Assembly (NCBI RefSeq): GCF_007004665.1
Contig: NZ_ML660054.1
Coordinates: forward strand, 558,001 to 622,000
DNA from: Denitrobaculum tricleocarpae
Lineage (GTDB): Bacteria > Pseudomonadota > Alphaproteobacteria > Kiloniellales > Kiloniellaceae
Direction of reading: 5' to 3'
Length of the DNA stretch: 64,000 nucleotides
Program-made: the position numbers and the translations under genes
Notes under the pieces: generated by a model
The model's database searches: none
Told to the model about the DNA's origin: nothing
What the model saw: only the letters and a program-made list of their open reading frames with translations
Shown here: piece after piece, positions 1 to 64,000 of the stretch
How the letters are laid out: every line of letters begins with the position of its first letter
Position numbering within the stretch: position 1 is the first letter of the stretch

Positions 1-944
1 TCTTACCCTATCCTCTAGATAATCACTTTCATCAAATGGAATTGTTTTTTTCTGAAATGGAGGGTCAGTCGGATAGCACCTCAGTTCAGATCGCAAATCT
101 TATGCGTATCAATGCGCCGGCAGGTACGCCTTTGCTACACGGATTTATGTCCGATGCAGTCGCCGTCACTAGATTCTCTGACCAAAAGAATGGAGTCACA
201 CCGAAGAACCGCGATCAAGCATCGTTCAACTTGGCATCCTCAATGATAAAGTCCGATGCACATGCCAGATATGTATCGGAACTGGTCGGAGCCGATATAG
301 ATGTCATGTCCATCTGCAACGAAATTCGTAACGACATGACATCCGATGGATTGGCATACCATGCTGCTGTCCTGTGGGATGTCGAAAACAGGCAGCGCAG
401 ATACATTGCAGGACACCTACCTATGCTCGGTCAGAAGTATGATGTCATTGCGCCTTTCTACGATGAGAAGTTAATGTCGATATGGTTTTCGTTACCTCGG
501 ATTAGTCTAGACGAACGATATCTGCAACGCCAACAACTGGCGAAGCTGTATCCGAACTTAGCAAAAATTCCCCATTCGGAAGAAACCGCCCCAATCACAC
601 CAAGTTTGTCGAATCAATTACGGTTACTTATCGACTCTGTATTGCGCAAATCGTTTATCCCAACTTACCAAAAAATTGTTGGTTATAGAACGTCGAATAT
701 TTGGTCGTTAAGTGGAGGAATGGCGACAAATGAACAACGTTTAAAGATGCAAAGTCTTTTTTTAGGCAACCTCGATGAAACGGAACAAGTTTTGGGTTTG
801 AACTCCTTCAACAACGACAGTGTGGCATCTTACTTTGAACGCGGGCCTTCCTCTGGAGACTACATCACTCCGAGAATTGTTTTTCAGACGAGTGCATATG
901 CAAAATGGTTAGCAACTTCACTAGGCAACTCAACAAAAACCTAA
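1..944 (+). CDS. Asparagine synthase-like protein, C-terminal part (5' end outside window)
   Basis: The frame is open to the left edge: the codons before the first Met (position 36) read LPYPLDNHFHQ, so the gene begins upstream and this is its C-terminal part. The segment around residues 120-165 counted from that Met (RQRRYIAGHLPMLGQ, then DVIAPFYDEKLMSIWFSLP) has the look of the asparagine-synthase C-terminal fold: a conserved Arg, a proline-led helix and a hydrophobic helix ending in LP. The PP-loop ATP site would lie upstream and cannot be checked. Such proteins amidate aspartate or act on peptides or surface glycans. Base composition is distinctly AT-rich compared with the rest of the window, as in the next gene, pointing to acquired DNA. 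Specific function unknown. Confidence 0.6.
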   Translation, partial: LPYPLDNHFHQMELFFSEMEGQSDSTSVQIANLMRINAPAGTPLLHGFMSDAVAVTRFSDQKNGVTPKNRDQASFNLASSMIKSDAHARYVSELVGADIDVMSICNEIRNDMTSDGLAYHAAVLWDVENRQRRYIAGHLPMLGQKYDVIAPFYDEKLMSIWFSLPRISLDERYLQRQQLAKLYPNLAKIPHSEETAPITPSLSNQLRLLIDSVLRKSFIPTYQKIVGYRTSNIWSLSGGMATNEQRLKMQSLFLGNLDETEQVLGLNSFNNDSVASYFERGPSSGDYITPRIVFQTSAYAKWLATSLGNSTKT

Positions 945-955
945 TGCCTGGGTAT

Positions 956-3079
956 TTACCAAACGGCAGTGATGACACTACGAACTGTTGTAAAACCAAC
1001 TACGGAAACTCGACCAAACATACCTGGGTAAGGTAATTGAGTGCTTGATCGTGTAAACCTGCCAAACGCGCCACTTTCTAACATATCTTGCAATGCCGCA
1101 CCCACCGCCGATCCAAATTGCTGATAGTTGGATAAGCTATTAGAGCCGCGACGCGGTTCAAGAGTTGCTCCCTCAATACCATGGTTGATCTTATAATAAT
1201 ACGTGGTGAAACCGCTTGGTGCAGTGTTTTCTTGCTGTGTAATGTTTCCGCTGTAGCGCGCATCTACAGCATCGCTGAACTCAATCGCAACACTCGTAGG
1301 ATCTCTAAAGATACGATCATCCGTGCTCCATGTCAGGTTATGGAAATCGATTATGAAGTCGAGTTCGTTATTCAAATCTGATGTAATCCAGTTCCTAACA
1401 TTGCGACTCGCCTCTAAATCAAAGTCACCCCAATCACGATTTAGGTTCTTATGTGCGAACGTACCAGTGAACTCCGAACCAACTGGATGCCCCAGAAACA
1501 ATCCGGTCGAATTAACCCAGACAACGAATACTTCAAAATTTCGCCTGACGTCAGCCGCCTCGTTGCTCGAGCCAATCAACCAATCCACAAACCCTTTCAC
1601 TGCCCATTTCGCAACCATTTCACCAGAATGAACATTGGCAAACGCAAGTATCCGCAACTTAGCGCCTATCTTAGGGTGTACCAAAACAGAGTCATCTGCA
1701 ATCCTGAGCGCGTGTTGCTTCAATGGGCCCGAGATACGCCCGTTTTCATCCTCAATTGAGGTCAAAGTCGATATCGATCCGTCCGTTTCGGCCCCGCTCG
1801 TAGGCGTCACAAATGGACTGCTCAGCCACTCACCTATGTCGTTAACAACATCTCCATAGTAATAACCCGGCTGATCAGCCACATATATGTCCGGTGTACT
1901 AAAACTAGAATTATTGGAGGCAGACAACGTGCCATTCGCTAGCACGTTATTGTCGAAGAGAGTCCACTCTTCTTTGCTACCTAATACGGGACGCCACCAT
2001 AATTTCGTTTCGGGCGTAAATTTTTGATCAAAATCGAAGTCCGTTTCGGACAATCGGAACTCAATTGAGTTTACGCTGTTAACACCACTGACTAACGCCT
2101 GCACCGTCAGCCAATCATTTCCGGCGTTACGATATGGGAATTTTCGAGGGACCAGAGTTACTGTGGCATCTAAGCCAGAAAGCTGAACCGAACTTGCTCC
2201 TGCATCGAGCGTCGCGCCGTCAAATTCTCCACTGACTCCCACATCAGCAACTGGTGGAACTACCGTTGAGGTCAGCAATTGAGCTGGAACGCTCAAGCTT
2301 GATTGCCCCGAAAGAACGCTCTGACCAGAAGGCGTGGAGTTCGTAACTGATATTGTTTGCCTCAAAGAGGTCAAACGAGTCGAAGTCGACGCTAAGCCAT
2401 AGGTAGGATCTAGCGCTTGATTTACATTTGATAGACTGGCGGTATTTGTGTTGCCGCCTATCACTGAGTTCCAATTGGAGAGGTAAGTTGTAGTTGGCTT
2501 GAGAAGAAAATCGTTGTTGGAGAATATTGCATCAGGTGGCAATCCTAACTCAAACTGAGATACTTCGGATTCGTCTGCAACGCGATCAACCAGAGCAAAC
2601 CTAGCTATTTGTCCATTGATACCTCTATCAAGATGGGCTCGGTTTCCAATACATACATCACCATTAGTGGCGCCTAAGTTAGAGCCGGTTGAACCACCAA
2701 AAATAGCCTGCGAAACACCATTCACGTAAATCTTTGTGTTTAGCACAGAAGGCGCTGAACAGTCCGAACAAGTCCAAACAATTCGATTCCATTGGCCAAC
2801 GGTTAGTACATCACTTGCGGTATACGCTTGACCGGTAACAGCACCAAAGTGAGCGGCGCGAACACTATTGTTTGTACCGCCTTCATCAGATAGCTGAAGA
2901 AGAAAATTTTGGAAGGTATCTTGCCCACTATTTCTGGTGGCACTAAAAAAATCATTGTTGATTTGAAACGCACTACCTGGCAAGAAAAAATCTAGAAGTA
3001 TTGATTTTGCACCAGCGTTCAAGTTTCCAACGTTGCTGTAAACGACGCGAGATGAAGTACCATTAAACTCAAGAGCCAT
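956..3079 (-). CDS. LamG-like lectin + M14 zinc carboxypeptidase protein, probable tail-fibre/adhesin
   Basis: A 707-residue protein. Residues 1-185 look like a concanavalin A/LamG fold (MALEFNGTSSRVVY start; WNRIVW and KIYVNG strands; GQIARFALVDRV end), as often seen in phage tail fibres. A middle beta-rich linker runs to about 430. Residues 440-670 carry M14 carboxypeptidase features: Zn-binding NVHSGE (H near 482, E near 485), an NLNRDW segment (N/R near 545-547), a third Zn ligand in DFHN (H near 579) and a candidate catalytic Glu in ATLEP (near 638). It is the last gene of the leftward phage-type set, 12 bp after the structural gene at 3092. No signal peptide is visible, which fits a virion protein. 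AT-rich relative to its phage neighbours, so probably a late acquisition. Role in degrading or binding a host surface peptide is inference. Confidence 0.7.
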   Translation of the reverse strand: MALEFNGTSSRVVYSNVGNLNAGAKSILLDFFLPGSAFQINNDFFSATRNSGQDTFQNFLLQLSDEGGTNNSVRAAHFGAVTGQAYTASDVLTVGQWNRIVWTCSDCSAPSVLNTKIYVNGVSQAIFGGSTGSNLGATNGDVCIGNRAHLDRGINGQIARFALVDRVADESEVSQFELGLPPDAIFSNNDFLLKPTTTYLSNWNSVIGGNTNTASLSNVNQALDPTYGLASTSTRLTSLRQTISVTNSTPSGQSVLSGQSSLSVPAQLLTSTVVPPVADVGVSGEFDGATLDAGASSVQLSGLDATVTLVPRKFPYRNAGNDWLTVQALVSGVNSVNSIEFRLSETDFDFDQKFTPETKLWWRPVLGSKEEWTLFDNNVLANGTLSASNNSSFSTPDIYVADQPGYYYGDVVNDIGEWLSSPFVTPTSGAETDGSISTLTSIEDENGRISGPLKQHALRIADDSVLVHPKIGAKLRILAFANVHSGEMVAKWAVKGFVDWLIGSSNEAADVRRNFEVFVVWVNSTGLFLGHPVGSEFTGTFAHKNLNRDWGDFDLEASRNVRNWITSDLNNELDFIIDFHNLTWSTDDRIFRDPTSVAIEFSDAVDARYSGNITQQENTAPSGFTTYYYKINHGIEGATLEPRRGSNSLSNYQQFGSAVGAALQDMLESGAFGRFTRSSTQLPYPGMFGRVSVVGFTTVRSVITAVW

Positions 3080-3091
3080 CCCACCCCACTC

Positions 3092-3517
3092 CTAAGCAGA
3101 TTCAAGTTCGTCGACGTTCCACGAGGTAATCGTCACCAGGGCGTTGGCGCTGATTGCCAGGTTGTCGATTTCCATCTCGCCGCCTCCGCCGGCGACTGAA
3201 ATAGCGCCGTCCTGGACCGGGTTAGCGTCGCCGTCGTAAGCTCTGAACCAGCCGGCGGTGCCGGCGGCGCTGGCGTTGGCGCTGGGCACGCCGTTGAGGG
3301 TGGCACGTGCGCCCGGGCTCTGATCGACGGCGTCGCCAAAGGCAGGGGTCTGCAGCGGAATCGTAACCAGGACCATCCCGGTCGCCGGCGCGTCGCCAAA
3401 GGCCGGCTGAGTTCCACTGCGCAGCTCAATGTATCCGGGCCCTGTGCCGGCATCCAGGCGGTCAACCTGCGCATTGCAGCGCGCCAACGCAGCGGCATTT
3501 GGAATTCGTGTGACCAT
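3092..3517 (-). CDS. Small phage structural-type protein
   Basis: A 141-residue protein starting MVTRIPNAAALARCNAQVDRLDAG, with a Gly/Ala-rich body and the pattern 'GWFRAYDG...VQDGAISVAGGGGEMEI...ISANALVTITSW'. This matches a common family of small phage structural proteins that sit next to tail-fibre genes (recognised by pattern). The start follows AAGGAA (positions 3526-3531 on the minus strand). GC-rich, unlike the AT-rich gene that follows it. No enzymatic motif is visible. Role in the virion is inferred from family pattern and position. Confidence 0.6.
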   Translation of the reverse strand: MVTRIPNAAALARCNAQVDRLDAGTGPGYIELRSGTQPAFGDAPATGMVLVTIPLQTPAFGDAVDQSPGARATLNGVPSANASAAGTAGWFRAYDGDANPVQDGAISVAGGGGEMEIDNLAISANALVTITSWNVDELESA

Positions 3518-3773
3518 GATTGTGTTCCTTTCTTATCTGGTTTGGATTTGATAACGGCAAGCCTTGCAACCGGCACGCCTCGCCCGTGCGCGGAACGCAC
3601 GCGCCGGCCGGCAACGCCTGATGCCACTGCCCAGTGATGTCAAAGCGGTGAAGTCTTGGTTTGAAACCGGGAGTGGCTGCGGCGTCTTGGGGCTACGCCT
3701 GAACCGCACGTCCCGAAGCCCGGCGGTCGGCCTGGAGAGACCGAAAACACGAAGGCAATAGGATGGAAACCTC

Positions 3774-4226
3774 TCAGAGGCGGGTAAAGTTGAAGCTGGC
3801 CTCCAGGCCTTCGGCTGCGGTGACCGCCGAGAGCGCGACGCTCAGTTTGTCGCCTGTGGCAAAATCGTTGTCGTTGCCCGTTCCCAGTGCGGGCGCCTGC
3901 CCCGCCGTTGTCACCGCCACTGCATTCAGACCGCTCAGATCCACGCCGTTTTTCCTGACCGCCAGGCTCAGGTTACCCGCTGCCAGATCGAAATCGACGG
4001 AATCCAGCCGTGCGGCAGCCGGCATTTTGAAAACCAGTGTCACTTCGCCCCCGCCTGGATTGGGTTCGAAGTAGCTGACCGCGGCCTTCTGACCCGCCAG
4101 ATTGATCGGAATCGCGGTCTTCAGGGATTGCCCGGTCATAGCTCTGGACTGACCGCCCTGGGTCAGCGCGATCAAATCCGTATCGCCCAGAACGCTCGTC
4201 GTGGCGAGCTCGGAAAACTTCGTCAT
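3774..4226 (-). CDS. Phage structural-type protein with tail-associated N-terminal motif
   Basis: A 150-residue protein. The first 45 residues (MTKFSELATTSVLGDTDLIA, then QGGQSRAMTGQSLK) match the short 'SELP...DTDLIPIvQGG.t..aT..qLk' module at the N terminus of many phage tail and tail-fibre proteins, where it is thought to attach the protein to the particle. The remainder is beta-rich (FKMPAAARLDSVDFDLAAGN, AVRKNGVDLSGLNAVA) and resembles small head-fibre or tail-decoration domains. It begins 4 bp after the stop of the preceding small gene (4230). A 256 bp stretch with no good ORF separates it from the next gene on the left. Exact role unknown. Confidence 0.55.
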   Translation of the reverse strand: MTKFSELATTSVLGDTDLIALTQGGQSRAMTGQSLKTAIPINLAGQKAAVSYFEPNPGGGEVTLVFKMPAAARLDSVDFDLAAGNLSLAVRKNGVDLSGLNAVAVTTAGQAPALGTGNDNDFATGDKLSVALSAVTAAEGLEASFNFTRL

Positions 4227-4229
4227 GCT

Positions 4230-4406
4230 TTACTCCGTTGTAAAATTCATGCCGGCCTCGGTGGTCAGATTGCTGCCCGCTTCCGTCTGTATCACCGCAT
4301 CGGCGACATAAGGCGCCCGCGCGCCGCCGCGATAGCCGGGCCGTTCGTCAACGCGCCAGGCGCACTCGCCAGACGCGGGTGTCGTCGCTGCGAAAGCGAC
4401 CGTCAT
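4230..4406 (-). CDS. 58-residue phage protein, translationally coupled
   Basis: A short gene encoding 58 residues (starts MTVAFAATTPASGECAWRVD, ends MNFTTE). Its ATG (4404-4406) overlaps the TGA stop of the upstream gene (4403-4405) in an ATGA arrangement, and its TAA is 3 bp before the start of the next gene, so it fits tightly into the leftward phage operon. No recognised domain. The start/stop overlap is the main reason to believe it; codon use (GC-rich third positions) agrees with its neighbours. Confidence 0.55.
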   Translation of the reverse strand: MTVAFAATTPASGECAWRVDERPGYRGGARAPYVADAVIQTEAGSNLTTEAGMNFTTE

Positions 4407-4678
4407 GGGATCTGCGAAACCCGGGCATAGAGACCACCTGGGGTCCCGCCTGTCACATCGGCGCGAATCCGCCCGGCGCCCAACTCAAAATTTGCCAGAC
4501 CCGGACTGCCCAGCGTCACCTCGCTCCCCACATCCAGTGCTGTCGCTCCGTCGGGCCCCAGGTATTGTAAGGTTACCGCCGCACCGCCGAAGGCGCCGGT
4601 GACGGAAAACGTGCCGCGTCCGCCATTCCAGTTCCGCCATCCGGCGTTCTCGTTATTCGTGATCAGATTGAGTGTCAT
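4403..4678 (-). CDS. Small phage structural-type protein
   Basis: A 91-residue protein (MTLNLITNNENAGWRNWNGG...) with a compact beta-rich pattern: GTFSVTGAFGGAAVTLQYLG, GSEVTLGSPGLANFELGAG, then IRADVTG and LYARVSQIP. The layout resembles short phage proteins that describe a single beta-sandwich (head or tail decoration). It overlaps the next small gene by an ATGA start/stop. No catalytic motif. The product is only recognised as phage-like from composition and position between terminase and tail-type genes. Confidence 0.5.
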   Translation of the reverse strand: MTLNLITNNENAGWRNWNGGRGTFSVTGAFGGAAVTLQYLGPDGATALDVGSEVTLGSPGLANFELGAGRIRADVTGGTPGGLYARVSQIP

Positions 4679-4737
4679 ACTTGCTTATTCCTTTCGTTGC
4701 CTACTCCGCCGGACCGCGCCTGATCGCCAGCGCCCTC

Positions 4738-4947
4738 TCATTCTCCGAGCAGCCGCTTGCGCGCCGTGCTGGCATTGGTGGTCAGACCCTCGCCCCCGGT
4801 CAGGATCGTCGAGGCACGCCCCCGGGCCTTGCGCTGCCGTTCCCGCTCCGCGGCCGCCGCTGCCTGAACTTCGCTATCGTCCTTTTCCGGTGGCGGCGGC
4901 GGTGGTGGCGGTGCTTTGGGTTTTTTCGGTGAAATCAGTCCACCCAT
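4738..4947 (-). CDS. Proline-rich small phage protein next to terminase
   Basis: A 69-residue protein with an MGGLISPKKPKAPPPPPPPP leader, an Ala/Glu/Arg-rich helix and the end RGRASTILTGGEGLTTNAST followed by ARKRLLGE. The RGRASTILTGG...ARK.LLG signature is typical of small virion-associated proteins encoded beside the terminase/portal genes of podophage-like elements (pattern recognised; function in that family is not established). It lies 25 bp downstream of the terminase nuclease ORF. Its presence argues that the region derives from a tailed phage with a short-tailed-phage gene order. Confidence 0.7.
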   Translation of the reverse strand: MGGLISPKKPKAPPPPPPPPEKDDSEVQAAAAAERERQRKARGRASTILTGGEGLTTNASTARKRLLGE

Positions 4948-4972
4948 GGTTCACTCTCCAAATAAAGTTATG

Positions 4973-5713
4973 TCACTCGAACAGATCGTAATCGCTTCGC
5001 GCCAGTGCCGCGCGCTTACGCCGGATTGAGGGCACCGCGAAGCGCAGGCTCATCAGGCCGTAGCGGGTCGCCGCCATCAGGTCGTCGAACTCCTTCACCA
5101 CCTTGCCGTCCTTGCGGTGATAGAGATTAAACTCGCTGAACCATTCGTTCAGATGGGCAAAAACCTTCAGACGGCCGGTCTGCATGCGCTCCAGCAGGAT
5201 CATCAGTCCCGCCTCGACGCCGTTCGATCCGTCCGGGAACTGCGCGTGCGTCTTCAGCATGGCGAGTCCCTGATCCCGGTAAACTTCGGCCAGCATGCGC
5301 CCGCTGCCCTTGTCGTGCTGCAGGCCGTCGTGGGGCCAGGCCCAGGACAGGCTCCGCCCCCAGGATTTCAGGGCCGCCGCATGGATCACCGGCGTCTCCC
5401 GCTTGGCCTTGTAGGCATGGGTCACGTAAAGACAGTCCGCATCGCGGTCCCAGGCCAGCTTGACCGCGGCTGTGGGGTGATCCCACCCGAAATCCAGCGC
5501 GCCAATGACCGGCCAGTGCGCAGGGATCTCAAAGGGCGGACTGGTTATTGCTTCATCGCTGACCGGAAAGATGCGACCGGAACCCAGGACCGGTATGCCC
5601 TTTGCTCTGGCGTCGCGCTCGTGTGCCGGGTAGCTCCGAATGATCGCCTGGCGCTGATCTTCGTCGTAGTGCTCCGCGTCCCAGATGGTCATGGTGGTGA
5701 CGTGCCGCGACAT
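4973..5713 (-). CDS. Terminase large subunit, C-terminal nuclease part (split gene)
   Basis: A 246-residue ORF whose sequence is the second half of a phage terminase large subunit. The RNase H-like nuclease starts at about residue 68 with ALDFGWDHPTA (D74 a likely metal ligand), and another acidic cluster KEFDDLMAATRYG follows near 210. The N-terminal stretch (MTIWDAEHYDEDQ...YPAHERDARAKGIPVLGSGRIFP) is the usual linker between ATPase and nuclease domains, so the ATG at 5713 is probably not a native start. In-frame codons upstream read RLYSRGEELAP back to a TGA. The ATPase half is the next ORF upstream in another frame. The nuclease cleaves DNA during head filling. Confidence 0.8.
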   Translation of the reverse strand: MSRHVTTMTIWDAEHYDEDQRQAIIRSYPAHERDARAKGIPVLGSGRIFPVSDEAITSPPFEIPAHWPVIGALDFGWDHPTAAVKLAWDRDADCLYVTHAYKAKRETPVIHAAALKSWGRSLSWAWPHDGLQHDKGSGRMLAEVYRDQGLAMLKTHAQFPDGSNGVEAGLMILLERMQTGRLKVFAHLNEWFSEFNLYHRKDGKVVKEFDDLMAATRYGLMSLRFAVPSIRRKRAALARSDYDLFE

Positions 5714-5718
5714 GGGCG

Positions 5719-6402
5719 CTAATTCCTCGCCCCTGGAGTAAAGCCGTCAGCGGGCATTGTGTCGCCGTCCGGCTCGGAGTCCGAAAGGAACAGCCGCACA
5801 ACCTCGGACATGCCCAGCAGGGGCGTAAAGGTGATGATGGTCATGCCGCTGGTCGCGTTGGTCCGGGTCAGGCCTTCGGAGTAAATATCGAGCGGAGGCT
5901 CCTCATCGAACCAGACACCGTCCAGGGTCTCGCCCTGCCACTTCTCCCGGCCCTTTTCATAAGACTTGAACGCCAGGGTCGACGCTCCGCCGCTGCTGTG
6001 CCGAACCACGATGCCATCGACCGTATCCGCACCGCTCCGCGCGGCACTGGTGCTCAGGATAGCGTCCCCGGGGAGCGCCGCCGTGCCCCAGGCGTCCCTG
6101 CGCTGCGGCGGCCCCAGCAGCATGCGCTGCGGATTGTCCCGCGTGGATTCCGCCGTCACGCCCGCCGCCCAAAGACGCACGGGTCGCGCGAAGCGCCGCC
6201 CCCGCCACCAATCCGGATAACGGCCGGTCAGATGCATCGCCCACTCCGACGCACCAGCCAGTGTCTTACCCAACTGATTGCCTGCCATGAAGAGGCGCTC
6301 GCGGTGCGCCGCACCTGCATCGTGAAACCGGCGTTGCTTGTCGTAGGGCCGGTAGCGGCTCAGTTCATTCTTTTCCAGCCGCCTCAGCTTCTCGCGCTTC
6401 AA
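5719..6402 (-). CDS. Terminase large subunit, N-terminal ATPase part (split gene)
   Basis: Contains the packaging ATPase: Walker A-type GNQLGKT (residues 41-47 from a TTG at 6402) and Walker B VWFDEE (about 163-168), preceded by RYRPYDKQRRFHDAG, typical of this family. The frame stays open further upstream to 6606, but that part overlaps the small-subunit gene in another frame and looks non-coding, so a TTG near 6402 is proposed; no strong ribosome site marks it. The ORF ends DGFTPGARN-stop at 5719, exactly where the nuclease half continues in another frame. A -1 slip at GGC-TTT-ACT (about 5734-5742) would join them. Either a frameshift mutation, sequencing error or programmed slip. Confidence 0.75.
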   Translation of the reverse strand: MKREKLRRLEKNELSRYRPYDKQRRFHDAGAAHRERLFMAGNQLGKTLAGASEWAMHLTGRYPDWWRGRRFARPVRLWAAGVTAESTRDNPQRMLLGPPQRRDAWGTAALPGDAILSTSAARSGADTVDGIVVRHSSGGASTLAFKSYEKGREKWQGETLDGVWFDEEPPLDIYSEGLTRTNATSGMTIITFTPLLGMSEVVRLFLSDSEPDGDTMPADGFTPGARN

Positions 6403-6973
6403 CGCGAACCTGGATTCCTTCAAGTGCCGCAATCCGCCGCTCAAGATCCCGTTCGAGTTCGTCGAGGTCTTCGTCGCTGAGGTCATCGAAGCCGCCGCCT
6501 TTCCTATCCCGTTTTTCGCCGAACAAACCGAGTTGCCGTCCGAGCAGTTCCAGTGCTTTGTTGGCGACACTGCCCTGTTGACTGTAGCTGCCCACGGTGC
6601 GCCCACTGCGGTCGCGCAGGGGTTTCAGCCCCAGGGAACGCTCGATGTTTTCCACCAGGCATTCGACGATCCAGTCCTTGTCGACGGCGCGCCCGCCACC
6701 GGAGCGCAGCAGGTCTTCCAGCGCGGCCTCTGGGTTCTCCATCCCTGAACCGGCGTCGGGATCATGGCTCTCAAGCGCATCACTGCTGCCCGCCCTATCG
6801 GCGCGCAGTTCATCGATCCGGGCCAGCAGGTCGGCACGCGTGAGCAGCTGCTGCGCTCGCACCTTGGGATTTTCAGTCCGGTAACCCGCCGCCGTGACCG
6901 CGTCCCGGGGCTGCATGCCCGACGCCACCAGGTCGGCAAAAGCCTCCTGGCGGTTGCTTCTCAATCTCGGCAT
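6365..6973 (-). CDS. Terminase small subunit
   Basis: About 202 residues from an ATG at 6973, which has AAGGAG six bases upstream; the longer frame upstream crosses a repeat and is rejected. The N-terminal helix-turn-helix (RQEAFADLVASGMQPRDAVT, AAGYRTENPKVRAQQLLTR) is the classic DNA-recognition domain of phage terminase small subunits. A middle segment (ALEDLLRSGGGRAVDKDWIV, QGSVANKALELLGRQLGLFG) and an acidic, charged tail follow. It recognises the packaging site and hands DNA to the large subunit. It overlaps the start of the large subunit gene by about 38 bp, as is common. Confidence 0.8.
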   Translation of the reverse strand: MPRLRSNRQEAFADLVASGMQPRDAVTAAGYRTENPKVRAQQLLTRADLLARIDELRADRAGSSDALESHDPDAGSGMENPEAALEDLLRSGGGRAVDKDWIVECLVENIERSLGLKPLRDRSGRTVGSYSQQGSVANKALELLGRQLGLFGEKRDRKGGGFDDLSDEDLDELERDLERRIAALEGIQVRVEAREAEAAGKE

Positions 6974-7324
6974 GAAACTCCTTTTGTATCGCGTGCCGGC
7001 CGCCAAAGCGTGCGCACCGCCCACTACGGTTTTCGCAAGCCCGGAAGCTTGCATTCCACCTGTCATTGGGTATTTGAAAGACTGCTTGGTCTTCTGCTCC
7101 AGCTCCAGAAAGCGAAAAACCTCTCCGACCTGAAGCCCCTGCGTCAGAGCAAAAAAAATCCCGCTCCGGTCTTCACCGTCACGAGATACGGACCCATTGG
7201 CCCGACACAAAAATCGCAAATCAGCTTATTTGCGTCAATAGCTTGGGGACAAGACTTATGCCCCAACAAACAAACCACAGAAGCATAATGCCCCATCTGC
7301 AACGAGCGCCGAATCCTTCTTGTC
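6974..7324. other. Intergenic region between immunity-like pseudogene and terminase genes
   Basis: No convincing ORF. It contains direct repeat copy A (7149-7264) with a run of A residues (T on the minus strand) at 7151-7158. Because all genes here run leftward, this gap is the natural place for the promoter of the terminase operon, but no clear -35/-10 pair could be assigned by eye. Confidence 0.4.
7149..7264 (-). repeat. Imperfect direct repeat copy A (pair with 10809-10924)
   Basis: About 115 bp that aligns along its length with 10809-10924: a poly-A run then ATCCCGC-Y-CCGG, a variable stretch, GGACCYATTGGCCCG, CAAAAATCGCAA, and GGCTGGGGACAAG (GCTTGGGGACAAG here), roughly three quarters identical by eye. 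Both copies lie upstream of leftward phage-type genes whose starts also look alike (GGAGTTT..ATG; MPRLRS and MPRFPV). Either a shared regulatory leader (terminator plus promoter) or a recombination repeat. Confidence 0.6.
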
Positions 7325-7729
7325 TCAAAGTGAAGGTGTCGCGGCGGGCTGCTCCTGGATCAATTCGTAAGCTTTCCGGACGGCACTCACGACGTTCTCC
7401 CACTCAGGCTTTTCGATGTACTCCGAATCGCGCATTTCCTCACTATATTTTTCAAAGAAATCGTCAATGGCACCGATCACTTCGTCTACCGCAAGCATCT
7501 CTTCTTCGTTTTTAAGGATGACGCCAATCCAGCTCTCAGAATTCGTCGCCAAATCGGTGTCGTCATAGAGGAACGTCAGAGGGAATTAGAGATTATCGTA
7601 ATCCGTACCCGGTTGTTGGGCACTTTCGGTCCAGGTCCTGCGCTAAAGCTCATGATTGCTCAACTTATTCAGATAATGAATAAGCGTCTCGCGCATCGGG
7701 GATATCTGCAGTTTATTGCATTCAGTCAT
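7325..7729 (-). pseudogene. Broken SCO4402-family immunity-like gene (two in-frame stops)
   Basis: Reading from ATG 7727-7729 the frame gives MTECNKLQISPMRETLIHYL then NKLSNHEL, a TAG (7643-7645), RRTWTESAQQPGTDYDNL, a TAA (7586-7588), then FPLTFLYDDTDLATNSESWI and on to a normal end QEQPAATPSL. All three pieces are in one frame and align end to end with the intact paralogue at 8110-8535 (MTENTKLKYPNMRDELID...HFLYDDTRLSENSDHYIG...EYIEKPEW). So this is a full-length paralogue silenced by two nonsense codons. The downstream 75 residues could in principle still be made from a TTG (7552). It sits in the immunity-like cluster behind the toxin-like ORF. Confidence 0.75.
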
Positions 7730-7744
7730 ATCAGCCTATCGCAT

Positions 7745-8044
7745 CTACTCCTTTCTCAGGTAAGCCCAGTCTCCAAGCATTTGCCCATCAATTGGGTCAC
7801 TGATCTCCATCGAGACGATTTGCAGGTCCACTTGGTGGTCTGGAAAATACGCAATGACCTCTGTTGCGACGTCATCGCAGTCCTCTTCATCCTCCTCGGA
7901 ATAAGGACCTTCATAAACGAACTTCAGTTGTATTTTCTGCTCGTTCACCGCGCAAGTAACACCACGAATGTTAGGTGTGATCATCCGCAGCAACCCAGCC
8001 TGCAACACGATCAGAAGGCTTACTCTTAGATCATTAAGGCTCAT
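7745..8044 (-). CDS. Small acidic immunity-like protein
   Basis: A 99-residue acidic protein: MSLNDLRVSLLIVLQAGLLR, MITPNIRGVTCAVNEQKIQL, KFVYEGPYSEEDEEDCDDVA, TEVIAYFPDH... ending LGDWAYLRKE. The pattern 'LR..LLG..TPN.R.V......I...F.YEG..SEED.E....V.TEVIA.FP' is one I associate with small proteins encoded beside secreted polymorphic toxins; the association is from memory and unverified. GAGG lies 8 bases upstream of the ATG. It lies between the intact and broken SCO4402-like genes, all leftward, behind the toxin-like ORF at 8786. Most likely an immunity or orphan-immunity protein. Confidence 0.55.
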   Translation of the reverse strand: MSLNDLRVSLLIVLQAGLLRMITPNIRGVTCAVNEQKIQLKFVYEGPYSEEDEEDCDDVATEVIAYFPDHQVDLQIVSMEISDPIDGQMLGDWAYLRKE

Positions 8045-8109
8045 TGTTTAGGCCTCGCTGGTACGATGTGGACGCCGTTTTTCGAAGCATGAAGGATCTG
8101 GCCAAGTGA

Positions 8110-8535
8110 CTAAGGTTTGACGTTCTCCTTGGTCGATGAAGACGCCTCGAGCGGCTGTTCCCGGATCAGCTCACAGGCGGCTTTCGCCGACGCAAGCACC
8201 GACTGCCACTCCGGTTTCTCGATGTATTCACCATCAGTCATTTCCGTATTGTACTTTTGGAAGAAAGCCTCAATCGCATCGACGAGTTTGTCCACTGCGG
8301 CTGTCTCTTCCCGGTTTCTGAGAAAAACGCCTATATAGTGGTCCGAATTTTCCGACAAACGCGTATCGTCGTAGAGAAAGTGCAGGGTCTCATTCATGTC
8401 GTCGAAATCAATACCAGGCGGCAATTCCCCCCTAACCCAAGCTGCCCGCTGATATTCGTGATCACTGAGCGCTTCCAGGCAGTCGATCAACTCGTCGCGC
8501 ATGTTGGGATACTTAAGCTTAGTGTTTTCAGTCAT
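8110..8535 (-). CDS. SCO4402-family protein, probable toxin immunity
   Basis: From ATG 8535 (residue 28 of the longest frame) the product is 141 residues: MTENTKLKYPNMRDELIDCL, EALSDHEYQR, GELPPGIDFDDMNETLHFLY, DDTRLSENSDHYIG... EYIEKPEWQSVLASAKAACE. This is the whole-length pattern of the SCO4402 family (MRDEL...LSD.EYQ....W..G..P.G..YDD....vhFL.DDT.L). The upstream part of the open frame adds a Cys-rich leader unlike the family and is rejected because MTEN aligns with MTEC of the broken paralogue. It is the first complete gene after the toxin-like ORF (8786), the usual position of an immunity gene. Family identity is reasonably clear; neutralising partner is inferred. Confidence 0.65.
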   Translation of the reverse strand: MTENTKLKYPNMRDELIDCLEALSDHEYQRAAWVRGELPPGIDFDDMNETLHFLYDDTRLSENSDHYIGVFLRNREETAAVDKLVDAIEAFFQKYNTEMTDGEYIEKPEWQSVLASAKAACELIREQPLEASSSTKENVKP

Positions 8536-8785
8536 ATAGGTTTTTCCGCTTCTTACTTTCCGGCAGATAAGACAGACCAACCGTGCAGTACATTCGAGGA
8601 TTGAGGCGTAACTCAATGCATGCTGACAGCTTGAGAACGTACCTCTTCATGGTTGTCGTATGACTCAACCGAAACATAAAAGAACAATTAGAGAACAAAT
8701 TTCATTAAAATCACTAAAGTGTCAACGGCCTATTCAGGCATAGGCTGCAGAACCTTGAGTGAAGTCGAAGATCCAGGACATCACC

Positions 8786-9061
8786 TTAAGGTGCATACCA
8801 TGTCTCCCAATTCAGGTACTCGATCAGAGGTATGTGGGCGTCTTCATTGCCTCTCACTCTGCCTTCAATCGGCTGTCCGTCGCGCCCCCTGACGGTGCCA
8901 CCATACCGGACAATCACATGGTCAACTTGCTGTGTCGTGTTCGTATGGTCAGGATCACCTTTATCCACACGCACACCATTTCCGTCATTACTCGGGTCCT
9001 CCCAACGCACCCCTGGCTTCTCTTTTCGACCCGGCTGGGCTGCCTTTTTGTATGGCTTCAC
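8786..9061 (-). CDS. Toxin-like C-terminal domain ORF downstream of virion protein
   Basis: A 91-residue ORF starting at GTG 9061, with AGGA 7 bases upstream. The body reads GVRVDKGDPDHTNTTQQVDH, VIVRYGGTVRGRDGQPIEGR, AHIPLIEYLNWETWYAP. The pattern 'R.D.G.P......Q.DHV.V..GG.V.GRDG.PI.G......AHIPL.E...W..W..P' resembles C-terminal domains labelled polymorphic toxin type 17 (from memory, not verified). It is in the same frame as the 533-codon virion-type gene and separated from it by a single TAG (9065-9067), so it may originally have been the C terminus of that protein. Immunity-like genes follow at once. Whether it is expressed by readthrough, by reinitiation at the GTG, or is dead is open. 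Confidence 0.55.
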   Translation of the reverse strand: MKPYKKAAQPGRKEKPGVRWEDPSNDGNGVRVDKGDPDHTNTTQQVDHVIVRYGGTVRGRDGQPIEGRVRGNEDAHIPLIEYLNWETWYAP

Positions 9062-9064
9062 GCC

Positions 9065-10666
9065 CTATTCCTGCGGGATTTTCGGCACGACGTCCTGCAG
9101 GCCCTGCCAATCCGGATAGAAAGTCCGAGCGTCGATCTCATATCCCGTTGGCCAGGGTTCCCCCCTCTTTCGACTTTCCGCAACCAGCGGCCCGTTCACG
9201 ATGTCGCTTTGATCCGGAAACCCGGGAAGCCGGTCCCCGATCCGGGCCGGCGGAACCAGACCTTCCGGCTGTCCGTTCAGCAAAGTGTGATCCGCCGGCT
9301 CCCCACCGGTGGTGACGGATTGCTCGACCTCGACGCCCTCGCCGAAGCCGCCCGGATCGAACTCTTGTCCGGATTGCGGTTCCAGCGGCGGGCTCAGATA
9401 GCGTCCGCGTTCTTCGGGCGGGATAACCAGGCCGGTCTTAAGGTCGATCAGGATGTCGTTGCGCTGCCAATCCAGGTAGCGGCCGGCCTCATCGCCGCCT
9501 AAGAGTTTCCCGCTCAGATCCCGCGCCAGCCCCTTGGGAACATAGCCGGTTTTTACCACCGCATCGGCGATGCGTTCCTGTGTGACTCTGTCGGCACCTG
9601 CTCGCACGGCATCCCGGAAGGTCGTCTCATAGAAGGCCTCCGCCGCCTCGCGGTTCTGCGGCTTCTCGATATCGAATCCCATGCCGGTGCCAAGGGAGAT
9701 TGCGAGGTTCGAGGTGGCTGTTTCTTGCGCCTGCCGCGCGATCTCGGCCTGCTTCGCCCCGGCGCGCAGAGCCTCGGTCTGAGAGCGCAAGAGCAGGTCT
9801 TCGTCTTCTGCCCGGCGAACGTCCGAAGCGCCGGCGGCGCCCTTGACGATGCTGTGCGACAGTTCGAGAGCCTTCTGCGCGCCCTGTCGCATGCGCTCCT
9901 CTTGTTCCAGTGACGTGACCCGCCTGGCGCTGTCCCGCGCGTCTTCAAGCAATTGCTGACGGCGCTCGTCCGATAGGCTTTCCTGCCAGCGTCCTTGTTC
10001 CAGCTCGGTGATCAGACCGGCCGGATCGCGTGTCATCCGGGCATCCAGCAACTGAACCACGGTGTGACTTCGCCAAGCCGCCAGAGCTTCAGGACGCAGA
10101 CCGAGACCGGCCAGCAGTCCCGTCTCTCCTACTGCCTCATCTCCCAAGAGTTCTTGGAATGCTGCCGCAAACTCCGCCGGATCAGACGCCACGCGCCTGG
10201 ACCAGCTCTCAATCAACTCATGGGTATCCCGCAGATTTTTCCGCAGCCGCTGGCGTGCTTCCCCCTCGAGCAACTTCCGGTCCCAGGTCGCGCGCCGGGC
10301 GTCGATTCCTTCAGTCAATCGATTCCGCGATCCCTGATTATCAAGGCTTCGCGACAACGCCTCGGCATTTGAGTCGAAGATTGAACGATGCCGTTTAACT
10401 CGGGCCTCGCTTTCCTCGTCTGGCGGCGCCTGCGCGTCGCTTTCCATGCGTTGTTTTGCGAGCTTTAGGTCGAACTGCGAAAGCTGCTGTTTGACCTGCC
10501 GGTCCCGCCGCCCTTCGACCGTCTGACCGAGCGCGGTGGCTTCTGCGCCCAGGCCGGCAAGACTGCGCCCGATTTCGGAGCCGAAGCGGGCGGCCTGAGC
10601 CCGGGGCGCGTTGGAAAAGGCAGCGGGCGCAGACGTCCGCTGCGGATGAACCGGAAACCGCGGCAT
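9065..10666 (-). CDS. Coiled-coil phage virion (internal/ejection-type) protein
   Basis: A 533-residue, Arg/Glu/Ala-rich and largely helical protein starting MPRFPVHPQRTSAPAAFSNA, with AGGAG just upstream of the ATG. The short Pro-containing start followed by GSEIGRSLAGLGAEATALGQ and a long run of charged helices (about 45-300) matches podophage-type virion proteins that sit inside or at the tip of the particle and are ejected into the cell (pattern recognition, not a firm family call). The C-terminal 130 residues are Gly/Pro-rich (SPPLEPQSGQEFDPGGFGEG... RKRGEPWPTGYEIDARTFYP) and resemble a linker. The stop is an amber codon, after which the same frame continues into the toxin-like domain. 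Confidence 0.6.
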   Translation of the reverse strand: MPRFPVHPQRTSAPAAFSNAPRAQAARFGSEIGRSLAGLGAEATALGQTVEGRRDRQVKQQLSQFDLKLAKQRMESDAQAPPDEESEARVKRHRSIFDSNAEALSRSLDNQGSRNRLTEGIDARRATWDRKLLEGEARQRLRKNLRDTHELIESWSRRVASDPAEFAAAFQELLGDEAVGETGLLAGLGLRPEALAAWRSHTVVQLLDARMTRDPAGLITELEQGRWQESLSDERRQQLLEDARDSARRVTSLEQEERMRQGAQKALELSHSIVKGAAGASDVRRAEDEDLLLRSQTEALRAGAKQAEIARQAQETATSNLAISLGTGMGFDIEKPQNREAAEAFYETTFRDAVRAGADRVTQERIADAVVKTGYVPKGLARDLSGKLLGGDEAGRYLDWQRNDILIDLKTGLVIPPEERGRYLSPPLEPQSGQEFDPGGFGEGVEVEQSVTTGGEPADHTLLNGQPEGLVPPARIGDRLPGFPDQSDIVNGPLVAESRKRGEPWPTGYEIDARTFYPDWQGLQDVVPKIPQE

Positions 10667-10808
10667 AAAACTCCTCGCGATGTTTTGGAGGGTGGCCCTG
10701 AAGCCTGAATAGAAAACGCCCGCAAGCTCACTACAGAACAGAAGCGACGAGGCTGAAGCGACCCGGAACGACGCGATCGGTCTGGCTAAAGATCAGCGCT
10801 GCGATCAT

Positions 10809-10924
10809 GCAAAAAAAAATCCCGCCCCGGCTGATGCCGTTGCGGGTTCAGGACCTATTGGCCCGTCGCAAAAATCGCAAGTTTACTGTTTTAGGTCAAG
10901 AGGCTGGGGACAAGTGTCTGTCCC
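10809..10924 (-). repeat. Imperfect direct repeat copy B (pair with 7149-7264)
   Basis: Aligns with copy A: A-run, ATCCCGCCCCGG, GGACCTATTGGCCCG, CAAAAATCGCAA, GGCTGGGGACAAG. Its right end GGGACAAGTGTCTGTCCC is itself nearly palindromic, a form seen in REP-like elements. The two copies are about 3.66 kb apart and bracket the virion-protein/toxin/immunity block. Confidence 0.6.
10811..10846 (-). terminator. Rho-independent-type terminator upstream of virion-protein gene
   Basis: On the minus strand CCCGC...GCGGG with a nested CGG/CCG stem is followed by a run of nine T residues. It would stop leftward transcription arriving from the RTX side and isolate the phage-type operon, or act as a leader attenuator. 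Confidence 0.5.
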
Positions 10925-11143
10925 GCGCCGTCTGCCCATAACTCCGATACATGACGTTGCCTGGAAGTAAGACGTGACAGCAGTCTGAACACACCGGTTC
11001 CAGGCGGTGCCCGAGCAATGGTTAGGACACTGCTCTGAAGCTACAACGGTCTGTGCGAAACCTCAGGCGGGCGCCAAGGGAAAGAGCGCCCGCCTTCAAC
11101 TCTGTAGCCCAGGTTGAGGCCTCATATTCTTTGATGGTCTTGA

Positions 11144-11240
11144 TCGTATTTTGCCGGGTTTTTAGGCAGGCGAGGGCTCGAAAGCGGGCCTGAAGGCCCG
11201 GTAAGAGGCGTCAACGCACCTAAAACCCGGCAAAATACGA
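11144..11240. repeat. Long inverted repeat with nested hairpin
   Basis: Left arm TCGTATTTTGCCGGG-TTTTTAGG (11144-11166) is the reverse complement of 11219-11240 except for one extra T, a 22 bp match. The 52 bp loop contains a second perfect hairpin, CGGGCC-TGAA-GGCCCG (about 11184-11199). Could be a structured RNA, a bidirectional terminator for the RTX gene, or a small non-autonomous mobile element. Confidence 0.55.
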
Positions 11241-11410
11241 CCCCAAAGGGGCGGCAAGATTATGAGTTCTGGGAACCACGTTCTGGGCAGCGTCGTGTCG
11301 CCCGTCTCTAAGCTATGGGGTCACGATGCTACAGCATCGCTCCATTCCCAACTCCTTGCCAGAAAACATAATTTTGTCGTCAAGATCGTCAAAGAATAGG
11401 AGTTCCTAAC

Positions 11411-14400
11411 CTAGTTGCTGGATTGCCAGTTTGCCGCAATCACGTCGGCAACCGATTGCGGCAAGCTGCCGGAGGTAACGCCGCCACCCGTGCCATCCGA
11501 TGGTGTGAAGCTCGCCATCGCATTGACCAGCAGATCAATCTGGGCCTCCATCAGGACAGAGCCGTCACTTGCCTCGATCTTGTCTACCGTGCGGGCCGGG
11601 TCCGTGTACCAGTTCTCAAACACCACCTCGTCCGTCGTGCCCAGAACCGAAACCACCAGATTGTCGCCGCTGTGCTCGAACCAGACATCACCGGCGAGGA
11701 TACTACCGCCGAACAGCAGACGGTCATTCGTTGAGACCGCATCGTCATTGCGAACCAGGTCCTGACCATCCCCAGTACTAAAAACATAGGTGTCGTCGCC
11801 CGCACCGCCGCTCAGCAAATCGTTGGCTGCTCCGCCCACAAGCGAGTCATTTCCGCCACCGCCAGTCAGAGTATCGCTCCCGGCACCGCCCTTGATCAAA
11901 TCAGCACCTGAGCTGCCGGTTATGGTATCCTTGTTGCCGCCACCGTCGATCTCTTCGATGCCGGTGACACTGATGGAACTCAAATCGATTGTATCGGCAA
12001 AGACGGAACCAACGATCCGGTCGTACCCGGCTCCGCCATCAATCGTCTCAATCGAATTGGCAGCGGTTAAGCTGCGGACCGCGATGGTGTTGTCGCCCGC
12101 GGTGCCGAGAATACGGTCGTTGCCTTCGCCGCCATTGAAGGTGTCCGGATTTGTGGAGTTGTTGGTTGCAAGAAAGGTGTCGTCACCACCGGCACCGAAG
12201 AGGCTGTCCCCTCCCGAATTGCCCTTGATGGTATCGGCTCCGGATGTTCCGGTCACGTTTCCGCCACCCGAACCCGTCTCGATCAGCTCGACCCCGACGA
12301 GCGTAACGCCCGACAGGTCCAGATCACCCGTGCCCCAGGATATCAGTGTGTCGAAACCATCACCCCCGACAATCGTCTCGATCGAGTTGGCTGCCGTCAG
12401 GCTGGCAACCCGAAGGATATCGTCGCCTGACGTTCCCAGTATCGTGTCTTGGCCGGCACCGCCCTGTACCACGTTGTATTCAAAAGGTTGAACGTCATTC
12501 CCAAGAATAAGAACGTCGTCGCCGGCACCTCCGTCCAGCGTATCTCTGCCCGGCCCTCCGTCGAGCGTGTCGTTGCCTGCCCCGCCGGAAAGTTCGTCGT
12601 TGCCCTTGGCACCGGTCACCGTATCGTTCCCGAAACCGCCGCTTAACGTATCGTTGCCCGGCGTACCGACCAGTATCTGATCGCCAATATAAATGTCCTG
12701 ATCCTTGAACCGCAGGATCTCGACGTCCGTCAACGTATCTTCGCCGTCGTTTCCGTCCAGAACCACGTCATTGTCGGTGACCGTAATCACACCGGTCACC
12801 TGATCGACGCTCACCGTATAGTCCGCGTAGTTCCCGCTATAGACCGCGGTGTCCACACCATCTCCGCCGTCAATCAAATCGTCGGAACCCTGACCTTCCA
12901 GCAGATCGTCTCCGCCGCCGCCGGACAGGGTATCGTACCCGGTCCCGCCCGTGATCACGTCGTTGCCGGGACCGCCGACGGACGAGCTGTTCGCATGAAA
13001 AACCTTACTGTAAACACCGGTGCCGCTACCGTCTTGCCCATCTGATACCCAAGTCGCCACATAGCCGCCAGAAGCCAAGGCAGCAAGTTCAATGTAATCC
13101 TGAGAGCCGACTGTGTAATCGTTTATACGGACTTCTCCGCCAACAGATTGTCTGTTGCTGTCGAATCGGTGCGTATAAACCCCGACGCCATTGCCATCGT
13201 TTTTTCTGTAAGCGACGACAAATCCGCCATCTGCCAGACCAACGACATCATAGGTGAATATATTGACGTGCTCCCCGGTCAGCGTGACGCTGACGATCGG
13301 GAAACGAGTACCGTCCGCGCTGTAGACGTAGGCTTTCACTTTTTTTGTGTTGTTAGAGCTCTTGGTACGCGTAACCGCCACAACAAAACCGCCGTCTTTG
13401 AGGGCAGCTACCGAACCATGAGAATAGGTTCTGCTCGCCGTGCCAGCTTCAATGGTTTGATCGTTTGCACCTACAACTGGCGCACCGTCAGAATCGAAGC
13501 GTGTGTAGAAGAGCCCGCGGTGTCCTGAATTGTTCGACCGATAGGTTATGATGCTATCGCCGTTCTCAAGCACGGCAACACCCTCGACCGCTTGCTGGTT
13601 ACTATTGGGGCCGTTAACACGACTGAAAGACCCTTGCACCTCATCTCCATTGGCATCAAAGACCTTTTTGAAGACTTCATGCAGATTCTTTTCGCCTTCC
13701 CCCTCATGCGTCCAAGAAACAACGAAACCACCATCATCAGTCGTATCGATGTGTGAATAGCGGCGATGGTTGTTGCCCACATCGCTAACAAGTTGCTCCG
13801 GCTGGCCGATAAGCGTCGTTGGATCTGATGCATCTGGCGTAAAGCGTCGCGCATGGACTGTATAGTGTGTGCCAACTTGTGCGAAAGACGCATAGGAAAC
13901 GACAAACCCGCCATCCTGAAACGCCGCCACACGAGGCGCAAACTGCGTATTGGCTGTATGGCTGTTGATCCTGAACTCGCCACCGACCTTTGCCCCTTGC
14001 GCATCGTAACGCTGCGCATAGACGTCAAAGCCGGTGCCGGTTCCTTTGTCTGTCGTCCAGACAGCGACATAACCTCCGTCAGGAAGAGCAGCAACGTCAA
14101 TGCCGGTTTGGTCTCCCGTCGTAAATTCATCGTTCACCAATGCTTCGGCACTGCCTGTGAAAACCGGAATTGCATCGTCACGCACATCAAGTGTAACCGT
14201 CGCGGTTGAGGTCAGGCCTGTGTCGTTGTCCGTAATCCGCCAGACAAAGGTATCTGCGCCGGCGTAGTCCGCATTGGCCTGGTAGCTATAGGTTCCGTCC
14301 GGATTGACCGTGACGGCACCGTTTGTCGCGTCTGTTTCGAGACTGTAAGTGACGTTCGCGCCATCGCCGAATTGAGCACCGAGCGACCAGGACACAAGAC

Positions 14401-14638
14401 CGTCGTCTCCAACGTCCGCGACAGCGTCAAGGGCGACAGGCGGCCCCGCCAGATTACTTGAGGCTGCCGGTGCTGCGCTGGCCTGTTCCGTATGGACTGC
14501 GTCACCACTGGAAACGTCTTCGGAAACTCCTTGCATGCCTGAAGCGTGCTGTTCAATCGAATGGGTAACATCGCTTCTGGACGCCGCATCGACTGCAATT
14601 GAGCTTTGGCTGTCGTGTTCTTCCCGCGTATTCATCAT
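11411..14638 (-). CDS. RTX protein with cadherin-like and propeller repeats, type I secretion substrate
   Basis: A 1075-residue acidic protein with no Sec signal. Residues 65-150 form a bacterial cadherin/VCBS-like domain (TYSLETDATNGAVTVNPDGT, YSYQANADYAGADTFVWRIT). Residues 155-560 carry about seven repeats of the type 'ALPDGGYVAVWTT...VYAQRYDAQGAKVGGEFRIN', consistent with a beta-propeller. Residues 565-960 hold many GGXGXDXLX calcium-binding RTX nonapeptides in several blocks separated by 'SLTAANSIETI' segments. A C-terminal HCBP-related segment (DRLLFGG...VVSVLGTTDEVVFENW) and a final AMASFTPSDG...LPQSVADVIAANWQSS resemble the usual type I secretion signal. No ABC exporter or membrane-fusion gene is adjacent. 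Probably a surface or secreted adhesin; substrate unknown. Confidence 0.85.
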   Translation of the reverse strand: MMNTREEHDSQSSIAVDAASRSDVTHSIEQHASGMQGVSEDVSSGDAVHTEQASAAPAASSNLAGPPVALDAVADVGDDGLVSWSLGAQFGDGANVTYSLETDATNGAVTVNPDGTYSYQANADYAGADTFVWRITDNDTGLTSTATVTLDVRDDAIPVFTGSAEALVNDEFTTGDQTGIDVAALPDGGYVAVWTTDKGTGTGFDVYAQRYDAQGAKVGGEFRINSHTANTQFAPRVAAFQDGGFVVSYASFAQVGTHYTVHARRFTPDASDPTTLIGQPEQLVSDVGNNHRRYSHIDTTDDGGFVVSWTHEGEGEKNLHEVFKKVFDANGDEVQGSFSRVNGPNSNQQAVEGVAVLENGDSIITYRSNNSGHRGLFYTRFDSDGAPVVGANDQTIEAGTASRTYSHGSVAALKDGGFVVAVTRTKSSNNTKKVKAYVYSADGTRFPIVSVTLTGEHVNIFTYDVVGLADGGFVVAYRKNDGNGVGVYTHRFDSNRQSVGGEVRINDYTVGSQDYIELAALASGGYVATWVSDGQDGSGTGVYSKVFHANSSSVGGPGNDVITGGTGYDTLSGGGGDDLLEGQGSDDLIDGGDGVDTAVYSGNYADYTVSVDQVTGVITVTDNDVVLDGNDGEDTLTDVEILRFKDQDIYIGDQILVGTPGNDTLSGGFGNDTVTGAKGNDELSGGAGNDTLDGGPGRDTLDGGAGDDVLILGNDVQPFEYNVVQGGAGQDTILGTSGDDILRVASLTAANSIETIVGGDGFDTLISWGTGDLDLSGVTLVGVELIETGSGGGNVTGTSGADTIKGNSGGDSLFGAGGDDTFLATNNSTNPDTFNGGEGNDRILGTAGDNTIAVRSLTAANSIETIDGGAGYDRIVGSVFADTIDLSSISVTGIEEIDGGGNKDTITGSSGADLIKGGAGSDTLTGGGGNDSLVGGAANDLLSGGAGDDTYVFSTGDGQDLVRNDDAVSTNDRLLFGGSILAGDVWFEHSGDNLVVSVLGTTDEVVFENWYTDPARTVDKIEASDGSVLMEAQIDLLVNAMASFTPSDGTGGGVTSGSLPQSVADVIAANWQSSN

Positions 14639-15575
14639 AGTACCCCTAAAAAAGTGGTTCGAACGGCCTCATTCATTCCCCACCGCGAAGGTTTTCGAAA
14701 ACTCCAAACCAGTATTTTTGGTTGCATTTTTCGAAACGAACGCAGCGACCGGACGTTGATTTATGTTATGGTTAATCTTAATTTTTAGGAAGAGAATTTT
14801 CTCGTTTTACGAGATATTTTTACTTCAAATGAAACTCAAATCAGGACAAGACTCTAGGCTTCGAAGCTCGATTAAACTCGAAAACAGGAAAATACAGAGG
14901 AAGTGTTGAAAATTAATACACTGTTATAGATATATTTTTCTATTTGCGACAATTAAATTTTCTAGAAAAGGTTGTATTTAGATACAGCCAGTGTCTGTCC
15001 ACGACTTGCGGACGTCGCGAGAACGGCACCATTGTCTGTTTCGCCATCAAATGGAAATTTTTTCTCTCATTGATTGCGTTTTCATGACAAGGGGAAAAGA
15101 CTGATATACAACCTTCTTTAGATTGAGCATCGATAGTGTCCCTCATAGAAAAACGACGCCCCGGCGATATCCTGAACTTAAACATACCCGAGTGTCCCTT
15201 CGAATCTAATGTGATTCAGTCTCTATAGTTCGCCGCAAATTATGCGACGACCTGCATAATGGATCGTCGGCCGACGGCGAGAAAAGCACCGAAGCAACCT
15301 ATCCACCCGACATGGAGTGACGCACCATTTCCCTCTGGCATCTTCCCCTCAAAAGCGATCTCGTACGCATCCCAAGGGTGTTCAATCGAAAAAATCGTTT
15401 TTTATCATTCAGCTGACAGCCCCAAAGACTCAAAGCCATCGTGCGTAAGTAGTTTTCCTAAATTGAGCAAAGCACCACTTTCTGAGATCTATGCTCCCAA
15501 CGCAGCCACATCTTCGAGACGCTGCTAGGCGCAAAAAAGGCAGGTTCAAACAAAACCGCGTCAGGAGAGCAAAAG
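14639..15575. other. AT-rich intergenic region with one copy of a dispersed repeat
   Basis: No ORF here has convincing coding character; two frames of 81-89 codons (14940-15185 minus, 15259-15528 plus) have no recognisable pattern. The region upstream of the RTX gene is very AT-rich and may hold its promoter. A 48 bp block (15202-15249) recurs inverted at 61899-61946. Confidence 0.4.
15202..15249 (+). repeat. Dispersed 48 bp repeat, copy 1
   Basis: Matches the reverse complement of 61899-61946 at 42 of 48 positions by eye, sharing TGTGATTCAGTCTCTA, TTCG.CGCA and ATTATGCGACG. Looks like the end of an insertion sequence or MITE. No transposase is adjacent. Confidence 0.5.
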
Positions 15576-15884
15576 ATGGGAAACGCAAAACAGCCCCCAA
15601 CGACTCTGTCGAGCCCCCTTCGCCGGGTCGATCAGTTCATCGGGCAGCGCCTTAAGCAGCAACGCGAGAGCAAGAACATCACACTGAATGATCTGGCCAG
15701 CGCGCTGCGCCTCCCCGCACAGGCCATCCGCCTCGCGGAAAAAGGCGAAGCCCCCATCGGAGCGCAAAGTCTGTATGAAGCCGGCGAAGTGCTCGACGTG
15801 CCCATGATGTATTTCTTCGAGGGCTATAAAGAGACGATGCGGTCCAGCGGCGCCCCTGCCGACCGGAACAGTTTCAGGCATTAA
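15576..15884 (+). CDS. Small XRE-family transcriptional regulator
   Basis: A 102-residue protein with one lambda-repressor-like helix-turn-helix: VDQFIGQRLKQQRESKNITL, NDLASALRLPAQAIRLAEKG (residues 18-57), then the usual 'L.eag.vL.V...yFFe' helix (SLYEAGEVLDVPMMYFFEGY). AGGAGA lies 7-8 bases before the ATG. The end is short and has no sensor domain. It stands alone between the RTX gene and a membrane-protein gene; target unknown. Similar small XRE proteins are common in alphaproteobacteria. Confidence 0.75.
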   Translation: MGNAKQPPTTLSSPLRRVDQFIGQRLKQQRESKNITLNDLASALRLPAQAIRLAEKGEAPIGAQSLYEAGEVLDVPMMYFFEGYKETMRSSGAPADRNSFRH

Positions 15885-16189
15885 CGTGTAGCCTGAGACC
15901 GAATCTGACGGGACGATTGTAGAGCTGCCTCCTCGTCTTAAGATACTCAAGCCGACAGCCTCCCACGCCTCGGCTCCACCCGTACCTCAGAATACAAAGG
16001 TCTGTTGACCGCATGCCGCAAGGCGCAAACCTGCGTGAAAGTACCACTACAGTGAAGGTGAGCTTAAAAGAGAAGCCGTACAGCCGCCTGATTTTTATAT
16101 CGCATTTAGCCGAAAGAATACTTTTAAGAAGATGTTAGCCTTACATGTCTATCCCGGCTCAAGGACGAATTTACGTGAGCCGCTGCGAC
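15885..16189. other. Intergenic, nothing assigned
   Basis: About 300 bp without a convincing gene or recognisable structure; probably holds the promoter of the membrane-protein gene that follows. Confidence 0.3.
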
Positions 16190-16684
16190 ATGGACGACGA
16201 CTGGGCATACGACGGTAAACCTCTTTTCTATCTGGATCGCAAAGTCGTAGCGGTTATTGCCTTCCTCTTTACCTGCTTGTCGGGCTACTGGTACCTGCAC
16301 TTCACCGGACTGTCCGAAGCTTTCGCCCAAGAAGCCGTCAGCACCCGCGGAAAGGTCTTGTCTGTGGATAAACGCGCCTGCGCCTTTACCGATTATTGCA
16401 TCGAAAACCAGGCGATAATTTATACCGCCACACTTGTCTTCAAGGACAGATTTGGCAGGCAATGGCAATCCGAAGCAGAGTTCCGGTCGCTCGCCTATGA
16501 GGCTGGACAGAAACTCGATGTTCACTATCTTGCAAGCGATCCCTCTACCGTCATCGCCGGCGATTTGGAGTTTGAGACCGGTATCTGGACGATTTTCCGC
16601 ATCAAACTTGCGATCGTCACACTTATATGTGCTTTTCTAACAATCGGTTATTGCTTGCCAAAGGGCACGCTGATCAAGGACTGA
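16190..16684 (+). CDS. DUF3592-like membrane protein (paralogue of 17665-18159)
   Basis: A 164-residue protein from ATG 16190. Upstream ATG (16145) and GTG (16175, with AAGGA) starts exist, but the 16190 Met aligns exactly with the paralogue's Met, both having Leu-Asp at residues 15-16. One N-terminal membrane helix (KVVAVIAFLFTCLSGYWYLH), a soluble extracytoplasmic part with TRGKVLSVDKRACAFTDYCI and EFRSLAYEAGQKLDVHYLAS, and a C-terminal helix (IKLAIVTLICAFLTIGYCLP) give the TM-domain-TM layout of DUF3592 proteins. Two Cys residues (CAFTDYC) are shared with the paralogue and may form a disulphide. Function unknown. Confidence 0.7.
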   Translation: MDDDWAYDGKPLFYLDRKVVAVIAFLFTCLSGYWYLHFTGLSEAFAQEAVSTRGKVLSVDKRACAFTDYCIENQAIIYTATLVFKDRFGRQWQSEAEFRSLAYEAGQKLDVHYLASDPSTVIAGDLEFETGIWTIFRIKLAIVTLICAFLTIGYCLPKGTLIKD

Positions 16685-16689
16685 TGCGC

Positions 16690-16857
16690 ACATCAGATGA
16701 ACAGCCAGGCTGCTAGAGCGCGTCATGTTTTAACGGAAACACTCTGTGTTTTCGCTAAGATATGTGAACCCGCTCTAAATCGTATAGTGAGAGGAGATTC
16801 ACCGGTACGACGGATCGCCGAAGGCGATTCCATCTAAACCGGATCTGCTCTAGCGAC
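16690..16857. repeat. Alphaproteobacterial intergenic palindromic repeat
   Basis: Bounded by CTAGAGC (about 16713) and GCTCTAG (16849-16855), with inner GTTTTAACGGAAACAC, GTGTTTTCGC and ATCTAAACCGGATCTGCTCT. This layout is familiar from repeats scattered between genes in Rhodospirillales and Rhizobiales genomes (recognised, not searched). It overlaps the 3' end of the rhodanese gene by a few bases. Confidence 0.55.
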
Positions 16858-17218
16858 CGCTTTTCCAGGCCGCATAGCCGCCAGCAAGCGATGCCGTCTC
16901 GCGGAACCCCATGTCGAGCAGTGTCTTGGCAGCCAATGCAGACCGCCCCCCTGTACCGCAGTAGCAGATAACCCTGCACTCCGGCTTCAAGGCAGCAATG
17001 TAAATCTGACTCTCTGGGTCGGCCAGAAACTCGAGCAACCCACGCGGCGCATGCAGCGAACCCGGGATCGCCCCCTCTTCTTCCCGCTCTTGTACACCGC
17101 GTACGTCGACAAGAACCGTATTGGGATCCTCCAGGTGATAGGGCAGATCCTGCACCGAAACCGTCTCGATCGCGGCATTCGCTTCAGCCAGCAGCGCCTT
17201 GAATCCGCGCTTCAACAT
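16850..17218 (-). CDS. Rhodanese-like sulfurtransferase
   Basis: A 122-residue single-domain rhodanese. DPNTVLVDVRGVQEREEEGA (residues 31-50) and IPGSLHAPRG (51-60) are the CH2A-type strand and turn. The active-site loop is CGTGGR (C87 to R92) after CRVICY, and GGYAAWKSG closes the fold. The six-residue loop with Cys first is that of active sulfurtransferases that pass sulfane sulfur to acceptors such as cyanide or thiols. No signal peptide, so cytoplasmic. It is encoded opposite to, and between, two paralogous DUF3592-like genes. Confidence 0.85.
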   Translation of the reverse strand: MLKRGFKALLAEANAAIETVSVQDLPYHLEDPNTVLVDVRGVQEREEEGAIPGSLHAPRGLLEFLADPESQIYIAALKPECRVICYCGTGGRSALAAKTLLDMGFRETASLAGGYAAWKSGR

Positions 17219-17664
17219 GTGCGTCTCCCAATCCTGTACAAAAACAAGCAGAGGTCTTCAGTCGAACCAAAATAGAGCCATCAGATCTCTGCGCCATTGA
17301 TCTCGGTCATTTCCGTGCGCTCACTTTTGCTCCCGGCCTTGCCGTCTCACCTCATCGGCTCGTTTACGACCGGTTTTGAGTCCAAGACTCAATTTGTCTC
17401 AAATGCGCTCGATGGGCATAACATCGTACTTTTGATCTCCAGAAACCCTCTTCAAGAACGCCTGATGACCGGAAACCCTCGGACCGGCCTCTCGAAAAGT
17501 GAAACGCCGGCACTTTTTTTTGGACAGGGTTAATCCTGCGCCGGAACAAGGCTATAGACCTCCTTCCTAATTCACGGCATTCGATGAAAAACTCATCTTT
17601 AACAGTATGTTAGTGGATCCCACCGTACTCGTTGCAGGCTGGATTAACTGCCAATGGTTACTGC
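17219..17664. other. Intergenic, one terminator-like hairpin
   Basis: No convincing gene; frames here are short and lack any recognisable pattern. Contains a hairpin followed by a T run (17495-17522) on the plus strand with no obvious gene to terminate. Confidence 0.3.
17495..17522 (+). terminator. Possible rho-independent terminator
   Basis: AAAAGTG (17495-17501) pairs with CACTTTT (17511-17517) around a GC-containing loop, running into eight T residues. The nearest upstream plus-strand gene ends at 16684, so it may close an unannotated transcript. Confidence 0.35.
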
Positions 17665-18159
17665 ATGGCTGTCAACTTCGCGGCTCAGCCCAGGGCGAAA
17701 CGTCACCTGGACCGCCGCGCTGCCGCGATCGTGTTTCTGCTCGCGGCGGGCGCGTTCGGATACTGGTATCTGCACTACACGGATATCTCTGACGCCTTTG
17801 CCGAAGAATCGCTCTCGGCGCGCGGTGAAATCGTTGCCGTGAGTGATCGCAGTTGCAGCCTGACCGACTACTGCATCGACGATCAGAAACGCGTTCAACT
17901 CGCCACTGTCGTCTTTAGAGATAACGCCGGCCGGCTGCAGCGCGCCGTCGCCGAGTTTCGTTCTCTCGGGCACAGCATCGGCGACGAGGTCGACATTCGC
18001 TACCTCGCAAAGAACCCGGCGGCGGTTATTGCCGGGAACTCCGAGTTTGCTCAGGACGTCTGGACCATCTTCCGCGTTCAGCTCGCAATCGGATTAATCA
18101 TCACCATTCTTTTTTCGATCGGCTTCTGGCTGCCGAAAGGGATGCTGACAAAATACTGA
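17665..18159 (+). CDS. DUF3592-like membrane protein (paralogue of 16190-16684)
   Basis: A 164-residue protein from ATG 17665 (MAVNFAAQPRAKRHLDRRAA), equal in length to its paralogue and aligned without a gap at the N terminus. N-terminal helix AAIVFLLAAGAFGYWYLHYT, extracytoplasmic core ARGEIVAVSDRSCSLTDYCI...EFRSLGHSIGDEVDIRYLAK..AAVIAG, C-terminal helix LAIGLIITILFSIGFWLPKG. The CSLTDYC pair is conserved. The two genes arose by duplication and now flank a repeat and a rhodanese gene. No strong ribosome site is visible. Function unknown. Confidence 0.7.
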   Translation: MAVNFAAQPRAKRHLDRRAAAIVFLLAAGAFGYWYLHYTDISDAFAEESLSARGEIVAVSDRSCSLTDYCIDDQKRVQLATVVFRDNAGRLQRAVAEFRSLGHSIGDEVDIRYLAKNPAAVIAGNSEFAQDVWTIFRVQLAIGLIITILFSIGFWLPKGMLTKY

Positions 18160-18309
18160 GTGCGGCGAGACGCTGTCGCTCACGAACCCGTCTCAAAAAT
18201 TGAACCTTTTGACGAGTTGATCCGACTGACACTCTAGCGGTCCTGCAGATGAGTTCCGACGGACTTCAAATCGGGCCGCAAACGGGTTCCCCTTTTCGTC
18301 GGCAAAAGC

Positions 18310-19041
18310 ATGAAATACCCCTCCAACCTCTCCGCCCTCTTGCTGTTCGTCAGCTTGTTATCCTCAACTACGGCAGAGGCAACACCTCCCCGCAGCCTCT
18401 CGGTCGAAGACATGCTGTTCGGCGAGAGCGCGACGGAGTTGTTTGTTCTGCGCAGAGTGACGGATAACCTGGAAACACATATGACCGCGCTGACGGACAC
18501 GCTTCTGGTCGCCATAAATATCGAGAGCGGCCGGGAGGAAAGAGCCTGGCCGGTTCAACGCACCTTGGAGACCGGGGACCTCGTCACGCTCGAACACAAC
18601 CAGCGCATCAAGAACATTCCCATTGCGGATCAGATCAATCCTTTTGACGTTCTGGCGCAAGAAAAAGCGCGCCCTCTTCAGGACAGCGCGGCCAGGACGG
18701 TGTCGGACGCAAGGCTGCAAAAGTGGTACAGCAAAGACAGCTACGCCGTCGGTCAATGGGTCGGAAAGCCGGAATTCGAACTGAGCTTCGCAAAGCTCAA
18801 AACCAGAATCGAAGCAAGCCTGCAGACGACCCGTGTGGCCCTGCCGGTTTATGAGGAGGGATACGATCCCCTCACCGACACCGCCTTCTCTGACTTTTCA
18901 AACTGTCAGACCACACGCCTCTACCTGACCAGGCCACAGCCTCTCGACCGCTTGCGGGTCTTCACGAAGCTTCGCTGTTTCGATAAGGAAAACGCTGTGT
19001 GGAGTTGGCTTTACCTGGCGGTGCCGGAGGTCAAGCCATGA
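18310..19041 (+). CDS. Secreted protein of unknown function
   Basis: A 243-residue protein with a clear signal peptide (MKYPSNLSALLLFVSLLSST then TAEA, likely cleavage near residue 25). The mature part contains SVEDMLFGESATELFVLRRV, a charged middle and two Cys in the last quarter (NCQTTRLYLT, TKLRCFDKEN) that may be disulphide-bonded. No catalytic motif or known domain recognised. It follows the DUF3592-like gene in the same direction after 150 bp and ends 6 bp before a convergent membrane-protein gene. Confidence 0.6.
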   Translation: MKYPSNLSALLLFVSLLSSTTAEATPPRSLSVEDMLFGESATELFVLRRVTDNLETHMTALTDTLLVAINIESGREERAWPVQRTLETGDLVTLEHNQRIKNIPIADQINPFDVLAQEKARPLQDSAARTVSDARLQKWYSKDSYAVGQWVGKPEFELSFAKLKTRIEASLQTTRVALPVYEEGYDPLTDTAFSDFSNCQTTRLYLTRPQPLDRLRVFTKLRCFDKENAVWSWLYLAVPEVKP

Positions 19042-19047
19042 TAGCTG

Positions 19048-19377
19048 TTATGGTAACTGCAGATGCCGTACCCATCTCAAACCCAAATATCCCAGTGCGC
19101 CGCCTGCCAGCACCGTGACCGCGGCCCATTCCAAGGACATCTCCTGAAGAACGGCGATCCCCGCGCCTGATAAAATCCCGGCCAAAAGGTTCCTGACACC
19201 GGCGCCTTTCCGGCAGCGCTTATCGAACTCCGGCAAGGCAATGATGCCCACCAGCGCGCCAAAGATGGCCGAAGTCATGAGAAACCGGAAATCGTCTGAC
19301 CAGAAGATAGCGCCGTTCAGGGTAAAAATAGCCATGGAAACAGCGATAATCAGAGCGGCTTTTACACTCAGCTTCAT
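19048..19377 (-). CDS. Small four-helix membrane protein
   Basis: A 109-residue hydrophobic protein with about four membrane helices: AALIIAVSMAIFTLNGAIFW, FLMTSAIFGALVGIIALPEF, NLLAGILSGAGIAVLQEMSL and WAAVTVLAGGALGYLGLRWV. A short basic loop (DKRCRKGAGV) separates helices 2 and 3. No family recognised. It converges on the secreted-protein gene and is followed upstream by a long gene-poor stretch. Confidence 0.55.
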   Translation of the reverse strand: MKLSVKAALIIAVSMAIFTLNGAIFWSDDFRFLMTSAIFGALVGIIALPEFDKRCRKGAGVRNLLAGILSGAGIAVLQEMSLEWAAVTVLAGGALGYLGLRWVRHLQLP

Positions 19378-19938
19378 AGTCTCGCCCCTCTCAGGCTCTC
19401 GGATAGATTCCCGGGATCGGGTGAATTTTTACCGTGCGGCGCCCGCGCGGAAATACACGCCGGGCATATTTTGGGGGGTAACGCGGGACGTATGTTGCCG
19501 TCCGCCGCAGACACCGCGAATAGCTGCGCGAACGCGCAAATGGGGTTGTGCCTAATGCCCTGTGGCAGAGCGCTGCTGAGAAGCTTTCCTGACCTTGACC
19601 AGGCTCGAAGTCTGCCAGGGTGCCGCCGCGTGCCGCGCTCGCACCATCCAGATGTGACGGGCTTTCAGGAAACGAGGGGAAGAGAAGGCGCCGGACCAGC
19701 AACCTGGACCGCTTTCGGTGAGTGACCGAGCGCCGCGTCTGTTGGGCAATGCGCTCGAGAGAAGCGTCTCGGGCAGGTAAGAAGTCGAAGCTCGGAGCAT
19801 CGAGCCAAAGCTCCCGCTGAGAGCGATCGTTCCTGATGAAGGCTATCAAGAACGGACATCGCACTCGGGCAGTGCGCGAAACCGGAAGAAGGGCCGGTCT
19901 CAAACGCAAGCTGAAGACCTGTCGCGCAAAATCAAAGT
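19378..19938. other. Gene-poor stretch
   Basis: About 560 bp. A 172-codon frame on the minus strand (19391-19909) is Arg/Ser-rich with no domain pattern, no membrane or signal segment and no clear ribosome site, so it is not called. No repeat or RNA was recognised. Confidence 0.35.
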
Positions 19939-20253
19939 CTAAATCTCGGGATCCGAGTTCAGCGCGACCGCCTCTTTTTCACGCCAGCCTTCACCGGCTG
20001 CGACCAGGCAGCTCTTGCCGTCCGGGGTCGACATAATGATTGTCCAGGTATCGCCATCGCCGGTGCTGAGCACCTCAACCAGCCCCCCCTTGCTGGTCAG
20101 ACCGACCGCGACAGGGGCTTCGCTGTATTTCTTTGCGAGGGTTGCCAGAATTTTATCGCGGCTGTCACACTGTGCCTGCGCGAGGGCCGGCGTCGAAGCG
20201 ATCGACGCGGCGATCGCAAGGCTCAGACCCAGGGTTACGGATTTCCACATCAC
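19939..20253 (-). CDS. Small secreted cysteine protein (paralogue of 24747-25067)
   Basis: A 104-residue exported protein: signal peptide MMWKSVTLGLSLAIAASIAS-TPALAQA, then QCDSRDKILATLAKKYSEAP, VAVGLTSKGGLVEVLSTGDG and WTIIMSTPDGKSCLVAAGEG, W. Two Cys (one after the signal, one in KSCLVA) are placed to form a disulphide. It matches its paralogue 4.5 kb away across the whole mature region. I recognise the pattern 'C..RD.IL..L...Y.E.P...G....G..VE......GTWT......G.SC..A.G..W' as a widespread alphaproteobacterial periplasmic family without known function. Confidence 0.7.
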   Translation of the reverse strand: MMWKSVTLGLSLAIAASIASTPALAQAQCDSRDKILATLAKKYSEAPVAVGLTSKGGLVEVLSTGDGDTWTIIMSTPDGKSCLVAAGEGWREKEAVALNSDPEI

Positions 20254-20679
20254 GCGCTCCTTTCCGCACCGGAGGTAGAGGAATATCTGTGTCGGCGCGT
20301 GAAATTACGGTGACAGATCTTAGTAAACTTAACGCGAAGAACTGGTTAAGCAGCTGTTAATGCAAAATAATCGCAACAACGAAGATTTTTCATTTTCTTG
20401 TCATATTTTCCTATTTTTAGAAACACGCAATCTGATTGCAAGACAAGGAAATCACGCAGTGTTTCGAGCGGCTTACAACTCAAGCACAATTCTCGTCATT
20501 TTGGCCAAGTCCAAACTGTAAGACTATCTCCCCTACGCATAAGCCCTGCGAGAATTTGCACATTCTGCCCGTAACGGCGTTTTTTCTTGATCAGCTGGAA
20601 AGCCGATCCGCCGTGTGTAAAAGCAAGACGCCGGCCCTCTCGAAGAGCGCCGGCGCAATTGGGAGCCACAAGGCCTCTA
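20254..20679. other. Intergenic, nothing assigned
   Basis: AT-rich stretch of about 430 bp upstream of the secreted-protein gene; likely promoter region. Frames of up to 100 codons on either strand show no coding pattern. Confidence 0.3.
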
Positions 20680-20940
20680 TCAATGGGTGTTGGGCTTGGG
20701 CGCCGTCTGGAAACCACCCGAATGGCTACCGGCACAGTTGACCTTCACTGGTGTCCATTTGGTCTGGTAAGGATGGTCGCCGCCCACGTTGCTGCTTAGT
20801 CGGCGGCAATCGGAAAAGGGTTCAATCTTTTCCCGAACGCACCGAACGCTGAGAGCACTTGAACTGACGGCAATGTCCGGAGAAAAAGCGGAATAGCAGT
20901 GGACTGCGCAGGCCATCGCCTGGGCGCAATCAGACTTCAA
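20680..20940 (-). CDS. Possible small Cys-containing protein, coupled to upstream gene
   Basis: An 86-codon frame starting at a TTG (20940) that overlaps the end of the 20930-21403 gene; the two share about 11 bp, a geometry allowing coupled translation. The product has six or more Cys (CAQAMACAVHC, SVRCVREK, FSDCRRL, VKVNCAG) but no signal peptide or recognised domain. No ribosome site apart from the coupling. Weak call; could be a chance frame. Confidence 0.25.
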   Translation of the reverse strand: MKSDCAQAMACAVHCYSAFSPDIAVSSSALSVRCVREKIEPFSDCRRLSSNVGGDHPYQTKWTPVKVNCAGSHSGGFQTAPKPNTH

Positions 20941-21403
20941 TCACATTTAGATCTTTGGGGCCGGCAACGTTGATGGAGCTGCCTTTCTTCATTGCATGAT
21001 CGGCGGTGAAGACACCGAACCGCGAGTCCAGATGGCCGACGGGGTTCGTCACCGTCATGCTATAGCTGACTTTCTCGTTTCGTTTGAACTCGATGGTCGG
21101 GTCGTTGACCGGCCCGTTACTGATGATGCGGACAAAAGCACCATCCTTCGGTTTGAAGCTCGAGGCATCGAAGCAGATGATCTTGCCTTTGTAACCAATC
21201 GCCTTGGCTTTTTCGGCAGGTGTAAAGGTGTCCTTGAAAAACTGGTGAATCTCGAAATTGCCTGTCAGCAGAAGTTTGCGAGGCGGCGCCGGAACCAGCG
21301 ACATCAGTTCCACCAGCCTCGCCAGAACCTTTTCTTCCGTATCGTGGGTGGTGATATGCGCACCGGCAACAGAGCCGTCGCCCATGATCATCGTAACGCC
21401 CAT
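20930..21403 (-). CDS. Protein of unknown function, possibly N-terminally frameshifted
   Basis: A 157-codon frame (MGVTMIMGDGSVAGAHITTH...) with a plausible soluble alpha/beta pattern: EEKVLARLVELMSLVPAPPR, KLLLTGNFEIHQFFKDTFTP, GKIICFDASSFKPKDGAFVR and TIEFKRNEKVSYSMTVTNPV. No family recognised. There is no ribosome site at this ATG. A well-marked ATG at 21477 (GGGGAG upstream) begins MTVYLDEDDVGHDLHSVAYP in another frame and hits a TGA after 29 codons, just where this frame starts. A one-base change near 21423 (a CCCC tract) would fuse them to a protein of about 180 residues. Confidence 0.45.
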   Translation of the reverse strand: MGVTMIMGDGSVAGAHITTHDTEEKVLARLVELMSLVPAPPRKLLLTGNFEIHQFFKDTFTPAEKAKAIGYKGKIICFDASSFKPKDGAFVRIISNGPVNDPTIEFKRNEKVSYSMTVTNPVGHLDSRFGVFTADHAMKKGSSINVAGPKDLNVIEV

Positions 21404-21749
21404 GCAAGCAGAAGGTGGGGATAGGCGACGCTGTGCAGGTCGTGCCCAACGTCATCCTCGTCAAGATAGACCGTCATTCGTAACTCCCCTGCTGAATTTT
21501 GGCCCGTCGCGTCGACGAGGCATCGGGAGGTAGCTCAGGACGCAATAAAATAGCAGAAAGCTCTCGGACCTGAAACGCAACAGATGGCGCGCCGGGATGT
21601 TCGCCCGTGTCATGGGTAGCCCTGCGGTTTTTATTTAGACACCCCTCGCACTTGCCGTGAGGCGCACTAAATGCGAGGAAAGCATGTCTCGAGTAGGTTA
21701 CTGTGAGGCACCACCGGAAAGTCAGGTCCAACACACCAGGAGCCCGCAC

Positions 21750-22709
21750 GTGATCAGCGCCGAAATGCGATACACCCTCCACGAATGGTTCACCGGCAAG
21801 AAAAAGCTGGTGATCGGCGTGGTCATCCTGGCATTGCTGCTGGTCTTCTATCCGGTCGGCATGATGCTAAATCATCAGATCAACGATGACGTGGACTTCA
21901 ATCTGGCCGAAGAAGAATTGACGCCGGGTGGCAGCCGCGCCGTTGCCATGTCAATCGCCTTGATCGAGCGCGAGGTGGAAGAAACCGGTTGGGTGGCCAA
22001 CAAGCCTTTTCCCTTTCCCTCCTCCCTGCTCGACAATATGCCGAATTTCCAGATTGGCCTGATGTACGCCATGTCGCGCTTTTCCATTGAGATGACCGAC
22101 GAACTCGGGCGCTCGCGCGGCTCCAGCCAGGTCGACCCTGACCTGGACAAGGCCTCCGGTCTGCTGAAGTACGACGGCACAATCTGGATCTGGGAGCCCT
22201 CGACCTCCCTGCTGCCGACAGCCAGTGCCGACCGTCAGTACATTGCCGGCAAGAACGCGCTGGTCAGCTATAACCGGCGTCTGGCCCAGGGTCAGGCTGT
22301 CTTCGACCGGCGCGCCGACAATCTGATTGCTTTCCTCGACCGGGTCGGCGCGGACCTCGGAAGTTCCTCGGCCTCACTGGACCTGCGCGCCAACGCTTCC
22401 TCGGCAGGCTGGTTCGACCTTGCCGCCGACGACGTCTTTTACGCCACCAAAGGGCGGCTCTATGGCTACTACATGATCCTGCGCGAACTGGGGATCGATT
22501 ACCAGGACACGATCAATGAAAAGCGCGTCGGCGTTGTCTGGCAAAAGATGCTCGACAACCTCCGGACCGCCGCCGAGATGGATCCCCTGATCATCTCGAA
22601 TGGTTACAACGACGGTCTTCTCATGCCGAGCCACCTCGCGGTTCAGGGTTTTTATCTGCTGCGTGCCCGCACGCAGCTCAAAGAGGTCGCCAATATCCTG
22701 CTGAAGTAA
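21750..22709 (+). CDS. DUF2333 family membrane-anchored protein
   Basis: A 319-residue protein from GTG 21750, which has AGGAG 7 bases upstream; the longer frame from 21657 has no such site. One membrane helix (KLVIGVVILALLLVFYPVGM, about residues 18-38) is followed by a large periplasmic domain with the DUF2333 signature: GGSRAVAMSIALIEREVEET, GWVANKPFPFPSSLLDNMPN, FQIGLMYAMSRF. Further conserved segments are ADDVFYATKGRLYGYYMILR and EPHLAVQG-like LMPSHLAVQGFYLLRART. A widespread proteobacterial envelope family without known function. Confidence 0.85.
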   Translation: MISAEMRYTLHEWFTGKKKLVIGVVILALLLVFYPVGMMLNHQINDDVDFNLAEEELTPGGSRAVAMSIALIEREVEETGWVANKPFPFPSSLLDNMPNFQIGLMYAMSRFSIEMTDELGRSRGSSQVDPDLDKASGLLKYDGTIWIWEPSTSLLPTASADRQYIAGKNALVSYNRRLAQGQAVFDRRADNLIAFLDRVGADLGSSSASLDLRANASSAGWFDLAADDVFYATKGRLYGYYMILRELGIDYQDTINEKRVGVVWQKMLDNLRTAAEMDPLIISNGYNDGLLMPSHLAVQGFYLLRARTQLKEVANILLK

Positions 22710-22736
22710 TTCGGGCCCTGCTGCAAATGAAGTACG

Positions 22737-22754
22737 CCCGGCAGGATTGCCGGG
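22737..22754. terminator. Short perfect hairpin after DUF2333 gene
   Basis: CCCGGCA-GGAT-TGCCGGG, a 7 bp perfect stem 28 bp after the DUF2333 stop codon. No T run follows, so it is at best a weak terminator or a transcript-stabilising stem. Confidence 0.3.
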
Positions 22755-22953
22755 TGATCAGCTATCGCATAATCCAGCCTATGAGATCTGAGGCGCATAA
22801 AGGGAATCCTCGTCTCCGGAGCATGGGGCAATACCATCGACAGATCACTCTCTTCTGTCTAAAAAACAAGTAAAAATTTCCTAAAAACCAATCTTAAAAA
22901 GAACTTAACTTCCGGTTTACTTATTTGCCCTAATCTTGTGGCAAATGTATGTC

Positions 22954-23760
22954 ATGTTGAAACATAAACTACCGGTTCTGGCCGCCCTTCTGATGGGCGC
23001 CTCGCTCCCGGCGTTGGCGGCAAACGATGCCGCCGGCGACTGCTCGTTCAATGCGACCTCCACCGCCCAGAATCTCTGCCACGATCAACGGGTTATGCGG
23101 GACTATGCGCTCGGCCTGACATCGGACACCTTTGTCGATACGCCGCCGGTCACGCTTGAACCGATTCCGCGGAAAAACGGTAAAGGCCGCTCTCAAGGGC
23201 CGCTGTCCCTGCTGCCGGGCGGTTCGCCCCAAGCTCAAGGAGATCGTGCTCCCCAGACCACGGCGCGACGTGCTGCATCGGAGCCGTCTGCCGCCGGTCA
23301 GCCGCAGGCTGCCAGCGTCTCCAGGGTGGCCCGTCTTCCCAGAGTGACAGACACGCGCGACGTAACGGCACGAGCACCACGTGGCCCAGACGAGTTTAAT
23401 TCGCGCGTAATACTAGATAATTCGGCAAAATTCTCGGCGCCCAGCGCGCAGCCGGAAGGCTATCAACCGCAGGCCGGAGCTAAGTCTCAGCGGCGCTACG
23501 TCGCATTGGGTGATTTCACAACGCCTCACGAGGCCATTGAGGTCGCGCGGAAGTTCAATCTTTGGACCCCCAGGATCCAGCACGTCTACGTGAATGGGCG
23601 CCACTTCAGCCGTGTTCTCGTCGGCCCCTTTGCCGATCGCTCGATCAAGTCGGTGCAGAAGCACCTCGATCAGCACGGCTTCGGCGCCGCCTGGCCGCTG
23701 CGCGCGACCGCCGACGCGACGCCCGACACATTGATCGCGCGCTATCCCGGTGACGGTTAA
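22954..23760 (+). CDS. SPOR-domain secreted protein
   Basis: A 268-residue protein from ATG 22954, chosen because it places the signal peptide MLKHKLPVLAALLMGASLPA-LAAN at the N terminus. A short Cys-containing region (DCSFNATSTAQNLCHDQRVM) follows, then a long low-complexity Pro/Ala/Arg linker (about 85-165). The C-terminal 75 residues form a SPOR domain (RYVALGDFTTPHEAIEVARK, HVYVNGRHFSRVLVGPFADR), which binds denuded septal peptidoglycan. Likely an envelope protein connected with cell division or peptidoglycan. Overlapping-frame codon use is GC-rich and normal. Confidence 0.75.
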   Translation: MLKHKLPVLAALLMGASLPALAANDAAGDCSFNATSTAQNLCHDQRVMRDYALGLTSDTFVDTPPVTLEPIPRKNGKGRSQGPLSLLPGGSPQAQGDRAPQTTARRAASEPSAAGQPQAASVSRVARLPRVTDTRDVTARAPRGPDEFNSRVILDNSAKFSAPSAQPEGYQPQAGAKSQRRYVALGDFTTPHEAIEVARKFNLWTPRIQHVYVNGRHFSRVLVGPFADRSIKSVQKHLDQHGFGAAWPLRATADATPDTLIARYPGDG

Positions 23761-23798
23761 GCCAGACCCGTATTTTCAAAGCGAACCTTGATGAAATT

Positions 23799-23833
23799 CA
23801 CGCCGCGCATCGCTAATTGCCGGCGGTGTTTTC
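23799..23833 (+). terminator. Rho-independent-type terminator after SPOR gene
   Basis: CACGCCG (23799-23805) pairs with CGGCGGTG (23821-23828, one bulge) and runs into TTTTCT. It lies 38 bp after the SPOR gene stop, between it and the convergent gene ending at 23993. Confidence 0.5.
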
Positions 23834-23992
23834 TATGATTTTCCGGATCTTAGTGGACTACAGTCTTCAGCGGACCTGCGGCAAAACCGCGGTTCTTTTC
23901 TATCCATGGCACCAGGTCGGGCGGGGTAACGCCCGGCATCGGGGACGGAAAGGTCGGCTGGTCTTGAGAACTCTGGCCGCGCCGGCCGAAGA

Positions 23993-24376
23993 CTAACGCT
24001 GTTGGGTCGCAGGTGCCGTCTTGTCTTCTTGCGTAACAGATTGAGGCGGCACCACTTTTTGATCCATACCTGCCGAGAAACAGATGAGATCCCCCGTACC
24101 TGCCATGAAACAGTTCAAACGCCGGTCGATGCGCAACTCTCCGCGCTTAAAGGCCCGGGCACCATATGCATTGTCCACGGACTGCGCGTGACTCAGATCG
24201 TGATACGCCACTTTCAAGGGGCTGCCGGATGCTGAGGGGTAGGGATTGGCGATCTCTGCGCCCGACGACATCTGCGCCGCCAGGTCCACTGCGCTGTAGG
24301 GTACAGAAGCAATCGCAGGGCCTGTAAGGCTCATTGCAACAAGTGTCGCCAGGGCAATGCGGGTTTTTCTAAGCAT
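23993..24376 (-). CDS. Secreted protein of unknown function
   Basis: A 127-residue protein from ATG 24376, which has GGGAGA 7 bases upstream; the longer frame upstream lacks this and would bury the signal peptide. Signal peptide MLRKTRIALATLVAMSLTGP-AIAS, then VPYSAVDLAAQMSSGAEIAN, YGARAFKRGELRIDRRLNCF and AGTGDLICFSAGMDQ. Two Cys in the C-terminal third may pair. The tail is Gln/Thr/Pro-rich. No recognised domain. Monocistronic by position. Confidence 0.6.
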   Translation of the reverse strand: MLRKTRIALATLVAMSLTGPAIASVPYSAVDLAAQMSSGAEIANPYPSASGSPLKVAYHDLSHAQSVDNAYGARAFKRGELRIDRRLNCFMAGTGDLICFSAGMDQKVVPPQSVTQEDKTAPATQQR

Positions 24377-24746
24377 TTGCGTGTCTCCCATCAAAACCTG
24401 CTCGAAGCCATCTTTTGAGCTGCCGAGGTTCGGTTTATTCTCACGCAGATTGAATAGCGCACTTAAATTAACAAACGGATAACACTTTCCCAAATACAGG
24501 AAGCGTATAAATCAAGCATTTTGAAATAAATTTTTGAGAACCGGGTCAGTTAGAGAGAGAATTCAGAAGAAGTATTTACTTGATAGAAGAGCCCGGACAA
24601 CGGACAGGCTGAGACAGCAACTTTAAACTAAGGCGTCTGCCGGTTCAGTCCAGCCACCGAACCAGGCACCAAGCCCCCCCCAACCGCATTGAAAAGGCCT
24701 TCAACGGAAGGAGACGCCCCACATTACGGCTTCACGGCGCAAACGA
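24377..24746. other. Intergenic, nothing assigned
   Basis: About 370 bp separating two leftward secreted-protein genes; no gene, repeat or clear hairpin seen. Confidence 0.3.
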
Positions 24747-25067
24747 TTAGACGTCAGGCTCGTCGATCATCGGCGCGAGCTTGCTGGTGTCAGCCTGCTG
24801 AAGCTTTTTCCATCCCTGCCCCGCGGCAACGAGACACGTCGGGCCTTTCGGCGAAGACATGATCAGTGTCCAGGTTTTGCCGTCCCCGGTGGTCAGAATC
24901 TCGACCAGACCGCCATTATTCGTCACACCAATCGCGACCGGCGCCTCACTATATTTGGACGCAAGCGTCTTCAAGATCGCGTCGCGGTCATCGCACTGTT
25001 TTGCGGCAAGGGCCGGCGAAGAAGCCATCATCAGACCGGCCAATAAAGGAAACACCATACGCATCAT
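24747..25067 (-). CDS. Small secreted cysteine protein (paralogue of 19939-20253)
   Basis: A 106-residue exported protein: signal peptide MMRMVFPLLAGLMMASSPAL-AAK, then QCDDRDAILKTLASKYSEAP, VAIGVTNNGGLVEILTTGDG, WTLIMSSPKGPTCLVAAGQG. It shares about two thirds of mature residues with the gene at 19939 by eye, including both Cys and the closing GW. The two copies are in the same orientation with unrelated genes between. Same periplasmic family, function unknown. Confidence 0.7.
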   Translation of the reverse strand: MMRMVFPLLAGLMMASSPALAAKQCDDRDAILKTLASKYSEAPVAIGVTNNGGLVEILTTGDGKTWTLIMSSPKGPTCLVAAGQGWKKLQQADTSKLAPMIDEPDV

Positions 25068-25435
25068 CTGTTCCTCTCATCAGTTCCTGACCGCATGAAA
25101 ACCCGACCGGCCATGTCACAAGAATGACAGACGAGCGTTAAGACTTTCTAAAATCCATGGTTAACAAGGCGTTAAAGGCCGGTTTACGAGGCGATTTCCT
25201 TCCAGTTCTTCGCATTCCAGGCCAAAATTGAGCTTGAAAAACAAAGGCCAAGGCACACCCTCCCGCCCCCCCTACAAAAAAATCTTTCAATTACGAACCC
25301 ACGAATTTTCCCTGGAAGTTACACGTCCCTGTGGTGGCAATCCCCATCAACGAAACGCCTCCCCACTCAATCAAATTCTTGCCTTGAACAAGCTAAATTA
25401 AATCACTAATTGCAAGTAACAATCATTTCGGCAGT

Positions 25436-25467
25436 CGCAATTTGCAAATTGCGTTGCATTTTGCAAC
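25436..25467. promoter_or_regulatory. TTGCAA-type palindromes, possible activator site
   Basis: CGCAATTTGCAAATTGCG (25436-25453) is a perfect palindrome, followed directly by GTTGC-ATTTT-GCAAC (25453-25467). They lie about 170-185 bp upstream of the sigma-54 promoter at 25622, within the normal range for enhancer-binding-protein sites. They also resemble TTTGCAAA operators of short-chain acyl-CoA regulators, so the assignment is open. Confidence 0.4.
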
Positions 25468-25621
25468 AAAAACCTGCGAATGCGAACTTACTGATCTTCG
25501 ATAGCCTTCAGTAAGATAGCGAAATTCTCATCAGCATGACGTTCGCAGAACCACCCAATTCTGCCTGTTTTTTGTTGGATTCAGTACAAAAATATCCGGC
25601 AGAAGTTCCTTACCCCTAAAA

Positions 25622-25638
25622 CTGGCACGGCCCTTGCT
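25622..25638 (+). promoter_or_regulatory. Sigma-54 (RpoN) consensus promoter
   Basis: CTGGCACGGCCCTTGCT fits the -24/-12 consensus YTGGCACG-N4-TTGCW at every position, with exactly 10 bases between the GG (25624-25625) and the GC (25636-25637). Expected start of transcription is about 25648-25650 on the plus strand. There is no plausible protein gene immediately downstream. Confidence 0.6.
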
Positions 25639-25648
25639 ACCAAACGAT

Positions 25649-25777
25649 GTGGCACTAGCCCTTAGAAGCATGTTTATTTGTGTTTCTAAGTCTATGGAAG
25701 TTACAGGGAAAACCAACTCAGCCGACAAATGTAGTGACGGCGAAGTGGCCCGGGCATGTCCTGGGCCACTATTTTAT
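25649..25777 (+). ncRNA. Candidate sigma-54-dependent small RNA
   Basis: Predicted transcript of about 129 nt from the sigma-54 promoter. It begins with a 10 bp hairpin (CTTAGAAGCA, 25661-25670, pairs with TGTTTCTAAG, 25681-25690, one G-U), continues with a 50 nt A-rich, largely unpaired stretch, and ends in a long GC hairpin (AGTGGCCCGGG...CCTGGGCCACT, 25744-25770) followed by ATTTTAT. The T run is short, so termination may be partial. A 53-codon frame from ATG 25670 crosses the hairpin but has no ribosome site or protein pattern. No known RNA family recognised. Confidence 0.45.
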
Positions 25778-26184
25778 CGAAAGAGTGTTCACCTCGGCAG
25801 CATCTTTTCGCAGGTTGTGAACCACAGGTAGTGACAACAACGGGATTGAGCAGGCGATTGTTTGAGGATCGCAAGACTTTCCCACGCTGAAAGGAATGGC
25901 ATTTGTTCAATCGCCCCGCATCTATCGATGACTGTCGAAACTGTAAACGCCATCCCAGCATTTGCACCTGTTATCCACTCTTGGCACACGCCAAAACCTA
26001 CGCACGCCGGAAACCGGCAAGCAAAAGGCCTTCCCGCCCGCGCGATCGCACCGTTAGCCAGCAGCCTGCACAGGTATTGCCGGCCCTTCCCAAGGGCCGC
26101 TGACTTCAGGCCTCCTGTTCAGGGGAGAGGAAGAGCGGCAGTTCGCGGCCACAGCAGGCTCCCCCAAAGCGTTCTTTACCCATC

Positions 26185-26239
26185 ACCCCCGCCCGTCGGG
26201 CGTCCGGGATTCCAGAGATCCGGCTGGGGTCCTTTTTTG
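26185..26239 (+). terminator. Strong rho-independent terminator after GC-rich block
   Basis: ACCCC...GGGGT closes over two inner stems (GCCCG-TC-GGGC and CCGGGAT...ATCCGG), followed by CC and six T residues (26233-26238). It would end a rightward transcript from the GC-rich, ORF-free block 25990-26180, or serve as an attenuator ahead of the gene at 26379. Confidence 0.5.
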
Positions 26240-26247
26240 CGCGATCC

Positions 26248-26270
26248 TTCTTGACGGAGTCCGTCAAGAA
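26248..26270. promoter_or_regulatory. Perfect 23 bp palindrome, operator-like
   Basis: TTCTTGACGGA, one central base, then TCCGTCAAGAA. The arms match at all 11 positions. It lies about 110 bp before the 2-hydroxyacid dehydrogenase start, right after the terminator. The shape suits a dimeric repressor site, though as RNA it would also form a stem. Confidence 0.45.
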
Positions 26271-26378
26271 CGCGAGTCTTCGTCAACAATCACTCTTCAA
26301 CGCCTGATCTGTATTCATCTGTCGATCCAACGATAAACGATCAGAACCTGAACCTCTTGAAGCAGGAAGGCTTTAGCC

Positions 26379-27398
26379 TTGATCAAGCCCCCAAGCGTTA
26401 TTCTCTACGGCCGGAAGGCTGTCGGTAAAATCACTCAATTACGGGAGTTCCTGACCACGGACTGGGACGTTATTGGTTGCGTCCCTGAGGAAACACCCGA
26501 GGCGCAACTTCGCGAGTGGGCTCTTGAAGCACGGGCTATGGTCAGCGGGCGGCCGGACAGTACCCTGCCCCAACTTCCCAAGCTCGAAGTCTTTCAGATT
26601 CCCTTTGCCGGCTACGATTGGATAACGCCCGACGAGTTGCCGGCAGGCTGCACCTTCTGCAACGCCTATGAGCATGAACCGGCGATCGCCGAATACATTC
26701 TGCTTGCCATGCTGGAGTGGGAAATCGGGCTCTGCAAAGTGTCCAGTAAGTTTCGGCAGGAAAGCTGGCAGGGCCGAACGGCAGGCGCAGGCCCAACTCA
26801 TGGCGAACTCAAAGGCAAAACCGTCGGCATCCTGGGATATGGTCACATCGGCCGTGAGGTTGCGCGCCGCGCGTCAGCCTTCGGCATGCGTATTGTGGCG
26901 ATTGCCAATTCATCCAAGCCTGCCCAGGACGGTATTGACTGGCTGGGCACCCATAAGGACTTGGAGCGCCTGCTCAGCGAGAGCGATTATCTTGCGATTT
27001 GCTGCCCCTTGAACGAACAAACCCGCGATCTCATCAATTCCGACGCTTTTGCGGCCATGAAATCCAACGCCGTGATCCTGAATGTCGCCCGCGGACCGAT
27101 CGTAAACGAAGAGGCCTTGTTCAACAGTCTGAAAAGCGGATCTATCCGGGGCGCCGTCATCGACGTCTGGTATCAATATCCGACGCCCGACGATCCGTCG
27201 GTCCGGCCCTCGGCCTTTCCTTTCCACGAGCTCGACAATGTCATCATGACGCCCCATAACTCCGGCTGGACCGAAGAGACGATTGAGCGCCGCTGGCGTT
27301 TCGTTGCCGCCAACCTGGACCGGCTCGCACGAGGCGAACCGCTTCAAAATGCTGTCTTTACAGGTACGGGCCGCTGTGCGGCATCACAGAAAACCTGA
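26379..27398 (+). CDS. D-isomer 2-hydroxyacid dehydrogenase family protein, formate-dehydrogenase-like active site
   Basis: A 339-residue protein starting at TTG 26379 behind AGGAAGG. Rossmann motif GYGHIGREVARRA (about 156-168), catalytic Arg in NVARGPIVNEEAL and catalytic His in MTPHNSGW. The usual catalytic Glu of the family (DVFxxEP) is missing: the site reads DVWYQYPTP, closest in form to formate dehydrogenase (DVWxxQP) and its PHxSG. Residues 1-120 form the substrate-binding lobe. Family enzymes reduce 2-keto acids or oxidise formate with NAD(P). Substrate unknown. A terminator and palindrome precede it; no co-transcribed gene follows. Confidence 0.75.
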   Translation: MIKPPSVILYGRKAVGKITQLREFLTTDWDVIGCVPEETPEAQLREWALEARAMVSGRPDSTLPQLPKLEVFQIPFAGYDWITPDELPAGCTFCNAYEHEPAIAEYILLAMLEWEIGLCKVSSKFRQESWQGRTAGAGPTHGELKGKTVGILGYGHIGREVARRASAFGMRIVAIANSSKPAQDGIDWLGTHKDLERLLSESDYLAICCPLNEQTRDLINSDAFAAMKSNAVILNVARGPIVNEEALFNSLKSGSIRGAVIDVWYQYPTPDDPSVRPSAFPFHELDNVIMTPHNSGWTEETIERRWRFVAANLDRLARGEPLQNAVFTGTGRCAASQKT

Positions 27399-27439
27399 CG
27401 CTTACAGCGCCAGGCAGACCGTAGGATCGGATCTCGCGT

Positions 27440-29332
27440 CTACTCAGTGACCGTGGTGGCTGGAAGCAGTCGGTAGACGCTGATCTCACGGACCCGCCCT
27501 TTCACCTGAAAACTACCTGCTGCCTCGAAGGTTCCGTCAATGTCCTCAGCCTGCGACACAACGGCATCCGAAGCCAAAATCGTCACATAGTCACCACGAT
27601 CCAAGTCCTTCCCGAGCGCTTCGAGCCGTTGACCGCTATTCACCGTATCGCCGACGATAGTATAGTTCATCCGGCCCGGCGCTCCGATGTTACCCACGAC
27701 AACAGGACCTGTATGGATGCCGACCCTGACCCGGATCGGCGTCTGCCGGTTCACCGCGCGCTTGGCGTTCTCCGCTTCTACAGCGCGCACCATTTTGAGC
27801 GCCGCCCGGCAGGCCCGCACCGCGGTGTCTGCCTGCTCGTCGGGCGCACCCCAGAATGCCATCAAACCATCGCCGATGAATTTATCGATCGTACCGCCCT
27901 CAGAATCGACGCAGCCGCCCAGTAATGCAAAGTGCTCGTTAAGCAGGCTCGCGATCTCGCCGGCGGGCAAACGTTCCGACTCAGCCGTGAAACCAACAAT
28001 GTCCGTGAACATCACCGTCAGGATACGTTCCTGAGATTCCAGACTGGTGGCATCACCCGTTTGAATCAGGCGGGTTACCAGCGTCCGCGGCACGTATGTC
28101 TCAAACCAGCGCAGACCTGCGAGCATGGAATTGAACGCCAGGGCTTGATCGTTCAACTCCCTCACACGGCTGCCGGGCAGGCTGCGAACATGCGACAGGT
28201 CCAACGCTCCGATCTGTGTCGCGCTCCGGGCCAGCAGGCTGATGGGCCGGGACAACCTGCGGCCCAGCCAGACCGCCATCAAAGTAGCGAGGATCGCAAT
28301 CCCCAGGCCGGCGGCAGCCGCAAAGGCCAAACGCTCGAGCTCCGCGTCCGCGTCATCTGAGACCAACCAGGCGCCAATGGCCCAGGGCGGACTGCCGAAC
28401 TCATTGATCCATCGATAGATCGCGACATGCTCGACATCGCCGACTTCCATGACTACGACATTGACCCCGGCTTTCGCCGCGCGGTCGAAGAGCTCCGCCG
28501 GCTCGCCGGACCAGATTTCTTCCAGCACGATATCCCCGACCCGCTGGAGCGCAACCACCGGATTGTCGATCGTCTGCTCAGGGTGCGGCTGTGTAAGAAG
28601 CGGATGCGCCAAAACCCGGTCCCTGCCATAGAGAATAAAAGCATTGGTATCGAAAAGGTCGCCGACTTCGGTCACGAACTTCGAGAGTTCCGGCAGAGAA
28701 ACACCGACCGCAAGAAACCCAACGTACTCGCCGTCTTTACGGATCGGTTGCACGAGGTTCACGTAGCTAATGCCAACTTCCGGCGCGAAGACAATATCGT
28801 CCCAAAAGGGGCCGTTCGCCTTGCGGGCGCGCGCATCCTTGATTTGCGCGGTTTCGCTTGCGTCTGTTTCGATTTCAAGTACCTGTGCTGCTGCACCAGG
28901 ACTATCGTTCAGCACGACCAGTTGCCGAAAATCAGAATGCCAGTAGGACATCACCTCGATCTGAGGCGCCGCGGCGAGACTTCCGGACAAGAGATCCGAC
29001 AACCGCTGATGATCTTCGGGGTCGACTTGCCCCGTCGCGATGCGCCGGCGGATGAATTCGACCTGTGCTTGAGCTGGGTTCAGATATGCGCGCACATCGC
29101 TCTCGATTGACCCGAGTATCAGTTCAGACCGGTCGTTCAGGAGATCGATGGTGTTTCGCTGGCTGGTCCACAGGCCGATAAACAGCACCAACACCACGGC
29201 GCTCAGAACCAGCACGGCCATGCTGCCGGCCAAAACCAGGGAGACAGGGAAAGTTGAGGAAGGCGGCCGTTTCGGCGTCTCTCGGCCCATCATTTCATTG
29301 TCTTGGTTTACACCCTGGGTGGTGAGTGTCAT
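27440..29332 (-). CDS. Class III adenylate/guanylate cyclase with extracytoplasmic sensor and HAMP
   Basis: About 630 residues from the ATG at 29332 (other in-frame Met codons exist nearby; no strong ribosome site). Membrane helix 1 is FPVSLVLAGSMAVLVLSAVV, a dCache-like sensor spans about 60-335 (GVSYVNL-type segment GISYVNLVQPIRKDGEYVGF), helix 2 is AAAAGLGIAILATLMAVWLG, HAMP follows, then the catalytic domain. Metal-binding Asp residues are visible in VMFTDIVGFTAESE and DKFIGDGLMAFWGAPD, and VGIHTGPVVVGNIG is typical of active cyclases. Makes cAMP (or cGMP) in response to an external signal. Convergent with the dehydrogenase gene. A CNB-domain protein at 53020 could be one effector. Confidence 0.85.
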   Translation of the reverse strand: MTLTTQGVNQDNEMMGRETPKRPPSSTFPVSLVLAGSMAVLVLSAVVLVLFIGLWTSQRNTIDLLNDRSELILGSIESDVRAYLNPAQAQVEFIRRRIATGQVDPEDHQRLSDLLSGSLAAAPQIEVMSYWHSDFRQLVVLNDSPGAAAQVLEIETDASETAQIKDARARKANGPFWDDIVFAPEVGISYVNLVQPIRKDGEYVGFLAVGVSLPELSKFVTEVGDLFDTNAFILYGRDRVLAHPLLTQPHPEQTIDNPVVALQRVGDIVLEEIWSGEPAELFDRAAKAGVNVVVMEVGDVEHVAIYRWINEFGSPPWAIGAWLVSDDADAELERLAFAAAAGLGIAILATLMAVWLGRRLSRPISLLARSATQIGALDLSHVRSLPGSRVRELNDQALAFNSMLAGLRWFETYVPRTLVTRLIQTGDATSLESQERILTVMFTDIVGFTAESERLPAGEIASLLNEHFALLGGCVDSEGGTIDKFIGDGLMAFWGAPDEQADTAVRACRAALKMVRAVEAENAKRAVNRQTPIRVRVGIHTGPVVVGNIGAPGRMNYTIVGDTVNSGQRLEALGKDLDRGDYVTILASDAVVSQAEDIDGTFEAAGSFQVKGRVREISVYRLLPATTVTE

Positions 29333-30333
29333 CTGGCTTTGGATCTTTCTAGTTTTCCACAAAGGATCGCACATGACCCTGTATTTTCTACACCTCGGCA
29401 ATCAGCAAGAAAGCACACACTGCCGTTTCATATTCAAGCCATCGCACAGAGACAGCGAATTGAAATACAAGCTTCATATTAACAGATCGCATGATCTTTA
29501 GCACCGCGGTGGCGTCTCTACACCTGCGGTCCAATCACGGAAGCTCGAAACATCTTCGCCGCCAATAATCTGCTAAACTTCAAAGTAATTTCATATGAAT
29601 CGAACTCATATTTTTTGCTTCACGGCCCATTGTTTCTCTTTTTAAGAGCAGCCTTAAACGAAAGAAGCGGCTCTTCTTCTGTCACGGTGAGAGAGGGAAA
29701 TAAAGGTCTAAATCGAATGTTTTCCCGAACGCCGATTGCTTTATGCAGAGGCGTCAAATCGCGGTTAGGGATTTACGGGTGGCGGCTCGATGACCAGAGG
29801 AACAGGTCAGGCAAGAGCCACATCGGATGGATGAACCTTTTCCGGCGCTGCTCCCGCTCCATGACGTTCTAAAGGATCTGGGCGGCCAGCATCGCGAACC
29901 ATAGCACTGCCTTCAAACTCTTCTGCATCGAGGAGTCTAAGCTGGACTTCCAAATAACCTGGGTTCCCAACGGGGCGGGCAGAGCTCGCACAGTCCGAGC
30001 AGAATTTCCTGCTGTCGACCACCCCCCGTCGCAAGGCGCCGAAGACACTTCTGAAACGAGCGACGCTGGTCTGGAACGGGTTCTTGTTGCACGGATCAAC
30101 GCCGGCACAGGATCGAGGCGAGGTCGTCACCATTCGACGGAGGTGTGTGACTATCACGCGACCTTCCCTGCCGCGCTGGCCATCATTCCACACTACGACG
30201 AAGGCCCCGATAAGCCGCACGGAGCAAAACGCTTCTTCGAATTCGAAAATCCGAAAGACGAGAATGCCAATCGCCTGAAGAGAATTCTTTTACACCTGGG
30301 GTACCGGGATCACGGAACGGAAGGAGAAGGCAA
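29333..30333. other. Gene-poor 1 kb region
   Basis: No confident gene. A plus-strand frame ending at 30337 reads EVCDYHATFPAALAIIPHYD then EGPDKPHGAKRFFEFENPKD in its last 65 codons, which looks more protein-like than its surroundings but lacks a start and a known relative; it may be the decayed end of a gene. A minus-strand frame over 29807-30220 is Arg-rich and unconvincing. Confidence 0.35.
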
Positions 30334-31206
30334 TTAACGGTGATAGCTGCCATTACCTCTGAAGATCACACGATCGCTTTCCAGGATCACACCGGGATCG
30401 AAATCAGGGCGGCGATCCAACTCTTTGTAAATAGGCGCAAAATCTTGCGCTGTCGCGTTGAAGAGACTCTGGAAACTCTTGATCACAAAATAAGTCTCCT
30501 GAAAATCGTCGATGCGGTAGAGCGTCGACATCACCCTTTCCAGGTCAAAACCGATACGATTGGGAGAGGGTGATTCGAGGGCGAATATGCTCTCGCTTTT
30601 CGAGGAAACGATACCGGCACCATAAATCCGCAAACCCTCGCGCGTTTCTATCAAACCGAATTCGACCGTGTACCAGTAGAGACGCGCCAGATATTGCAGA
30701 GCGCCCTTTCCCGAGGCACGCAGACCGCCCTTTCCATAAGCCTGCATGTAGTCGGCGAAGACCGGATTTGCGAGCAGCGGCACATGTCCGAAAACATCGT
30801 GAAAGAGATCGGGCTCTTCCAGATAGTCGAGCTGCGCACGATCCCGGATCCAGTGGGTCGCAGGAAAACGCCGGTTGGCGAGATGATCAAAGAAGACCTC
30901 GTCCGGCACCAGTCCGGGTACCGCAACAATCGTCCAGCCCGTGGCGTCCTTTAAGAGTTCGTTCAAGCGCGCAAAGTCGGGAATACCGTCCGCAGCGACG
31001 GAGAGGAAATCGAGCCCCTCCAAGAACTCGGGCACAACCCGCCCCGGCAGGAGCGCGGCCTGACGCTCGAAGAGCTCACGCCAGATGGCGTGATCTTCAT
31101 CGCTGTAGCTCTCCCAATTCTGATCGACCGTGAAGTCAGCCCTGACGCCGGTTGAAGGCAACGCGCTCTCCGAGTTGAGCGATGATGAATTCGGCAGTGG
31201 CAGCAT
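30334..31206 (-). CDS. phhA: Phenylalanine 4-monooxygenase
   Basis: A 290-residue protein of the aromatic amino acid hydroxylase family. Iron ligands are H136 and H141 in EPDLFHDVFGHVPLL and E182 in YWYTVEFGL. Other family segments: PGLVPDEVFFDHLANRRFPA, THWIRD, YGAGIVSSKSES. It converts phenylalanine to tyrosine with tetrahydropterin and O2 in the cytoplasm. The length is normal for bacterial single-domain enzymes. It lies 36 bp downstream of the hppD gene in the same direction, so the two steps Phe to Tyr and 4-hydroxyphenylpyruvate to homogentisate are probably co-transcribed, under the divergent Lrp-type regulator at 32527. Confidence 0.95.
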   Translation of the reverse strand: MLPLPNSSSLNSESALPSTGVRADFTVDQNWESYSDEDHAIWRELFERQAALLPGRVVPEFLEGLDFLSVAADGIPDFARLNELLKDATGWTIVAVPGLVPDEVFFDHLANRRFPATHWIRDRAQLDYLEEPDLFHDVFGHVPLLANPVFADYMQAYGKGGLRASGKGALQYLARLYWYTVEFGLIETREGLRIYGAGIVSSKSESIFALESPSPNRIGFDLERVMSTLYRIDDFQETYFVIKSFQSLFNATAQDFAPIYKELDRRPDFDPGVILESDRVIFRGNGSYHR

Positions 31207-31241
31207 AGCGTCCTCCAGGCCGATCAGTACACGAGACAGGT

Positions 31242-32312
31242 CTACGCGACGTCCAGGACACCGCGCCGGATCTGGTCCTGTTCAATCGAGTCAAACAGCG
31301 CCTTGAAATTACCCTCGCCAAACCCTTCATCGCCCTTACGCTGGATCAGCTCAAAAAACACCGGACCGATGACCGTCTTGGTGAAGATCTGCAGCAGACG
31401 GCCGCCATCCTCGGTGGGCGCTCCGTCGATCAGGATCCGGTTGCTCTTCAAGCGCTCGACGTCCTCGCCGTGACCAGGCAGGCGTTCGTCGATGTTCTCG
31501 TAATAGGTCTCGGGTACGTCGCGTTGAAAGTCGATCCCGCGCTCTGTCAAAGCCTCAACTGAAGCGTAGATGTCGTCGGTTCCCAGCGCGATATGCTGGA
31601 TACCTTCGCCATTGTACTGCTCCAGATACTCGGCAATCTGAGACTTGTCATCGGAACTCTCATTGATGGGGATGCGGATTTTACCGCAGGGCGAAGTCAT
31701 GGCGCGGGACTTCAGGCCGGTCAGTTTGCCTTCGATGTCGAAGTAGCGGATTTCCTTGAAATTGAAGAGCCGCTCGTAAAAACCGCCCCACTCATCCATG
31801 CGGCCCCGGTGCACGTTGTGGGTCAGGTGATCGATGTAGGTCAGGCCGGCGCCCCTGGGGTTCTGGTCGACACCTTTGATGGGAACGAAATCGACATCGT
31901 AGATCGAACCGTGCTCTCCATAGCGGTCGACAAGATAGATCAGAGAGTCGCCGATCCCCTTAATCGCCGGGATGTTTAACTCCATCGGACCGGCTTTACT
32001 CTCTACGACCCAGCCGCCCAGATGCTCCGCCCGCTTACAGGCTGCCGCGGCATCCTTAACACGAAAGGCAATGGCACAAACCGAGGGGCCATGGAGTTGG
32101 CTGAAGGCGCGCGGGAAGCCTTCGCGCTCTGCATTGATGATGAAATTGACGTCCCCCTGGCGATAGAGCGTGACGTCTTTTGAGCGATGGCGGGCAACCG
32201 CTGTAAAGCCGAAGGTTTCAAACAGCTCACCCAGCGCTTTCGGATCCGGCGAGGCATACTCAATGAATTCAAAACCGTCGGTCCCCATGGGGTTTTCCCA
32301 AACGTCGCTCAT
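31242..32312 (-). CDS. hppD: 4-hydroxyphenylpyruvate dioxygenase
   Basis: A 356-residue enzyme from ATG 32312, with GAGGAGAGA immediately upstream; the longer open frame is rejected. Iron ligands: H162 (YIDHLTHNV), H240 ([11 protein letters not shown]) and E321 ([20 protein letters not shown]). The closing [14 protein letters not shown] motif is diagnostic. It converts 4-hydroxyphenylpyruvate to homogentisate in tyrosine breakdown. The next pathway enzymes (homogentisate dioxygenase and beyond) are not in the window. Divergent from an Lrp/AsnC regulator across 214 bp that must hold both promoters. Confidence 0.95.
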
Positions 32313-32526
32313 CACTCTCTCCTCGATTTGGCTGTGCGGCAGATGCACCGCATGACTTCGGCCATGCATCGCTCTTTCCTTTGGCACCTTTTGGATGCAC
32401 ACGGCGAAGCCTTGGCTATCCTATGATTATGCCACCAAAAAGCGCACAAGATCCTTGCGAATTGCTGTAGGAAAACGCTATAACTTGCACGAAACATGCG
32501 TAAATCATGATTCATAAGGTATTTTC

Positions 32527-33003
32527 ATGCATTTTGACACCATGGACCTCAAAATACTTTCAAGCCTGCAGGCCAATGCCCGCCTGTCGAACGTGGAGCT
32601 CTCCGAGCAGGTCAACCTCTCGGCTTCTCAGTGTTACCGACGGCTCAAACGCATGGAGGATTCCGGCATCATCAGGGGCTATACCGCTCTTTTGGAGCCC
32701 GGCACCCTGGGCTTCGGCGTGATGGCCCATGTCAATGTTTCGCTCGAGAAGCATGGTGATAATCCGGTCCAGGCCTTTAGGGCGGCCATTCACGATTATC
32801 CCGAAGTCTTGGAATGCCACGCTGTATCAGGTGATGCGGACTACGTGCTGCGGGTGGTGGCGCCGGACCTGAAGGCCTTCTCCAACTTTCTCATGCACCG
32901 CCTTCTGGCGTTACCCTTCATCGCCACTGTGCGGTCCAGCATCTTCCTGGACGAACTCAAGAATACGACGACACTGCCGTTGCAAAGCTTGAGTCATGAT
33001 TAA
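32527..33003 (+). CDS. Lrp/AsnC family regulator, divergent from hppD
   Basis: A 158-residue protein: N-terminal winged helix (MDLKILSSLQANARLSNVEL, SEQVNLSASQCYRRLKRMED SG, residues 6-48), then the ligand-binding RAM domain (AHVNVSLEKHGDNPVQAFRA, ECHAVSGDADYVLRVVAPDL). Such proteins form octamers and respond to amino acids. Divergent orientation to hppD-phhA strongly suggests control of that operon by an aromatic amino acid (inference). The intergenic segment contains AT-rich stretches such as GTAAATCATGATTCATAAGG, compatible with Lrp-type sites, but no consensus was fixed. Confidence 0.9.
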   Translation: MHFDTMDLKILSSLQANARLSNVELSEQVNLSASQCYRRLKRMEDSGIIRGYTALLEPGTLGFGVMAHVNVSLEKHGDNPVQAFRAAIHDYPEVLECHAVSGDADYVLRVVAPDLKAFSNFLMHRLLALPFIATVRSSIFLDELKNTTTLPLQSLSHD

Positions 33004-33080
33004 TCAAGTTCCCACAGCGTTAAGACAAATTGGGTTAAGACAAACTGGAGATCCGGATATGAAGACCAAATCAGGGTAGC

Positions 33081-33884
33081 TTAGTCAACAGGCTGTGCGC
33101 GGCTGGTGCCTTTCGTCGCGCGGTAGCTGGGTGCGGCAATTCTGCTGAAGAGCATGGCCGGATTGAAATCACTGTACCTGATCCGGTAAGGCAGCAACTT
33201 CATCACCTTCCAGCTGCCAGACGCGCTTGCTTTGCACTGAGCGCGCAAGACACGGCGGGTCGTTCCGGGCTGCAGAACGCCGCCTGCATGAAAGCCATCC
33301 GTGTCGAATACAATAAGAGTGCCGGCCACGGCTTCGATGCTGGTGGCATGCGCGCGGTGTTCCTCAGGCAAGGCGTTGGGGATCAACTCCGGAACACCGC
33401 CCAACTGGGCAAAACGCTTGCGGTAGCTGGTGTTTTGCCTCTGCGATCCCTTGACGTAACAGAACGCGCCGTTCGCGGCTGTCGTATCATCAAGATAGAT
33501 CATGAATTTCAGGCTGCGGTGCGTATCGAAATGGATGTCGGATAAGGGCATGGCTTGGAACTCTTTTGTCCCAATCACGGCGTTACAGAAATCTGAACCA
33601 GGCAAATAGGCCGACGCGAGTTTTTCCAGAGTCTCATTGAAGAAAACGGAGGCAAGGGACGAGTTCTGCAGCTTGCCTGTTCGAAGCCCCGGATCATCCA
33701 AAGCGATGCGGAAGGCTCTTCCCGGCTGATGCTCGATGTGCACGATGCCGTCGTCAGGCATTTTGAGAATGCGTTCGAACTCCTCCCGAAGACCGTCCAG
33801 CAGATCACATGAGACAAAACCCTCATGCACCGAGACACCGTCACGGCGGAGCGTTTCGAGCATTTCTCCAAGCTGCAAGGTCAC
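33081..33884 (-). CDS. Phytanoyl-CoA dioxygenase (PhyH) family Fe(II)/2OG oxygenase
   Basis: A 267-residue protein. Metal ligands H118 and D120 in DIHFDTHRSLKF and H199 in DTDGFHAGGV; the 2-oxoglutarate-binding Arg is at 210/211 (GTTRRVLRAQ). The strand FMIYLDDTTAANGAFCYVKG before the distal His is typical of PhyH. These enzymes hydroxylate small molecules or natural-product intermediates with O2 and 2-oxoglutarate. Substrate not predictable. Converges on the Lrp gene; the next gene upstream (dienelactone hydrolase-like) is in the same direction 97 bp away. Confidence 0.8.
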   Translation of the reverse strand: MTLQLGEMLETLRRDGVSVHEGFVSCDLLDGLREEFERILKMPDDGIVHIEHQPGRAFRIALDDPGLRTGKLQNSSLASVFFNETLEKLASAYLPGSDFCNAVIGTKEFQAMPLSDIHFDTHRSLKFMIYLDDTTAANGAFCYVKGSQRQNTSYRKRFAQLGGVPELIPNALPEEHRAHATSIEAVAGTLIVFDTDGFHAGGVLQPGTTRRVLRAQCKASASGSWKVMKLLPYRIRYSDFNPAMLFSRIAAPSYRATKGTSRAQPVD

Positions 33885-33980
33885 GTGTCTGCCCAGGCCC
33901 CAATTTCAAAACCCGCATCCCGTAGACTTTAAAACCACAGGGCAAAAGATCCGTTAATCGCCTTTACCGGCCGAGAGCTG

Positions 33981-34652
33981 CTACGTCATAAACCGGTCCA
34001 GAAACGCCAGGGTTCTGCTTTTCGCGAGCGCCGTGCTTTCCGCGTGAAAGCCGCTGCGCTCATCGCAGGTGAAACCGTGTCCGGCATCATAGAGAAACAC
34101 CTCAACCTGAGCATCGGCTTGCGCCTCTTTTATCGCCTCGACATGTTCGGGCAGGATCATCGGATCCGTGCTGCCGAAGTGCATTTGGACAGGACAATTC
34201 GGGGGTTCGTCCTTGAACTCGAGGATTTGCCCGCCGTAGTAACATACGCTTGCTGCGGGCCGGAGACGGGTGGCGCTCAACCAGGCCACCGAGCCCCCAT
34301 AGCAATACCCCACAACACCGACTTTGCCGTGGCGTGACAGACTGGCCATCGCAGCTTCGATGTCCTTCACCGCGTCGTCCCAGGCTATTTCCAGGCGCAG
34401 TTTGCGCCCCCGCGCGGTGCCCGCCTCGTCATACTCCAGCTCAAGACCCGGCTCGATGCGGTCGAATAGAGCCGGCGCCACCGCCACATAACCCGCTTCG
34501 GCGTAGCTGTCGCAGACGTGACGGATATGCCCGTTCACACCAAAGATCTCTTGAACGATCACGACACCGCCCTTAGCTTCACCCGTCGGCTCCGCGCGAT
34601 ACCCGCCGAGCTTGTGGCCGTCCGACGTGGTGAGTTCTATCGTCTCGCCCAT
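33981..34652 (-). CDS. Dienelactone hydrolase family protein
   Basis: A 223-residue alpha/beta hydrolase from ATG 34652 (GGGAGA upstream). The catalytic triad of dienelactone hydrolases is present: C117 (VGYCYGGSVAW), D163 (FGSTDPMI) and H192 (DAGHGFTCDERSG). E35 in VIVQEIFGVN, the residue that activates the Cys in this family, is also present. These enzymes hydrolyse dienelactones in chloroaromatic breakdown or related cyclic esters; many members have other, unknown substrates. It lies 35 bp downstream of the dehydrogenase gene at 34687 in the same direction, so co-transcription is likely. Confidence 0.85.
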   Translation of the reverse strand: MGETIELTTSDGHKLGGYRAEPTGEAKGGVVIVQEIFGVNGHIRHVCDSYAEAGYVAVAPALFDRIEPGLELEYDEAGTARGRKLRLEIAWDDAVKDIEAAMASLSRHGKVGVVGYCYGGSVAWLSATRLRPAASVCYYGGQILEFKDEPPNCPVQMHFGSTDPMILPEHVEAIKEAQADAQVEVFLYDAGHGFTCDERSGFHAESTALAKSRTLAFLDRFMT

Positions 34653-34686
34653 GACAGAGTCTCCCTGAACCAAACCTCAACGACGC

Positions 34687-35577
34687 TCAAGCTTTATAAC
34701 TCTTACCCAACTGCCGCAAGCGCCGGATCAGGCTGGAGGTATCCCAGCGGCCACCGCCCAGAGCCTGAACATCACCGTAGAACTGATCGACCAGCGCGGT
34801 AACCGGCAGACTTGTGTTCAAGCGGTCCGCTTCGGCCAGCGCGATACCCAGGTCCTTGCGCATCCAGTCGACCGCAAACCCAAAATCGAACTTGTCGTCC
34901 ACCATGGAGTCGTAGCGGTTTTCCATCTGCCAGGACTGTGCCGCGCCTTTGGAAATCACTCCGGCGACCTGCTTGGCATCCAGACCCGCTTTTTGAGCGA
35001 AGTGCATACCTTCCGACAGCCCCTGAACGAGGCCGGCAATGCAGATCTGATTGACCATTTTCGTCAGCTGCCCCGCGCCGACCGGACCCAGCAATGTCAC
35101 GGCCTGTGCGTAGGATTCCACGGCCCCTTTCACAGCGGAAAAAGAGGCCTCATCGCCACCGCACATGACAGTCAGAACACCGTTTTCCGCCCCGGCTTGC
35201 CCGCCTGAGACGGGGCCATCGATGAAGCCGATGCCAAGGGTTTCACCCGCCGCCGCCAGCTCACGCGCGACGTCTGCGGATGCCGTGGTGTGATCGACGA
35301 AAATAGTGCCCTTGCCCATGCCGCTGAAAGCGCCATCCTCGCCAAGGACAACCGAGCGAAGATCATCATCGTTGCCGACACAGGCCATGACGATCTCAGC
35401 ATCCAGCGCAGCTTCACGGGGAGTCGCCGCGGTCTTTCCCTTGTACTTCTCTGCCCAGGCCTCAGCCTTTGCGGGCGTGCGATTGTAAACAGTCACATCG
35501 TAACCGTCGTTGGCCAGATGGCCGGCCATTGGAAATCCCATTACGCCAAGGCCGAGGAAAGCGACTTTCTTGCTCAT
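34687..35577 (-). CDS. NAD(P)-dependent 3-hydroxyisobutyrate dehydrogenase-family oxidoreductase
   Basis: A 296-residue beta-hydroxyacid dehydrogenase. Nucleotide-binding FLGLGVMGFPMAGHL (GLGVMG at 9-14), VYNRTPAK for cofactor choice (Asn-Arg suggests NADP), substrate segment DGPVSGGQAGAENGVLTVMC, and catalytic Lys in GQLTKMVNQ. Family members reduce tartronate or succinate semialdehyde or oxidise 3-hydroxyisobutyrate. With the dienelactone hydrolase and PhyH genes it may form a small catabolic unit, with the second Lrp-type regulator just upstream. Substrate uncertain. Confidence 0.85.
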   Translation of the reverse strand: MSKKVAFLGLGVMGFPMAGHLANDGYDVTVYNRTPAKAEAWAEKYKGKTAATPREAALDAEIVMACVGNDDDLRSVVLGEDGAFSGMGKGTIFVDHTTASADVARELAAAGETLGIGFIDGPVSGGQAGAENGVLTVMCGGDEASFSAVKGAVESYAQAVTLLGPVGAGQLTKMVNQICIAGLVQGLSEGMHFAQKAGLDAKQVAGVISKGAAQSWQMENRYDSMVDDKFDFGFAVDWMRKDLGIALAEADRLNTSLPVTALVDQFYGDVQALGGGRWDTSSLIRRLRQLGKSYKA

Positions 35578-35773
35578 GAATATCTCCCTTAGCGCAACAC
35601 AAACCGATGCCTGCAGGTTCGACTGCGCCTGTTTCTCTCGTTGAAAATGAAGTCCCCGGCAATCGCACCAAAACCTCCGCCCTGGGCAATCATCCGGAAT
35701 AGATCAGCAAATCAGATGATAGTATTAGCGGAGGGAGCGGCGTGGCCGCAAGACTCCTCGCCTTGCGAAGGCA

Positions 35774-36250
35774 CTACCCGGCATAAGCGAGCGGCAGAGC
35801 CGTCGTGTACTTGATCTCTTCCATCGCAAAGCTGGAACTGACATCGGTCAGATCAATGCGTTGAATCAGACGCTGGTAAAAGGCGTCGTAGGCTGCAATA
35901 TCCGGAACCACAACGCGCAGCATGTAGTCAACGTCGCCGCTCATGCGATAAAACTCCATGACCTCCGGGAAGTTCACGACGACTTTCGCAAATTCTTCCA
36001 GCCACTTAACATCGTGCTTGCTCGTCTTGACGCCGACGAAAACCGTTACACCAAGATTGAGTTTGTCCCGATCCAACAGGGCGACGCGGCGCCGCAGAAC
36101 ACCGCTCTCTTCAAGATGGCGGATCCGCCGCCAGCAGGGTGTTTTGGACAGCCCGACTCGTTCGGCAATATCTGCGACCGGCAGGCCGGCATCTTCCTGC
36201 AAGCACTCCAAAATTTTTCGATCTATGGAATTCAAGGAATTTTGTTCCAT
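35774..36250 (-). CDS. Lrp/AsnC family regulator
   Basis: A 158-residue protein with the winged helix SIDRKILECLQEDAGLPVAD, IAERVGLSKTPCWRRIRHLE (residues 8-48) and the RAM domain (VTVFVGVKTSKHDVKWLEEF, EFYRMSGDVDYMLRVVVPDI). The SKTPCWRRI recognition helix is the form found in Lrp itself and in BkdR-type regulators. It is the same length as, but clearly different from, the regulator at 32527. Located upstream of the dehydrogenase gene in the same direction; possible target unknown. Confidence 0.9.
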   Translation of the reverse strand: MEQNSLNSIDRKILECLQEDAGLPVADIAERVGLSKTPCWRRIRHLEESGVLRRRVALLDRDKLNLGVTVFVGVKTSKHDVKWLEEFAKVVVNFPEVMEFYRMSGDVDYMLRVVVPDIAAYDAFYQRLIQRIDLTDVSSSFAMEEIKYTTALPLAYAG

Positions 36251-36376
36251 TTTTTCACTTAAATTGAGTACACAATACGGAAATTAGAGCCATATAAGCG
36301 CATATTAAGAACCATTTTTCAAGAGAGGCGCATTATCGTTTTAATTCGAATGTGACAAAACGAGCTATGGATCACC

Positions 36377-36643
36377 ATGAAAACGCTTTTCACCGAGCAT
36401 CCCAATTCCGTCAACGAAACCTACGGGCAGCACATGGTTATGAGCGCCTCCTTCGGCGTTGCCATGCTCTGTGGCGCTTTCGCCGCAATGGTCCATGCGG
36501 TATTCCCGTTCCTCTTTGAGAAGACGGGCAGCGCAATTATCACGCGCCTGCATGACCGCATGGTCACGAACCGGGTACGGCTTTCCGGCGATGCTCGTCA
36601 GCCGGCGAAACAGGCGCCCATTCAACCCGTAGCAGCCGAATAA
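36377..36643 (+). CDS. DUF6356 family membrane-associated protein
   Basis: An 88-residue protein. Signature FTEHPNSVNETYGQHMVMSA, SFGVAMLCGAFAAMVHAVFP, FLFEKTGSAIITRLHDRM is that of DUF6356: a conserved HP-S-V-E-TY-H start and one or two hydrophobic helices. The family is widespread in alphaproteobacteria and of unknown function; the single hydrophobic stretch suggests membrane association. Basic Ala/Pro-rich tail. Monocistronic. Confidence 0.8.
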   Translation: MKTLFTEHPNSVNETYGQHMVMSASFGVAMLCGAFAAMVHAVFPFLFEKTGSAIITRLHDRMVTNRVRLSGDARQPAKQAPIQPVAAE

Positions 36644-36750
36644 CGCCGGCTCACCGCTTCCATCCCCTCCCTCCAAGTTAACCGAAACATCATGGGTTTC
36701 CGGTTAAATGACGCAGCTCTTAAAGACTAGAGCATGCGAGGACACCCGGC

Positions 36751-37515
36751 ATGTGCAGATGGTTGGCCTATAGCGGATCCCCGATTTTCCCTGAGGATCT
36801 GATTTTCACGCCCGACAATTCCTTGGCAGCTCAGAGCCTTCATTCCTGCAAGGCGAAGGTAAGCGTCAATGGGGATGGATTCGGGCTCGGCTGGTATGGG
36901 GAACGCGATGTCCCGGGCGTTTACCGTGAAGTCCTTCCGGCCTGGAGCGACTGCAATCTGCGCAGTCTGGCCTCCAGCATCCGCAGCGGTCACTTCTTCG
37001 CCCATATCCGCGCCTCGACCGGCACCGCGACCTCGCGCCGAAATTGCCACCCTTTCACCTACGGCAAGTGGCTCTTCATGCACAACGGCCAGATCGGTGA
37101 TTACGAACTTCAGCGCCGCCGGCTGGAGGCATTGTTGCATGACGATCTTTATGCGCGCCGTGAAGGCTCGACCGATAGCGAGCTGATCTTTTACCTGCTG
37201 TTCCACTTTGGTTTGGAAGAAAACCCTCTCAAGGCCCTGCGCGCGACCCTCGAGGAAGTGGCAAGATCCACAGAAGCGTCTGGTTCAAGGAAACCCTTCC
37301 GCTGCACCGCTGCGCTGACCGACGGCCGGACCAACTATGCGGTTCGTTTCTCGACCGACGCGCATCCGCCAAGCCTTTTCTGGCAAGAGAGATCGGAACA
37401 TACGCTAATCGTATCCGAACCGCTCGATACAGCTGTCGGCGAGTGGCAGCAGGTTCCCGCCTCCACGGTCCTGGTCACGGATCCCGGCAACAAGGTCAGG
37501 ACCGAAGCGCTTTAA
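36751..37515 (+). CDS. Class II glutamine amidotransferase (EgtC/YafJ-type)
   Basis: A 254-residue Ntn hydrolase with the catalytic Cys at position 2 (MCRWLAYSG), exposed after Met removal. Family segments: NGDGFGLGWYGE, HFFAHIRASTGTATSRRNCH, PFTYGKWLFMHNGQIGDYEL, GSTDSELIFYLLFHFG. This matches EgtC/YafJ-like proteins, which hydrolyse gamma-glutamyl amide bonds; EgtC cleaves the gamma-glutamyl group in ergothioneine synthesis. No other egt gene is present, so the substrate is unknown. The start has no strong ribosome site but is fixed by the Cys2 requirement. Confidence 0.85.
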   Translation: MCRWLAYSGSPIFPEDLIFTPDNSLAAQSLHSCKAKVSVNGDGFGLGWYGERDVPGVYREVLPAWSDCNLRSLASSIRSGHFFAHIRASTGTATSRRNCHPFTYGKWLFMHNGQIGDYELQRRRLEALLHDDLYARREGSTDSELIFYLLFHFGLEENPLKALRATLEEVARSTEASGSRKPFRCTAALTDGRTNYAVRFSTDAHPPSLFWQERSEHTLIVSEPLDTAVGEWQQVPASTVLVTDPGNKVRTEAL

Positions 37516-37618
37516 GCAAATCACACTCTGAACCTCCGGCTTGCCCTGGAGTGCGGAATGATGACAATCGTATCCGTCACTCAGAATCGACACGTCAGAA
37601 ATCAGGGAATGATTGTCA

Positions 37619-38380
37619 ATGCAGGATCTTTCAGGCCAGGTCGCCATCGTCACGGGTGCCAGCAAAGGGATCGGAGAAGCCGCCGCCAAAACGCTCGCCA
37701 GCTGTGGTGCGAAAGTCGTTCTGGCGGCCAGAAGCCTTGAGAAATGCGAAGCCATCACGGAAGAGATCAAGGCCGCGGGCGGTAACGCCCTGGCGGTTGG
37801 ATGCGATGTCTCGGACTATGCAGCCGTCACGGCACTGGTCGAGAAGACCTCAGAGGCTTTCGGACCCACGTCGATCCTGATCAACAATGCCGGCGTTATC
37901 GAGCCGATCGGAAGTATTCTGGATGGCGACCCGGCGGACTGGGCCGCAAACATCAACATCAATCTTCTCGGGGTCTACCACTGCACCCGCGCAGCCTTGC
38001 GCGATCTGATGCACAGAGATGGCGTGATCATCAACATCAGCTCGGGTGCGGCCCACAACGCGCTCAAGGGCTGGAGCGCCTACTGCAGCGGCAAAGCGGC
38101 TGTTGCCATGTTTACTCAGGCAACGGCGCTGGAATACGCTACGAACGGCGTCAGGGTCTTCGGCTTCGCACCCGGTACCGTCGATACGGATATGCAGGTG
38201 ACGATCAAGGCATCGGGAATCAATCGGGTCAGTCAGATGAACCGGGAAGAGCACGCGCCGGCCGACGTGCCCGCCCAAGTCATCGCATACCTCTGCTCTC
38301 CGGCGGCAGCGGATCTCGCAGGCCATGAACTCTCAATCAGGGACGAGATTTTGCGCCAACGCGCCGGATTGCCAGACTGA
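37619..38380 (+). CDS. Short-chain dehydrogenase/reductase
   Basis: A 253-residue SDR from ATG 37619; a TTG at 37613 closer to AGGGA is an alternative. Cofactor motif VTGASKGIGEAAA (TGxxxGIG), ARSLEK for NADP preference, NNAG (89-92), catalytic S141/S142, Y155 and K159 (SAYCSGKA). Segment RVFGFAPGTVDTDMQ is the usual PG motif after the active site. Reduces or oxidises a ketone/alcohol; substrate unknown. Ends 22 bp before the convergent NicX/M29-like gene. Confidence 0.9.
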   Translation: MQDLSGQVAIVTGASKGIGEAAAKTLASCGAKVVLAARSLEKCEAITEEIKAAGGNALAVGCDVSDYAAVTALVEKTSEAFGPTSILINNAGVIEPIGSILDGDPADWAANININLLGVYHCTRAALRDLMHRDGVIINISSGAAHNALKGWSAYCSGKAAVAMFTQATALEYATNGVRVFGFAPGTVDTDMQVTIKASGINRVSQMNREEHAPADVPAQVIAYLCSPAAADLAGHELSIRDEILRQRAGLPD

Positions 38381-38402
38381 AAGGGCTATCCGGCGAAAAG
38401 CC

Positions 38403-39491
38403 TTACACTCCAATCCTCATCGACGGATTATCAATCAGTCTCTGCAAGACGGGCCATTCATCCAGGCTCGCTTGTGTTTGCGGAAATCTCTCGGGCCGCA
38501 GGCGTCCCTGCTCCCAGAGCGCCGTTCCATCGACATGCACGCTGGGGTCCAGCAGCATCCAACAGATCTCTCCGGGGGCATAGGCCCCGCAGGTATGGAA
38601 GTGCAGAACCCGCGGGTTGTTAAACACCGTGTTCGACCAGCGGTCAGGGTTGTCTTCCGCGGCCCAGCCATAAGAACAACCAGGATGTATCCCCGCGTGC
38701 CAGGAGTGCACGGCAGCCGGATCGATCGCGAAAAGCCCGGAGACATGATCGTAGTGCCGCTGGACCGGGTCCACGGCAGCAGCGTCACCGGAAAATGAGA
38801 CAATACGGCCTGCCTCGATCTGCGCGAAGACAGGCGTCTCAAGCTTTAGAAAGGCTGGCTCATAAGCTTTTGAACCTGTTGGCGTCAGGTAGCGCGCCAG
38901 AGCCACGCGCCCGCCAAAGCCACGCGCGTCGAGCGGCTGCGGCACGCCGAGCGGAAAGCGGCGAATGGAAACCTCGGCGGATTCTCCCGGTGTCACATCG
39001 GCGGGCGCGCCCTCGATCCGGCTGCCGAGCGGACAGGTGATCTCGATCCGGCGGGCGTTCAGAAGAACCTGGTCGACCGCTCTCTTCAGAGACTGCATGG
39101 CCCCATGATCCACAGTAGCGAAATCCGACGCCAGCATCTCGGCATTTCGGAGGTAGCACATAATTTTCGTTTTGCCGGGCTGGACCTCTGCGAAACGATC
39201 CTGGTCGCCGATACGGGCAAAATAGATGACATTGCCATAGCGCTCGCTGAGTTCGGCAGTGACCGGGTCCAGCAGTTCGGATGGTGCGCCGACCATCACA
39301 CACTTCGGTTTCAGTCCGAGACGCTCCGCCTGCCGTGCGACTGTCTTCGGCAGAGCCTCGTCATACCAGCCCAGGGCCGGATCTTCATGAAGGATCAAAA
39401 TCTCACTGCCGGGTGAAAAGCCGCCGCAATGCAGCAAGAGGTTCCGGGCCGCTTTCTCGAGCCTGTCCTCGATCACGCTCTTCTTCGTCAT
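38403..39491 (-). CDS. NicX/M29-like metalloenzyme of a catabolic operon
   Basis: A 362-residue protein. The general plan (AARNLLLHCGGFSPGSEILI N terminus with an EDPALGW segment; a C-terminal metal site) matches the fold shared by M29 aminopeptidases and 2,5-dihydroxypyridine dioxygenase (NicX). Candidate ligands cluster late: HSWHAGIHPGCSYGWAAEDN, LHFHTCGAYAPGEICWMLLD, PSVHVDG, closer to NicX (CHxDI) than to M29 in my reading. If so, it would cleave a heterocyclic ring with Fe(II) and O2. Its start overlaps the stop of the XRE-cupin gene by 4 bp (ATGA), so it is translated with it. Substrate unproven. Confidence 0.65.
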   Translation of the reverse strand: MTKKSVIEDRLEKAARNLLLHCGGFSPGSEILILHEDPALGWYDEALPKTVARQAERLGLKPKCVMVGAPSELLDPVTAELSERYGNVIYFARIGDQDRFAEVQPGKTKIMCYLRNAEMLASDFATVDHGAMQSLKRAVDQVLLNARRIEITCPLGSRIEGAPADVTPGESAEVSIRRFPLGVPQPLDARGFGGRVALARYLTPTGSKAYEPAFLKLETPVFAQIEAGRIVSFSGDAAAVDPVQRHYDHVSGLFAIDPAAVHSWHAGIHPGCSYGWAAEDNPDRWSNTVFNNPRVLHFHTCGAYAPGEICWMLLDPSVHVDGTALWEQGRLRPERFPQTQASLDEWPVLQRLIDNPSMRIGV

Positions 39492-40087
39492 CGCCTCCGC
39501 TCCGCCTGCACGGTCAGAAACGTGAACTCCTCACTCACGACCCGGCGAAAACCGTGACTGAGCTCGGAATCGAGACTGAGGCTGTCGCCCGCCTTCATGA
39601 CCATGTCCCGGTCGCCGTAACCGTAGACCGCCTCGCCCGCCAGAACATAGATGAAGACCACGCCATGGCCGACGTAGATAGGCGGCCGCGCCGTTTGACG
39701 GCGCAGGGTCACACGCCGGGCTTCGAACTGCAGATCGTGGCGGGTGTGGAACGCCAGGTTGATGAATTCGTGCTCGTGCTGTTCGACGATACGGGTCGAG
39801 CGCAGACCTTCACCGCTTCGGACAAAAGTGAAGTCGGTGTGGTTTGTCGTCGTCTCCCGGAAAAGGCTCACCAGCGGAACGTTCAGTGTCCGGCTCAGCG
39901 CGTTCAATGTTGAGATCGACGGCGAGACCTGACCGCTCTCGATCCGGCTGACCATGGATGCGGAAACACCTGATGCCAGGGCAAGATTGCGCGCCGACAA
40001 CCCTTGCTCTTCGCGCAAGGCCCTCAACGCAACGCCGATGGCCAGGTCCGTAGCTTCACTGGTTTCGGGTTCCCGCATCCCTGTCAT
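39488..40087 (-). CDS. XRE-cupin transcriptional regulator of the catabolic operon
   Basis: A 199-residue regulator. N-terminal helix-turn-helix GVALRALREEQGLSARNLAL, ASGVSASMVSRIESGQVSPS (residues 19-57), followed by ISTLNALSRTLNVPLVSLF and a C-terminal cupin sensor (IYVGHGVVFIYVLAGEAVYG, MKAGDSLSLDSELSHGFRRV). Such proteins repress catabolic genes and release DNA on binding a pathway compound. It is embedded in the operon: ATGA overlaps with both the oxygenase upstream and the NicX-like gene downstream, implying autoregulation. A likely operator is the inverted repeat at 41073-41108. Confidence 0.9.
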   Translation of the reverse strand: MTGMREPETSEATDLAIGVALRALREEQGLSARNLALASGVSASMVSRIESGQVSPSISTLNALSRTLNVPLVSLFRETTTNHTDFTFVRSGEGLRSTRIVEQHEHEFINLAFHTRHDLQFEARRVTLRRQTARPPIYVGHGVVFIYVLAGEAVYGYGDRDMVMKAGDSLSLDSELSHGFRRVVSEEFTFLTVQAERRR

Positions 40088-41049
40088 GCTTTCCGGTAGG
40101 AGAAGGCTTTTTCAAAGCGCCAGACAAGATAGTCGCCACAGGTTGTGGCCGGTTCTCTTGGCTCATGTGCGGCCCCGTAGATTTCCCGCGCATCGATCAC
40201 CGTCTCTGGGTCCGGATCGAAGGCCAGGACAAGCGACAAACGTTCCCTGCCGGAGCTGTTGACCACCCTGTGCGGTGTTGAGGTGTAGGCGTGATCCGTC
40301 CAGCGGGCCAGAAGATCGCCGACATTGACGATCAGACTGCCCTCAATTGGCGGTGCTTCGATCCAGTCGCCGTTGACGTCCTGCACCTGCAAGCCTCCGA
40401 CGGAATCCTGGCAAAGGACCGTGAGAACACCAAAATCCGTATGTGGTCCAACTCCGAACTGTGCTGTCCCCATCTCCTCCGGCTGCGGCGGATAATAGAC
40501 AAAGGACGCGCGGCTCAGAGGGCGCTCGCTATTTCGGAGAAAGAACCGGGGATCGAGACCAAGCCCCAGGGCGAAGCCTCTCATGAGATGATGCGCGACC
40601 TCATGTGCATGAGCGAAATAGGCCATGGCGTGCGACTGCATGTCAGGCAGAAAGTCCGGCCAGAGGTTTGGACCCCGCAAAGGGTGATCGCCCGGCACGC
40701 TGCCGTCTTCAGCCTGATATCCCCAGATAAAGCTCTCTTTGAGATCGGCCTTGGCATCATCCTGCATCTTGGCGCCGCCCTGCCCCAGCCAACCCCGGTG
40801 ATGCGCCGAGATCCGGATGCCTTCCTTGTCGTCAGGGTTGCTGCGAAAAAACCGAAGTGCCGTCTCTCGCGCGGTTTCAATGACGCTGTCAGGAATCCCG
40901 TGCCCCTTGATATAGATGAAGCCGAGGCCGCTGCTGGCGGCATGAAGCGCCTTCCCCACAGCCAGCGGATCGCTGCCGTCGCGCAGCGGCGATATGTCGA
41001 TGACCGGGATCAGATCATCGTCAAACCGCTTCGCTTGGGCGTAGTTCAT
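40084..41049 (-). CDS. Isopenicillin N synthase-family Fe(II)/2OG oxygenase
   Basis: A 321-residue protein. N-terminal DIOX_N segment IPVIDISPLR...GLGFIYIKGHGIPD; double-stranded helix with H203 and D205 (GPHTDFGVLTVLCQD), H260 (STPHRVVN) and the 2-oxoglutarate-binding R270/S272 (RERLSLVLAFDPD). FVYYPPQPEEMG is the usual pre-metal strand. It hydroxylates or oxidatively cyclises a small substrate in the cytoplasm. It is the first gene after a 62 bp operator-like gap and overlaps the XRE-cupin gene by 4 bp. Confidence 0.9.
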   Translation of the reverse strand: MNYAQAKRFDDDLIPVIDISPLRDGSDPLAVGKALHAASSGLGFIYIKGHGIPDSVIETARETALRFFRSNPDDKEGIRISAHHRGWLGQGGAKMQDDAKADLKESFIWGYQAEDGSVPGDHPLRGPNLWPDFLPDMQSHAMAYFAHAHEVAHHLMRGFALGLGLDPRFFLRNSERPLSRASFVYYPPQPEEMGTAQFGVGPHTDFGVLTVLCQDSVGGLQVQDVNGDWIEAPPIEGSLIVNVGDLLARWTDHAYTSTPHRVVNSSGRERLSLVLAFDPDPETVIDAREIYGAAHEPREPATTCGDYLVWRFEKAFSYRKA

Positions 41050-41072
41050 CGGGGTGCTCCTGGACTCAAATT

Positions 41073-41108
41073 ATTGCTTATAAATAAAATAGTTGCATTT
41101 TAAGCAAT
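41073..41108. promoter_or_regulatory. Inverted repeat in operon gap, probable operator
   Basis: ATTGCTTA (41073-41080) and TAAGCAAT (41101-41108) are perfect inverted arms in a very AT-rich 62 bp gap between the oxygenase and AhpD-like genes, with a second TTGCATTTTAAGCAA half overlap. The divergent region at 43285-43320 has a similar TTGCAATTT. A good candidate site for the operon's own XRE-cupin regulator. Confidence 0.45.
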
Positions 41109-41111
41109 ATG

Positions 41112-41690
41112 TCAAGATTCAGCGTAATAGCCGACGGTATCGCCGTCGGTGGTCACGCCGAGCCCGTTCAGCAGGCGGTTCACATAGTTGAAGTAACCGA
41201 CGATCTGATTGGCTTCGAGGATCTCTCCATCATCGATACCCTGCTTTCGAAGAGCCTCGACGTCGTTCTCCACCATCTCGCCAGGTTTCAATGTCAATTT
41301 CGCGGCGTATTCCAAAAGCGCAAGCTCGCGGCCCCCAAAAACCGTCTCGGGACGGCGAGCCCGCAGGGCTTCCCCGATGGCATCCGCCCGCGCTTCATCG
41401 CCGATCAGATGACGGGCGTTTGCCCAGTGATTGGCGAGCGAGTATGCGCAGTCGTTGAGGATGGAAACATAGGAACTGATTGTCTCCTGTAGCCACATCG
41501 GAAGTGTATTTGCCTCGTCGTGCAGGGCCGCGCGGTAGAGAATGACATGACCGCGCATGGTGTTGGGCCGCAAGGAATGCACCCGCATCACATTGTCGAC
41601 CGTACCATGCGGTGTCCGCGCCAGAGAGAGGACATCACGCAACGCCTCGTCCGCCTCTTCATCGGGAGTCATTTTTATCCAAGCCGACAT
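41112..41690 (-). CDS. AhpD/carboxymuconolactone decarboxylase-like protein
   Basis: A 192-residue helical protein of the peroxidase-related AhpD-like type. The core reads LYRAALHDEANTLPMWLQET, ISSYVSILNDCAYSLANHWA: E69, C81 and H88 are placed as in the family's E...CxxC..H proton-relay site, but the second Cys is replaced (CAYS). A second helical repeat (LALLEYAAKLTLKPGEMVEN, GYFNYVNRLLNGLGV) completes the fold. Single-Cys versions may not be disulphide reductases. Operon member; 24 bp after the permease gene upstream ends. Confidence 0.8.
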   Translation of the reverse strand: MSAWIKMTPDEEADEALRDVLSLARTPHGTVDNVMRVHSLRPNTMRGHVILYRAALHDEANTLPMWLQETISSYVSILNDCAYSLANHWANARHLIGDEARADAIGEALRARRPETVFGGRELALLEYAAKLTLKPGEMVENDVEALRKQGIDDGEILEANQIVGYFNYVNRLLNGLGVTTDGDTVGYYAES

Positions 41691-41714
41691 TTCTCGTTCC
41701 TCAATTCCTACGCC

Positions 41715-42461
41715 CTAATTGCGTTCGTCCGATTGCATCCGCCGCTCCAGCCAGCGCACGCCGGCCGAGACGATCAGGATCAAAACCAGATACTCAAGCA
41801 CCAGGATGGTGTAGATCTCGAGCGGCCGGTATTCACTGACCACCAGTTCATTGGCCTTACGGGTCAGTTCCTGCATGCCGATCACCGAGACCAGCGACGA
41901 CATCTTCAGCATATAGACAAGCTGGTTGCCCAAAGCCGGCAGGATCCGCCGAATGGCCTGGGGCAGGATCACGAAGCGCATGGTGTCGGCGTAGGACAGG
42001 GAAATTGAATGCGCGGCCTCGTACTGTCCCTTTGCAATCGACTGAATACCCGCGCGAAAAATCTCCGCTTCGAATGCGCTATCCGATAGAGCGAGTGCGA
42101 TTACACCGGCCCAGAACACGGTGATGGTCAGACCTGAGAGCTGAGGCAGACCATAATAAACCCAAAGGATCAACACCAGAATCGGGACCGCCCGAACCAC
42201 CTCGACGTAAGTGCGGCTGACGACACGCATGGACCGATTGGAGGAGAGACCGGGCAGCGCGATCAGCAAGCCGACAACGACCGATATGCTGATCGCGGTC
42301 ACCGACAGGAGGACGGTGTAGTAGAGGCCACTGAGCAGAAACTGCAGATTGACCGCGCCGTTCTTCGTGGTCGGATCGACCACGTACCAACCCCATTGAT
42401 CGGAGCAGCCGGAGACCAGTGTCAGCATCAAAAGGCAGATTATTGCTCGGTACATCTTCAT
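41715..42461 (-). CDS. Polar amino acid-type ABC transporter permease with lipoprotein-like N terminus
   Basis: A 248-residue permease with about five membrane helices and the EAA loop (AEIFRAGIQSIAKGQYEAAH, SISLSYADTMRFVILPQAIR), typical of His/Glu/Gln-class importers. Unusually, the N terminus reads MKMYRAIICLLMLTLVSGCS DQWGWYVVDP, with a lipobox-like LVSGC before the first permease helix. It may be lipidated or simply have an extra helix. Its stop is 24 bp from the AhpD-like gene and its start is 6 bp from the ATPase gene. Works with the ATPase (42468) and binding protein (43511). Confidence 0.85.
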   Translation of the reverse strand: MKMYRAIICLLMLTLVSGCSDQWGWYVVDPTTKNGAVNLQFLLSGLYYTVLLSVTAISISVVVGLLIALPGLSSNRSMRVVSRTYVEVVRAVPILVLILWVYYGLPQLSGLTITVFWAGVIALALSDSAFEAEIFRAGIQSIAKGQYEAAHSISLSYADTMRFVILPQAIRRILPALGNQLVYMLKMSSLVSVIGMQELTRKANELVVSEYRPLEIYTILVLEYLVLILIVSAGVRWLERRMQSDERN

Positions 42462-42467
42462 GCCTTC

Positions 42468-43217
42468 CTAGTGCTGCAAAATCTTCTGAAGGAAATCCTG
42501 GCAGCGCCGGCTCTTGGGCGTATTGAAGAAGGTCTCGGGACCGGCTTCCTCAACGATTTCGCCGTGGTCCATGAAGACCATTTTGTCGGCGACACGGCGG
42601 GCAAACCCCATTTCATGGGTCACACAGATCATCGTCATCCCGCTCTCGGCCAGTTCCGTCATCACGTCGAGGACTTCATTGATCATCTCCGGGTCCAGTG
42701 CCGAAGTCGGTTCATCGAACAGCATGATGCGCGGCTCCATGCAAAGAGACCGAGCAATCGCCACACGTTGTTGCTGACCACCTGAGAGCTGCCGGGGATA
42801 CTTATCGGCCTGCTCGGGAATGCGTACCCGCTCCAGATAGCGCTGCGCGAGATCCCGGGCTTCCTCGCGGGGCAGCTTGCGCGCCCGGACGGGTCCCAAC
42901 ATGAGATTTTCGATCGCTGTCAGGTGTGGAAAAAGATTGAACTGCTGAAAGACCATTCCAACGCTGGAACGCACTTTATTCAGACTTGCATGGTCGTGGC
43001 CGAGTTTCGTGCCCTCAACGCTTAAGGTGCCGGACTCATGCTGCTCCAGCCCGTTGATACAGCGGATTAACGTGGATTTTCCCGAGCCGGACGGGCCACA
43101 GACGACAACACGTTCCCCCAGCGCGACTTCCAGTGAAATTTTTTTGAGCACCTGGAAGCTGCCGAAAAACTTGTCGACCGCTTCGAAACGGATAATCGGC
43201 ACCGCACCCTCTCCCAC
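42468..43217 (-). CDS. Polar amino acid-type ABC transporter ATP-binding protein
   Basis: A 249-residue GlnQ-type ATPase: Walker [10 protein letters not shown] (41-49), Q-loop [20 protein letters not shown], signature [15 protein letters not shown], Walker [16 protein letters not shown], switch His in [10 protein letters not shown]. First gene of the leftward catabolic operon; the single permease gene follows after 6 bp, so the channel would be a homodimer. It energises uptake of the operon's substrate from the periplasm. Confidence 0.95.
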
Positions 43218-43510
43218 GGCTCGTCCCCCTTTTTCCTGCGCTTCTCGCGGGATTTATTTTCGCGGAAAGTCTATCTGCAATATAACGCCACACGCAATAA
43301 ATTCATTTTCTTGCAATTTCGAGACTTCGACAGGATGATATCGCGTTACGGAAGCAATGTGATTGGTCCTGCTTTGTGATCGCAGCGCTCGGCAACTTAA
43401 GACGTGAGAAACACGCAAATTTTGCTGGCGTGCAACCCGGATTTAAGGCTCGATAACTTGAGTTTTGCTGCAGGACATCCTTTTAGGCACAGGGAAACTG
43501 GGAGAAGGCA

Positions 43511-44287
43511 ATGAAGTTTCTTAAACTGGCATCGACAGCGGTCGTGCTGCTGTTGGCAACAACGCAGGTTCAGGCACAATCGGCTCTGAAAGACATTTTG
43601 AGCGAAGGCGTGCTCAAGGTCGGGACGACCGGTGACTGGAATCCCATGACCATGAAAGACCCGGCAAGCAACAGCTATACCGGTTACGACATTGACGTCA
43701 TGACTCAGCTCGCTTCAGACCTTGGGGTCACGGTTGAGTTCGTGCCGACGGACTGGAAAACGCTGGTCAGCGGCGTCACCGCCGGTAAATACCATATCAC
43801 CGGATCGGCTTCGGTTTCGCCGTCCCGGGCAAAGGCCGCGGGCTATTCCGCCAGTTACTTCGCGTTGGCAACCGTGCCGCTGGTGAACGCAAAGAGCGGC
43901 GACAAGTTCAAAGACTGGGCTGATCTGGACGTGGAAGGTGTCACCGTGGCGGCAACGCTCGGCACGACCCAGGAGAAACAGGTCAAAAGCTTCTTCCCGA
44001 ACGCCAGCCACAGGATCGTTGAGGCGCCGGCCCGCGACTTTCAAGAGGTTCTGGCCGGTCGTGCGGATGCACACATCACCTCGAACGTCGAAGCTTTCAA
44101 GCTGGTCGAAAAGTACGCGGACCTGAAAATCGTGCCGGTCTCTGCGCCGCGGGCGCGCACACCGATCGCGATGCTTCTGCCACAGGACGATCAGGTCTGG
44201 ATCAATTACGTCAACACCTGGATCACGCTGAAAAAAGAGTCGGGTTTCTTTGAAGAGCTCGGAAAGAAATGGCGTTTGACCGAATAG
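43511..44287 (+). CDS. ABC transporter substrate-binding protein (SBP_bac_3 family)
   Basis: A 258-residue periplasmic binding protein with signal peptide MKFLKLASTAVVLLLATTQV-QAQ. KVGTTGDWNPMTMKD, GYDIDVMTQLASDLGVTVEF, VPTDWKTLVSGVTAGKYHIT and ADAHITSNVEAFKL are the family's ligand-binding landmarks. The GTTGDWNP start resembles the branch that includes cyclohexadienyl dehydratases (PheC), so enzymatic activity cannot be excluded, but the divergent transporter genes make uptake the likelier role. GGAGAAGG precedes the ATG. The 293 bp gap to the ATPase gene must hold both promoters. A strong terminator follows at once. Confidence 0.9.
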   Translation: MKFLKLASTAVVLLLATTQVQAQSALKDILSEGVLKVGTTGDWNPMTMKDPASNSYTGYDIDVMTQLASDLGVTVEFVPTDWKTLVSGVTAGKYHITGSASVSPSRAKAAGYSASYFALATVPLVNAKSGDKFKDWADLDVEGVTVAATLGTTQEKQVKSFFPNASHRIVEAPARDFQEVLAGRADAHITSNVEAFKLVEKYADLKIVPVSAPRARTPIAMLLPQDDQVWINYVNTWITLKKESGFFEELGKKWRLTE

Positions 44288-44293
44288 CAAAAG

Positions 44294-44317
44294 AAGGGGG
44301 CTAAGCCCCCTTTTTTC
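44294..44317 (+). terminator. Strong rho-independent terminator
   Basis: AAGGGGGCTTAGCCCCCTT-type stem (GGGGGCT-AAGCCCCC) followed by six T residues, 7 bp after the binding-protein stop codon. Confidence 0.85.
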
Positions 44318-44358
44318 GTTTCAGTAAGCCGCAAAGACACGGATGAGCTGATTGCGCC

Positions 44359-45114
44359 ATGAAACTGCAGATGATGACCTGGCCCGAGGTAGAGGACTAC
44401 TTGAGAAGGTCGCGCGGTATCATCATGCCGGCCGGTTCAACCGAGCAGCATGGCCCGATCGGATTGATAGGAACGGACGCGCTATGTGCCGAAAAAATCG
44501 CTGAAACCGCCGCGCAATCTGCCGGCGCCATCGTTGCCCCCACACTGGCACTCACACCGGCGCCCTTTAACATGGATTTTCCTGGTACCCTTTCGCTCTC
44601 CGCAGATGTCTTCGAAAGCCTGGTGAGTGAGATCATGGAAGGGCTCATGCACCATGGCTTCGAGAGCATTTACTTTTTGAATGGTCATGGCGCAAACCTT
44701 GCGCCTCTTGAAGCCGTGGCGGCGCGGCACGCCAACGCGCGTATCCGGATCCGCAGTTGGTGGGACTTCGATGACGTGAACGTTCTGCGAGACAGATACT
44801 ACGGTCATTGGGAAGGAATGCACGGGACGCCTTCCGAGGTTGCGATCACCCAGGCAGCGCACCGTCTTGTGCCGCCGCATCCGCTCTCTGAAACGCCGCC
44901 CGAGCCCCTGCCCGATGGCTTCCTGCAAGCGCACTCAGGCGACCGGCATGGCCCTCCGGACGAGCATAGAAAGCGTTTTCCAGATGGACGGGTGGGATCC
45001 CATTCGGCGCTTGCAACGCCCGCCCACGGAGCAGAGCTTATCAGCGTGGCTGCGGCGGCCGTAGCCCGGGATTATCTGCAGTTCCTTGCTGCCGGTGCCC
45101 GGAAACCAGCTTAA
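44359..45114 (+). CDS. Creatininase family hydrolase
   Basis: A 251-residue protein with the creatininase metal-site pattern: MPAGSTEQHGPIGLIGTDAL (GSxEQHG at about 26-32, D near 39), ALTPAPFNMDFPGTLSLSAD, and NGHGANLAPLEA (NGHGxN). SEVAITQAAHR supplies the late Glu. Family members open cyclic amides such as creatinine or act on formamide intermediates of riboflavin/F420 synthesis. It follows the binding protein after a terminator, so it has its own promoter but likely belongs functionally to the same catabolic cluster. Confidence 0.85.
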   Translation: MKLQMMTWPEVEDYLRRSRGIIMPAGSTEQHGPIGLIGTDALCAEKIAETAAQSAGAIVAPTLALTPAPFNMDFPGTLSLSADVFESLVSEIMEGLMHHGFESIYFLNGHGANLAPLEAVAARHANARIRIRSWWDFDDVNVLRDRYYGHWEGMHGTPSEVAITQAAHRLVPPHPLSETPPEPLPDGFLQAHSGDRHGPPDEHRKRFPDGRVGSHSALATPAHGAELISVAAAAVARDYLQFLAAGARKPA

Positions 45115-45231
45115 GAGGCGTGCGAAACAATTAGGAATGACGTCATTCTCTCCTGTCACAGCGCATAAACTCTGCGTGAGGGAAGTCCTTGCCATGTTGA
45201 TCGACAAACTCTCAGCGGCCATGTTTGCAGT

Positions 45232-45798
45232 ATGTCAAAGTACTCCTGGAAAAAATTGCGCAACACCGCAGCTATTGCCCTTTTGGCAGGGTTCCTGGCC
45301 GGCCCCTTTACTGATCGGATGGCACAGGCGGAGACGACCGTTCTGGACGCGCCAAAGCGTGAAGCAATTGCTGCACTTCCGACCCTGCGTGGCAGTGGCA
45401 TCGAGGCCCAAGACCTGGAAAACCGGGTTGTCGTTGTCGCGTTCTTCGCCAGCTGGTGCCCGCCCTGCAATCCGGAGTTCGATCATCTTGAAGCTGTTCG
45501 GACCAAGTTCGACGGCGAAGCGGTTGAAATCCTCGCGGTAAACATCTTCGAGTCTTTCTCCGGCCTGGGCAGTGACGCCCGCTTGCAGAGCTTCCTTGAT
45601 CTCAAAAACCCCGGCTTCAAGACTCTGGGAAAGGGTGAAGAGATATCAGCCGACTTCGGCACCGTAAGCCGTATTCCGTCCGTCTTCGTATTCGACAGGA
45701 AAGGTGCTCTCGCCTTCAACTTCGTCCATGCCGAAGGCGCTCAAAAGACTCACGTCGAAGAAGACGAACTCACTGAAGTGATCGAGAAGCTTCTCTAG
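45232..45798 (+). CDS. TlpA-like periplasmic thioredoxin
   Basis: A 188-residue exported redox protein: signal/anchor WKKLRNTAAIALLAGFLAGP, then a thioredoxin fold with FFASWCPPCNPEFDHLEAVR (C76 and C79 redox pair). The second half has the cis-Pro strand RIPSVFVFDRKGALAF. TlpA-type proteins reduce disulphides in cytochrome maturation or oxidase assembly in the periplasm; no such genes are nearby. The segment MAQAETTVLD suggests cleavage near residue 34. Ends 3 bp before the convergent PAS gene. Confidence 0.85.
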   Translation: MSKYSWKKLRNTAAIALLAGFLAGPFTDRMAQAETTVLDAPKREAIAALPTLRGSGIEAQDLENRVVVVAFFASWCPPCNPEFDHLEAVRTKFDGEAVEILAVNIFESFSGLGSDARLQSFLDLKNPGFKTLGKGEEISADFGTVSRIPSVFVFDRKGALAFNFVHAEGAQKTHVEEDELTEVIEKLL

Positions 45799-45800
45799 AC

Positions 45801-46277
45801 TTAAACGTTCTCGAAAACCAGTGCCCCAAGGATCATGTCGACCTGCTCGCCATCCTCGGAGAGCGGCAGCAACAAACGCGCGAGCTTGACAAAGTCCTTA
45901 TCCGAGAAGGGCGCAGAGGAGTTGTTAACGAAGGGCTCTCCGTGCCGGGCCACACGACTGTAGAGCTCTGTCATGGGCGCCAGGTTGGCGTCGTCGTAAA
46001 AGGATGAGAAATTCCGGCCCGTCGGATCAGACCCAACGATCTCCGTGATCTTGCTGCCAACCAGCCGGAAGCGGAAATCCGGCTCGCCCCTCGACCAAGC
46101 CACATCGACGAGAAAGATAATGGGAAGCAATTCGGGAACGTCCAAGGGGTCGATTTGAGCACGGCTCGGTAGGCGCCCCCCACGAGACTTGGACACCCAA
46201 TAATCATAGAGTCTTGCTAATGGTTGAGACTTGATCGTATCTCGAAATGCACTTGCCGATTGTTTGACGTCAAACAT
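45801..46277 (-). CDS. PAS_5-type single PAS-domain protein
   Basis: A 158-residue protein consisting of one PAS domain of the alphaproteobacterial PAS_5 form: LARLYDYWVSKSRGGRLPSR, IDPLDVPELLPIIFLVDV, FRFRLVGSKITEIVGSDPTG, then RNFSSFYD and LLPLSEDGEQVDMILGALVF. No output domain is attached. Proteins of this kind are abundant in Rhodospirillales and of unknown signal and partner. The ATG is preceded by an AT-rich 350 bp region. Confidence 0.85.
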   Translation of the reverse strand: MFDVKQSASAFRDTIKSQPLARLYDYWVSKSRGGRLPSRAQIDPLDVPELLPIIFLVDVAWSRGEPDFRFRLVGSKITEIVGSDPTGRNFSSFYDDANLAPMTELYSRVARHGEPFVNNSSAPFSDKDFVKLARLLLPLSEDGEQVDMILGALVFENV

Positions 46278-46656
46278 AGAAATTCTTTATAGGAAATCAC
46301 CAAACCAGTCGGCTATACACTCTACATGAGGAAATGCAAAGAATTTTTCATTAATCCTGTATTGAACTACCTTTCAAAGAAGTGAAACATATAATACATG
46401 ATCGCACTTTTACTCTTAACACAGTAAAAATTTTATTTCCTGCGCACATATCGACTTTAAATTGAGGAACTAATTTCAATTCCCCAGTGACGCAACGCGC
46501 ACCGGAACGATCTCAAAGCGGAAATTCGCACTGCAGCCTGACGTTTGGGGCGACAAGTTAATCCGTGCCATGTAATCTGATACGTCCCGAGTTGAATAAC
46601 CTCTTCCCAGTCTTTGTCCGCCCAACCCGCGTTTGCCAGGGAGGCTCCTGCGCACA
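46278..46656. other. AT-rich intergenic region
   Basis: About 380 bp between divergent PAS and MFS genes. No gene, repeat or tRNA was recognised; short frames on the minus strand over the GC-richer right half are unconvincing. Must contain both promoters. Confidence 0.3.
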
Positions 46657-47856
46657 GTGACGTCTCGTCCACCCCGCCCGGCCCTTGCCATTTTGATCGC
46701 CGTCGCGGCGGTCGGTCCGCTTGCGTTAAATATATTCACGCCATCGATGCCGGGCATGCAGCGCGTCTTTGACGTAAGCTATGGCACGATCCAGCTGACA
46801 ATTACGCTGTACCTCTTTGGTACGGCTGTCGCGCAACTCCTTTACGGCCCCCTCTCCGACCGCTTTGGCCGCAGGCCCGTGCTCCTGATCGGCCTCTGCC
46901 TCTTTTTGCTGGGCAGCATCGCCTCGGCCTTCGCAACCTCGATAGTCTGGCTCTTGATCTCCCGAACCCTGCAAGCGGTTGGCGGGTGCGCGGGTTTGGT
47001 GCTGAGCCGGGCCATCGTACGGGACATGCATAGCCGCGAAAAATCAGCAAGCATGATTGGTTACATCACCGTCGGCATGGTCGTCGTGCCAATGATTTCT
47101 CCCCTTATTGGCGGCGTTCTCGATCAATGGTTCAACTGGCGGGCGGGTTTCCTCTTTGTCACTGCAGCCGGCTTTATCGTCCTGCTTGCGACGCTCCTGA
47201 AACTACCTGAAACCAACTTCGACCTGCGCCCCATACCGGGTCTCAGAGGAATACTGTTGAGCTATAGCGGGTTGCTGAAATCGCGCGAATTTCGGCACTA
47301 CGCGTTTAATGCAGCTTTTACGTCGGGCGCCTTCTTTGCCTTTCTCTCAGGGGGGCCCTTTATCGCCATCGAATTGATGGCACAGCCAACATCGGTTTAC
47401 GGGATCTGTTTCGTATTCGTCGCGCTTGGCTATATGTCTGGTAATTTCCTGACCGGCCGTCTGGCGGAGCGCATGGGTACGGATACGATGATCACGCTGG
47501 GCAGCAGCCTCTCCCTTGCCGGCGCGGTTACAATGTGTCTCCTTGCGCTCACAGGCAACATCAACCTGGTCACGATATTTGGCCCGATGGCTTTGATCAC
47601 CTTTGGCAATGGACTCAGCCTGCCAAGCGCAACTGCGGGAAGCGTGAGCGTGAATCCTAAAATCGCCGGTGCCGCAGCCGGTCTTGCCGGATTTATGCAG
47701 ATGACACTCTCGGCCTGCATCACTCTTTTTGTCGGTTACCTGCAGAGCGACAGCGCGCTTCCAATGATTCTCACCATCCTTGCAACCAGTGCCATCGCCA
47801 CATCGATCCACGCACACGCCCGCATCCGGAAAGCCAAGACCGCACCACAGCCGTAA
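46657..47856 (+). CDS. Bcr/CflA-type multidrug efflux MFS transporter
   Basis: About 399 residues from GTG 46657 (a TTG at 46633 is possible; AGGGAGG lies between). Twelve membrane helices; MFS motif A GPLSDRFGRRPVLLIGL between helices 2 and 3, and the drug:H+ antiporter-1 helix 5 motif in SPLIGGVLDQWFNWRAGF. IDLYLP-type start here reads LNIFTPSMPGMQRVFDVSYG, as in Bcr/CflA proteins. Exports small drugs or sulfonamide-like compounds across the inner membrane. No regulator adjacent. Confidence 0.9.
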   Translation: MTSRPPRPALAILIAVAAVGPLALNIFTPSMPGMQRVFDVSYGTIQLTITLYLFGTAVAQLLYGPLSDRFGRRPVLLIGLCLFLLGSIASAFATSIVWLLISRTLQAVGGCAGLVLSRAIVRDMHSREKSASMIGYITVGMVVVPMISPLIGGVLDQWFNWRAGFLFVTAAGFIVLLATLLKLPETNFDLRPIPGLRGILLSYSGLLKSREFRHYAFNAAFTSGAFFAFLSGGPFIAIELMAQPTSVYGICFVFVALGYMSGNFLTGRLAERMGTDTMITLGSSLSLAGAVTMCLLALTGNINLVTIFGPMALITFGNGLSLPSATAGSVSVNPKIAGAAAGLAGFMQMTLSACITLFVGYLQSDSALPMILTILATSAIATSIHAHARIRKAKTAPQP

Positions 47857-47907
47857 CACGGGGGCTGGCAGGAGTTTCCGCTTGCGATACCTCCGCAGGT
47901 GTGGCTG

Positions 47908-48348
47908 TCAACTCTGATATTTTCGGTCCTGGGCGGATGGAGCCCCCCACAGCTCTTGCCCCGGAAAGGCATCAGTCAGAATCTCCGATAGGCTTGCGAG
48001 GACTTCCCGCGCCGTCTTCTGATGAAGTTTCTGAGCGCTTGGACCATCAATGAAGTAGAGCTCTAGGTGATCTAGATAGCGGACTGTGACACCGCGTTCA
48101 TGGTTCTGGTCCAAAATGAAGATCTGTATCTCCTCTGCATCGCCATTCATTTGATTCGGCCCAACGTAGCGAAAGTTCAAATCACCGGTGCTGTTACGAA
48201 TTTTCTCGAGATATCGAACGACAGGCAGCATTTTGCGATGAACACGCGGCCTTGCCTGAGCGCTCTGGACTGGAGCACGCGCCTCGGTACCGGGCTGGCT
48301 GTCCGGTACCTCGTTCCACCAACTCTTGAGAAAGCGCAAGAGCTTCAT
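47908..48348 (-). CDS. Protein of unknown function
   Basis: A 146-residue soluble protein from ATG 48348, with AGGGA 5 bases upstream; the extended frame to 48438 has no such site. MKLLRFLKSWWNEVPDSQPG leader, a flexible Pro/Ala/Arg segment, then LNFRYVGPNQMNGDAEEIQI, FILDQNHERGVTVRYLDHLE and LASLSEILTDAFPGQELWGA. The C-terminal 100 residues look like a small alpha/beta domain. No family recognised; converges on the MFS gene. Confidence 0.5.
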   Translation of the reverse strand: MKLLRFLKSWWNEVPDSQPGTEARAPVQSAQARPRVHRKMLPVVRYLEKIRNSTGDLNFRYVGPNQMNGDAEEIQIFILDQNHERGVTVRYLDHLELYFIDGPSAQKLHQKTAREVLASLSEILTDAFPGQELWGAPSAQDRKYQS

Positions 48349-48661
48349 AACTGTCCCTAAGCTACCGGGTCCAAAACAAGGTGCGGTATGTTGAACCCTC
48401 ACCAATAAAATCCCGCGGGTATTAAATCTCATCGGCACACTAAAAGAGATACCAGTACTAAGCCGGAAAGCTGTGTCAAAGGGGTGGCTATTTACTGTTC
48501 TTATTAGTCAATTTGATCATTCGTGAGGTCGCAAGGAGACTATGCTTCTAACGCTTGCGCGGTAAGCGCGTGCGAGTGTAACAAGAGGTAATATCAGTCC
48601 GCCAATCGTCCTGATCCGCTCGCCACAAGGCCGGGACATCAGAATCGTTCTTGGAGATAGT
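48349..48661. other. Intergenic, nothing assigned
   Basis: Divergent gap of about 310 bp; no RNA, repeat or terminator recognised. Confidence 0.3.
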
Positions 48662-49951
48662 TTGTTGGAATCCGCGCGACCGAGGATCGCCATTGTCGGA
48701 GGTGGACCCGCGGGATTGATGGCTGCGCAACGCCTCTCTGCCAAAAACTTCGATGTTGCACTGTACGAAGCCAAAGCCTCATTTGGCCGTAAGTTTCTTC
48801 TGGCAGGTCGGGGCGGCCTGAACCTTACGCACTCCGAAGACTCCAAAAAATTCATAGCGCGTTACGGTCCGTCGGCCACTTTCTTTCAAGAAAAGCTTGC
48901 TCGCTTCTCGCCGGATGACCTGCGGAGCTGGAGCGAAGATCTAGGCATCAAGACCTTCGTCGGCTCCAGTGGTCGTGTCTTCCCCCAAACTTTCAAAGCC
49001 TCGCCACTCCTGCGCGCCTGGCTGAGACGCCTGCAGGAACAAGGTGTCGTCTTACAAACTGACTGCAGATGGCAAGGCATAAAAAGCCTGCCGCCGCGCG
49101 ACGCAAAGCCTGGAGACGCGCCGCTTGAACTCAGAATTCTGAACCGTGACGGCATTGAATTTACGGTGATTGCGGACGCAATCCTGCTTGCTCTCGGAGG
49201 AGCAAGTTGGCCCAGGATGGGATCAGACGGGAAATGGCTCCAGAGCTTTAAGCAGATGGGTGTGCCATGTACAGAGTTCCAGCCAAGCAACTGCGGCTTC
49301 AATGTGAGTTGGAGCGAGAGCTTCAAGCAGCGTTACGCGGGGACCGCTCTCAAAAACCTTGGTCTGACCGCAGGAGGCGCCCATGCCAAGGGTGAGATCA
49401 TGATCGCTGATTACGGAGTCGAAGGCGGCGGCGTCTATGCTTTGGGTCGGGCTCTCCGCACCGAACTTCGGGAAAACACCCAAGCTCGCCTTGTCCTCGA
49501 TCTCAAACCGGACCTCGACCGTGACAAAATAGAACAACGCCTCTCATCGCAGCGCACTAAAGACAGCCTGTCCAGCAGACTGCGTAAGTCCATAAAACTT
49601 GCCCCCGCCGCCGCCGCGCTGTTACGCGAGTGTCATGCCGGCACCGAGCTCTCTTCGCCGGAGCAGGTTGCAGCAGCCGTGAAAGCCGTTCCTGTTGCTC
49701 TGACCGGCAGTCAGCCTCTGGAGCGGGCAATTTCTTCCGTGGGAGGGCTGGAACTGGACGCTGTGAACCATGAGCTCATGATCAAGAACCTGCCCGGCGT
49801 GTTCGTTGCCGGCGAGATGCTGGACTGGGATGCACCGACCGGTGGCTATCTGTTGCAAGGCACCTTTGCAACCGCCGCCTGTGCAGCTGAGGGCATAGAA
49901 AACTGGTTGTCGGTCCTCTCGTCACACTCAGGGCCGACAAGCTCGCAATAG
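48662..49951 (+). CDS. TIGR03862 family flavoprotein (HI0933-like)
   Basis: A 429-residue FAD protein starting at TTG 48662 with GGAGA 7 bases upstream. Dinucleotide-binding motif IAIVGGGPAGLMAAQRL (9-25), YEAKASFGRKFLLAGRGGLN LTHSE (the GRKFL..GRGG.N signature of the family), a second FAD contact LLALGGASWPRMGSDG, and the C-terminal GVFVAGEMLDWDAPTGGYLL QG. This matches the TIGR03862/HI0933 (BaiN-like) oxidoreductases, whose substrate is unknown. Cytoplasmic. Monocistronic. Confidence 0.9.
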   Translation: MLESARPRIAIVGGGPAGLMAAQRLSAKNFDVALYEAKASFGRKFLLAGRGGLNLTHSEDSKKFIARYGPSATFFQEKLARFSPDDLRSWSEDLGIKTFVGSSGRVFPQTFKASPLLRAWLRRLQEQGVVLQTDCRWQGIKSLPPRDAKPGDAPLELRILNRDGIEFTVIADAILLALGGASWPRMGSDGKWLQSFKQMGVPCTEFQPSNCGFNVSWSESFKQRYAGTALKNLGLTAGGAHAKGEIMIADYGVEGGGVYALGRALRTELRENTQARLVLDLKPDLDRDKIEQRLSSQRTKDSLSSRLRKSIKLAPAAAALLRECHAGTELSSPEQVAAAVKAVPVALTGSQPLERAISSVGGLELDAVNHELMIKNLPGVFVAGEMLDWDAPTGGYLLQGTFATAACAAEGIENWLSVLSSHSGPTSSQ

Positions 49952-50186
49952 CCGGGACCATCTCCCATCCGGTTATCCTCCGGCGCACGCCCGCCTCACT
50001 CAGCGCGCCGCACGGGAACTATGTCACTGCAATGTCACAGGATTTTTTGCATCCCGCCATCGTATGGTCACAAACGAGCACTAATATCATCAGGTGTTCG
50101 ATGACTCTAATCAGACATCCATGTGAATTGACTTGAGCGTTGGGCTCGTCCCGCGACGAGCGTGACAAAAGGGGGGACTGGCGACT

Positions 50187-50408
50187 ATGCCCACTTTACA
50201 GGCCATTGACTTAGACCAGTTCGAAGCTGTTGCCGATGGATCTACGCAGTCATCGCCGACAACCGAATTTGCAGCTGCCTCCGGTGAGGTAAAGGCCAGC
50301 CGGCTGCGCGGGTACTTCGCTCTTTGCACACTCTTTGCGATCGCGGGCCTGGGCTATACCGGACTCTTCCTGATGTTTGATCATCTGGTTGCACTCGCCA
50401 AGGGCTAA
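50187..50408 (+). CDS. Small single-helix membrane protein
   Basis: A 73-residue protein: an acidic, Ser/Thr-rich cytoplasmic start (MPTLQAIDLDQFEAVADGST), then one or two hydrophobic segments (GYFALCTLFAIAGLGYTGLF, LMFDHLVALAKG). GGGGGG lies 9-10 bases before the ATG. No family recognised; codon use is GC-rich and normal for the window. Confidence 0.5.
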   Translation: MPTLQAIDLDQFEAVADGSTQSSPTTEFAAASGEVKASRLRGYFALCTLFAIAGLGYTGLFLMFDHLVALAKG

Positions 50409-50793
50409 GTTGCCCCAAAGCCGTTTGAGGACTGCAGCCTCAGACCTCACGTTTTGGCGGCGGCGATGACCTGTCGTTCAACTGCGATAGAGCGGCTCTT
50501 TTGGTTAACACAAAGCCCGTCAAAAATTGAATAGGCCTACAACCTGTTGATTCAGCGCCGTTAACGACCATTGGTCAAGACTGTGATACACTGTAGTCTG
50601 TCCTTGTGAGAAGCAGTGTAAACGAGGGTTTGACCGGCGGCACCGGAACAGCAGATATCGTTCTTCTCTTGAACGATTGCGGCAGCGGCGAACACTGCCC
50701 CGATGCGGGTTCATTGGATCAGTCACGCTTGGCGTATTGCCGTGGCACCGCCCTCGTTACATTGTGACTCGAGCGCTTATCGCTGGGGGAACG
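50409..50793. other. Intergenic, nothing assigned
   Basis: About 385 bp without a recognisable gene or element. A plus-strand frame runs through its right part into the next gene but lacks a ribosome site, so the internal ATG 50794 is preferred. Confidence 0.3.
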
Positions 50794-51093
50794 ATGCAAG
50801 CAGAGCAACTACCAACGGAATTAGCCCAGATCTGGGCACGCCAACTCAAACCCTTGGGTTGGGAAGAACGCATCCTGCTGATGAATGAATTTCATGAAAA
50901 CCTGAAGGAAATGATCCCGGATTTCGGAGAATTTTGCGAAGTCTTTCCAGCCATCGTTACGGAGACGCTGAACCAGATTGATGAGAGCGAGATCTCCTGC
51001 GATGCCCAAGCGCACATCTACGCAAATTCCGCCGATGAAGAGCATCGTCAACTGGCAGGCGCTTGGTTCCGCGCGCACAATAAGAGCGCTTGA
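50794..51093 (+). CDS. Small acidic protein of unknown function
   Basis: A 99-residue acidic helical protein from ATG 50794 (GGGGGA upstream): MQAEQLPTELAQIWARQLKP, LGWEERILLMNEFHENLKEM, FCEVFPAIVTETLNQIDESE. Ends AGAWFRAHNKSA. No membrane segment, signal peptide or known domain. Located 141 bp before the acyl-CoA ligase gene in the same direction. Confidence 0.5.
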   Translation: MQAEQLPTELAQIWARQLKPLGWEERILLMNEFHENLKEMIPDFGEFCEVFPAIVTETLNQIDESEISCDAQAHIYANSADEEHRQLAGAWFRAHNKSA

Positions 51094-51234
51094 GCCTGTT
51101 CGACATCAGATGCCGGCCCGAAACAGCTCGAGGCTTGAGCGGATCGGTGTTCCATGTTGAAGTTAATGCAACCGGATGAAGGCCGGTTGCGCGTTTGTGC
51201 TTGAGTTCGCAAAGAAGTCTCCGGAGACAAAACG

Positions 51235-52896
51235 ATGCTCGGTCTGATGATGGGCAAGCCCCTTCTGATCTCGTCTATATTAAAACATGGCGCCGAGATT
51301 TACGGTCAGCAGGAGATCGTGTCCCGCGCGGTCGAGGGGGACCTGCACCGCTATAGCTATGAGGAAGCTCACAAACGTGCTCAGCGCCTGGCAAACACTC
51401 TTGGCAGGTTTGGCATAGAGCGTGGCGACCGCATCGCCACGCTGGCATGGAACGGGTACCGGCACTTTGAAATCTATTACGCGGTTTCCGGGTTTGGCGC
51501 GGTCTGTCACACACTAAACCCGAGGCTCCATCCCTCACAGATCGCCTATATCCTGAATCATGCGGAAGATAAGTACCTCTTCATCGATCTGACCTTCATG
51601 CCTTTGATCGAGGCGATGGCAGGACAGCTTGAATCTCTGCGCGGCATCGTTGTGATGACCGATCATGCGCACATGCCCGAGAGCAAGATCCCGGGACTGT
51701 TGTGCTACGAAGAGCTGTTGGCAAACGCCTCGGACCAATTCGACTGGCCGGAGTTTGACGAAAACTCTGCATCTTCGCTCTGCTACACCTCGGGCACGAC
51801 GGGTCACCCCAAAGGCGTTCTCTACAGCCACCGTTCAACTTTGCTGCACTCTATGGCCATCGCTTTACCGGGCATCATGAATTTTTCGGAGAAAGCCGCT
51901 GTTTTGCCGGTTGTTCCAATGTTTCACGTCAACGCCTGGGGTATCCCCTACGCCACCCCCTTTACCGGGACCAAGCTTGTCAATCCGGGACCGAAGCTTG
52001 ACGGCGACAGCCTTTGGGAGCTCATGGAAACGGAAGGCGTGACTGCATCGGCTGGAGTTCCGACCATCTGGCTGGACCTCCTGAGGGCCATGCGCGAGAG
52101 AGGCCGCGCACCGGCGAATTTGGAGTTTGTCGTCATTGGCGGCTCGGCTACGCCGAAGTCGATGGTCAAAGACTTCGAAAAAGACTTCGGCGTGGAAGTC
52201 CGGCAAGGCTGGGGAATGACCGAAACCAGCCCGGTCGGTACGATAAACGTCGTCAAGCAGTCCCATCTCGACCTGCCCGACGACGAACGCCATGAAATCC
52301 AGATCAAGCAAGGTAGAAAGCTTTTCGGCGTTGACCTGAAAATCGTCGACGAAAACGGATCTGCTCTGCCCCATGATGGCCAGGCACAGGGTGAACTGAA
52401 AATCAGCGGCCCCTGGGTCTGTAGCGCCTACTTTAAAGCAGAAAGTGGTGAAGATCAGGGAAACCGGCACGACGAGGAGGGTTGGTTTTCCACCGGAGAC
52501 GTCGCGACCATCGATCCAGAGGGCTACGTGCAAATCACCGATCGCGTGAAAGACATGATCAAATCAGGGGGTGAGTGGATCAGTTCAATCGATCTGGAGA
52601 ACGCGGCGACCGGACACCCGGACGTCATGATGGCAGCCGTGATCGGGGTTCATCATCATAAATGGGACGAGCGGCCACTCTTGCTGATCGTGCCGAAGGC
52701 GGACGCAACACCCGATCAGGATGCGGTTCGAGACTACCTCGCGGGCCAGGTCGCGAAGTGGTGGCTCCCGGACGATATTATTTTTGTGGAATCTCTGCCT
52801 CTCGGTGCGACGGGCAAGATACTTAAAAACCGTTTGCGCGAAGAATACAAAGACCATCTGAGCGACGGGAATGAGAGCGTTTCACATTCATCTTGA
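51235..52896 (+). CDS. DmdB-like acyl-CoA ligase (AMP-forming)
   Basis: A 553-residue ANL-superfamily enzyme with GGAGA 8 bases before the ATG. P-loop [16 protein letters not shown] (184-199), A5 [12 protein letters not shown]7 [19 protein letters not shown], hinge [15 protein letters not shown], and catalytic Lys in [15 protein letters not shown]. The N terminus ([39 protein letters not shown]) is very like 3-(methylthio)propionyl-CoA ligase DmdB of the DMSP demethylation pathway and medium/long-chain fatty acyl-CoA ligases. No dmdC/dmdD neighbours, so either role is possible. Cytoplasmic. Confidence 0.85.
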
Positions 52897-53019
52897 AACG
52901 TAGCTCCTCAAAAATCGCGTTCAAGATCAGCCGTTTGTTGATCGAGAGGCAGTGAATTTTGAGTCCATTTAAATGTGAATTGCTCCAGCGGCGAACCGGG
53001 CACCTGTCCCAGCGAGCAG

Positions 53020-53811
53020 CTAACTCTCTCCAACGACGATTCGAAACCGGAAAGGCGAGTCACCGCCGCCGGCGACAATCGAGTTCTCCCCCGGATTCAA
53101 CAGAGTGACGTCACGCGAGAAGTGCTCGCCCAGCGAGACTTCGTTGACCTTTGTCCCCAGTTCGGTTCTGAAATCCCTGATAGCAAAGCCCTTCGCCGTT
53201 TTTGCCACTGAAAAATGAACCTTCGCCAGCCTGTGTGGTTCGCTGTCGTGCAGCGGCAGGTCAATTGTAATGGGTGGCAGGGCTTCATCGCCTACAGGAT
53301 GCCTCCCCACAAAAAACGGCAAAACCTGAGGTGTCAGACCCTCAGCAGGCAGAACCGAAGTCACCGCATCGGAATCGGCAAGGATTTTAACCTGCCCCGT
53401 TGCCGGACGGTCGTTCGAGAGGTCTTCGACCTTCGGGTCGGTCTTTCTGCGGCCGCCCACGACGACGGAAGCCGCGAAGGCATCGTCCAGTGTGTGTAGG
53501 CGTTCACTCAACCGCTGCATCAGTTCGAATGCAGTGTCCGCATCCTCACTCACCCGGTGCAGAAAATCGTCGCGCTCAATCGTCTCGACTTCCAGATTCG
53601 AGACCGCCTTCACGGTGGCGCTGCGCGGACGCCCCTCGATAACACCCATCTCGCCAAAGTATTCGCCTGGTCCAACGCGCCCGAGTGCAATGTCGCGGCC
53701 CTGCAGTTCCTTAACGATCTCGACTTCCCCGGATATAACGCGAAATACGCTGTCGCTCAGGCCGCCTTCACGAAACACGATATCCCCGCGTTCAAACCTT
53801 TGCTTCGTCAT
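53020..53811 (-). CDS. Cyclic-nucleotide-binding + FHA-like domain protein
   Basis: A 263-residue protein. Residues 5-115 are a CNB domain: RFERGDIVFREGGLSDSVFR, IVKELQGRDIALGRVGPGEY, FGEMGVIEGRPRSATVKAVS (the phosphate-binding cassette with E and R). After a linker, residues 165-260 look like an FHA-type beta sandwich: PFFVGRHPVGDEA, LHDSEPHRLAKVHFSVAKTA, KGFAIRDFRTELGTKVNEVS, FRFRIVVGES. The combination would couple cAMP/cGMP to a protein partner; the classic FHA phosphothreonine residues are not clearly conserved. The cyclase at 27440 could supply the ligand. Converges on the acyl-CoA ligase gene. Confidence 0.75.
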   Translation of the reverse strand: MTKQRFERGDIVFREGGLSDSVFRVISGEVEIVKELQGRDIALGRVGPGEYFGEMGVIEGRPRSATVKAVSNLEVETIERDDFLHRVSEDADTAFELMQRLSERLHTLDDAFAASVVVGGRRKTDPKVEDLSNDRPATGQVKILADSDAVTSVLPAEGLTPQVLPFFVGRHPVGDEALPPITIDLPLHDSEPHRLAKVHFSVAKTAKGFAIRDFRTELGTKVNEVSLGEHFSRDVTLLNPGENSIVAGGGDSPFRFRIVVGES

Positions 53812-53990
53812 CCTGCACGCCCCTCGCTGCCCCTGGATCTTCTATTATGTCTGATCGGATTCACCGCCCAAAGGAAACCCCGTATCACGCCCCAAGTCTA
53901 TGCCGCTGTTTCGGCCTGGCGTACACACTTTGTTGTCATCGATAACATCAGAGCACAAATGCCCCCGTCACACCTTGCTTTCTGGCTCCA

Positions 53991-54563
53991 TCAGGCTAAC
54001 GGAAGCGTGTCCTGAAGAGAGGACAAACCGGTCTCATCCCTCGTCTTCTTTTCGTTTACCAGATCGCGGTAATCCGCCAGTACTTCTTCTGAAATCTCCG
54101 CGCCCGCGGCGATTGCGCGACGGATGGCGACACGAAAGGCGCACTTTCGCGAGATCAAGCCGATTGGCGTGCAAGGCGGAAGGCGGCCCACCCGTCCTCC
54201 ACGGACCTCGAACCCAAAAATCTGCAGTTCGGCTGAAAGCAAGGCCCCGCGATGCGGTCGATCGAGGAACAAAAGGTTGTCCGAGAAAATCCCGGCCACA
54301 CTCCAGGACTCACGAGGATCGGCGGGCGGGTTTCCCTTCCATCGGCCACGGACAAGCAGGAATGCGGCATTGAACCAGTCGGCAGCCAGGGCATAGCGGC
54401 CGTCGCGCCCCTGGATCGGAACAAGAGTGTCGATCCGCCAGTGATCCGCATAGGCCGCCCGCAATGCCCCCATATCCTGATCTATCGGCTGATCGGGCTT
54501 TGGCTTGCCGGATACATCCAAGGCCAGAAATTCGACGAGCGTTAGCTGGTGGATGAACGTCAT
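53991..54563 (-). CDS. Protein of unknown function
   Basis: A 190-residue soluble protein: MTFIHQLTLVEFLALDVSGK, IDTLVPIQGRDGRYALAADW, VAGIFSDNLLFLDRPHRGAL, IGLISRKCAFRVAIRRAIAA. Hydrophobic and charged residues alternate as in a real globular protein. No domain recognised. It is the leftmost of a set of leftward genes running up to the S24 repressor and starts 35 bp after the DUF2786 gene ends. Confidence 0.5.
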   Translation of the reverse strand: MTFIHQLTLVEFLALDVSGKPKPDQPIDQDMGALRAAYADHWRIDTLVPIQGRDGRYALAADWFNAAFLLVRGRWKGNPPADPRESWSVAGIFSDNLLFLDRPHRGALLSAELQIFGFEVRGGRVGRLPPCTPIGLISRKCAFRVAIRRAIAAGAEISEEVLADYRDLVNEKKTRDETGLSSLQDTLPLA

Positions 54564-54597
54564 AATTTTGCGTGACCGCAGAAGATGGGGGTTAACT

Positions 54598-55089
54598 TCA
54601 CGCGACGTTCCGCATCTTCAACTTCATACCGACGATTTGATAGATATCCAAACCCGTTATACTGGCCACCTCGCGGAACGGCAGGGACGTCTCCGCCAGC
54701 AGAACGGCGGCATGCCGATAGGGATTCATCCGCGCCTTGCTATTCGAGCGATTTGAGCTGCGTTGCCGGCTCCGGCGTTCCTCGGCACGTCGCTCTTCAG
54801 CATCCAGGCCACGCTCCTGGGCGGCTTTCAGCGCCGCTTCCCGCCGGGCTTTCTCACGACGGATTTCCTGATCCATCAAATGGGTCGCGGTCGCAAAGCG
54901 ATTGGCGAACTCCCGCTCCGCCTCCGTCGACGGGCCCTTTGCTTCCTGCTTCGGCTTTTCCTTGGCGGCCTGCTCGCGCATTGCCGCCGCCTCATCGAGT
55001 GTCAGACCTTTGCGCTCGGCCATGCGTTTTGCCGCGGCCAGAGCATTCTCCCGCTCACCCTCGAAAGGGCTCTCGGCCGCTAGCATCAA
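54598..55089 (-). CDS. DUF2786 domain protein without a clear start codon
   Basis: The first 40 codons shown (MLAAESPFEGERENALAAAK, RMAERKGLTLDEAAAM) are the DUF2786 module found in phage and plasmid proteins, followed by a long basic/acidic helix (EREFANRFATATHLMDQEIR...) and a C-terminal NPYRHAAVLLAETSLPFREV, ASITGLDIYQIVGMKLKMR that resembles a helix-turn-helix. The homology seems to start earlier: the same frame upstream reads QDCHENGAYLKYSEIVIPET, FTDAERDRFHNL with no ATG/GTG/TTG before a stop near 55220. Either an unusual start (CTG at 55158) or 5' decay. DNA-related role likely, unproven. Confidence 0.6.
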   Translation of the reverse strand: MMLAAESPFEGERENALAAAKRMAERKGLTLDEAAAMREQAAKEKPKQEAKGPSTEAEREFANRFATATHLMDQEIRREKARREAALKAAQERGLDAEERRAEERRSRQRSSNRSNSKARMNPYRHAAVLLAETSLPFREVASITGLDIYQIVGMKLKMRNVA

Positions 55090-55287
55090 CAGGTTGTGAA
55101 ACCGGTCCCGCTCGGCATCTGTGAAGGTCTCAGGAATGACGATCTCGCTGTATTTCAGATATGCGCCGTTCTCATGGCAATCCTGCCTACTATACCACCG
55201 GCAGCCTGGCGCTGCCTACAGCCGCGAATATAAAAACAGCCAAATATCATATGCCTACATAGCGATTAATTCGTTAATGCACACATC

Positions 55288-56028
55288 CTAGAGGTTTTCG
55301 CGCAACCAGGTCTCTGCCCGCTCCCGGGCATCGGCGAGATCTACCTGCGCAAGACGTTCTTCAATCTGTCTCAGAGGTTCCGCCACCTGTCGGGCAAAGG
55401 TCGTGTCCCTGCGGCTGGCAATGTAATACCAGGTGTAGGCTTCGGTAAGACTGATCCGGCCGACACTGCCTCGCTCAAAGCGCTTCGCGACCGCGATCTG
55501 CGCCAATACATGCCCCTGAGTCGCGGCAGCGAGATACCACTTCGTCGCGCGAACGGCGTCCGCTGCGACGCCATCTCCTTTTTCATAACGCCGGGCGAGC
55601 TCGAACTGAGCGCGCACTTCTTGGCGCTCGGCAGCCGCGCGAAACAATTCGATCGCCTTTGCCAGATCTCGCTTGACGCCAAGCCCGGCAGCAAAATTCG
55701 TCGCCAGACTGTATTGCGCTGCGGCATTCCCCTGATCCGCAGCCTTCCGGTACCATTCCGATGCTGCGCGGTGATCGACCCCGACCGCAAGGCCCATGGC
55801 ATAGACGTTACCCAACGCCGTCTGAGACCGCGCGTCACCTCTGTTCGCGCTCTCGCGCCACTCGGCGACCGCCCGGGCGACATCGCCGCTGTCATAGGCC
55901 GACACACCGGCGTAGTAATCGGCCTGCAGTGAGCCATTCGCAAAAGCCAGACAAGCTGACAAGGCCAAGACGCGCGAGCACCAGGAGATCCACGCACACA
56001 GAGTGACGAACGAACCGGACATCTTCAT
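55288..56028 (-). CDS. Sel1-repeat secreted protein
   Basis: A 246-residue protein with an N-terminal hydrophobic signal (TLCAWISWCSRVLALSACLAFA) and then about five Sel1-like TPR repeats of 36 residues: ARSQTALGNVYAMGLAVGVD, ASEWYRKAADQGNAAAQYSL, AIELFRAAAERQEVRAQFEL, ATKWYLAAATQGHVLAQIAV, EAYTWYYIASRR. Sel1 proteins act as periplasmic scaffolds or partners of envelope or secretion systems. No obvious link to the phage-type neighbours. Confidence 0.8.
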   Translation of the reverse strand: MKMSGSFVTLCAWISWCSRVLALSACLAFANGSLQADYYAGVSAYDSGDVARAVAEWRESANRGDARSQTALGNVYAMGLAVGVDHRAASEWYRKAADQGNAAAQYSLATNFAAGLGVKRDLAKAIELFRAAAERQEVRAQFELARRYEKGDGVAADAVRATKWYLAAATQGHVLAQIAVAKRFERGSVGRISLTEAYTWYYIASRRDTTFARQVAEPLRQIEERLAQVDLADARERAETWLRENL

Positions 56029-56097
56029 CGACGTTAATCCCAGATCCGACAGATTTGTTACCGGCGCAGCGAACGCCGCAGAAAAACCGGCAACGGC

Positions 56098-56565
56098 TTA
56101 GTGCTTTGTCATCCCTTCGCCGTCCAGATCGAAAAAATCCTCCTCGATCATCTCGTCTGCATCGTCGAAGGTAATGACGCCACCCTCGTTCGACTGGTGC
56201 CGGCGTTCCAACTCACCGATCATACCCTTGGCCTGTATGGCAGCCCACTCCATCTTGGCCGCAGCATTGAAGTAGCCACCCTCGGTGGCCTGCTCCGACA
56301 TCACACGCATGCCTGCTTCCAGCATGGTGAAGGCGTAACTGAGCGGCAGAGCCTGCTCACGGTCAAACTCAAACCCGTTGGTAGTATCGAACGCGTCGGC
56401 CAACTCGGAGAACACCCTAAGCATCTGCTCGATGTCCTGGGGTCCCTCGTCGACGTTCAGCTTTGAGAAATGATCGGCGACGCCGCGGATGATACGTGCG
56501 AATACGACACCCTCACGATCCTCTCCCGCTTCATCTAATCCGTCAGTCTCATCTCCATCGGACAT
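56098..56565 (-). CDS. Acidic protein of unknown function
   Basis: A 155-residue, strongly acidic helical protein: MSDGDETDGLDEAGEDREGV, RIIRGVADHFSKLNVDEGPQ, ALPLSYAFTMLEAGMRVMSE, YFNAAAKMEWAAIQAKGMIG, ending in an Asp/Glu-rich tail. No domain recognised. It stands between the Sel1 gene and the element-type genes to the right, same direction. Confidence 0.5.
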   Translation of the reverse strand: MSDGDETDGLDEAGEDREGVVFARIIRGVADHFSKLNVDEGPQDIEQMLRVFSELADAFDTTNGFEFDREQALPLSYAFTMLEAGMRVMSEQATEGGYFNAAAKMEWAAIQAKGMIGELERRHQSNEGGVITFDDADEMIEEDFFDLDGEGMTKH

Positions 56566-56644
56566 CGCTCTACCTTTTGAAACTCGGCGCCTGCGCGCAA
56601 CGCTTATGCCTATCTTACAGACTTAAGCGCGATAGGGGTACGAC

Positions 56645-57205
56645 TCAAACAAAACCTCTGAGCTTTGCCAAAGCACTTAGTCCTTCGATAACCGCGCGGC
56701 GCGACCGCGGCATGCGATCGTCGCAACAGAGCCGGCGGAGCGTGAACCAGTGTTCCTTTAGGCTGAGCATAGTGTCGCGCATTGCGCGCAGGTTCCAGGC
56801 AAGCTCGTCCGACATTTCCGGTCCGAAGCTCGACCGTCCGCCGTCGCGATCAAAACCGAGATCGCCGTAGCGGGCGACTCCTTCATTTGAGCGTGTCCGG
56901 AGATAAAGCGAGCGCAACCAGACACCCGCATCATAAAGCTCCGGCGCAATCACCTCCTGGTCCAGCAGTTGATCCAACAGGCACTCGTACTTTGCTCTCG
57001 CCCCCAGCATAAGGATGTTGCCTTGAACGGACACTTCTCGGGTCTCGACGACAATACCGCCATGATGACGAGCCCTGCTCCGCGACCCAAAGTCACTCAC
57101 TGCCAGGACATCAGTGTTTAGGTGTTTCTCTCGAGTTGCCTTGTTCGAAACCGATGGGTCTCGGTCACTCGCAAATGACGGTTCGTTGTCACTGCTCTTC
57201 TTCAT
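56645..57205 (-). CDS. Protein of unknown function in S24-repressor element
   Basis: A 186-residue protein: a Ser/Asp-rich start, then ILMLGARAKYECLLDQLLDQ, EVIAPELYDAGVWLRSLYLR, GPEMSDELAWNLRAMRDTML, LKEHWFTLRRLCCDDRMPRS, RRAVIEGLSALAKL. The last 80 residues look like a helical DNA-associated domain similar in arrangement to C-terminal helices of DUF6456-type proteins (tentative). 52 bp downstream of the DnaA-like gene and probably co-transcribed with it. Confidence 0.5.
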   Translation of the reverse strand: MKKSSDNEPSFASDRDPSVSNKATREKHLNTDVLAVSDFGSRSRARHHGGIVVETREVSVQGNILMLGARAKYECLLDQLLDQEVIAPELYDAGVWLRSLYLRTRSNEGVARYGDLGFDRDGGRSSFGPEMSDELAWNLRAMRDTMLSLKEHWFTLRRLCCDDRMPRSRRAVIEGLSALAKLRGFV

Positions 57206-57257
57206 AGCTCAGCGTTCACCTCGCAATTTTATGAAATGGACTGGAAGGGCCTGGTTT

Positions 57258-57659
57258 TCACTGTGCGGAGCCATAAAGCCGGTTGAGAACCCGCTGCTGC
57301 AGGTCTTGCAGATTTCGGTCCCGGGTCAACAAATAGTCCATCAGATCGCAGGCATGCATGACGGTCTTATGATCCCGCCCGCCCACGCTTGCACCGATTT
57401 TCGCCAGTGACAGCTCAAAACAGAGTTTACGCATCAAATACATAGCCAACTGACGCGGACGGGCGATCTTACGGTCCCGTCGGGCGCACAAGAGAAGCTC
57501 AAGCGAGATTCCGCTCTCCTCCGCCATGACACTCAAGATCCGTTCAGGCGTAACAATGGCTGCGCGTCCCGCGTATCCGGCAGAAGAAGTACTCCCCCCG
57601 ATCCGGACCGTCGCCCGCCCATCACTTGAACTGTACCGATCCTGCTCATAGCCACTCAT
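57258..57659 (-). CDS. Orphan DnaA domain IV protein
   Basis: A 133-residue protein whose residues 35-125 are the DnaA-box-binding domain IV of the replication initiator without its AAA+ domain: TPERILSVMAEESGISLELL, RRDRKIARPRQLAMYLMRKL, FELSLAKIGASVGGRDHKTV MHA (GGRDHKTVMHA at 93-103; the family has GGRDHtTV.HA). It could bind DnaA boxes and modulate initiation of the host or of an element. Its ATG overlaps the TGA of the helix-turn-helix gene upstream. Such orphan domains occur in prophages and integrated plasmids of alphaproteobacteria. Confidence 0.85.
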   Translation of the reverse strand: MSGYEQDRYSSSDGRATVRIGGSTSSAGYAGRAAIVTPERILSVMAEESGISLELLLCARRDRKIARPRQLAMYLMRKLCFELSLAKIGASVGGRDHKTVMHACDLMDYLLTRDRNLQDLQQRVLNRLYGSAQ

Positions 57660-58078
57660 ACAATTTCTCCTCTGGTTTTTATCTTTTGTCCGCTCCGCGA
57701 CGCTCCCTGGCGCAATGGATTTCGTTCCTGTCTACGCCTCTGCGCGCAGCCTCGCCGGGCGCGCGACGAACCCTTTGCCGAGTTAGCCGATATCCGCGCT
57801 CGCCGAGGGTGAACACGGCACCTCCCCTGCCTCTCCGGCCAGCACTTGTTGGATTGACCAGCGTCTCCCGCGGTCTCCAATGACGATCTATCCGGCGCCT
57901 GGCTTGGAATGACGCCCACAGCGGCCGCTTCCGCGGCAGACAACTGGAGCAGACGCCGGATGGCCGTATTGCTCATCCCCCGCGCCCGGCACTCCAATAC
58001 GAAGGCCTCGGTTTTGGTCAGGAAAAGTCCGGAATGCAGCACCGAATCATCATTCACTGCCAGAAACTCCCCAACCAT
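57656..58078 (-). CDS. Helix-turn-helix protein, coupled to DnaA-like gene
   Basis: A 140-residue protein from ATG 58078 (MVGEFLAVNDDSVLHSGLFL). Residues 18-50 (LTKTEAFVLECRARGMSNTA, IRRLLQLSAAEAAAVG) resemble a LuxR/sigma-type helix-turn-helix. The remainder is very basic and probably disordered (RQGRCRVHPRRARISANSAK...). The TGA overlaps the next gene's ATG (ATGA), supporting translation to the end. It faces the S24 repressor across 255 bp holding three operator-like sites, so it is probably the first repressed gene. Confidence 0.6.
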   Translation of the reverse strand: MVGEFLAVNDDSVLHSGLFLTKTEAFVLECRARGMSNTAIRRLLQLSAAEAAAVGVIPSQAPDRSSLETAGDAGQSNKCWPERQGRCRVHPRRARISANSAKGSSRARRGCAQRRRQERNPLRQGASRSGQKIKTRGEIV

Positions 58079-58245
58079 CAGAAACTCCCAATCGGCGCGG
58101 CTGCGGGACGCCTGCCCCGGGAGCGATGCCTGAAACACAAGAACCAGAGTCCTGAGCAACGATTGGCACTGCGGCACCGGGATTTGCATGCGCAAAACGG
58201 ATCATGTGAAGCCTTTCGGTTTTTACTACATATGATAGAATTAAT

Positions 58246-58310
58246 TTGTACCCATTATGTGGTGATTTCACAAGATGAAGTTGTGCCCATTTTGCACATT
58301 GTACCCACTT
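58246..58310. promoter_or_regulatory. Three operator-like repeats between HTH gene and S24 repressor
   Basis: TTGTACCCATTA (58246-58257), TTGTGCCCATTT (58281-58292) and TTGTACCCACTT (58299-58310), all in the same orientation. A fourth copy lies past the repressor gene. Placement around the divergent promoters suits binding by the S24-type repressor. Confidence 0.6.
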
Positions 58311-58333
58311 TGGAGATCCGTTATAGTGACCGC

Positions 58334-59122
58334 ATGAGCAATCGCATCAAAGAATTGAGGCGCCTGCGCGGCCTCACTCAGGACAACCTTGGAAAGCTGG
58401 CGGGCACGGGCCGTTCTCAGATTGTCAAACTTGAGCGCGGCGAACGGCGCCTGACGGTCGAATGGATGCGCCGCCTTGCCAGGGCTCTTGAGTGTCACCC
58501 GGCAGACCTTCTCCTGGATGAGCCCATGACAGATGGCTTCGGTGAGACCGAAGCTGACGCTTCGTTTGCCTTGGAACGTTCCAGTGAGAGTGGCGTTTTC
58601 GACCGGCACGTTCAGGCACATACGTCGGGGTCTTACGGCATGGAAGCAGAGTTCGCACCGCATTCCGGTGAGGCGGCCCCGGCATCGGTTTCAGTCCCCT
58701 CGACAGCCAGCCTGCTCCGGGATGTCGAAGTTCGGGGCGTAGCTGTCGGCGGAAACGAAAGTTGCTTTGAATTCAATGGTGAAGTCGTTGATCGCGTGCG
58801 CCGTCCTCCCGGAATTGCCGGGGCGTCAAACGTATTTGCAATCTATGTTGTCGGGCAGTCTATGTCGCCGCGCTTTGAAGAGGGTGAAATCGTCTTTGTA
58901 CACCCCGGCCGTCCGGCCACAAGCGGCTGCGATGTGATTGTGGAGCTGCACGGCCACAATGGCGACCCCGGCCAATGCTACATTAAACGGCTGGTCAAGA
59001 AGACCCCGACACGCACTGTACTGCAGCAGTTTAATCCGGCCCGGGACGATATCTCCTTCGACAACGACAATATCCGCGCAATGTACCGAATCCTGACCGC
59101 GTCGGAACTTCTGGGCGTTTAG
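58334..59122 (+). CDS. XRE-S24 (CI/LexA-type) repressor
   Basis: A 262-residue protein from ATG 58334; the longer open frame crosses the operator region and is rejected. N-terminal helix-turn-helix MSNRIKELRRLRGLTQDNLG, KLAGTGRSQIVKLERGERRL (1-40). A linker of about 80 residues is followed by an S24 peptidase domain with catalytic S176 in GQSMSPRFEEGEIVFV and K218 in CYIKRLVKK. Such repressors hold an element silent and self-cleave upon RecA activation after DNA damage. No Ala-Gly or Cys-Gly cleavage site was pinned down with certainty (YGMEAE or VRGVAVGG regions are candidates). Likely autoregulated through the flanking TTGTACCC sites. Confidence 0.85.
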   Translation: MSNRIKELRRLRGLTQDNLGKLAGTGRSQIVKLERGERRLTVEWMRRLARALECHPADLLLDEPMTDGFGETEADASFALERSSESGVFDRHVQAHTSGSYGMEAEFAPHSGEAAPASVSVPSTASLLRDVEVRGVAVGGNESCFEFNGEVVDRVRRPPGIAGASNVFAIYVVGQSMSPRFEEGEIVFVHPGRPATSGCDVIVELHGHNGDPGQCYIKRLVKKTPTRTVLQQFNPARDDISFDNDNIRAMYRILTASELLGV

Positions 59123-59211
59123 TTGCCGGCCTTGAATGCGACTGCCGTCATCTGAAGCGGCGCATCATGAGATACGGCGACGTCCTTGGCTGTTTTACGC
59201 CAAATCACAAT

Positions 59212-59223
59212 TTGTACCCATTT
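59212..59223. promoter_or_regulatory. Fourth operator-like site downstream of the repressor
   Basis: TTGTACCCATTT followed by TGGATCT, the same extended form as site 3 (TTGTACCCACTT-TGGAGAT). Lies 122 bp before the start of the small gene at 59346, which could therefore be under the same control. Confidence 0.55.
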
Positions 59224-59345
59224 TGGATCTTTTGTTGAATTCACTGCAGGAATTTAGCAAGCTTACTTCGGTTGAATTCGCCATTTAATTGTATTTTCAA
59301 TTTACAAATGACTGGCGGAGTATCGTTAAACGGAGGAAGACCAAG

Positions 59346-59666
59346 ATGGATGAACTTGAAACCCTCGAGGCACGTTACGACGCAATGCCACCCGAAATTA
59401 TACAGAGGTTTCGTAACGGGCGCGCGGATGTACTTTCTGTTCGCCACAACGCACTGAGAGGCGAGATTGTCTTTGCCCGCAGAATGTTCCGGGCCAATCA
59501 GCGCGCCCGTAGAAGCAATCGGCCTATCGACCGGGCCACACGCCGGCGATACGAAGACGATTGCCGTCATTGGTGGCACCGTTACCGGAAGGCCCAGACA
59601 TCCGCAGCTCAACTCCGCAATCTGCAAGCGCTCGAGAGCTTGAACAAATCGCTAAGACTGCGATAG
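59346..59666 (+). CDS. Small basic protein, possibly repressor-controlled
   Basis: A 106-residue, Arg-rich helical protein from ATG 59346 (GGAGG about 10 bases upstream): MDELETLEARYDAMPPEIIQ, RFRNGRADVLSVRHNALRGE, IVFARRMFRANQRARRSNRP, YEDDCRHWWHRYRKAQTSAA. The charge suggests nucleic acid binding. No family recognised. An operator-like site in its upstream region suggests it belongs to the S24-controlled element. Confidence 0.55.
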   Translation: MDELETLEARYDAMPPEIIQRFRNGRADVLSVRHNALRGEIVFARRMFRANQRARRSNRPIDRATRRRYEDDCRHWWHRYRKAQTSAAQLRNLQALESLNKSLRLR

Positions 59667-59734
59667 ACCAGCCACCGCAAAACTGGGACTTCAGAGACTT
59701 CTATCTCAGGGCCCCAGCCCCCCCCTCGACGGCG

Positions 59735-60091
59735 CTATGTTGGGATGTCGGCCAACTCAGGGTGCGGGCCGAAAACATAAGGGAAGACGGCCAGCACATC
59801 CTCGAGAGTTTCGCCGTGACCGAGAACCTTGGAATCGGCGTCGATTGCGCAATAGACCGCACCGATTTTGCCGAACGCGCAAAGAATCCGCTCGCCCTCG
59901 GTATCGAGAATGGCAACAACCTGCTCACCCGCATCCGTCGCGAGCGGCACACAATGGCCCGCCAGTCCGAGTGCGATCATCTTATCGCCCATCGCCGTCA
60001 AACGCTCCACTTCCAGTTCAGAAAGCGATGTCGAGTCGGAACCCACCGCTTCTGGCTGTTTCGGCAAAGGGCTTTTCAGCATAACTGACAT
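59735..60091 (-). CDS. Protein of unknown function
   Basis: A 118-residue soluble protein: MSVMLKSPLPKQPEAVGSDS leader, then ELEVERLTAMGDKMIALGLA, HCVPLATDAGEQVVAILDTE, GERILCAFGKIGAVYCAIDA, DSKVLGHGETLEDVLAVFPY. The alternating strands look like a small alpha/beta fold. No family recognised. Converges on the small basic-protein gene. Confidence 0.5.
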   Translation of the reverse strand: MSVMLKSPLPKQPEAVGSDSTSLSELEVERLTAMGDKMIALGLAGHCVPLATDAGEQVVAILDTEGERILCAFGKIGAVYCAIDADSKVLGHGETLEDVLAVFPYVFGPHPELADIPT

Positions 60092-60555
60092 GTTGCGTTT
60101 CCTGCGGTTTCGCGTAGGACAGCAAGTCTGACAGCGATCTATGACCGAAAGGTAAATAGAATTTTATATAAATTTCGGGCAATTCCCATGGATCATCATC
60201 TCTCGGCGCTTTTCCGCTAAAATTCTATTTACTATCAACTACCTCGCTCGTACTTCCCGCTAGCGTCCCCGGGGAAAACAAGGTGCTTTGGGTTGTTGTA
60301 CGATGTGCCATCATCCCCCATATGGTTGCGTCATCGCCCCCCCCTTTGCTCTAAGTGTCTTCAATCACTATGGCCAACGATCACTACCGATAACCGTTGG
60401 CGATACGCATTGGGCAGCTCCCCCGAAAGTTCAAGTGCGAACCGCATCGCAGAGCTCTATCGATTGATTCCGGCAGGTCTTCACCCCATTTCAATCGTGT
60501 TGCCGATTACGGCCGGCTAGCGCATGCAGACGCGACCAAGATACGGGGAATTCGA
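60092..60555. other. Intergenic with a 15 bp inverted repeat
   Basis: About 460 bp with no convincing gene before the intradiol dioxygenase. Contains the inverted repeat at 60152-60232. Confidence 0.35.
60152..60232. repeat. 15 bp perfect inverted repeat with 51 bp loop
   Basis: GTAAATAGAATTTTA (60152-60166) and TAAAATTCTATTTAC (60218-60232) are exact reverse complements. Could be the ends of a tiny MITE, a cruciform/operator pair, or a transcript hairpin. Confidence 0.5.
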
Positions 60556-61215
60556 ATGACACCTGCCTTTGCCCCTTTAAACCGACGCAGCCTGCTCAAA
60601 CATACCGGCCGGCTTGCGGTCGGCTCTGCCGCCCTGACCGTCGGCTTGCAAGCCTCGGCAATGACAGCACCGGCTACGCCGCGACAACCCTTAGGCCCTT
60701 TTTATCCGGACAAACTGCCGCTCGACAGTGACAACGATCTTCTGTTCGTCGCGGGCAGACCAGGCCAGGCTCTCGGCCAACCTACGCACATTTATGGCCA
60801 GGTACGATTCGCGGATGGCACGCCGGTTAAAGACGCCGCAGTCGAAATCTGGCAGTGCGATTCCTATGGCCGTTACATCCACAGCCGCGATGCGAGCCGC
60901 GGGCGGCGAGACAGAAACTTTCAGGGATTTGGGCGGGCAATTGCGGATAACGAAGGCCGGTACCGTTTTAGAACCATCCGGCCAGTCGCGTATCCCGGCC
61001 GTACGCCCCACATTCACTTTCTGATCCGAGAGGACAACATCGATCGTCTCGTGACGCAGATGTATGTTGAAGGCGAGGCTCAGAATCGGCGGGACGGTCT
61101 TTTGAACCGGGTCTCGGATCCGCTTCTGCGCGGTGCATTGATCGTTCCGCTCACACCGAGCCCTGAACTTGGTGAAAATGCGCTCAGCGGGCGCTTTGAC
61201 ATCACTGTCACTTAG
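60556..61215 (+). CDS. Tat-exported intradiol ring-cleavage dioxygenase-like protein
   Basis: A 219-residue protein from ATG 60556. The N terminus carries a Tat signal (LNRRSLLKHTGRLAVGSAAL, twin Arg at 10-11). The mature domain is that of intradiol dioxygenases (protocatechuate 3,4-dioxygenase beta type): GPFYPDKLPL, GQVRFADGTPVKDAAVEIWQ, and Fe(III) ligands Y107 (GRYIHS), Y146 (YPGRTPHIHF), H152 and H154. It would cleave catechol-type rings in the periplasm; export of folded metalloenzymes is what Tat does. Many secreted members have no defined substrate. Upstream in-frame codons are rejected. Confidence 0.85.
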   Translation: MTPAFAPLNRRSLLKHTGRLAVGSAALTVGLQASAMTAPATPRQPLGPFYPDKLPLDSDNDLLFVAGRPGQALGQPTHIYGQVRFADGTPVKDAAVEIWQCDSYGRYIHSRDASRGRRDRNFQGFGRAIADNEGRYRFRTIRPVAYPGRTPHIHFLIREDNIDRLVTQMYVEGEAQNRRDGLLNRVSDPLLRGALIVPLTPSPELGENALSGRFDITVT

Positions 61216-61290
61216 CGGGCAACTGGTCCGGCAGAAGATCCGATGTCGTCAATCTCAACCTTCGAAGGATCTCCGGATGAGACAACGGCA

Positions 61291-61560
61291 CTAATGCAGT
61301 GTCAAAAGCGCTTCCGTATGCCGCCACTCGCCCCGTTTAAAGAGTTCGCGGGAACCGACGGTGACGGATACGAGCGGGCCGTCCAGATTTTCCTTCCAGA
61401 ATTTCAAAAACCGCTGCAACTCCGGATACTCCGGTACTAAATCATACTCCTGCCAGACATAGCTTTGCAGCAATTCAAGATGATCCGGCATACGATAGAT
61501 AATCTCCGCTGTTGCCAGTGTGTAACCTGCAAGTTGACGCTCTATAATCGTTGTTTTCAT
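61291..61560 (-). CDS. usg: usg family protein
   Basis: An 89-residue protein from ATG 61560 (MKTTIIERQLAGYTLATAEI). The family signature is complete: ERQL.GY.L.TAEI.Y..PDH..LLQ.YVWQ.YDL.PE.P.L.RFL.FW...LDGP...V.V. usg is a small, nearly universal alphaproteobacterial gene of unknown function, first named in Caulobacter. An upstream ATG at 61599 is a less likely start. Confidence 0.8.
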   Translation of the reverse strand: MKTTIIERQLAGYTLATAEIIYRMPDHLELLQSYVWQEYDLVPEYPELQRFLKFWKENLDGPLVSVTVGSRELFKRGEWRHTEALLTLH

Positions 61561-61898
61561 AAAATGAACACGATCTCCAAGATTACAGACATACCGCATC
61601 TGAAAGGCTAAATCATAATTTTAGATGAATGCAATATAATATCATTACTTTCCAATACTGGCAGCCAGCAGTGTCGAGTGCTGATAATTATCGAAAGAAT
61701 TGAGCTTAAGGGTGAACGGAAGGTTCGCATTCCAGACGCCTGATCTGGTGAGGCCATGGCAAGTCGCGTCCACTTCCCAGGACACCGCCAAGACTCCCTG
61801 ATACAGGCGACGAGTCTTCAAAAAACAGGAATCTAGGGACCCGGTCTTTCCTTCGGGACCCGGCAGTCCTCCATGCCTAGTGTGATGTTTCTGAAGTT

Positions 61899-61946
61899 CG
61901 TCGCATAATATGCGACGAATTTTAGAGACTGAATCACACTCGATTC
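61899..61946 (-). repeat. Dispersed 48 bp repeat, copy 2 (inverted)
   Basis: Reverse complement of 15202-15249 with six mismatches by eye. Includes the near-perfect palindrome CGTCGCAT-AAT-ATGCGACG. Confidence 0.5.
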
Positions 61947-61965
61947 AATGAGGTAGTGTCGCGTT

Positions 61966-61999
61966 GAATCTGAAATTCAATGAAGTGAATTTCAGATTC
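61966..61999. repeat. 14 bp perfect inverted repeat
   Basis: GAATCTGAAATTCA (61966-61979), 6 bp loop, TGAATTTCAGATTC (61986-61999). Typical IS-end or target-hotspot form. Confidence 0.5.
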
Positions 62000-62088
62000 G
62001 GGATACTAGAGCCGTGAACGGCAGAATCATGGGCCGCGGCAGCTCCCTCGATCAGACCTCCAGCCTCGGCATCAGAGGCGTCGGCCTT

Positions 62089-62301
62089 TTACGCCGCTTT
62101 ATCGCAGCCGGCGCTGCGGTCGATGTGCTCAAGGATCCTGTCCAACCGGACCTCAAGCGCGCGGTGCTGATGGGCTGTGTCGTCATGAATCGCCCGCAAC
62201 CGCGTGCTGACGCGCTCAAGGCGTTTTTCCAGCAAAGTAATGCGCCACCACATGAAAGCGGTCACCACAACAAAGGCGACAAGCAAAATCCACTCAAACA
62301 T
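62089..62301 (-). CDS. Small membrane protein with coiled coil
   Basis: A 70-residue protein from ATG 62301 (TTGGAGC upstream). One membrane helix MFEWILLVAFVVVTAFMWWR followed by a charged heptad-type helix (ITLLEKRLERVSTRLRAIHD, ALEVRLDRILEHID). Resembles small septum- or envelope-associated anchors in layout only; no family recognised. Confidence 0.5.
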   Translation of the reverse strand: MFEWILLVAFVVVTAFMWWRITLLEKRLERVSTRLRAIHDDTAHQHRALEVRLDRILEHIDRSAGCDKAA

Positions 62302-62726
62302 ATTCGGCTCCAAAACGAAATTCCGATGCCACTCTGACTTCTACGGGCATCGTAAAAGCACGCCGAGAAACACAATCAACTGCCCTTTAGGAAAGCAACT
62401 CGCATGCCAGTTTATTTTTTCTTTAAAATTCATATGCTTATCGAAATATTGCACCTATGCTAACAAAATTATGTAAACTCTGTCGACAAAGAAACGAGGA
62501 ACGCTTCAACTATTACTTATCGATATATCAATAACTTAAATAGGTTAACCCTCTTCGGTCACGGAATTTTACTGTAAAGGCTTTCGACGTCCGGCTGTGC
62601 AAGGATCATTCGCCAGCAATCGGCGATTGGTGGGATATTGTGCTTTCTGTGAGCTCACTGATGTTGTAGCCAGTTGTCATCAATAACCATGATGTAGCTT
62701 CATAACGCCAAGTGCCGCAGAAACCG
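62302..62726. other. AT-rich intergenic region
   Basis: About 425 bp between divergent small genes; no gene, repeat or RNA recognised. Confidence 0.3.
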
Positions 62727-63269
62727 ATGAACCTCTATCTAAAAGTCTTCCTCGCCATGTCGGTGCCCTTCGCTGCAATGACCGGATTCATTGTCTCCAA
62801 AGACGCGGGGGTCGCCGGCGGAATTGCGACCGGGATTGCCGGTGGCGCAGCGTTCGGTGCCCTGGCTTCCATTATCCTGGTCACGCTCCATAATCACGCC
62901 ATCGCGCGCCTGCCCTTTCCCCCGGAAGACAAGAACAATTCCGTCAAACAGATGAAAAGCATTTTCGTTGATTGGGATTACGAGACAGCCTTTACCCGCT
63001 GTGGCCAGGTCATCACAGACTACGGTTGCCGCCAGATCCAACCTGATCCGGGTCATGGCACGATCATCTCGAAATCGAAAATGGACCTTTTCGCGGCCTT
63101 GCAGGCAATCGGGATGCGCGTCATCGAACATGAGCCTGGGCACTGCGAAATCCAGATTGTCAGTCGCCCTAAAATGCCCACGACGCTCTTGGACTACGGC
63201 AAAAACCTCAAAAACGTCGAGGAGCTTGCCCGCCGCCTGCGAAAGTACGATGAACAGGACCAAGACTGA
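62727..63269 (+). CDS. Membrane protein of unknown function
   Basis: A 180-residue protein from ATG 62727 (a GTG at 62712 is possible). Two N-terminal helices, LKVFLAMSVPFAAMTGFIVS and GIATGIAGGAAFGALASIIL, with a Gly-rich turn, followed by a cytoplasmic domain: FVDWDYETAFTRCGQVITDY, KSKMDLFAALQAIGMRVIEH, CEIQIVSRPKMPTTLLDYGK. No known domain. Monocistronic. Confidence 0.6.
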   Translation: MNLYLKVFLAMSVPFAAMTGFIVSKDAGVAGGIATGIAGGAAFGALASIILVTLHNHAIARLPFPPEDKNNSVKQMKSIFVDWDYETAFTRCGQVITDYGCRQIQPDPGHGTIISKSKMDLFAALQAIGMRVIEHEPGHCEIQIVSRPKMPTTLLDYGKNLKNVEELARRLRKYDEQDQD

Positions 63270-63342
63270 GTGACGACCGACGCCTCTGCCCCCGTTCCCG
63301 CAGCCTAACATCAGCGCGAGAGCCGTCTTTCAAAGTCCCGCC

Positions 63343-63810
63343 TTAACGATAGTATATGTGCTTACCGATCTGCACGGTGCGCTCGCGCTTTACCCGCCAG
63401 GGAACGTCGATATTCGAAGCATGAAAGAATAGGCCGCCCTTCGTCGGGTCGTATGGCAGCTCAGTCAGCAAGGAAGGCGCGAGTTCCCGCGCGGTCGCCC
63501 AGGCTTCGGCCTCCGTCGGCCTGTCGCTCTTGCCGTCGCACCACCAGGAAAACTGACAGGGCGGGGTCTCTCCGCCTTGTGTCACCACTCCGCACACGCT
63601 GCCTGGAAACTCACTGTGGGCAACCCGGTTCAGCACGACTGCACCGACCGCGATCATGCCATCGGCGCCTTCCGCTTTGGCTTCCCAATACATCGCCAGC
63701 GCGAGGCAGCGTTCTTCCTTGCTAAGCTCGGTTTCAGCCATCGCAGGTGTTCCCACAATCGCTACTGCGCCGACCCCAAACGAGATCGCGGCCAACACTA
63801 AACGGTGCAT
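63343..63810 (-). CDS. SleB/CwlJ-type cell-wall hydrolase
   Basis: A 155-residue exported protein with signal peptide MHRLVLAAISFGVGAVAIVG-TPAMA. The hydrolase_2 (SleB) domain is complete: LALAMYWEAKAEGADGMIAV (catalytic Glu 43), GAVVLNRVAHSEFPGSVCGV, V.Q and CQFSWWCDGKSDRP, ending GGLFFHASNIDVPW. Such enzymes are lytic transglycosylases acting on peptidoglycan; in non-sporulating alphaproteobacteria the role is general wall turnover. Confidence 0.9.
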   Translation of the reverse strand: MHRLVLAAISFGVGAVAIVGTPAMAETELSKEERCLALAMYWEAKAEGADGMIAVGAVVLNRVAHSEFPGSVCGVVTQGGETPPCQFSWWCDGKSDRPTEAEAWATARELAPSLLTELPYDPTKGGLFFHASNIDVPWRVKRERTVQIGKHIYYR

Positions 63811-64000
63811 ACAAAATCCCCTCCCAACAGCAGCGCCTCCAGCACAGCGCTGTGAAACAGGCTACCGCCTTGAGGAGAGTTTAACCAGAAAAGGAATTTA
63901 TCGACAGACTATCGTCGCATTGATTTGTGAACCCGATATCGGACCCTGAACCTGACAATTGTTGATCGCCTGGCGGATTTCGCGCTGATCAAATCCTGCC
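63811..64000. other. Right edge, nothing assigned
   Basis: No gene recognised in the last 190 bp. Confidence 0.3.

Follow-up and report, generated by a model that had tools for sequence, protein, structure and literature searches.

A broken polymorphic toxin module on a putative podoviral ejection protein in Denitrobaculum tricleocarpae

The 64-kb stretch of Denitrobaculum tricleocarpae DNA analysed here (the window; G000:C3:558001-622000) holds a locus that is probably a broken member of a polymorphic toxin system carried on the ejection protein of a domesticated podovirus-like particle. Related loci are present in Pelagibius sp. Alg239-R121 (G001) and in two uncultured Kiloniellaceae (G002 and G003), and the intact relatives of the broken window copy suggest that virus-like particles may be used for toxin delivery. 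The original prediction, a polymorphic toxin/immunity module mounted on a phage particle protein, is borne out by intact fusions, by other known toxins on the same N-terminus and by the resemblance of the carrier to ejection proteins.

As a wider and tentative proposal, this genus of marine Alphaproteobacteria could have domesticated a podovirus, the ejection-tunnel protein of which is now a multi-copy carrier of exchangeable toxins injected into competitors. The carrier would be packed in the head alongside other ejection proteins. After docking of the particle on a neighbouring cell, the ejection proteins would pass along the tail and assemble so as to span the envelope of that cell, and the C-terminal toxin would be brought into the target with them. 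Kin cells would be protected by their own matching immunity proteins, here those of the DUF7945/SCO4402 family. The features of the locus are collected in Table 1.

Table 1. Features of the toxin locus and the adjoining packaging block, in window coordinates (dN/dS ratios are rough, as dS is often saturated)
Feature	Position	Strand	Remarks
707-aa protein, laminin-G-like domain	956..3079	-	end of packaging block; fast-evolving
69-aa phage protein, phrog_831	4738..4947	-	
Terminase large subunit, C-terminal nuclease part	4973..5713	-	own ORF; dN/dS 0.08-0.09
Terminase large subunit, N-terminal ATPase part	5719..6606	-	own ORF; dN/dS 0.11-0.16
Terminase small subunit (TerS)	6365..6973	-	dN/dS about 0.2
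Leader element, TerS-side copy	7151..7253	-	upstream of TerS; 74% identical to 10812-10914
Second DUF7945/SCO4402 gene, broken	7325..7729	-	open part 7325-7552, Pfam E 6e-15
99-aa ORF	7745..8044	-	no family match, no relative found
DUF7945/SCO4402-family protein, 141 aa	8110..8535	-	predicted cognate immunity; Pfam E 8.7e-44, NCBIfam E 1.4e-39
Toxin domain, 91-aa ORF from GTG	8786..9061	-	family with DHV / GRDG / HIP motifs
Amber stop TAG	9065-9067	-	inside toxin cassette; sense codon at the same place in the intact relative
Junction PGFPDQSD	9203..9226	-	conserved, closes carrier; toxin cassettes differ beyond
Carrier gene, 533 codons	9065..10666	-	N-terminal domain (residues 1-397) podoviral ejection-protein-like, fused directly to pre-toxin region
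Leader element, carrier-side copy	10812..10914	-	upstream of carrier

Carrier arrays and the toxin/immunity pair

The N-terminal 397 residues of the carrier recur as multi-copy arrays, and close copies are limited to four genomes, all of one genus. Two more copies, both intact (953 and 976 aa), lie upstream of the window in the same genome (C3:535-545k), and elsewhere there are two in G001, three in G003 and several longer ones together with fragments in G002. The copies are 85-90% identical N-terminally, with no detectable C-terminal similarity past the junction PGFPxQ...PDQSD. The C-termini comprise Colicin-DNase/WHH (G002, G003) and Ntox44 (G003) domains as well as others that are unrelated. 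A SUKH-1 protein is encoded next after the WHH carrier copy of G003, and CPCC proteins are found within the arrays. Judged from the sequences, the arrays have the architecture of polymorphic toxins: the N-terminal carrier is constant, the C-terminal toxins vary, and known or candidate immunity genes lie downstream. The marks by which such systems are recognised (variable C-termini on a constant carrier, an immunity gene directly behind) are both present.

The domain behind the TAG had been described as toxin-like, and the likeness exceeds chance: an intact fusion found in a relative shares 70% identity with it at the C-terminus, and the window copy keeps the 21 residues that are invariant across the toxin family. 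That fusion, of the kind proposed to be searched for among homologues, is a single ORF of 915 aa in Pelagibius sp. Alg239-R121, in which the domain of the window forms the C-terminus and DUF7945 follows. Between the window and this genome the toxin domain has a dN of 0.22 at saturated dS, which speaks for past selection and does not cover the time since the stop arose. Further relatives are found in CDI-like regions of Janthinobacterium, Ochrobactrum and Cronobacter, in two Streptomyces RHS proteins, in a proteobacterium (G528) and on a phage contig, where the domain lies behind a portal-type sequence; in G015, G016 and G020 the matches are short pieces, and no carrier could be recognised with them. 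The domain had no match in Pfam, PHROGs or NCBIfam and no solved relative, the sole PDB sequence matches being weak and to non-toxin proteins. The structure model (pLDDT 54) was too poor for fold comparison. Together this points to an unassigned family with DHV, GRDG and HIP motifs and without a known catalytic family.

An SCO4402-type protein had been placed right behind the toxin, and Pfam and NCBIfam indeed assign the 141-aa ORF to DUF7945/SCO4402. The toxin/immunity layout that was read from this order recurs, the toxin and an SCO4402 protein being neighbours also in other carriers. DUF7945 follows the toxin in the window, in G001, in G002 and in seven other loci with several carrier types, and the order is the same wherever the neighbourhood is complete (CDI-like, RHS, phage portal-type locus and the window). 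The two are therefore likely to be a toxin and its predicted immunity protein. The broken SCO4402 paralogue proved real as well, with a Pfam match in its open part and two in-frame stops upstream, in the N-terminal half (to about 7729). For the 99-aa ORF the term 'immunity-like' is unsupported, because no family match and no relative in other arrays were found.

Decay of the window copy

The 533-residue ORF ending at TAG 9065-9067 and the frame running on beyond it are as first described. Behind the TAG the frame is open for 92 codons, that is, one glycine and the 91-aa ORF, which starts with GTG at 9061 and ends at 8786. The amber codon lies approximately 45 residues past the junction, within the toxin cassette. 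Compared with G001, residues of about 400-692 (approximately 290 aa) are absent from the window carrier; this middle domain has a hydrophobic helix in G001 and in some other copies. The dN/dS of the N-terminus is 0.21-0.33 for the window copy, slightly above that of the other copies among themselves (0.15-0.25). In G002 the toxin domain is separated by a frameshift and an insertion sequence lies in the locus, DUF7945 still being next, and in G003 the toxin cassette is gone, with a scrap of DUF7945 alone left beside the leader element.

The window copy is thus decayed, by an internal deletion of about 290 aa and by the amber codon. Three readings of the amber had been offered, and a disabling mutation is the best supported of them, because the carrier is also without approximately 290 residues and because the equivalent cassette is broken differently in G002 and, in G003, has been lost almost entirely. 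No evidence was found for regulated readthrough. A functional amber, with the 91-aa toxin made separately by re-initiation at the GTG or fused to the carrier by readthrough, would agree with the GTG one codon past the TAG, with the AGGA seven bases 5' of it and with a toxin frame that is open and retains the family-invariant residues; taken jointly, re-initiation and readthrough are nevertheless quite improbable. In the intact relative, carrier and toxin are one polypeptide, and a free toxin would be without its delivery part. The middle domain is missing from the window carrier too, and the homologous cassettes of G002 and G003 have suffered other damage, so that loss at the amber site is the pattern. 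There is also no suppressor in the 64 kb of the window, since it has no tRNA gene. With the middle domain lost and an amber in the toxin cassette, the window copy therefore probably no longer delivers anything, while its immunity gene persists.

The carrier and the particle locus

No Pfam or PHROG family fits the carrier, and it has no close relative among known phages and in IMG/VR. A profile of ten carrier copies matches a 1241-aa protein from a podoviral prophage within the same family (G006) with an HMM E-value of 4e-12, and hhalign gives 94.7% (E 5.6e-8) for the same pair; the 1241-aa protein itself matches phage transglycosylase/internal virion proteins. The large virion proteins of BcepC6B, MW202898 and a G047 prophage were also considered as relatives, and direct comparison with them was unconvincing; only the G006 protein matched. 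For the G001 carrier, an AlphaFold model (mean pLDDT 80.8) was compared with viral models (BFVD) by Foldseek, with E-values down to 8e-11. Of the first fifty matches, ten carry the name internal virion protein, and another four are called transglycosylase, lysozyme or cell-wall hydrolase. In the PDB the top match is weak and is to the T7 ejectosome periplasmic tunnel (E 0.048, probability 0.87). Long helical proteins match loosely in Foldseek and the TM-scores of the matches are low, so that the predicted fold serves as supporting evidence only. Large virion proteins of related phages and prophages are flanked by the small internal virion proteins on one side and by the tail fibre on the other. 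In the particle locus nothing stands at this usual site of the large ejection protein beside the fibre gene, and apart from the carriers no such proteins were found. The carrier is similar to the internal virion (ejection) proteins of podoviruses in profile and predicted fold, and also in the context of its gene.

A carrier without an annotated virion family, next to a split terminase, could also belong to an intracellular or secreted array that acts outside any particle and lies only by chance among old phage genes. This is very improbable in view of the similarity of the carrier to podoviral internal virion proteins in profile and fold, of the position of the carrier array directly behind portal and scaffold, and of a leader element common to the carrier and a terminase gene. 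The leader (110 bp) combines two boxes, TTGAC (promoter-like) and GGGCCAATAGGTCC, with a hairpin that has a T run and resembles an intrinsic terminator. Three copies were found in the whole 6.4-Mb genome (G000), all of them at the particle locus, and the third precedes an aminotransferase gene. Five pairs of the hairpin are changed on both sides, mostly in weak positions, and the leader structure therefore rests mainly on its hairpin-plus-T-run form. No fitting family was found in Rfam. The leader links the carrier to the packaging genes. As a side observation, copies of it flank the cassette that is lost in G003.

All four genomes have the head genes (portal, PF12236; a scaffold-like protein; capsid, phrog_3437), small internal virion proteins (phrog_308, phrog_418), tail proteins (phrog_394, phrog_376), a T7-type fibre N-terminus and the terminase. 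The carrier arrays are set among these genes, at one conserved place in the chromosome. The 707-aa laminin-G-like protein is possibly a tail or receptor-binding protein. The locus lies near GlmU/GlmS and an aminotransferase in the four genomes, with host genes separating the blocks; in G003 the terminase block is on a different contig from the rest. The capsid is 97-99% identical among the genomes. The NG86 dN/dS ratios, which are rough since dS is often saturated, are 0.01-0.03 for the capsid and 0.03-0.06 for both the portal and the large tail protein, and in the host genes 0.02-0.09 (BCAT) and 0.04-0.08 (GlmU). With two exceptions, a 123-aa protein (0.23-0.39) and the laminin-G-like protein, which evolves fast, the structural and packaging genes range from 0.01 to 0.24. 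No integrase, lysis or replication genes were recognised in the 31 ORFs between and around the blocks (PHROGs; 25 of 34 Pfam families listed). Judged by these comparisons, the structural genes of the putative particle are vertically inherited under strong purifying selection and its own replication and integration genes are not recognised, which is what characterises domesticated particles.

The alternative is an ordinary decaying prophage remnant, that is, podovirus leftovers with a toxin/immunity locus serving the phage or its lysogen, like that of MuF phages, and no domesticated particle. Broken genes are indeed common, namely the window carrier, its counterparts in G002 and G003 and several of the G002 copies. 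The locus of G002 contains the insertion sequence, and the large terminase subunit is split in two ORFs, so that the particle could be disabled. This alternative is still unlikely: one locus is kept in four genomes near the same host genes, with host genes also between its blocks, no integrase, lysis or replication genes are recognised in the 31 ORFs between and around these blocks, and at near-saturated dS the capsid, portal and most tail genes have dN/dS values of 0.01-0.1, like or below those of host genes.

Comparison with known systems

Polymorphic MuF toxins of temperate phages have been described (Jamet et al., 2017, PMC5576092; Bxa/Apk2, PMC11699363). In them, as in the carriers, a virion head protein has a C-terminal toxin domain, terminase and portal genes adjoin and immunity genes are near, and the carrier of the window likewise adjoins portal/terminase genes. 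In contrast to them, the carrier is ejection-tunnel-like, and Pfam scans up to E 1 found no MuF domain in the window carrier and ten others. MuF toxins belong to ordinary prophages, whereas the carrier here is multi-copy in a vertically inherited, selected locus. The biological role of MuF toxins was stated to be unknown in the 2024 Bxa study (PMC11699363); a toxin on an ejection-tunnel-like protein would offer a concrete, testable route, injection along with the ejectosome.

The ejection proteins of T7 exit the head via the tail and form an assembly that spans the envelope (PMC8954989). With T7 gp14/gp15/gp16 the locus shares a long helical carrier of a fold similar to the periplasmic tunnel protein, by the weak PDB match, and a structural module that also encodes small internal virion proteins (phrog_308, phrog_418). 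Unlike the T7 proteins, the carriers have C-terminal toxins and immunity genes. In the open-licence literature no paper was found that brings an ejectosome together with a polymorphic toxin, and nothing matching podovirus-like gene transfer agents or domesticated phages with polymorphic toxins. Against this literature, a carrier of the ejection-protein kind within a vertically inherited podovirus-like locus would be a new form of phage-borne polymorphic toxins.

Tailocins and gene transfer agents are already known as phage-derived particles. The gene transfer agents of Alphaproteobacteria have in common with the locus one chromosomal place, purifying selection and no recognised phage replication genes. 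The locus differs from them in its podovirus-like set (Head-tail_con portal, T7-type fibre N-terminus) and its toxin arrays, and its large terminase subunit is split. If the proposal is true, the podovirus-derived toxin-array locus would add another kind of domesticated phage weapon to the tailocins and gene transfer agents.

CDI (CdiA-CT) and RHS systems differ from the locus in the carrier and in the expected delivery route. They share with it the modular swapping behind a conserved junction, and the same toxin-DUF7945 pair is found at the C-terminus of CDI-like and RHS proteins. The DUF7945/SCO4402 family gains a function, as a predicted immunity protein.

Terminase and structural genes

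The terminase large subunit is encoded by two ORFs in D. tricleocarpae, and the equivalents in Pelagibius sp. Alg239-R121 and two uncultured Kiloniellaceae are split at the same place (four of four genomes), whereas in a Rhizobium phage relative it is a single gene. The same split is found in a second, P22-portal-type prophage of D. tricleocarpae. Both halves of the subunit are under purifying selection.

The capsid protein is 97–99% identical across the four species, exceeding the host proteins compared in conservation. For the laminin-G-like protein encoded at this locus, identity falls to only about 24% when D. tricleocarpae is compared with either Pelagibius or one of the uncultured genomes (G002).

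Leader element and toxin cassettes

A 110-bp leader element, comprising a promoter-like box and a terminator-like hairpin, has only three copies in the genome: one stands before TerS, one before the carrier and one before a gene for a class IV aminotransferase. Antitermination control is possible.

A phage contig from IMG/VR carries the same toxin-DUF7945 pair as the window. Because the pair lies there behind a repeated, incomplete copy of a portal C-terminus, portal-linked toxin cassettes are suggested to occur also in another phage group.

Neighboring genes

An RTX (hemolysin-type calcium-binding) repeat protein of 1075 aa is encoded immediately upstream of the carrier cassette. In D. tricleocarpae, two closely similar asparagine-synthase-like genes (497 aa each), each paired with a partner of about 610–640 aa, separate the terminase block from the portal block; the other three genomes have related genes at this place.

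Coordinates of the features
Feature	Sequence	Position
Leader element	window	7151-7253
Leader element	window	10812-10914
Leader element	G000:C3 (D. tricleocarpae)	532582-532693
Terminase large subunit	window	4973-6606
Terminase large subunit, second prophage	G000:C3 (stretches L112, L116)	about 17.7-19k
Capsid	G000:C3	525031-525873
Toxin-DUF7945 pair	L097 (IMG/VR contig)	3835-5734
RTX protein	window	11411-14638
Asparagine-synthase-like genes	L032 (G000:C3:551-557k)	1575-3068; 5600-7093

Follow-up and report, generated by a model that had tools for sequence, protein, structure and literature searches.

The switch from LuxO to the Qrr small RNAs, known from the Vibrionaceae, is a textbook example of a quorum-sensing circuit, and in V. 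fischeri the LuxO paralogue SypG reads the same sites. Another terminated RNA that depends on sigma-54, in this case together with NtrC, is NrsZ of Pseudomonas. The published Vibrionaceae LuxO enhancer site is TTGCAWWWTGCAA (PMC10162802, citing Lenz 2004 and Svenningsen 2008), and an alanine scan of the HTH of V. cholerae LuxO identified eleven residues that are needed (PMC11407668). The literature searched, which did not cover subscription papers and preprints, contained no account of an RNA driven by LuxO in any other family.

Here, we describe a locus at positions 25435-25777 of the window (the whole stretch of 64,000 nucleotides that was analysed, G000:C3:558001-622000, from a draft genome of 6.4 Mb), where a first-pass annotation had proposed a sigma-54-dependent small RNA with palindromes upstream. 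Such an RNA, with an upstream enhancer, remains the best reading and has passed a conservation test; its expression and its transcript ends are unproven. We consider it probable, without being certain, that the locus is a regulatory RNA gene turned on by a LuxO-type response regulator through sigma-54.

Layout and conservation of the locus

The first-pass annotation had reported a perfect -24/-12 promoter with no protein gene 3' of it, and both statements held: TGGCACGGCCCTTGC at 25623-25637 is the sole TGGCACN5TTGC within the window (0.19 expected by chance), it is conserved in four species, and the sequence after it contains no ORF with a credible ribosome site. With the +1 predicted at ~25649, the features of the locus are as follows.

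25435..25447, no strand assigned: LuxO-type enhancer site 1, TCGCAATTTGCAA, predicted with one mismatch; exact TTGCANNNTGCAA in two sister species
25454..25466, no strand assigned: LuxO-type enhancer site 2, TTGCATTTTGCAA, a predicted site with an exact match, invariant in four species and 19 bp from site 1
25568..25594, no strand assigned: conserved dyad TTTTTTGT-N10-ACAAAAATA, present in each of the four species in the spacer from enhancer to promoter
25622..25638, + strand: sigma-54 -24/-12 promoter CTGGCACGGCCCTTGCT, kept in four of four species (TGGCAT in G001)
25649..25777, + strand: predicted small RNA of ~129 nt, its ends inferred from promoter and terminator
25661..25690, + strand: 5' stem-loop of 12 predicted pairs, from the predicted fold
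25691..25721, + strand: linker, identical in four species and partly predicted unpaired
25744..25777, + strand: intrinsic terminator with an 11-bp GC-rich stem (hairpin 25744-25770) and an ATTTTATC tail

The two palindromes upstream of the promoter are indeed present, and only their distance had been given slightly wrongly: it had been put at 170-185 bp, whereas the site centres lie ~208 and 189 bp upstream of the predicted start, with 156 bp between the end of the nearer site and the -24 element. The point that had been missed is that these palindromes are putative LuxO-type enhancer sites. Site 2 fits the LuxO consensus TTGCAWWWTGCAA exactly, with binding inferred from sequence only. The pattern TTGCANNNTGCAA occurs without mismatch at two places in the 6.4-Mb genome, one of them site 2, and its reversed control pattern occurs at none; the other place (C3:367585) has a CTC core, lacks the AT core, and lies in a short gap ahead of a gene. 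Among the sister species, G002 has its only TTGCANNNTGCAA-type site of the whole genome at this locus, G001 carries two perfect tandem copies of TTGCATTTTGCAA there, and in G003 both locus sites are exact TTGCANNNTGCAA.

The comparison set consisted of the four sequenced species of the genus (G000-G003), whose sequences are close. All four genomes have the locus with the gene order kept, and identity to the other three species was 94-100% in the enhancer pair, 50-81% in the spacer to the promoter, and 94-98% in the RNA. Conservation that is so sharply limited to enhancers, promoter, and RNA, together with synteny in all four genomes, counts in favor of a regulatory RNA. Loss of the promoter and hairpins in relatives had been named at the outset as what would refute the proposal; the comparison instead found them conserved well beyond chance across the four species.

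Beyond the locus, an unannotated small Cys-rich ORF lies at 25903-26103 of the window on the + strand (IDDCxxCxRHPSICTCYPLL...), with a TTG start behind an AAGGA-like site. It is conserved at the protein level in the four species, with changes mostly at third positions, and has no Pfam match.

A LuxO-type activator encoded in the same genome

Eight sigma-54 activators score well in this genome and three more score weakly. Seven of the eight are NtrC, NtrX, FlbD, a PrsR-type protein, a PspF-type protein, and two other regulators, with FlbD and NtrX exceeding their curated cut-offs. The remaining one is encoded elsewhere in the genome (G000:C5:74826-76220) and scores 617 bits (616.8) against the NCBIfam LuxO model versus 399 for the next family; because this is under the equivalog cut-off of 800 bits of that Vibrio-specific model, we treat the protein as a LuxO-type homologue and not as a certified equivalog. 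Its top PDB match is Photobacterium angustum LuxO (5ep0, 54.7% identity), and a tree groups it with LuxO and LuxO-like proteins, apart from NtrC, NtrX, FlbD, and PrsR, with a support of 1.0. At the eleven HTH residues needed in V. cholerae LuxO it is identical in nine, with I in place of V and R in place of L at the remaining two, and the other seven activators are identical at only 3-7 of the eleven. Given these matched residues and the LuxO-like grouping, the protein expected at TTGCA sites is encoded.

As in LuxO/SypG-type proteins generally, the receiver domain with its Asp, the AAA+ domain, and the Fis-type HTH all align, and the recognition helix is shared (SPSTIYRK in the LuxO-like protein). 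The Asp-bearing receiver domain fits control by phosphorylation, and because SypG reads the same sites, “LuxO” here may mean a LuxO/SypG-type protein. The genomic setting is different in that the gene stands alone, with a peptide transporter on one side and an acyl-CoA ligase gene on the other. Since no LuxU-like lone HPt was found in the G000 genome, quorum sensing is a possibility and not a result.

A genome with eight well-scoring activators could also drive a real sigma-54 small RNA through NtrC, or through whatever reads the TGT-N10-ACA core of the dyad (25573-25588), rather than through the LuxO-type protein. The dyad is kept in all four species, its core has no other copy in the window, and it is possibly the site of a second regulator, which is unidentified. 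The spacing of TGT-N10-ACA is that of NifA sites, but a family profile search placed no NifA above its cut-off in the G000 genome. Of the blocks upstream of the promoter, the LuxO-type pair of sites is conserved best, and only the LuxO-like protein carries a LuxO-matching recognition helix, leaving another activator an unlikely answer, if one that cannot be ignored.

The predicted RNA

A stretch of 132 nt has a predicted folding energy of -47.3 kcal/mol and beats 200 of 200 shuffles (z = -3.7). Its 5' hairpin, anticipated by the first-pass annotation as 10 bp long, is predicted at 25661-25690 with 12 pairs instead, and the long GC hairpin expected ~129 nt on corresponds to the terminator hairpin at 25744-25770, followed by ATTTTATC; the U-tail is short. 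The 5' stem holds most of the sequence variation of the RNA, and most substitutions there preserve the pairs (A-U to G-U, G-U to G-C, and G-U to A-U), with one pair lost through a gap in G003. Among only four close sequences, no pair has changed on both sides, which is why covariation supports the stem only weakly.

The same transcript might be read as a small mRNA for a 45-aa ORF (MEVTGKTNSADK...) with its ATG in the linker and its frame running through the hairpin. This ORF is open in three of the four species, and in relatives LuxO-type sites often precede genes for ~70-aa proteins. However, a 1-nt insertion in G003 cuts it to 13 codons, it has no Shine-Dalgarno (the bases before the ATG form the 5' hairpin stem), translation would have to be served by a message that crosses a strong terminator, and conservation over the ORF spans all codon positions. 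On account of the frameshift, the missing ribosome site, and the crossed terminator, we rejected the small-protein reading, to which we attach very little credence. Least credible is that the segment is a conserved untranslated leader or regulatory region of what follows, either the Cys-rich ORF at 25903 or a dehydrogenase gene at 26379, and not an independent RNA, given that, for all the partial conservation of downstream sequence and the kept gene order, a strong terminator stands between the RNA and those genes and invariant columns in G003 and G001 fall just past it (56% versus 90% in the RNA).

An independent small RNA, as preferred here, is confined to the genus as far as our searches reach. 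With blastn, none of 56 further genomes of the order matched the RNA, a covariance search within the family gave no credible match outside the genus, and a search of 384 further genomes of the class did not find it. Weak covariance matches within the family (E 0.001-10) were set aside, as neither a LuxO site nor a sigma-54 promoter lay near them. Rfam, searched at the gathering threshold and at E<=10, gave no relevant match.

Comparison with Qrr and NrsZ

The locus shares with Qrr (RF00378) a sigma-54 promoter preceded by two LuxO-type TTGCA-N3-TGCAA sites, an RNA of similar size (~110-130 nt) with a 5' stem-loop, a conserved and partly unpaired linker, and a terminal hairpin, as well as a LuxO-type activator in the same genome. 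It differs in not lying beside luxO and in the class of its genome, inferred to be Alphaproteobacteria because FlbD and NtrX exceed their cut-offs, and the enhancers of V. fischeri are closer to the promoter than those at the G000 locus. The RF00378 covariance model found nothing in the RNA at E<=10, while as a positive control the qrr of Vibrio bivalvicida (L033) scored 107.8 bits, and local similarity between the RNA and Qrr was not above that of shuffles. Membership in the Qrr family was rejected for want of any covariance or sequence match. The predicted RNA is wired like Vibrio Qrr, yet it is a different RNA.

NrsZ, with which the locus had been compared at first pass, is likewise a sigma-54-dependent terminated RNA. 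The locus differs from it: the enhancers are LuxO-type and not NtrC-type (by visual comparison with the NtrC consensus), no Rfam match was found, and the enhancer sites and the encoded activator indicate wiring of the LuxO/Qrr type.

Proposed mechanism

In line with established sigma-54 biology, we propose that the phosphorylated LuxO-like protein would bind the two TTGCA-N3-TGCAA sites ~190-210 bp upstream and reach sigma-54 polymerase at the -24/-12 promoter through a DNA loop, and that transcription would yield an RNA of ~129 nt ending at the GC-rich hairpin. This RNA, with its 5' hairpin and invariant linker, may in turn base-pair in trans with mRNAs, presumably making contact through the linker at 25691-25721. 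What the DNA itself offers for this scheme, as annotated here, is the promoter, the sites, the terminator, their conservation, and a LuxO with a matching recognition helix. Binding of LuxO at this locus, an RNA with these ends, and base-pairing are all inferred. The case is weakest in having no expression data and few related sequences, and in that a second regulator may act through the dyad at 25568-25594. The occurrence of the same TTGCA sites before sigma-54-like promoters in LuxO-bearing relatives counts in favor of LuxO as the activator.

When one 20-nt portion of the linker was reverse-complemented and used to search for targets, no site near a start codon was shared by the same gene across species, and predicted pairing with the mRNAs of luxO and of neighbouring genes was no better than with shuffles.

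If confirmed, the locus would extend the same activator-plus-RNA wiring to a further class, where the RNA is unrelated. It could then be tested whether selection preserves the wiring, as a fast, dose-graded way for a phosphorelay to act post-transcriptionally, and not the RNA. The locus also offers a tangible starting point for learning what LuxO-type proteins control outside Vibrio. Of 63 genomes of the order, 25 encode such proteins, and they also occur on Azospirillum and Rhodobacterales plasmids. When GTDB genomes were scanned for a TTGCA-N3-TGCAA site upstream of a sigma-54 promoter, the matches listed, some of which are expected by chance, included several recurrent arrangements besides Vibrio. 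LuxO-type control reaches beyond Vibrio, and an RNA as its output is less common. We are evenly divided on the broader idea that wiring a LuxO-type protein and sigma-54 to a small RNA is a general bacterial device, for which several lineages (the genus studied here, Succinivibrionaceae, and single alpha- and deltaproteobacterial MAGs) have recruited unrelated RNAs, and not a one-family invention of the Vibrionaceae.

LuxO-type sites in other lineages

Among the matches listed, five loci in Succinivibrionaceae (L051, L123, L076, L101, and L070) have paired LuxO-type sites, a sigma-54 promoter, and a short RNA with the conserved start ATCAGTTWATCCCGTGT, terminated wherever the contig reaches far enough. 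It had no Rfam match in L051, L101, L123, and L076 and looks like another Qrr-like RNA family. A LuxO-type site, a sigma-54 promoter, and a short RNA with a strong hairpin and T-run also occur in a deltaproteobacterial MAG (L034) and an alphaproteobacterial MAG (L056). The RNAs of Succinivibrionaceae, L034, and L056 are unrelated in sequence to the RNA of the window.

Protein genes follow such sites elsewhere. In Rhodobacteraceae and related alphaproteobacterial MAGs, again among the matches listed, a site and a sigma-54 promoter 138-166 bp apart, a spacing almost as at the G000 locus, stand before the gene of an HTH regulator (MKHPVDVHVGKRIRHRRWMVGMTQQQL...) that belongs to Pfam HTH_3 and, as we presume, resembles PraR (L025, L030, L050, L059, L068, L071, L074, L086, L088, L095, L116, L118, L120, L121, L124, L125, and L137). 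In Azospirillum, also among the matches listed, the site and promoter precede the gene of a 72-aa protein, and ~70-aa proteins behind LuxO-type sites were seen in Azospirillum, in the sister genus g4, and in G003 (L063, L065, L111, L117, and L127; L211, L212, L214, L220, L222, L224, and L228). Two of these proteins were tested and had no Pfam match.

G001 belongs to the LuxO-bearing relatives from the same family, and its LuxO-type sites also stand before a gene that lies near a luxO paralogue and polysaccharide genes. In G001, a second luxO-like gene lies beside a hybrid kinase gene and a polysaccharide-type dehydrogenase gene (L213, G001:C1:470001-486000), with a LuxO-type site and sigma-54 promoter ~5 kb off, an arrangement reminiscent of V. 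fischeri SypG. In the sister genus g4 (L169-L176), luxO adjoins a lone HPt gene resembling LuxU, an apparent LuxU-LuxO pair in an organism inferred to be alphaproteobacterial; Vibrio LuxU (1y6d, E 1e-5) and a histidine kinase tied as the best PDB matches of this HPt.
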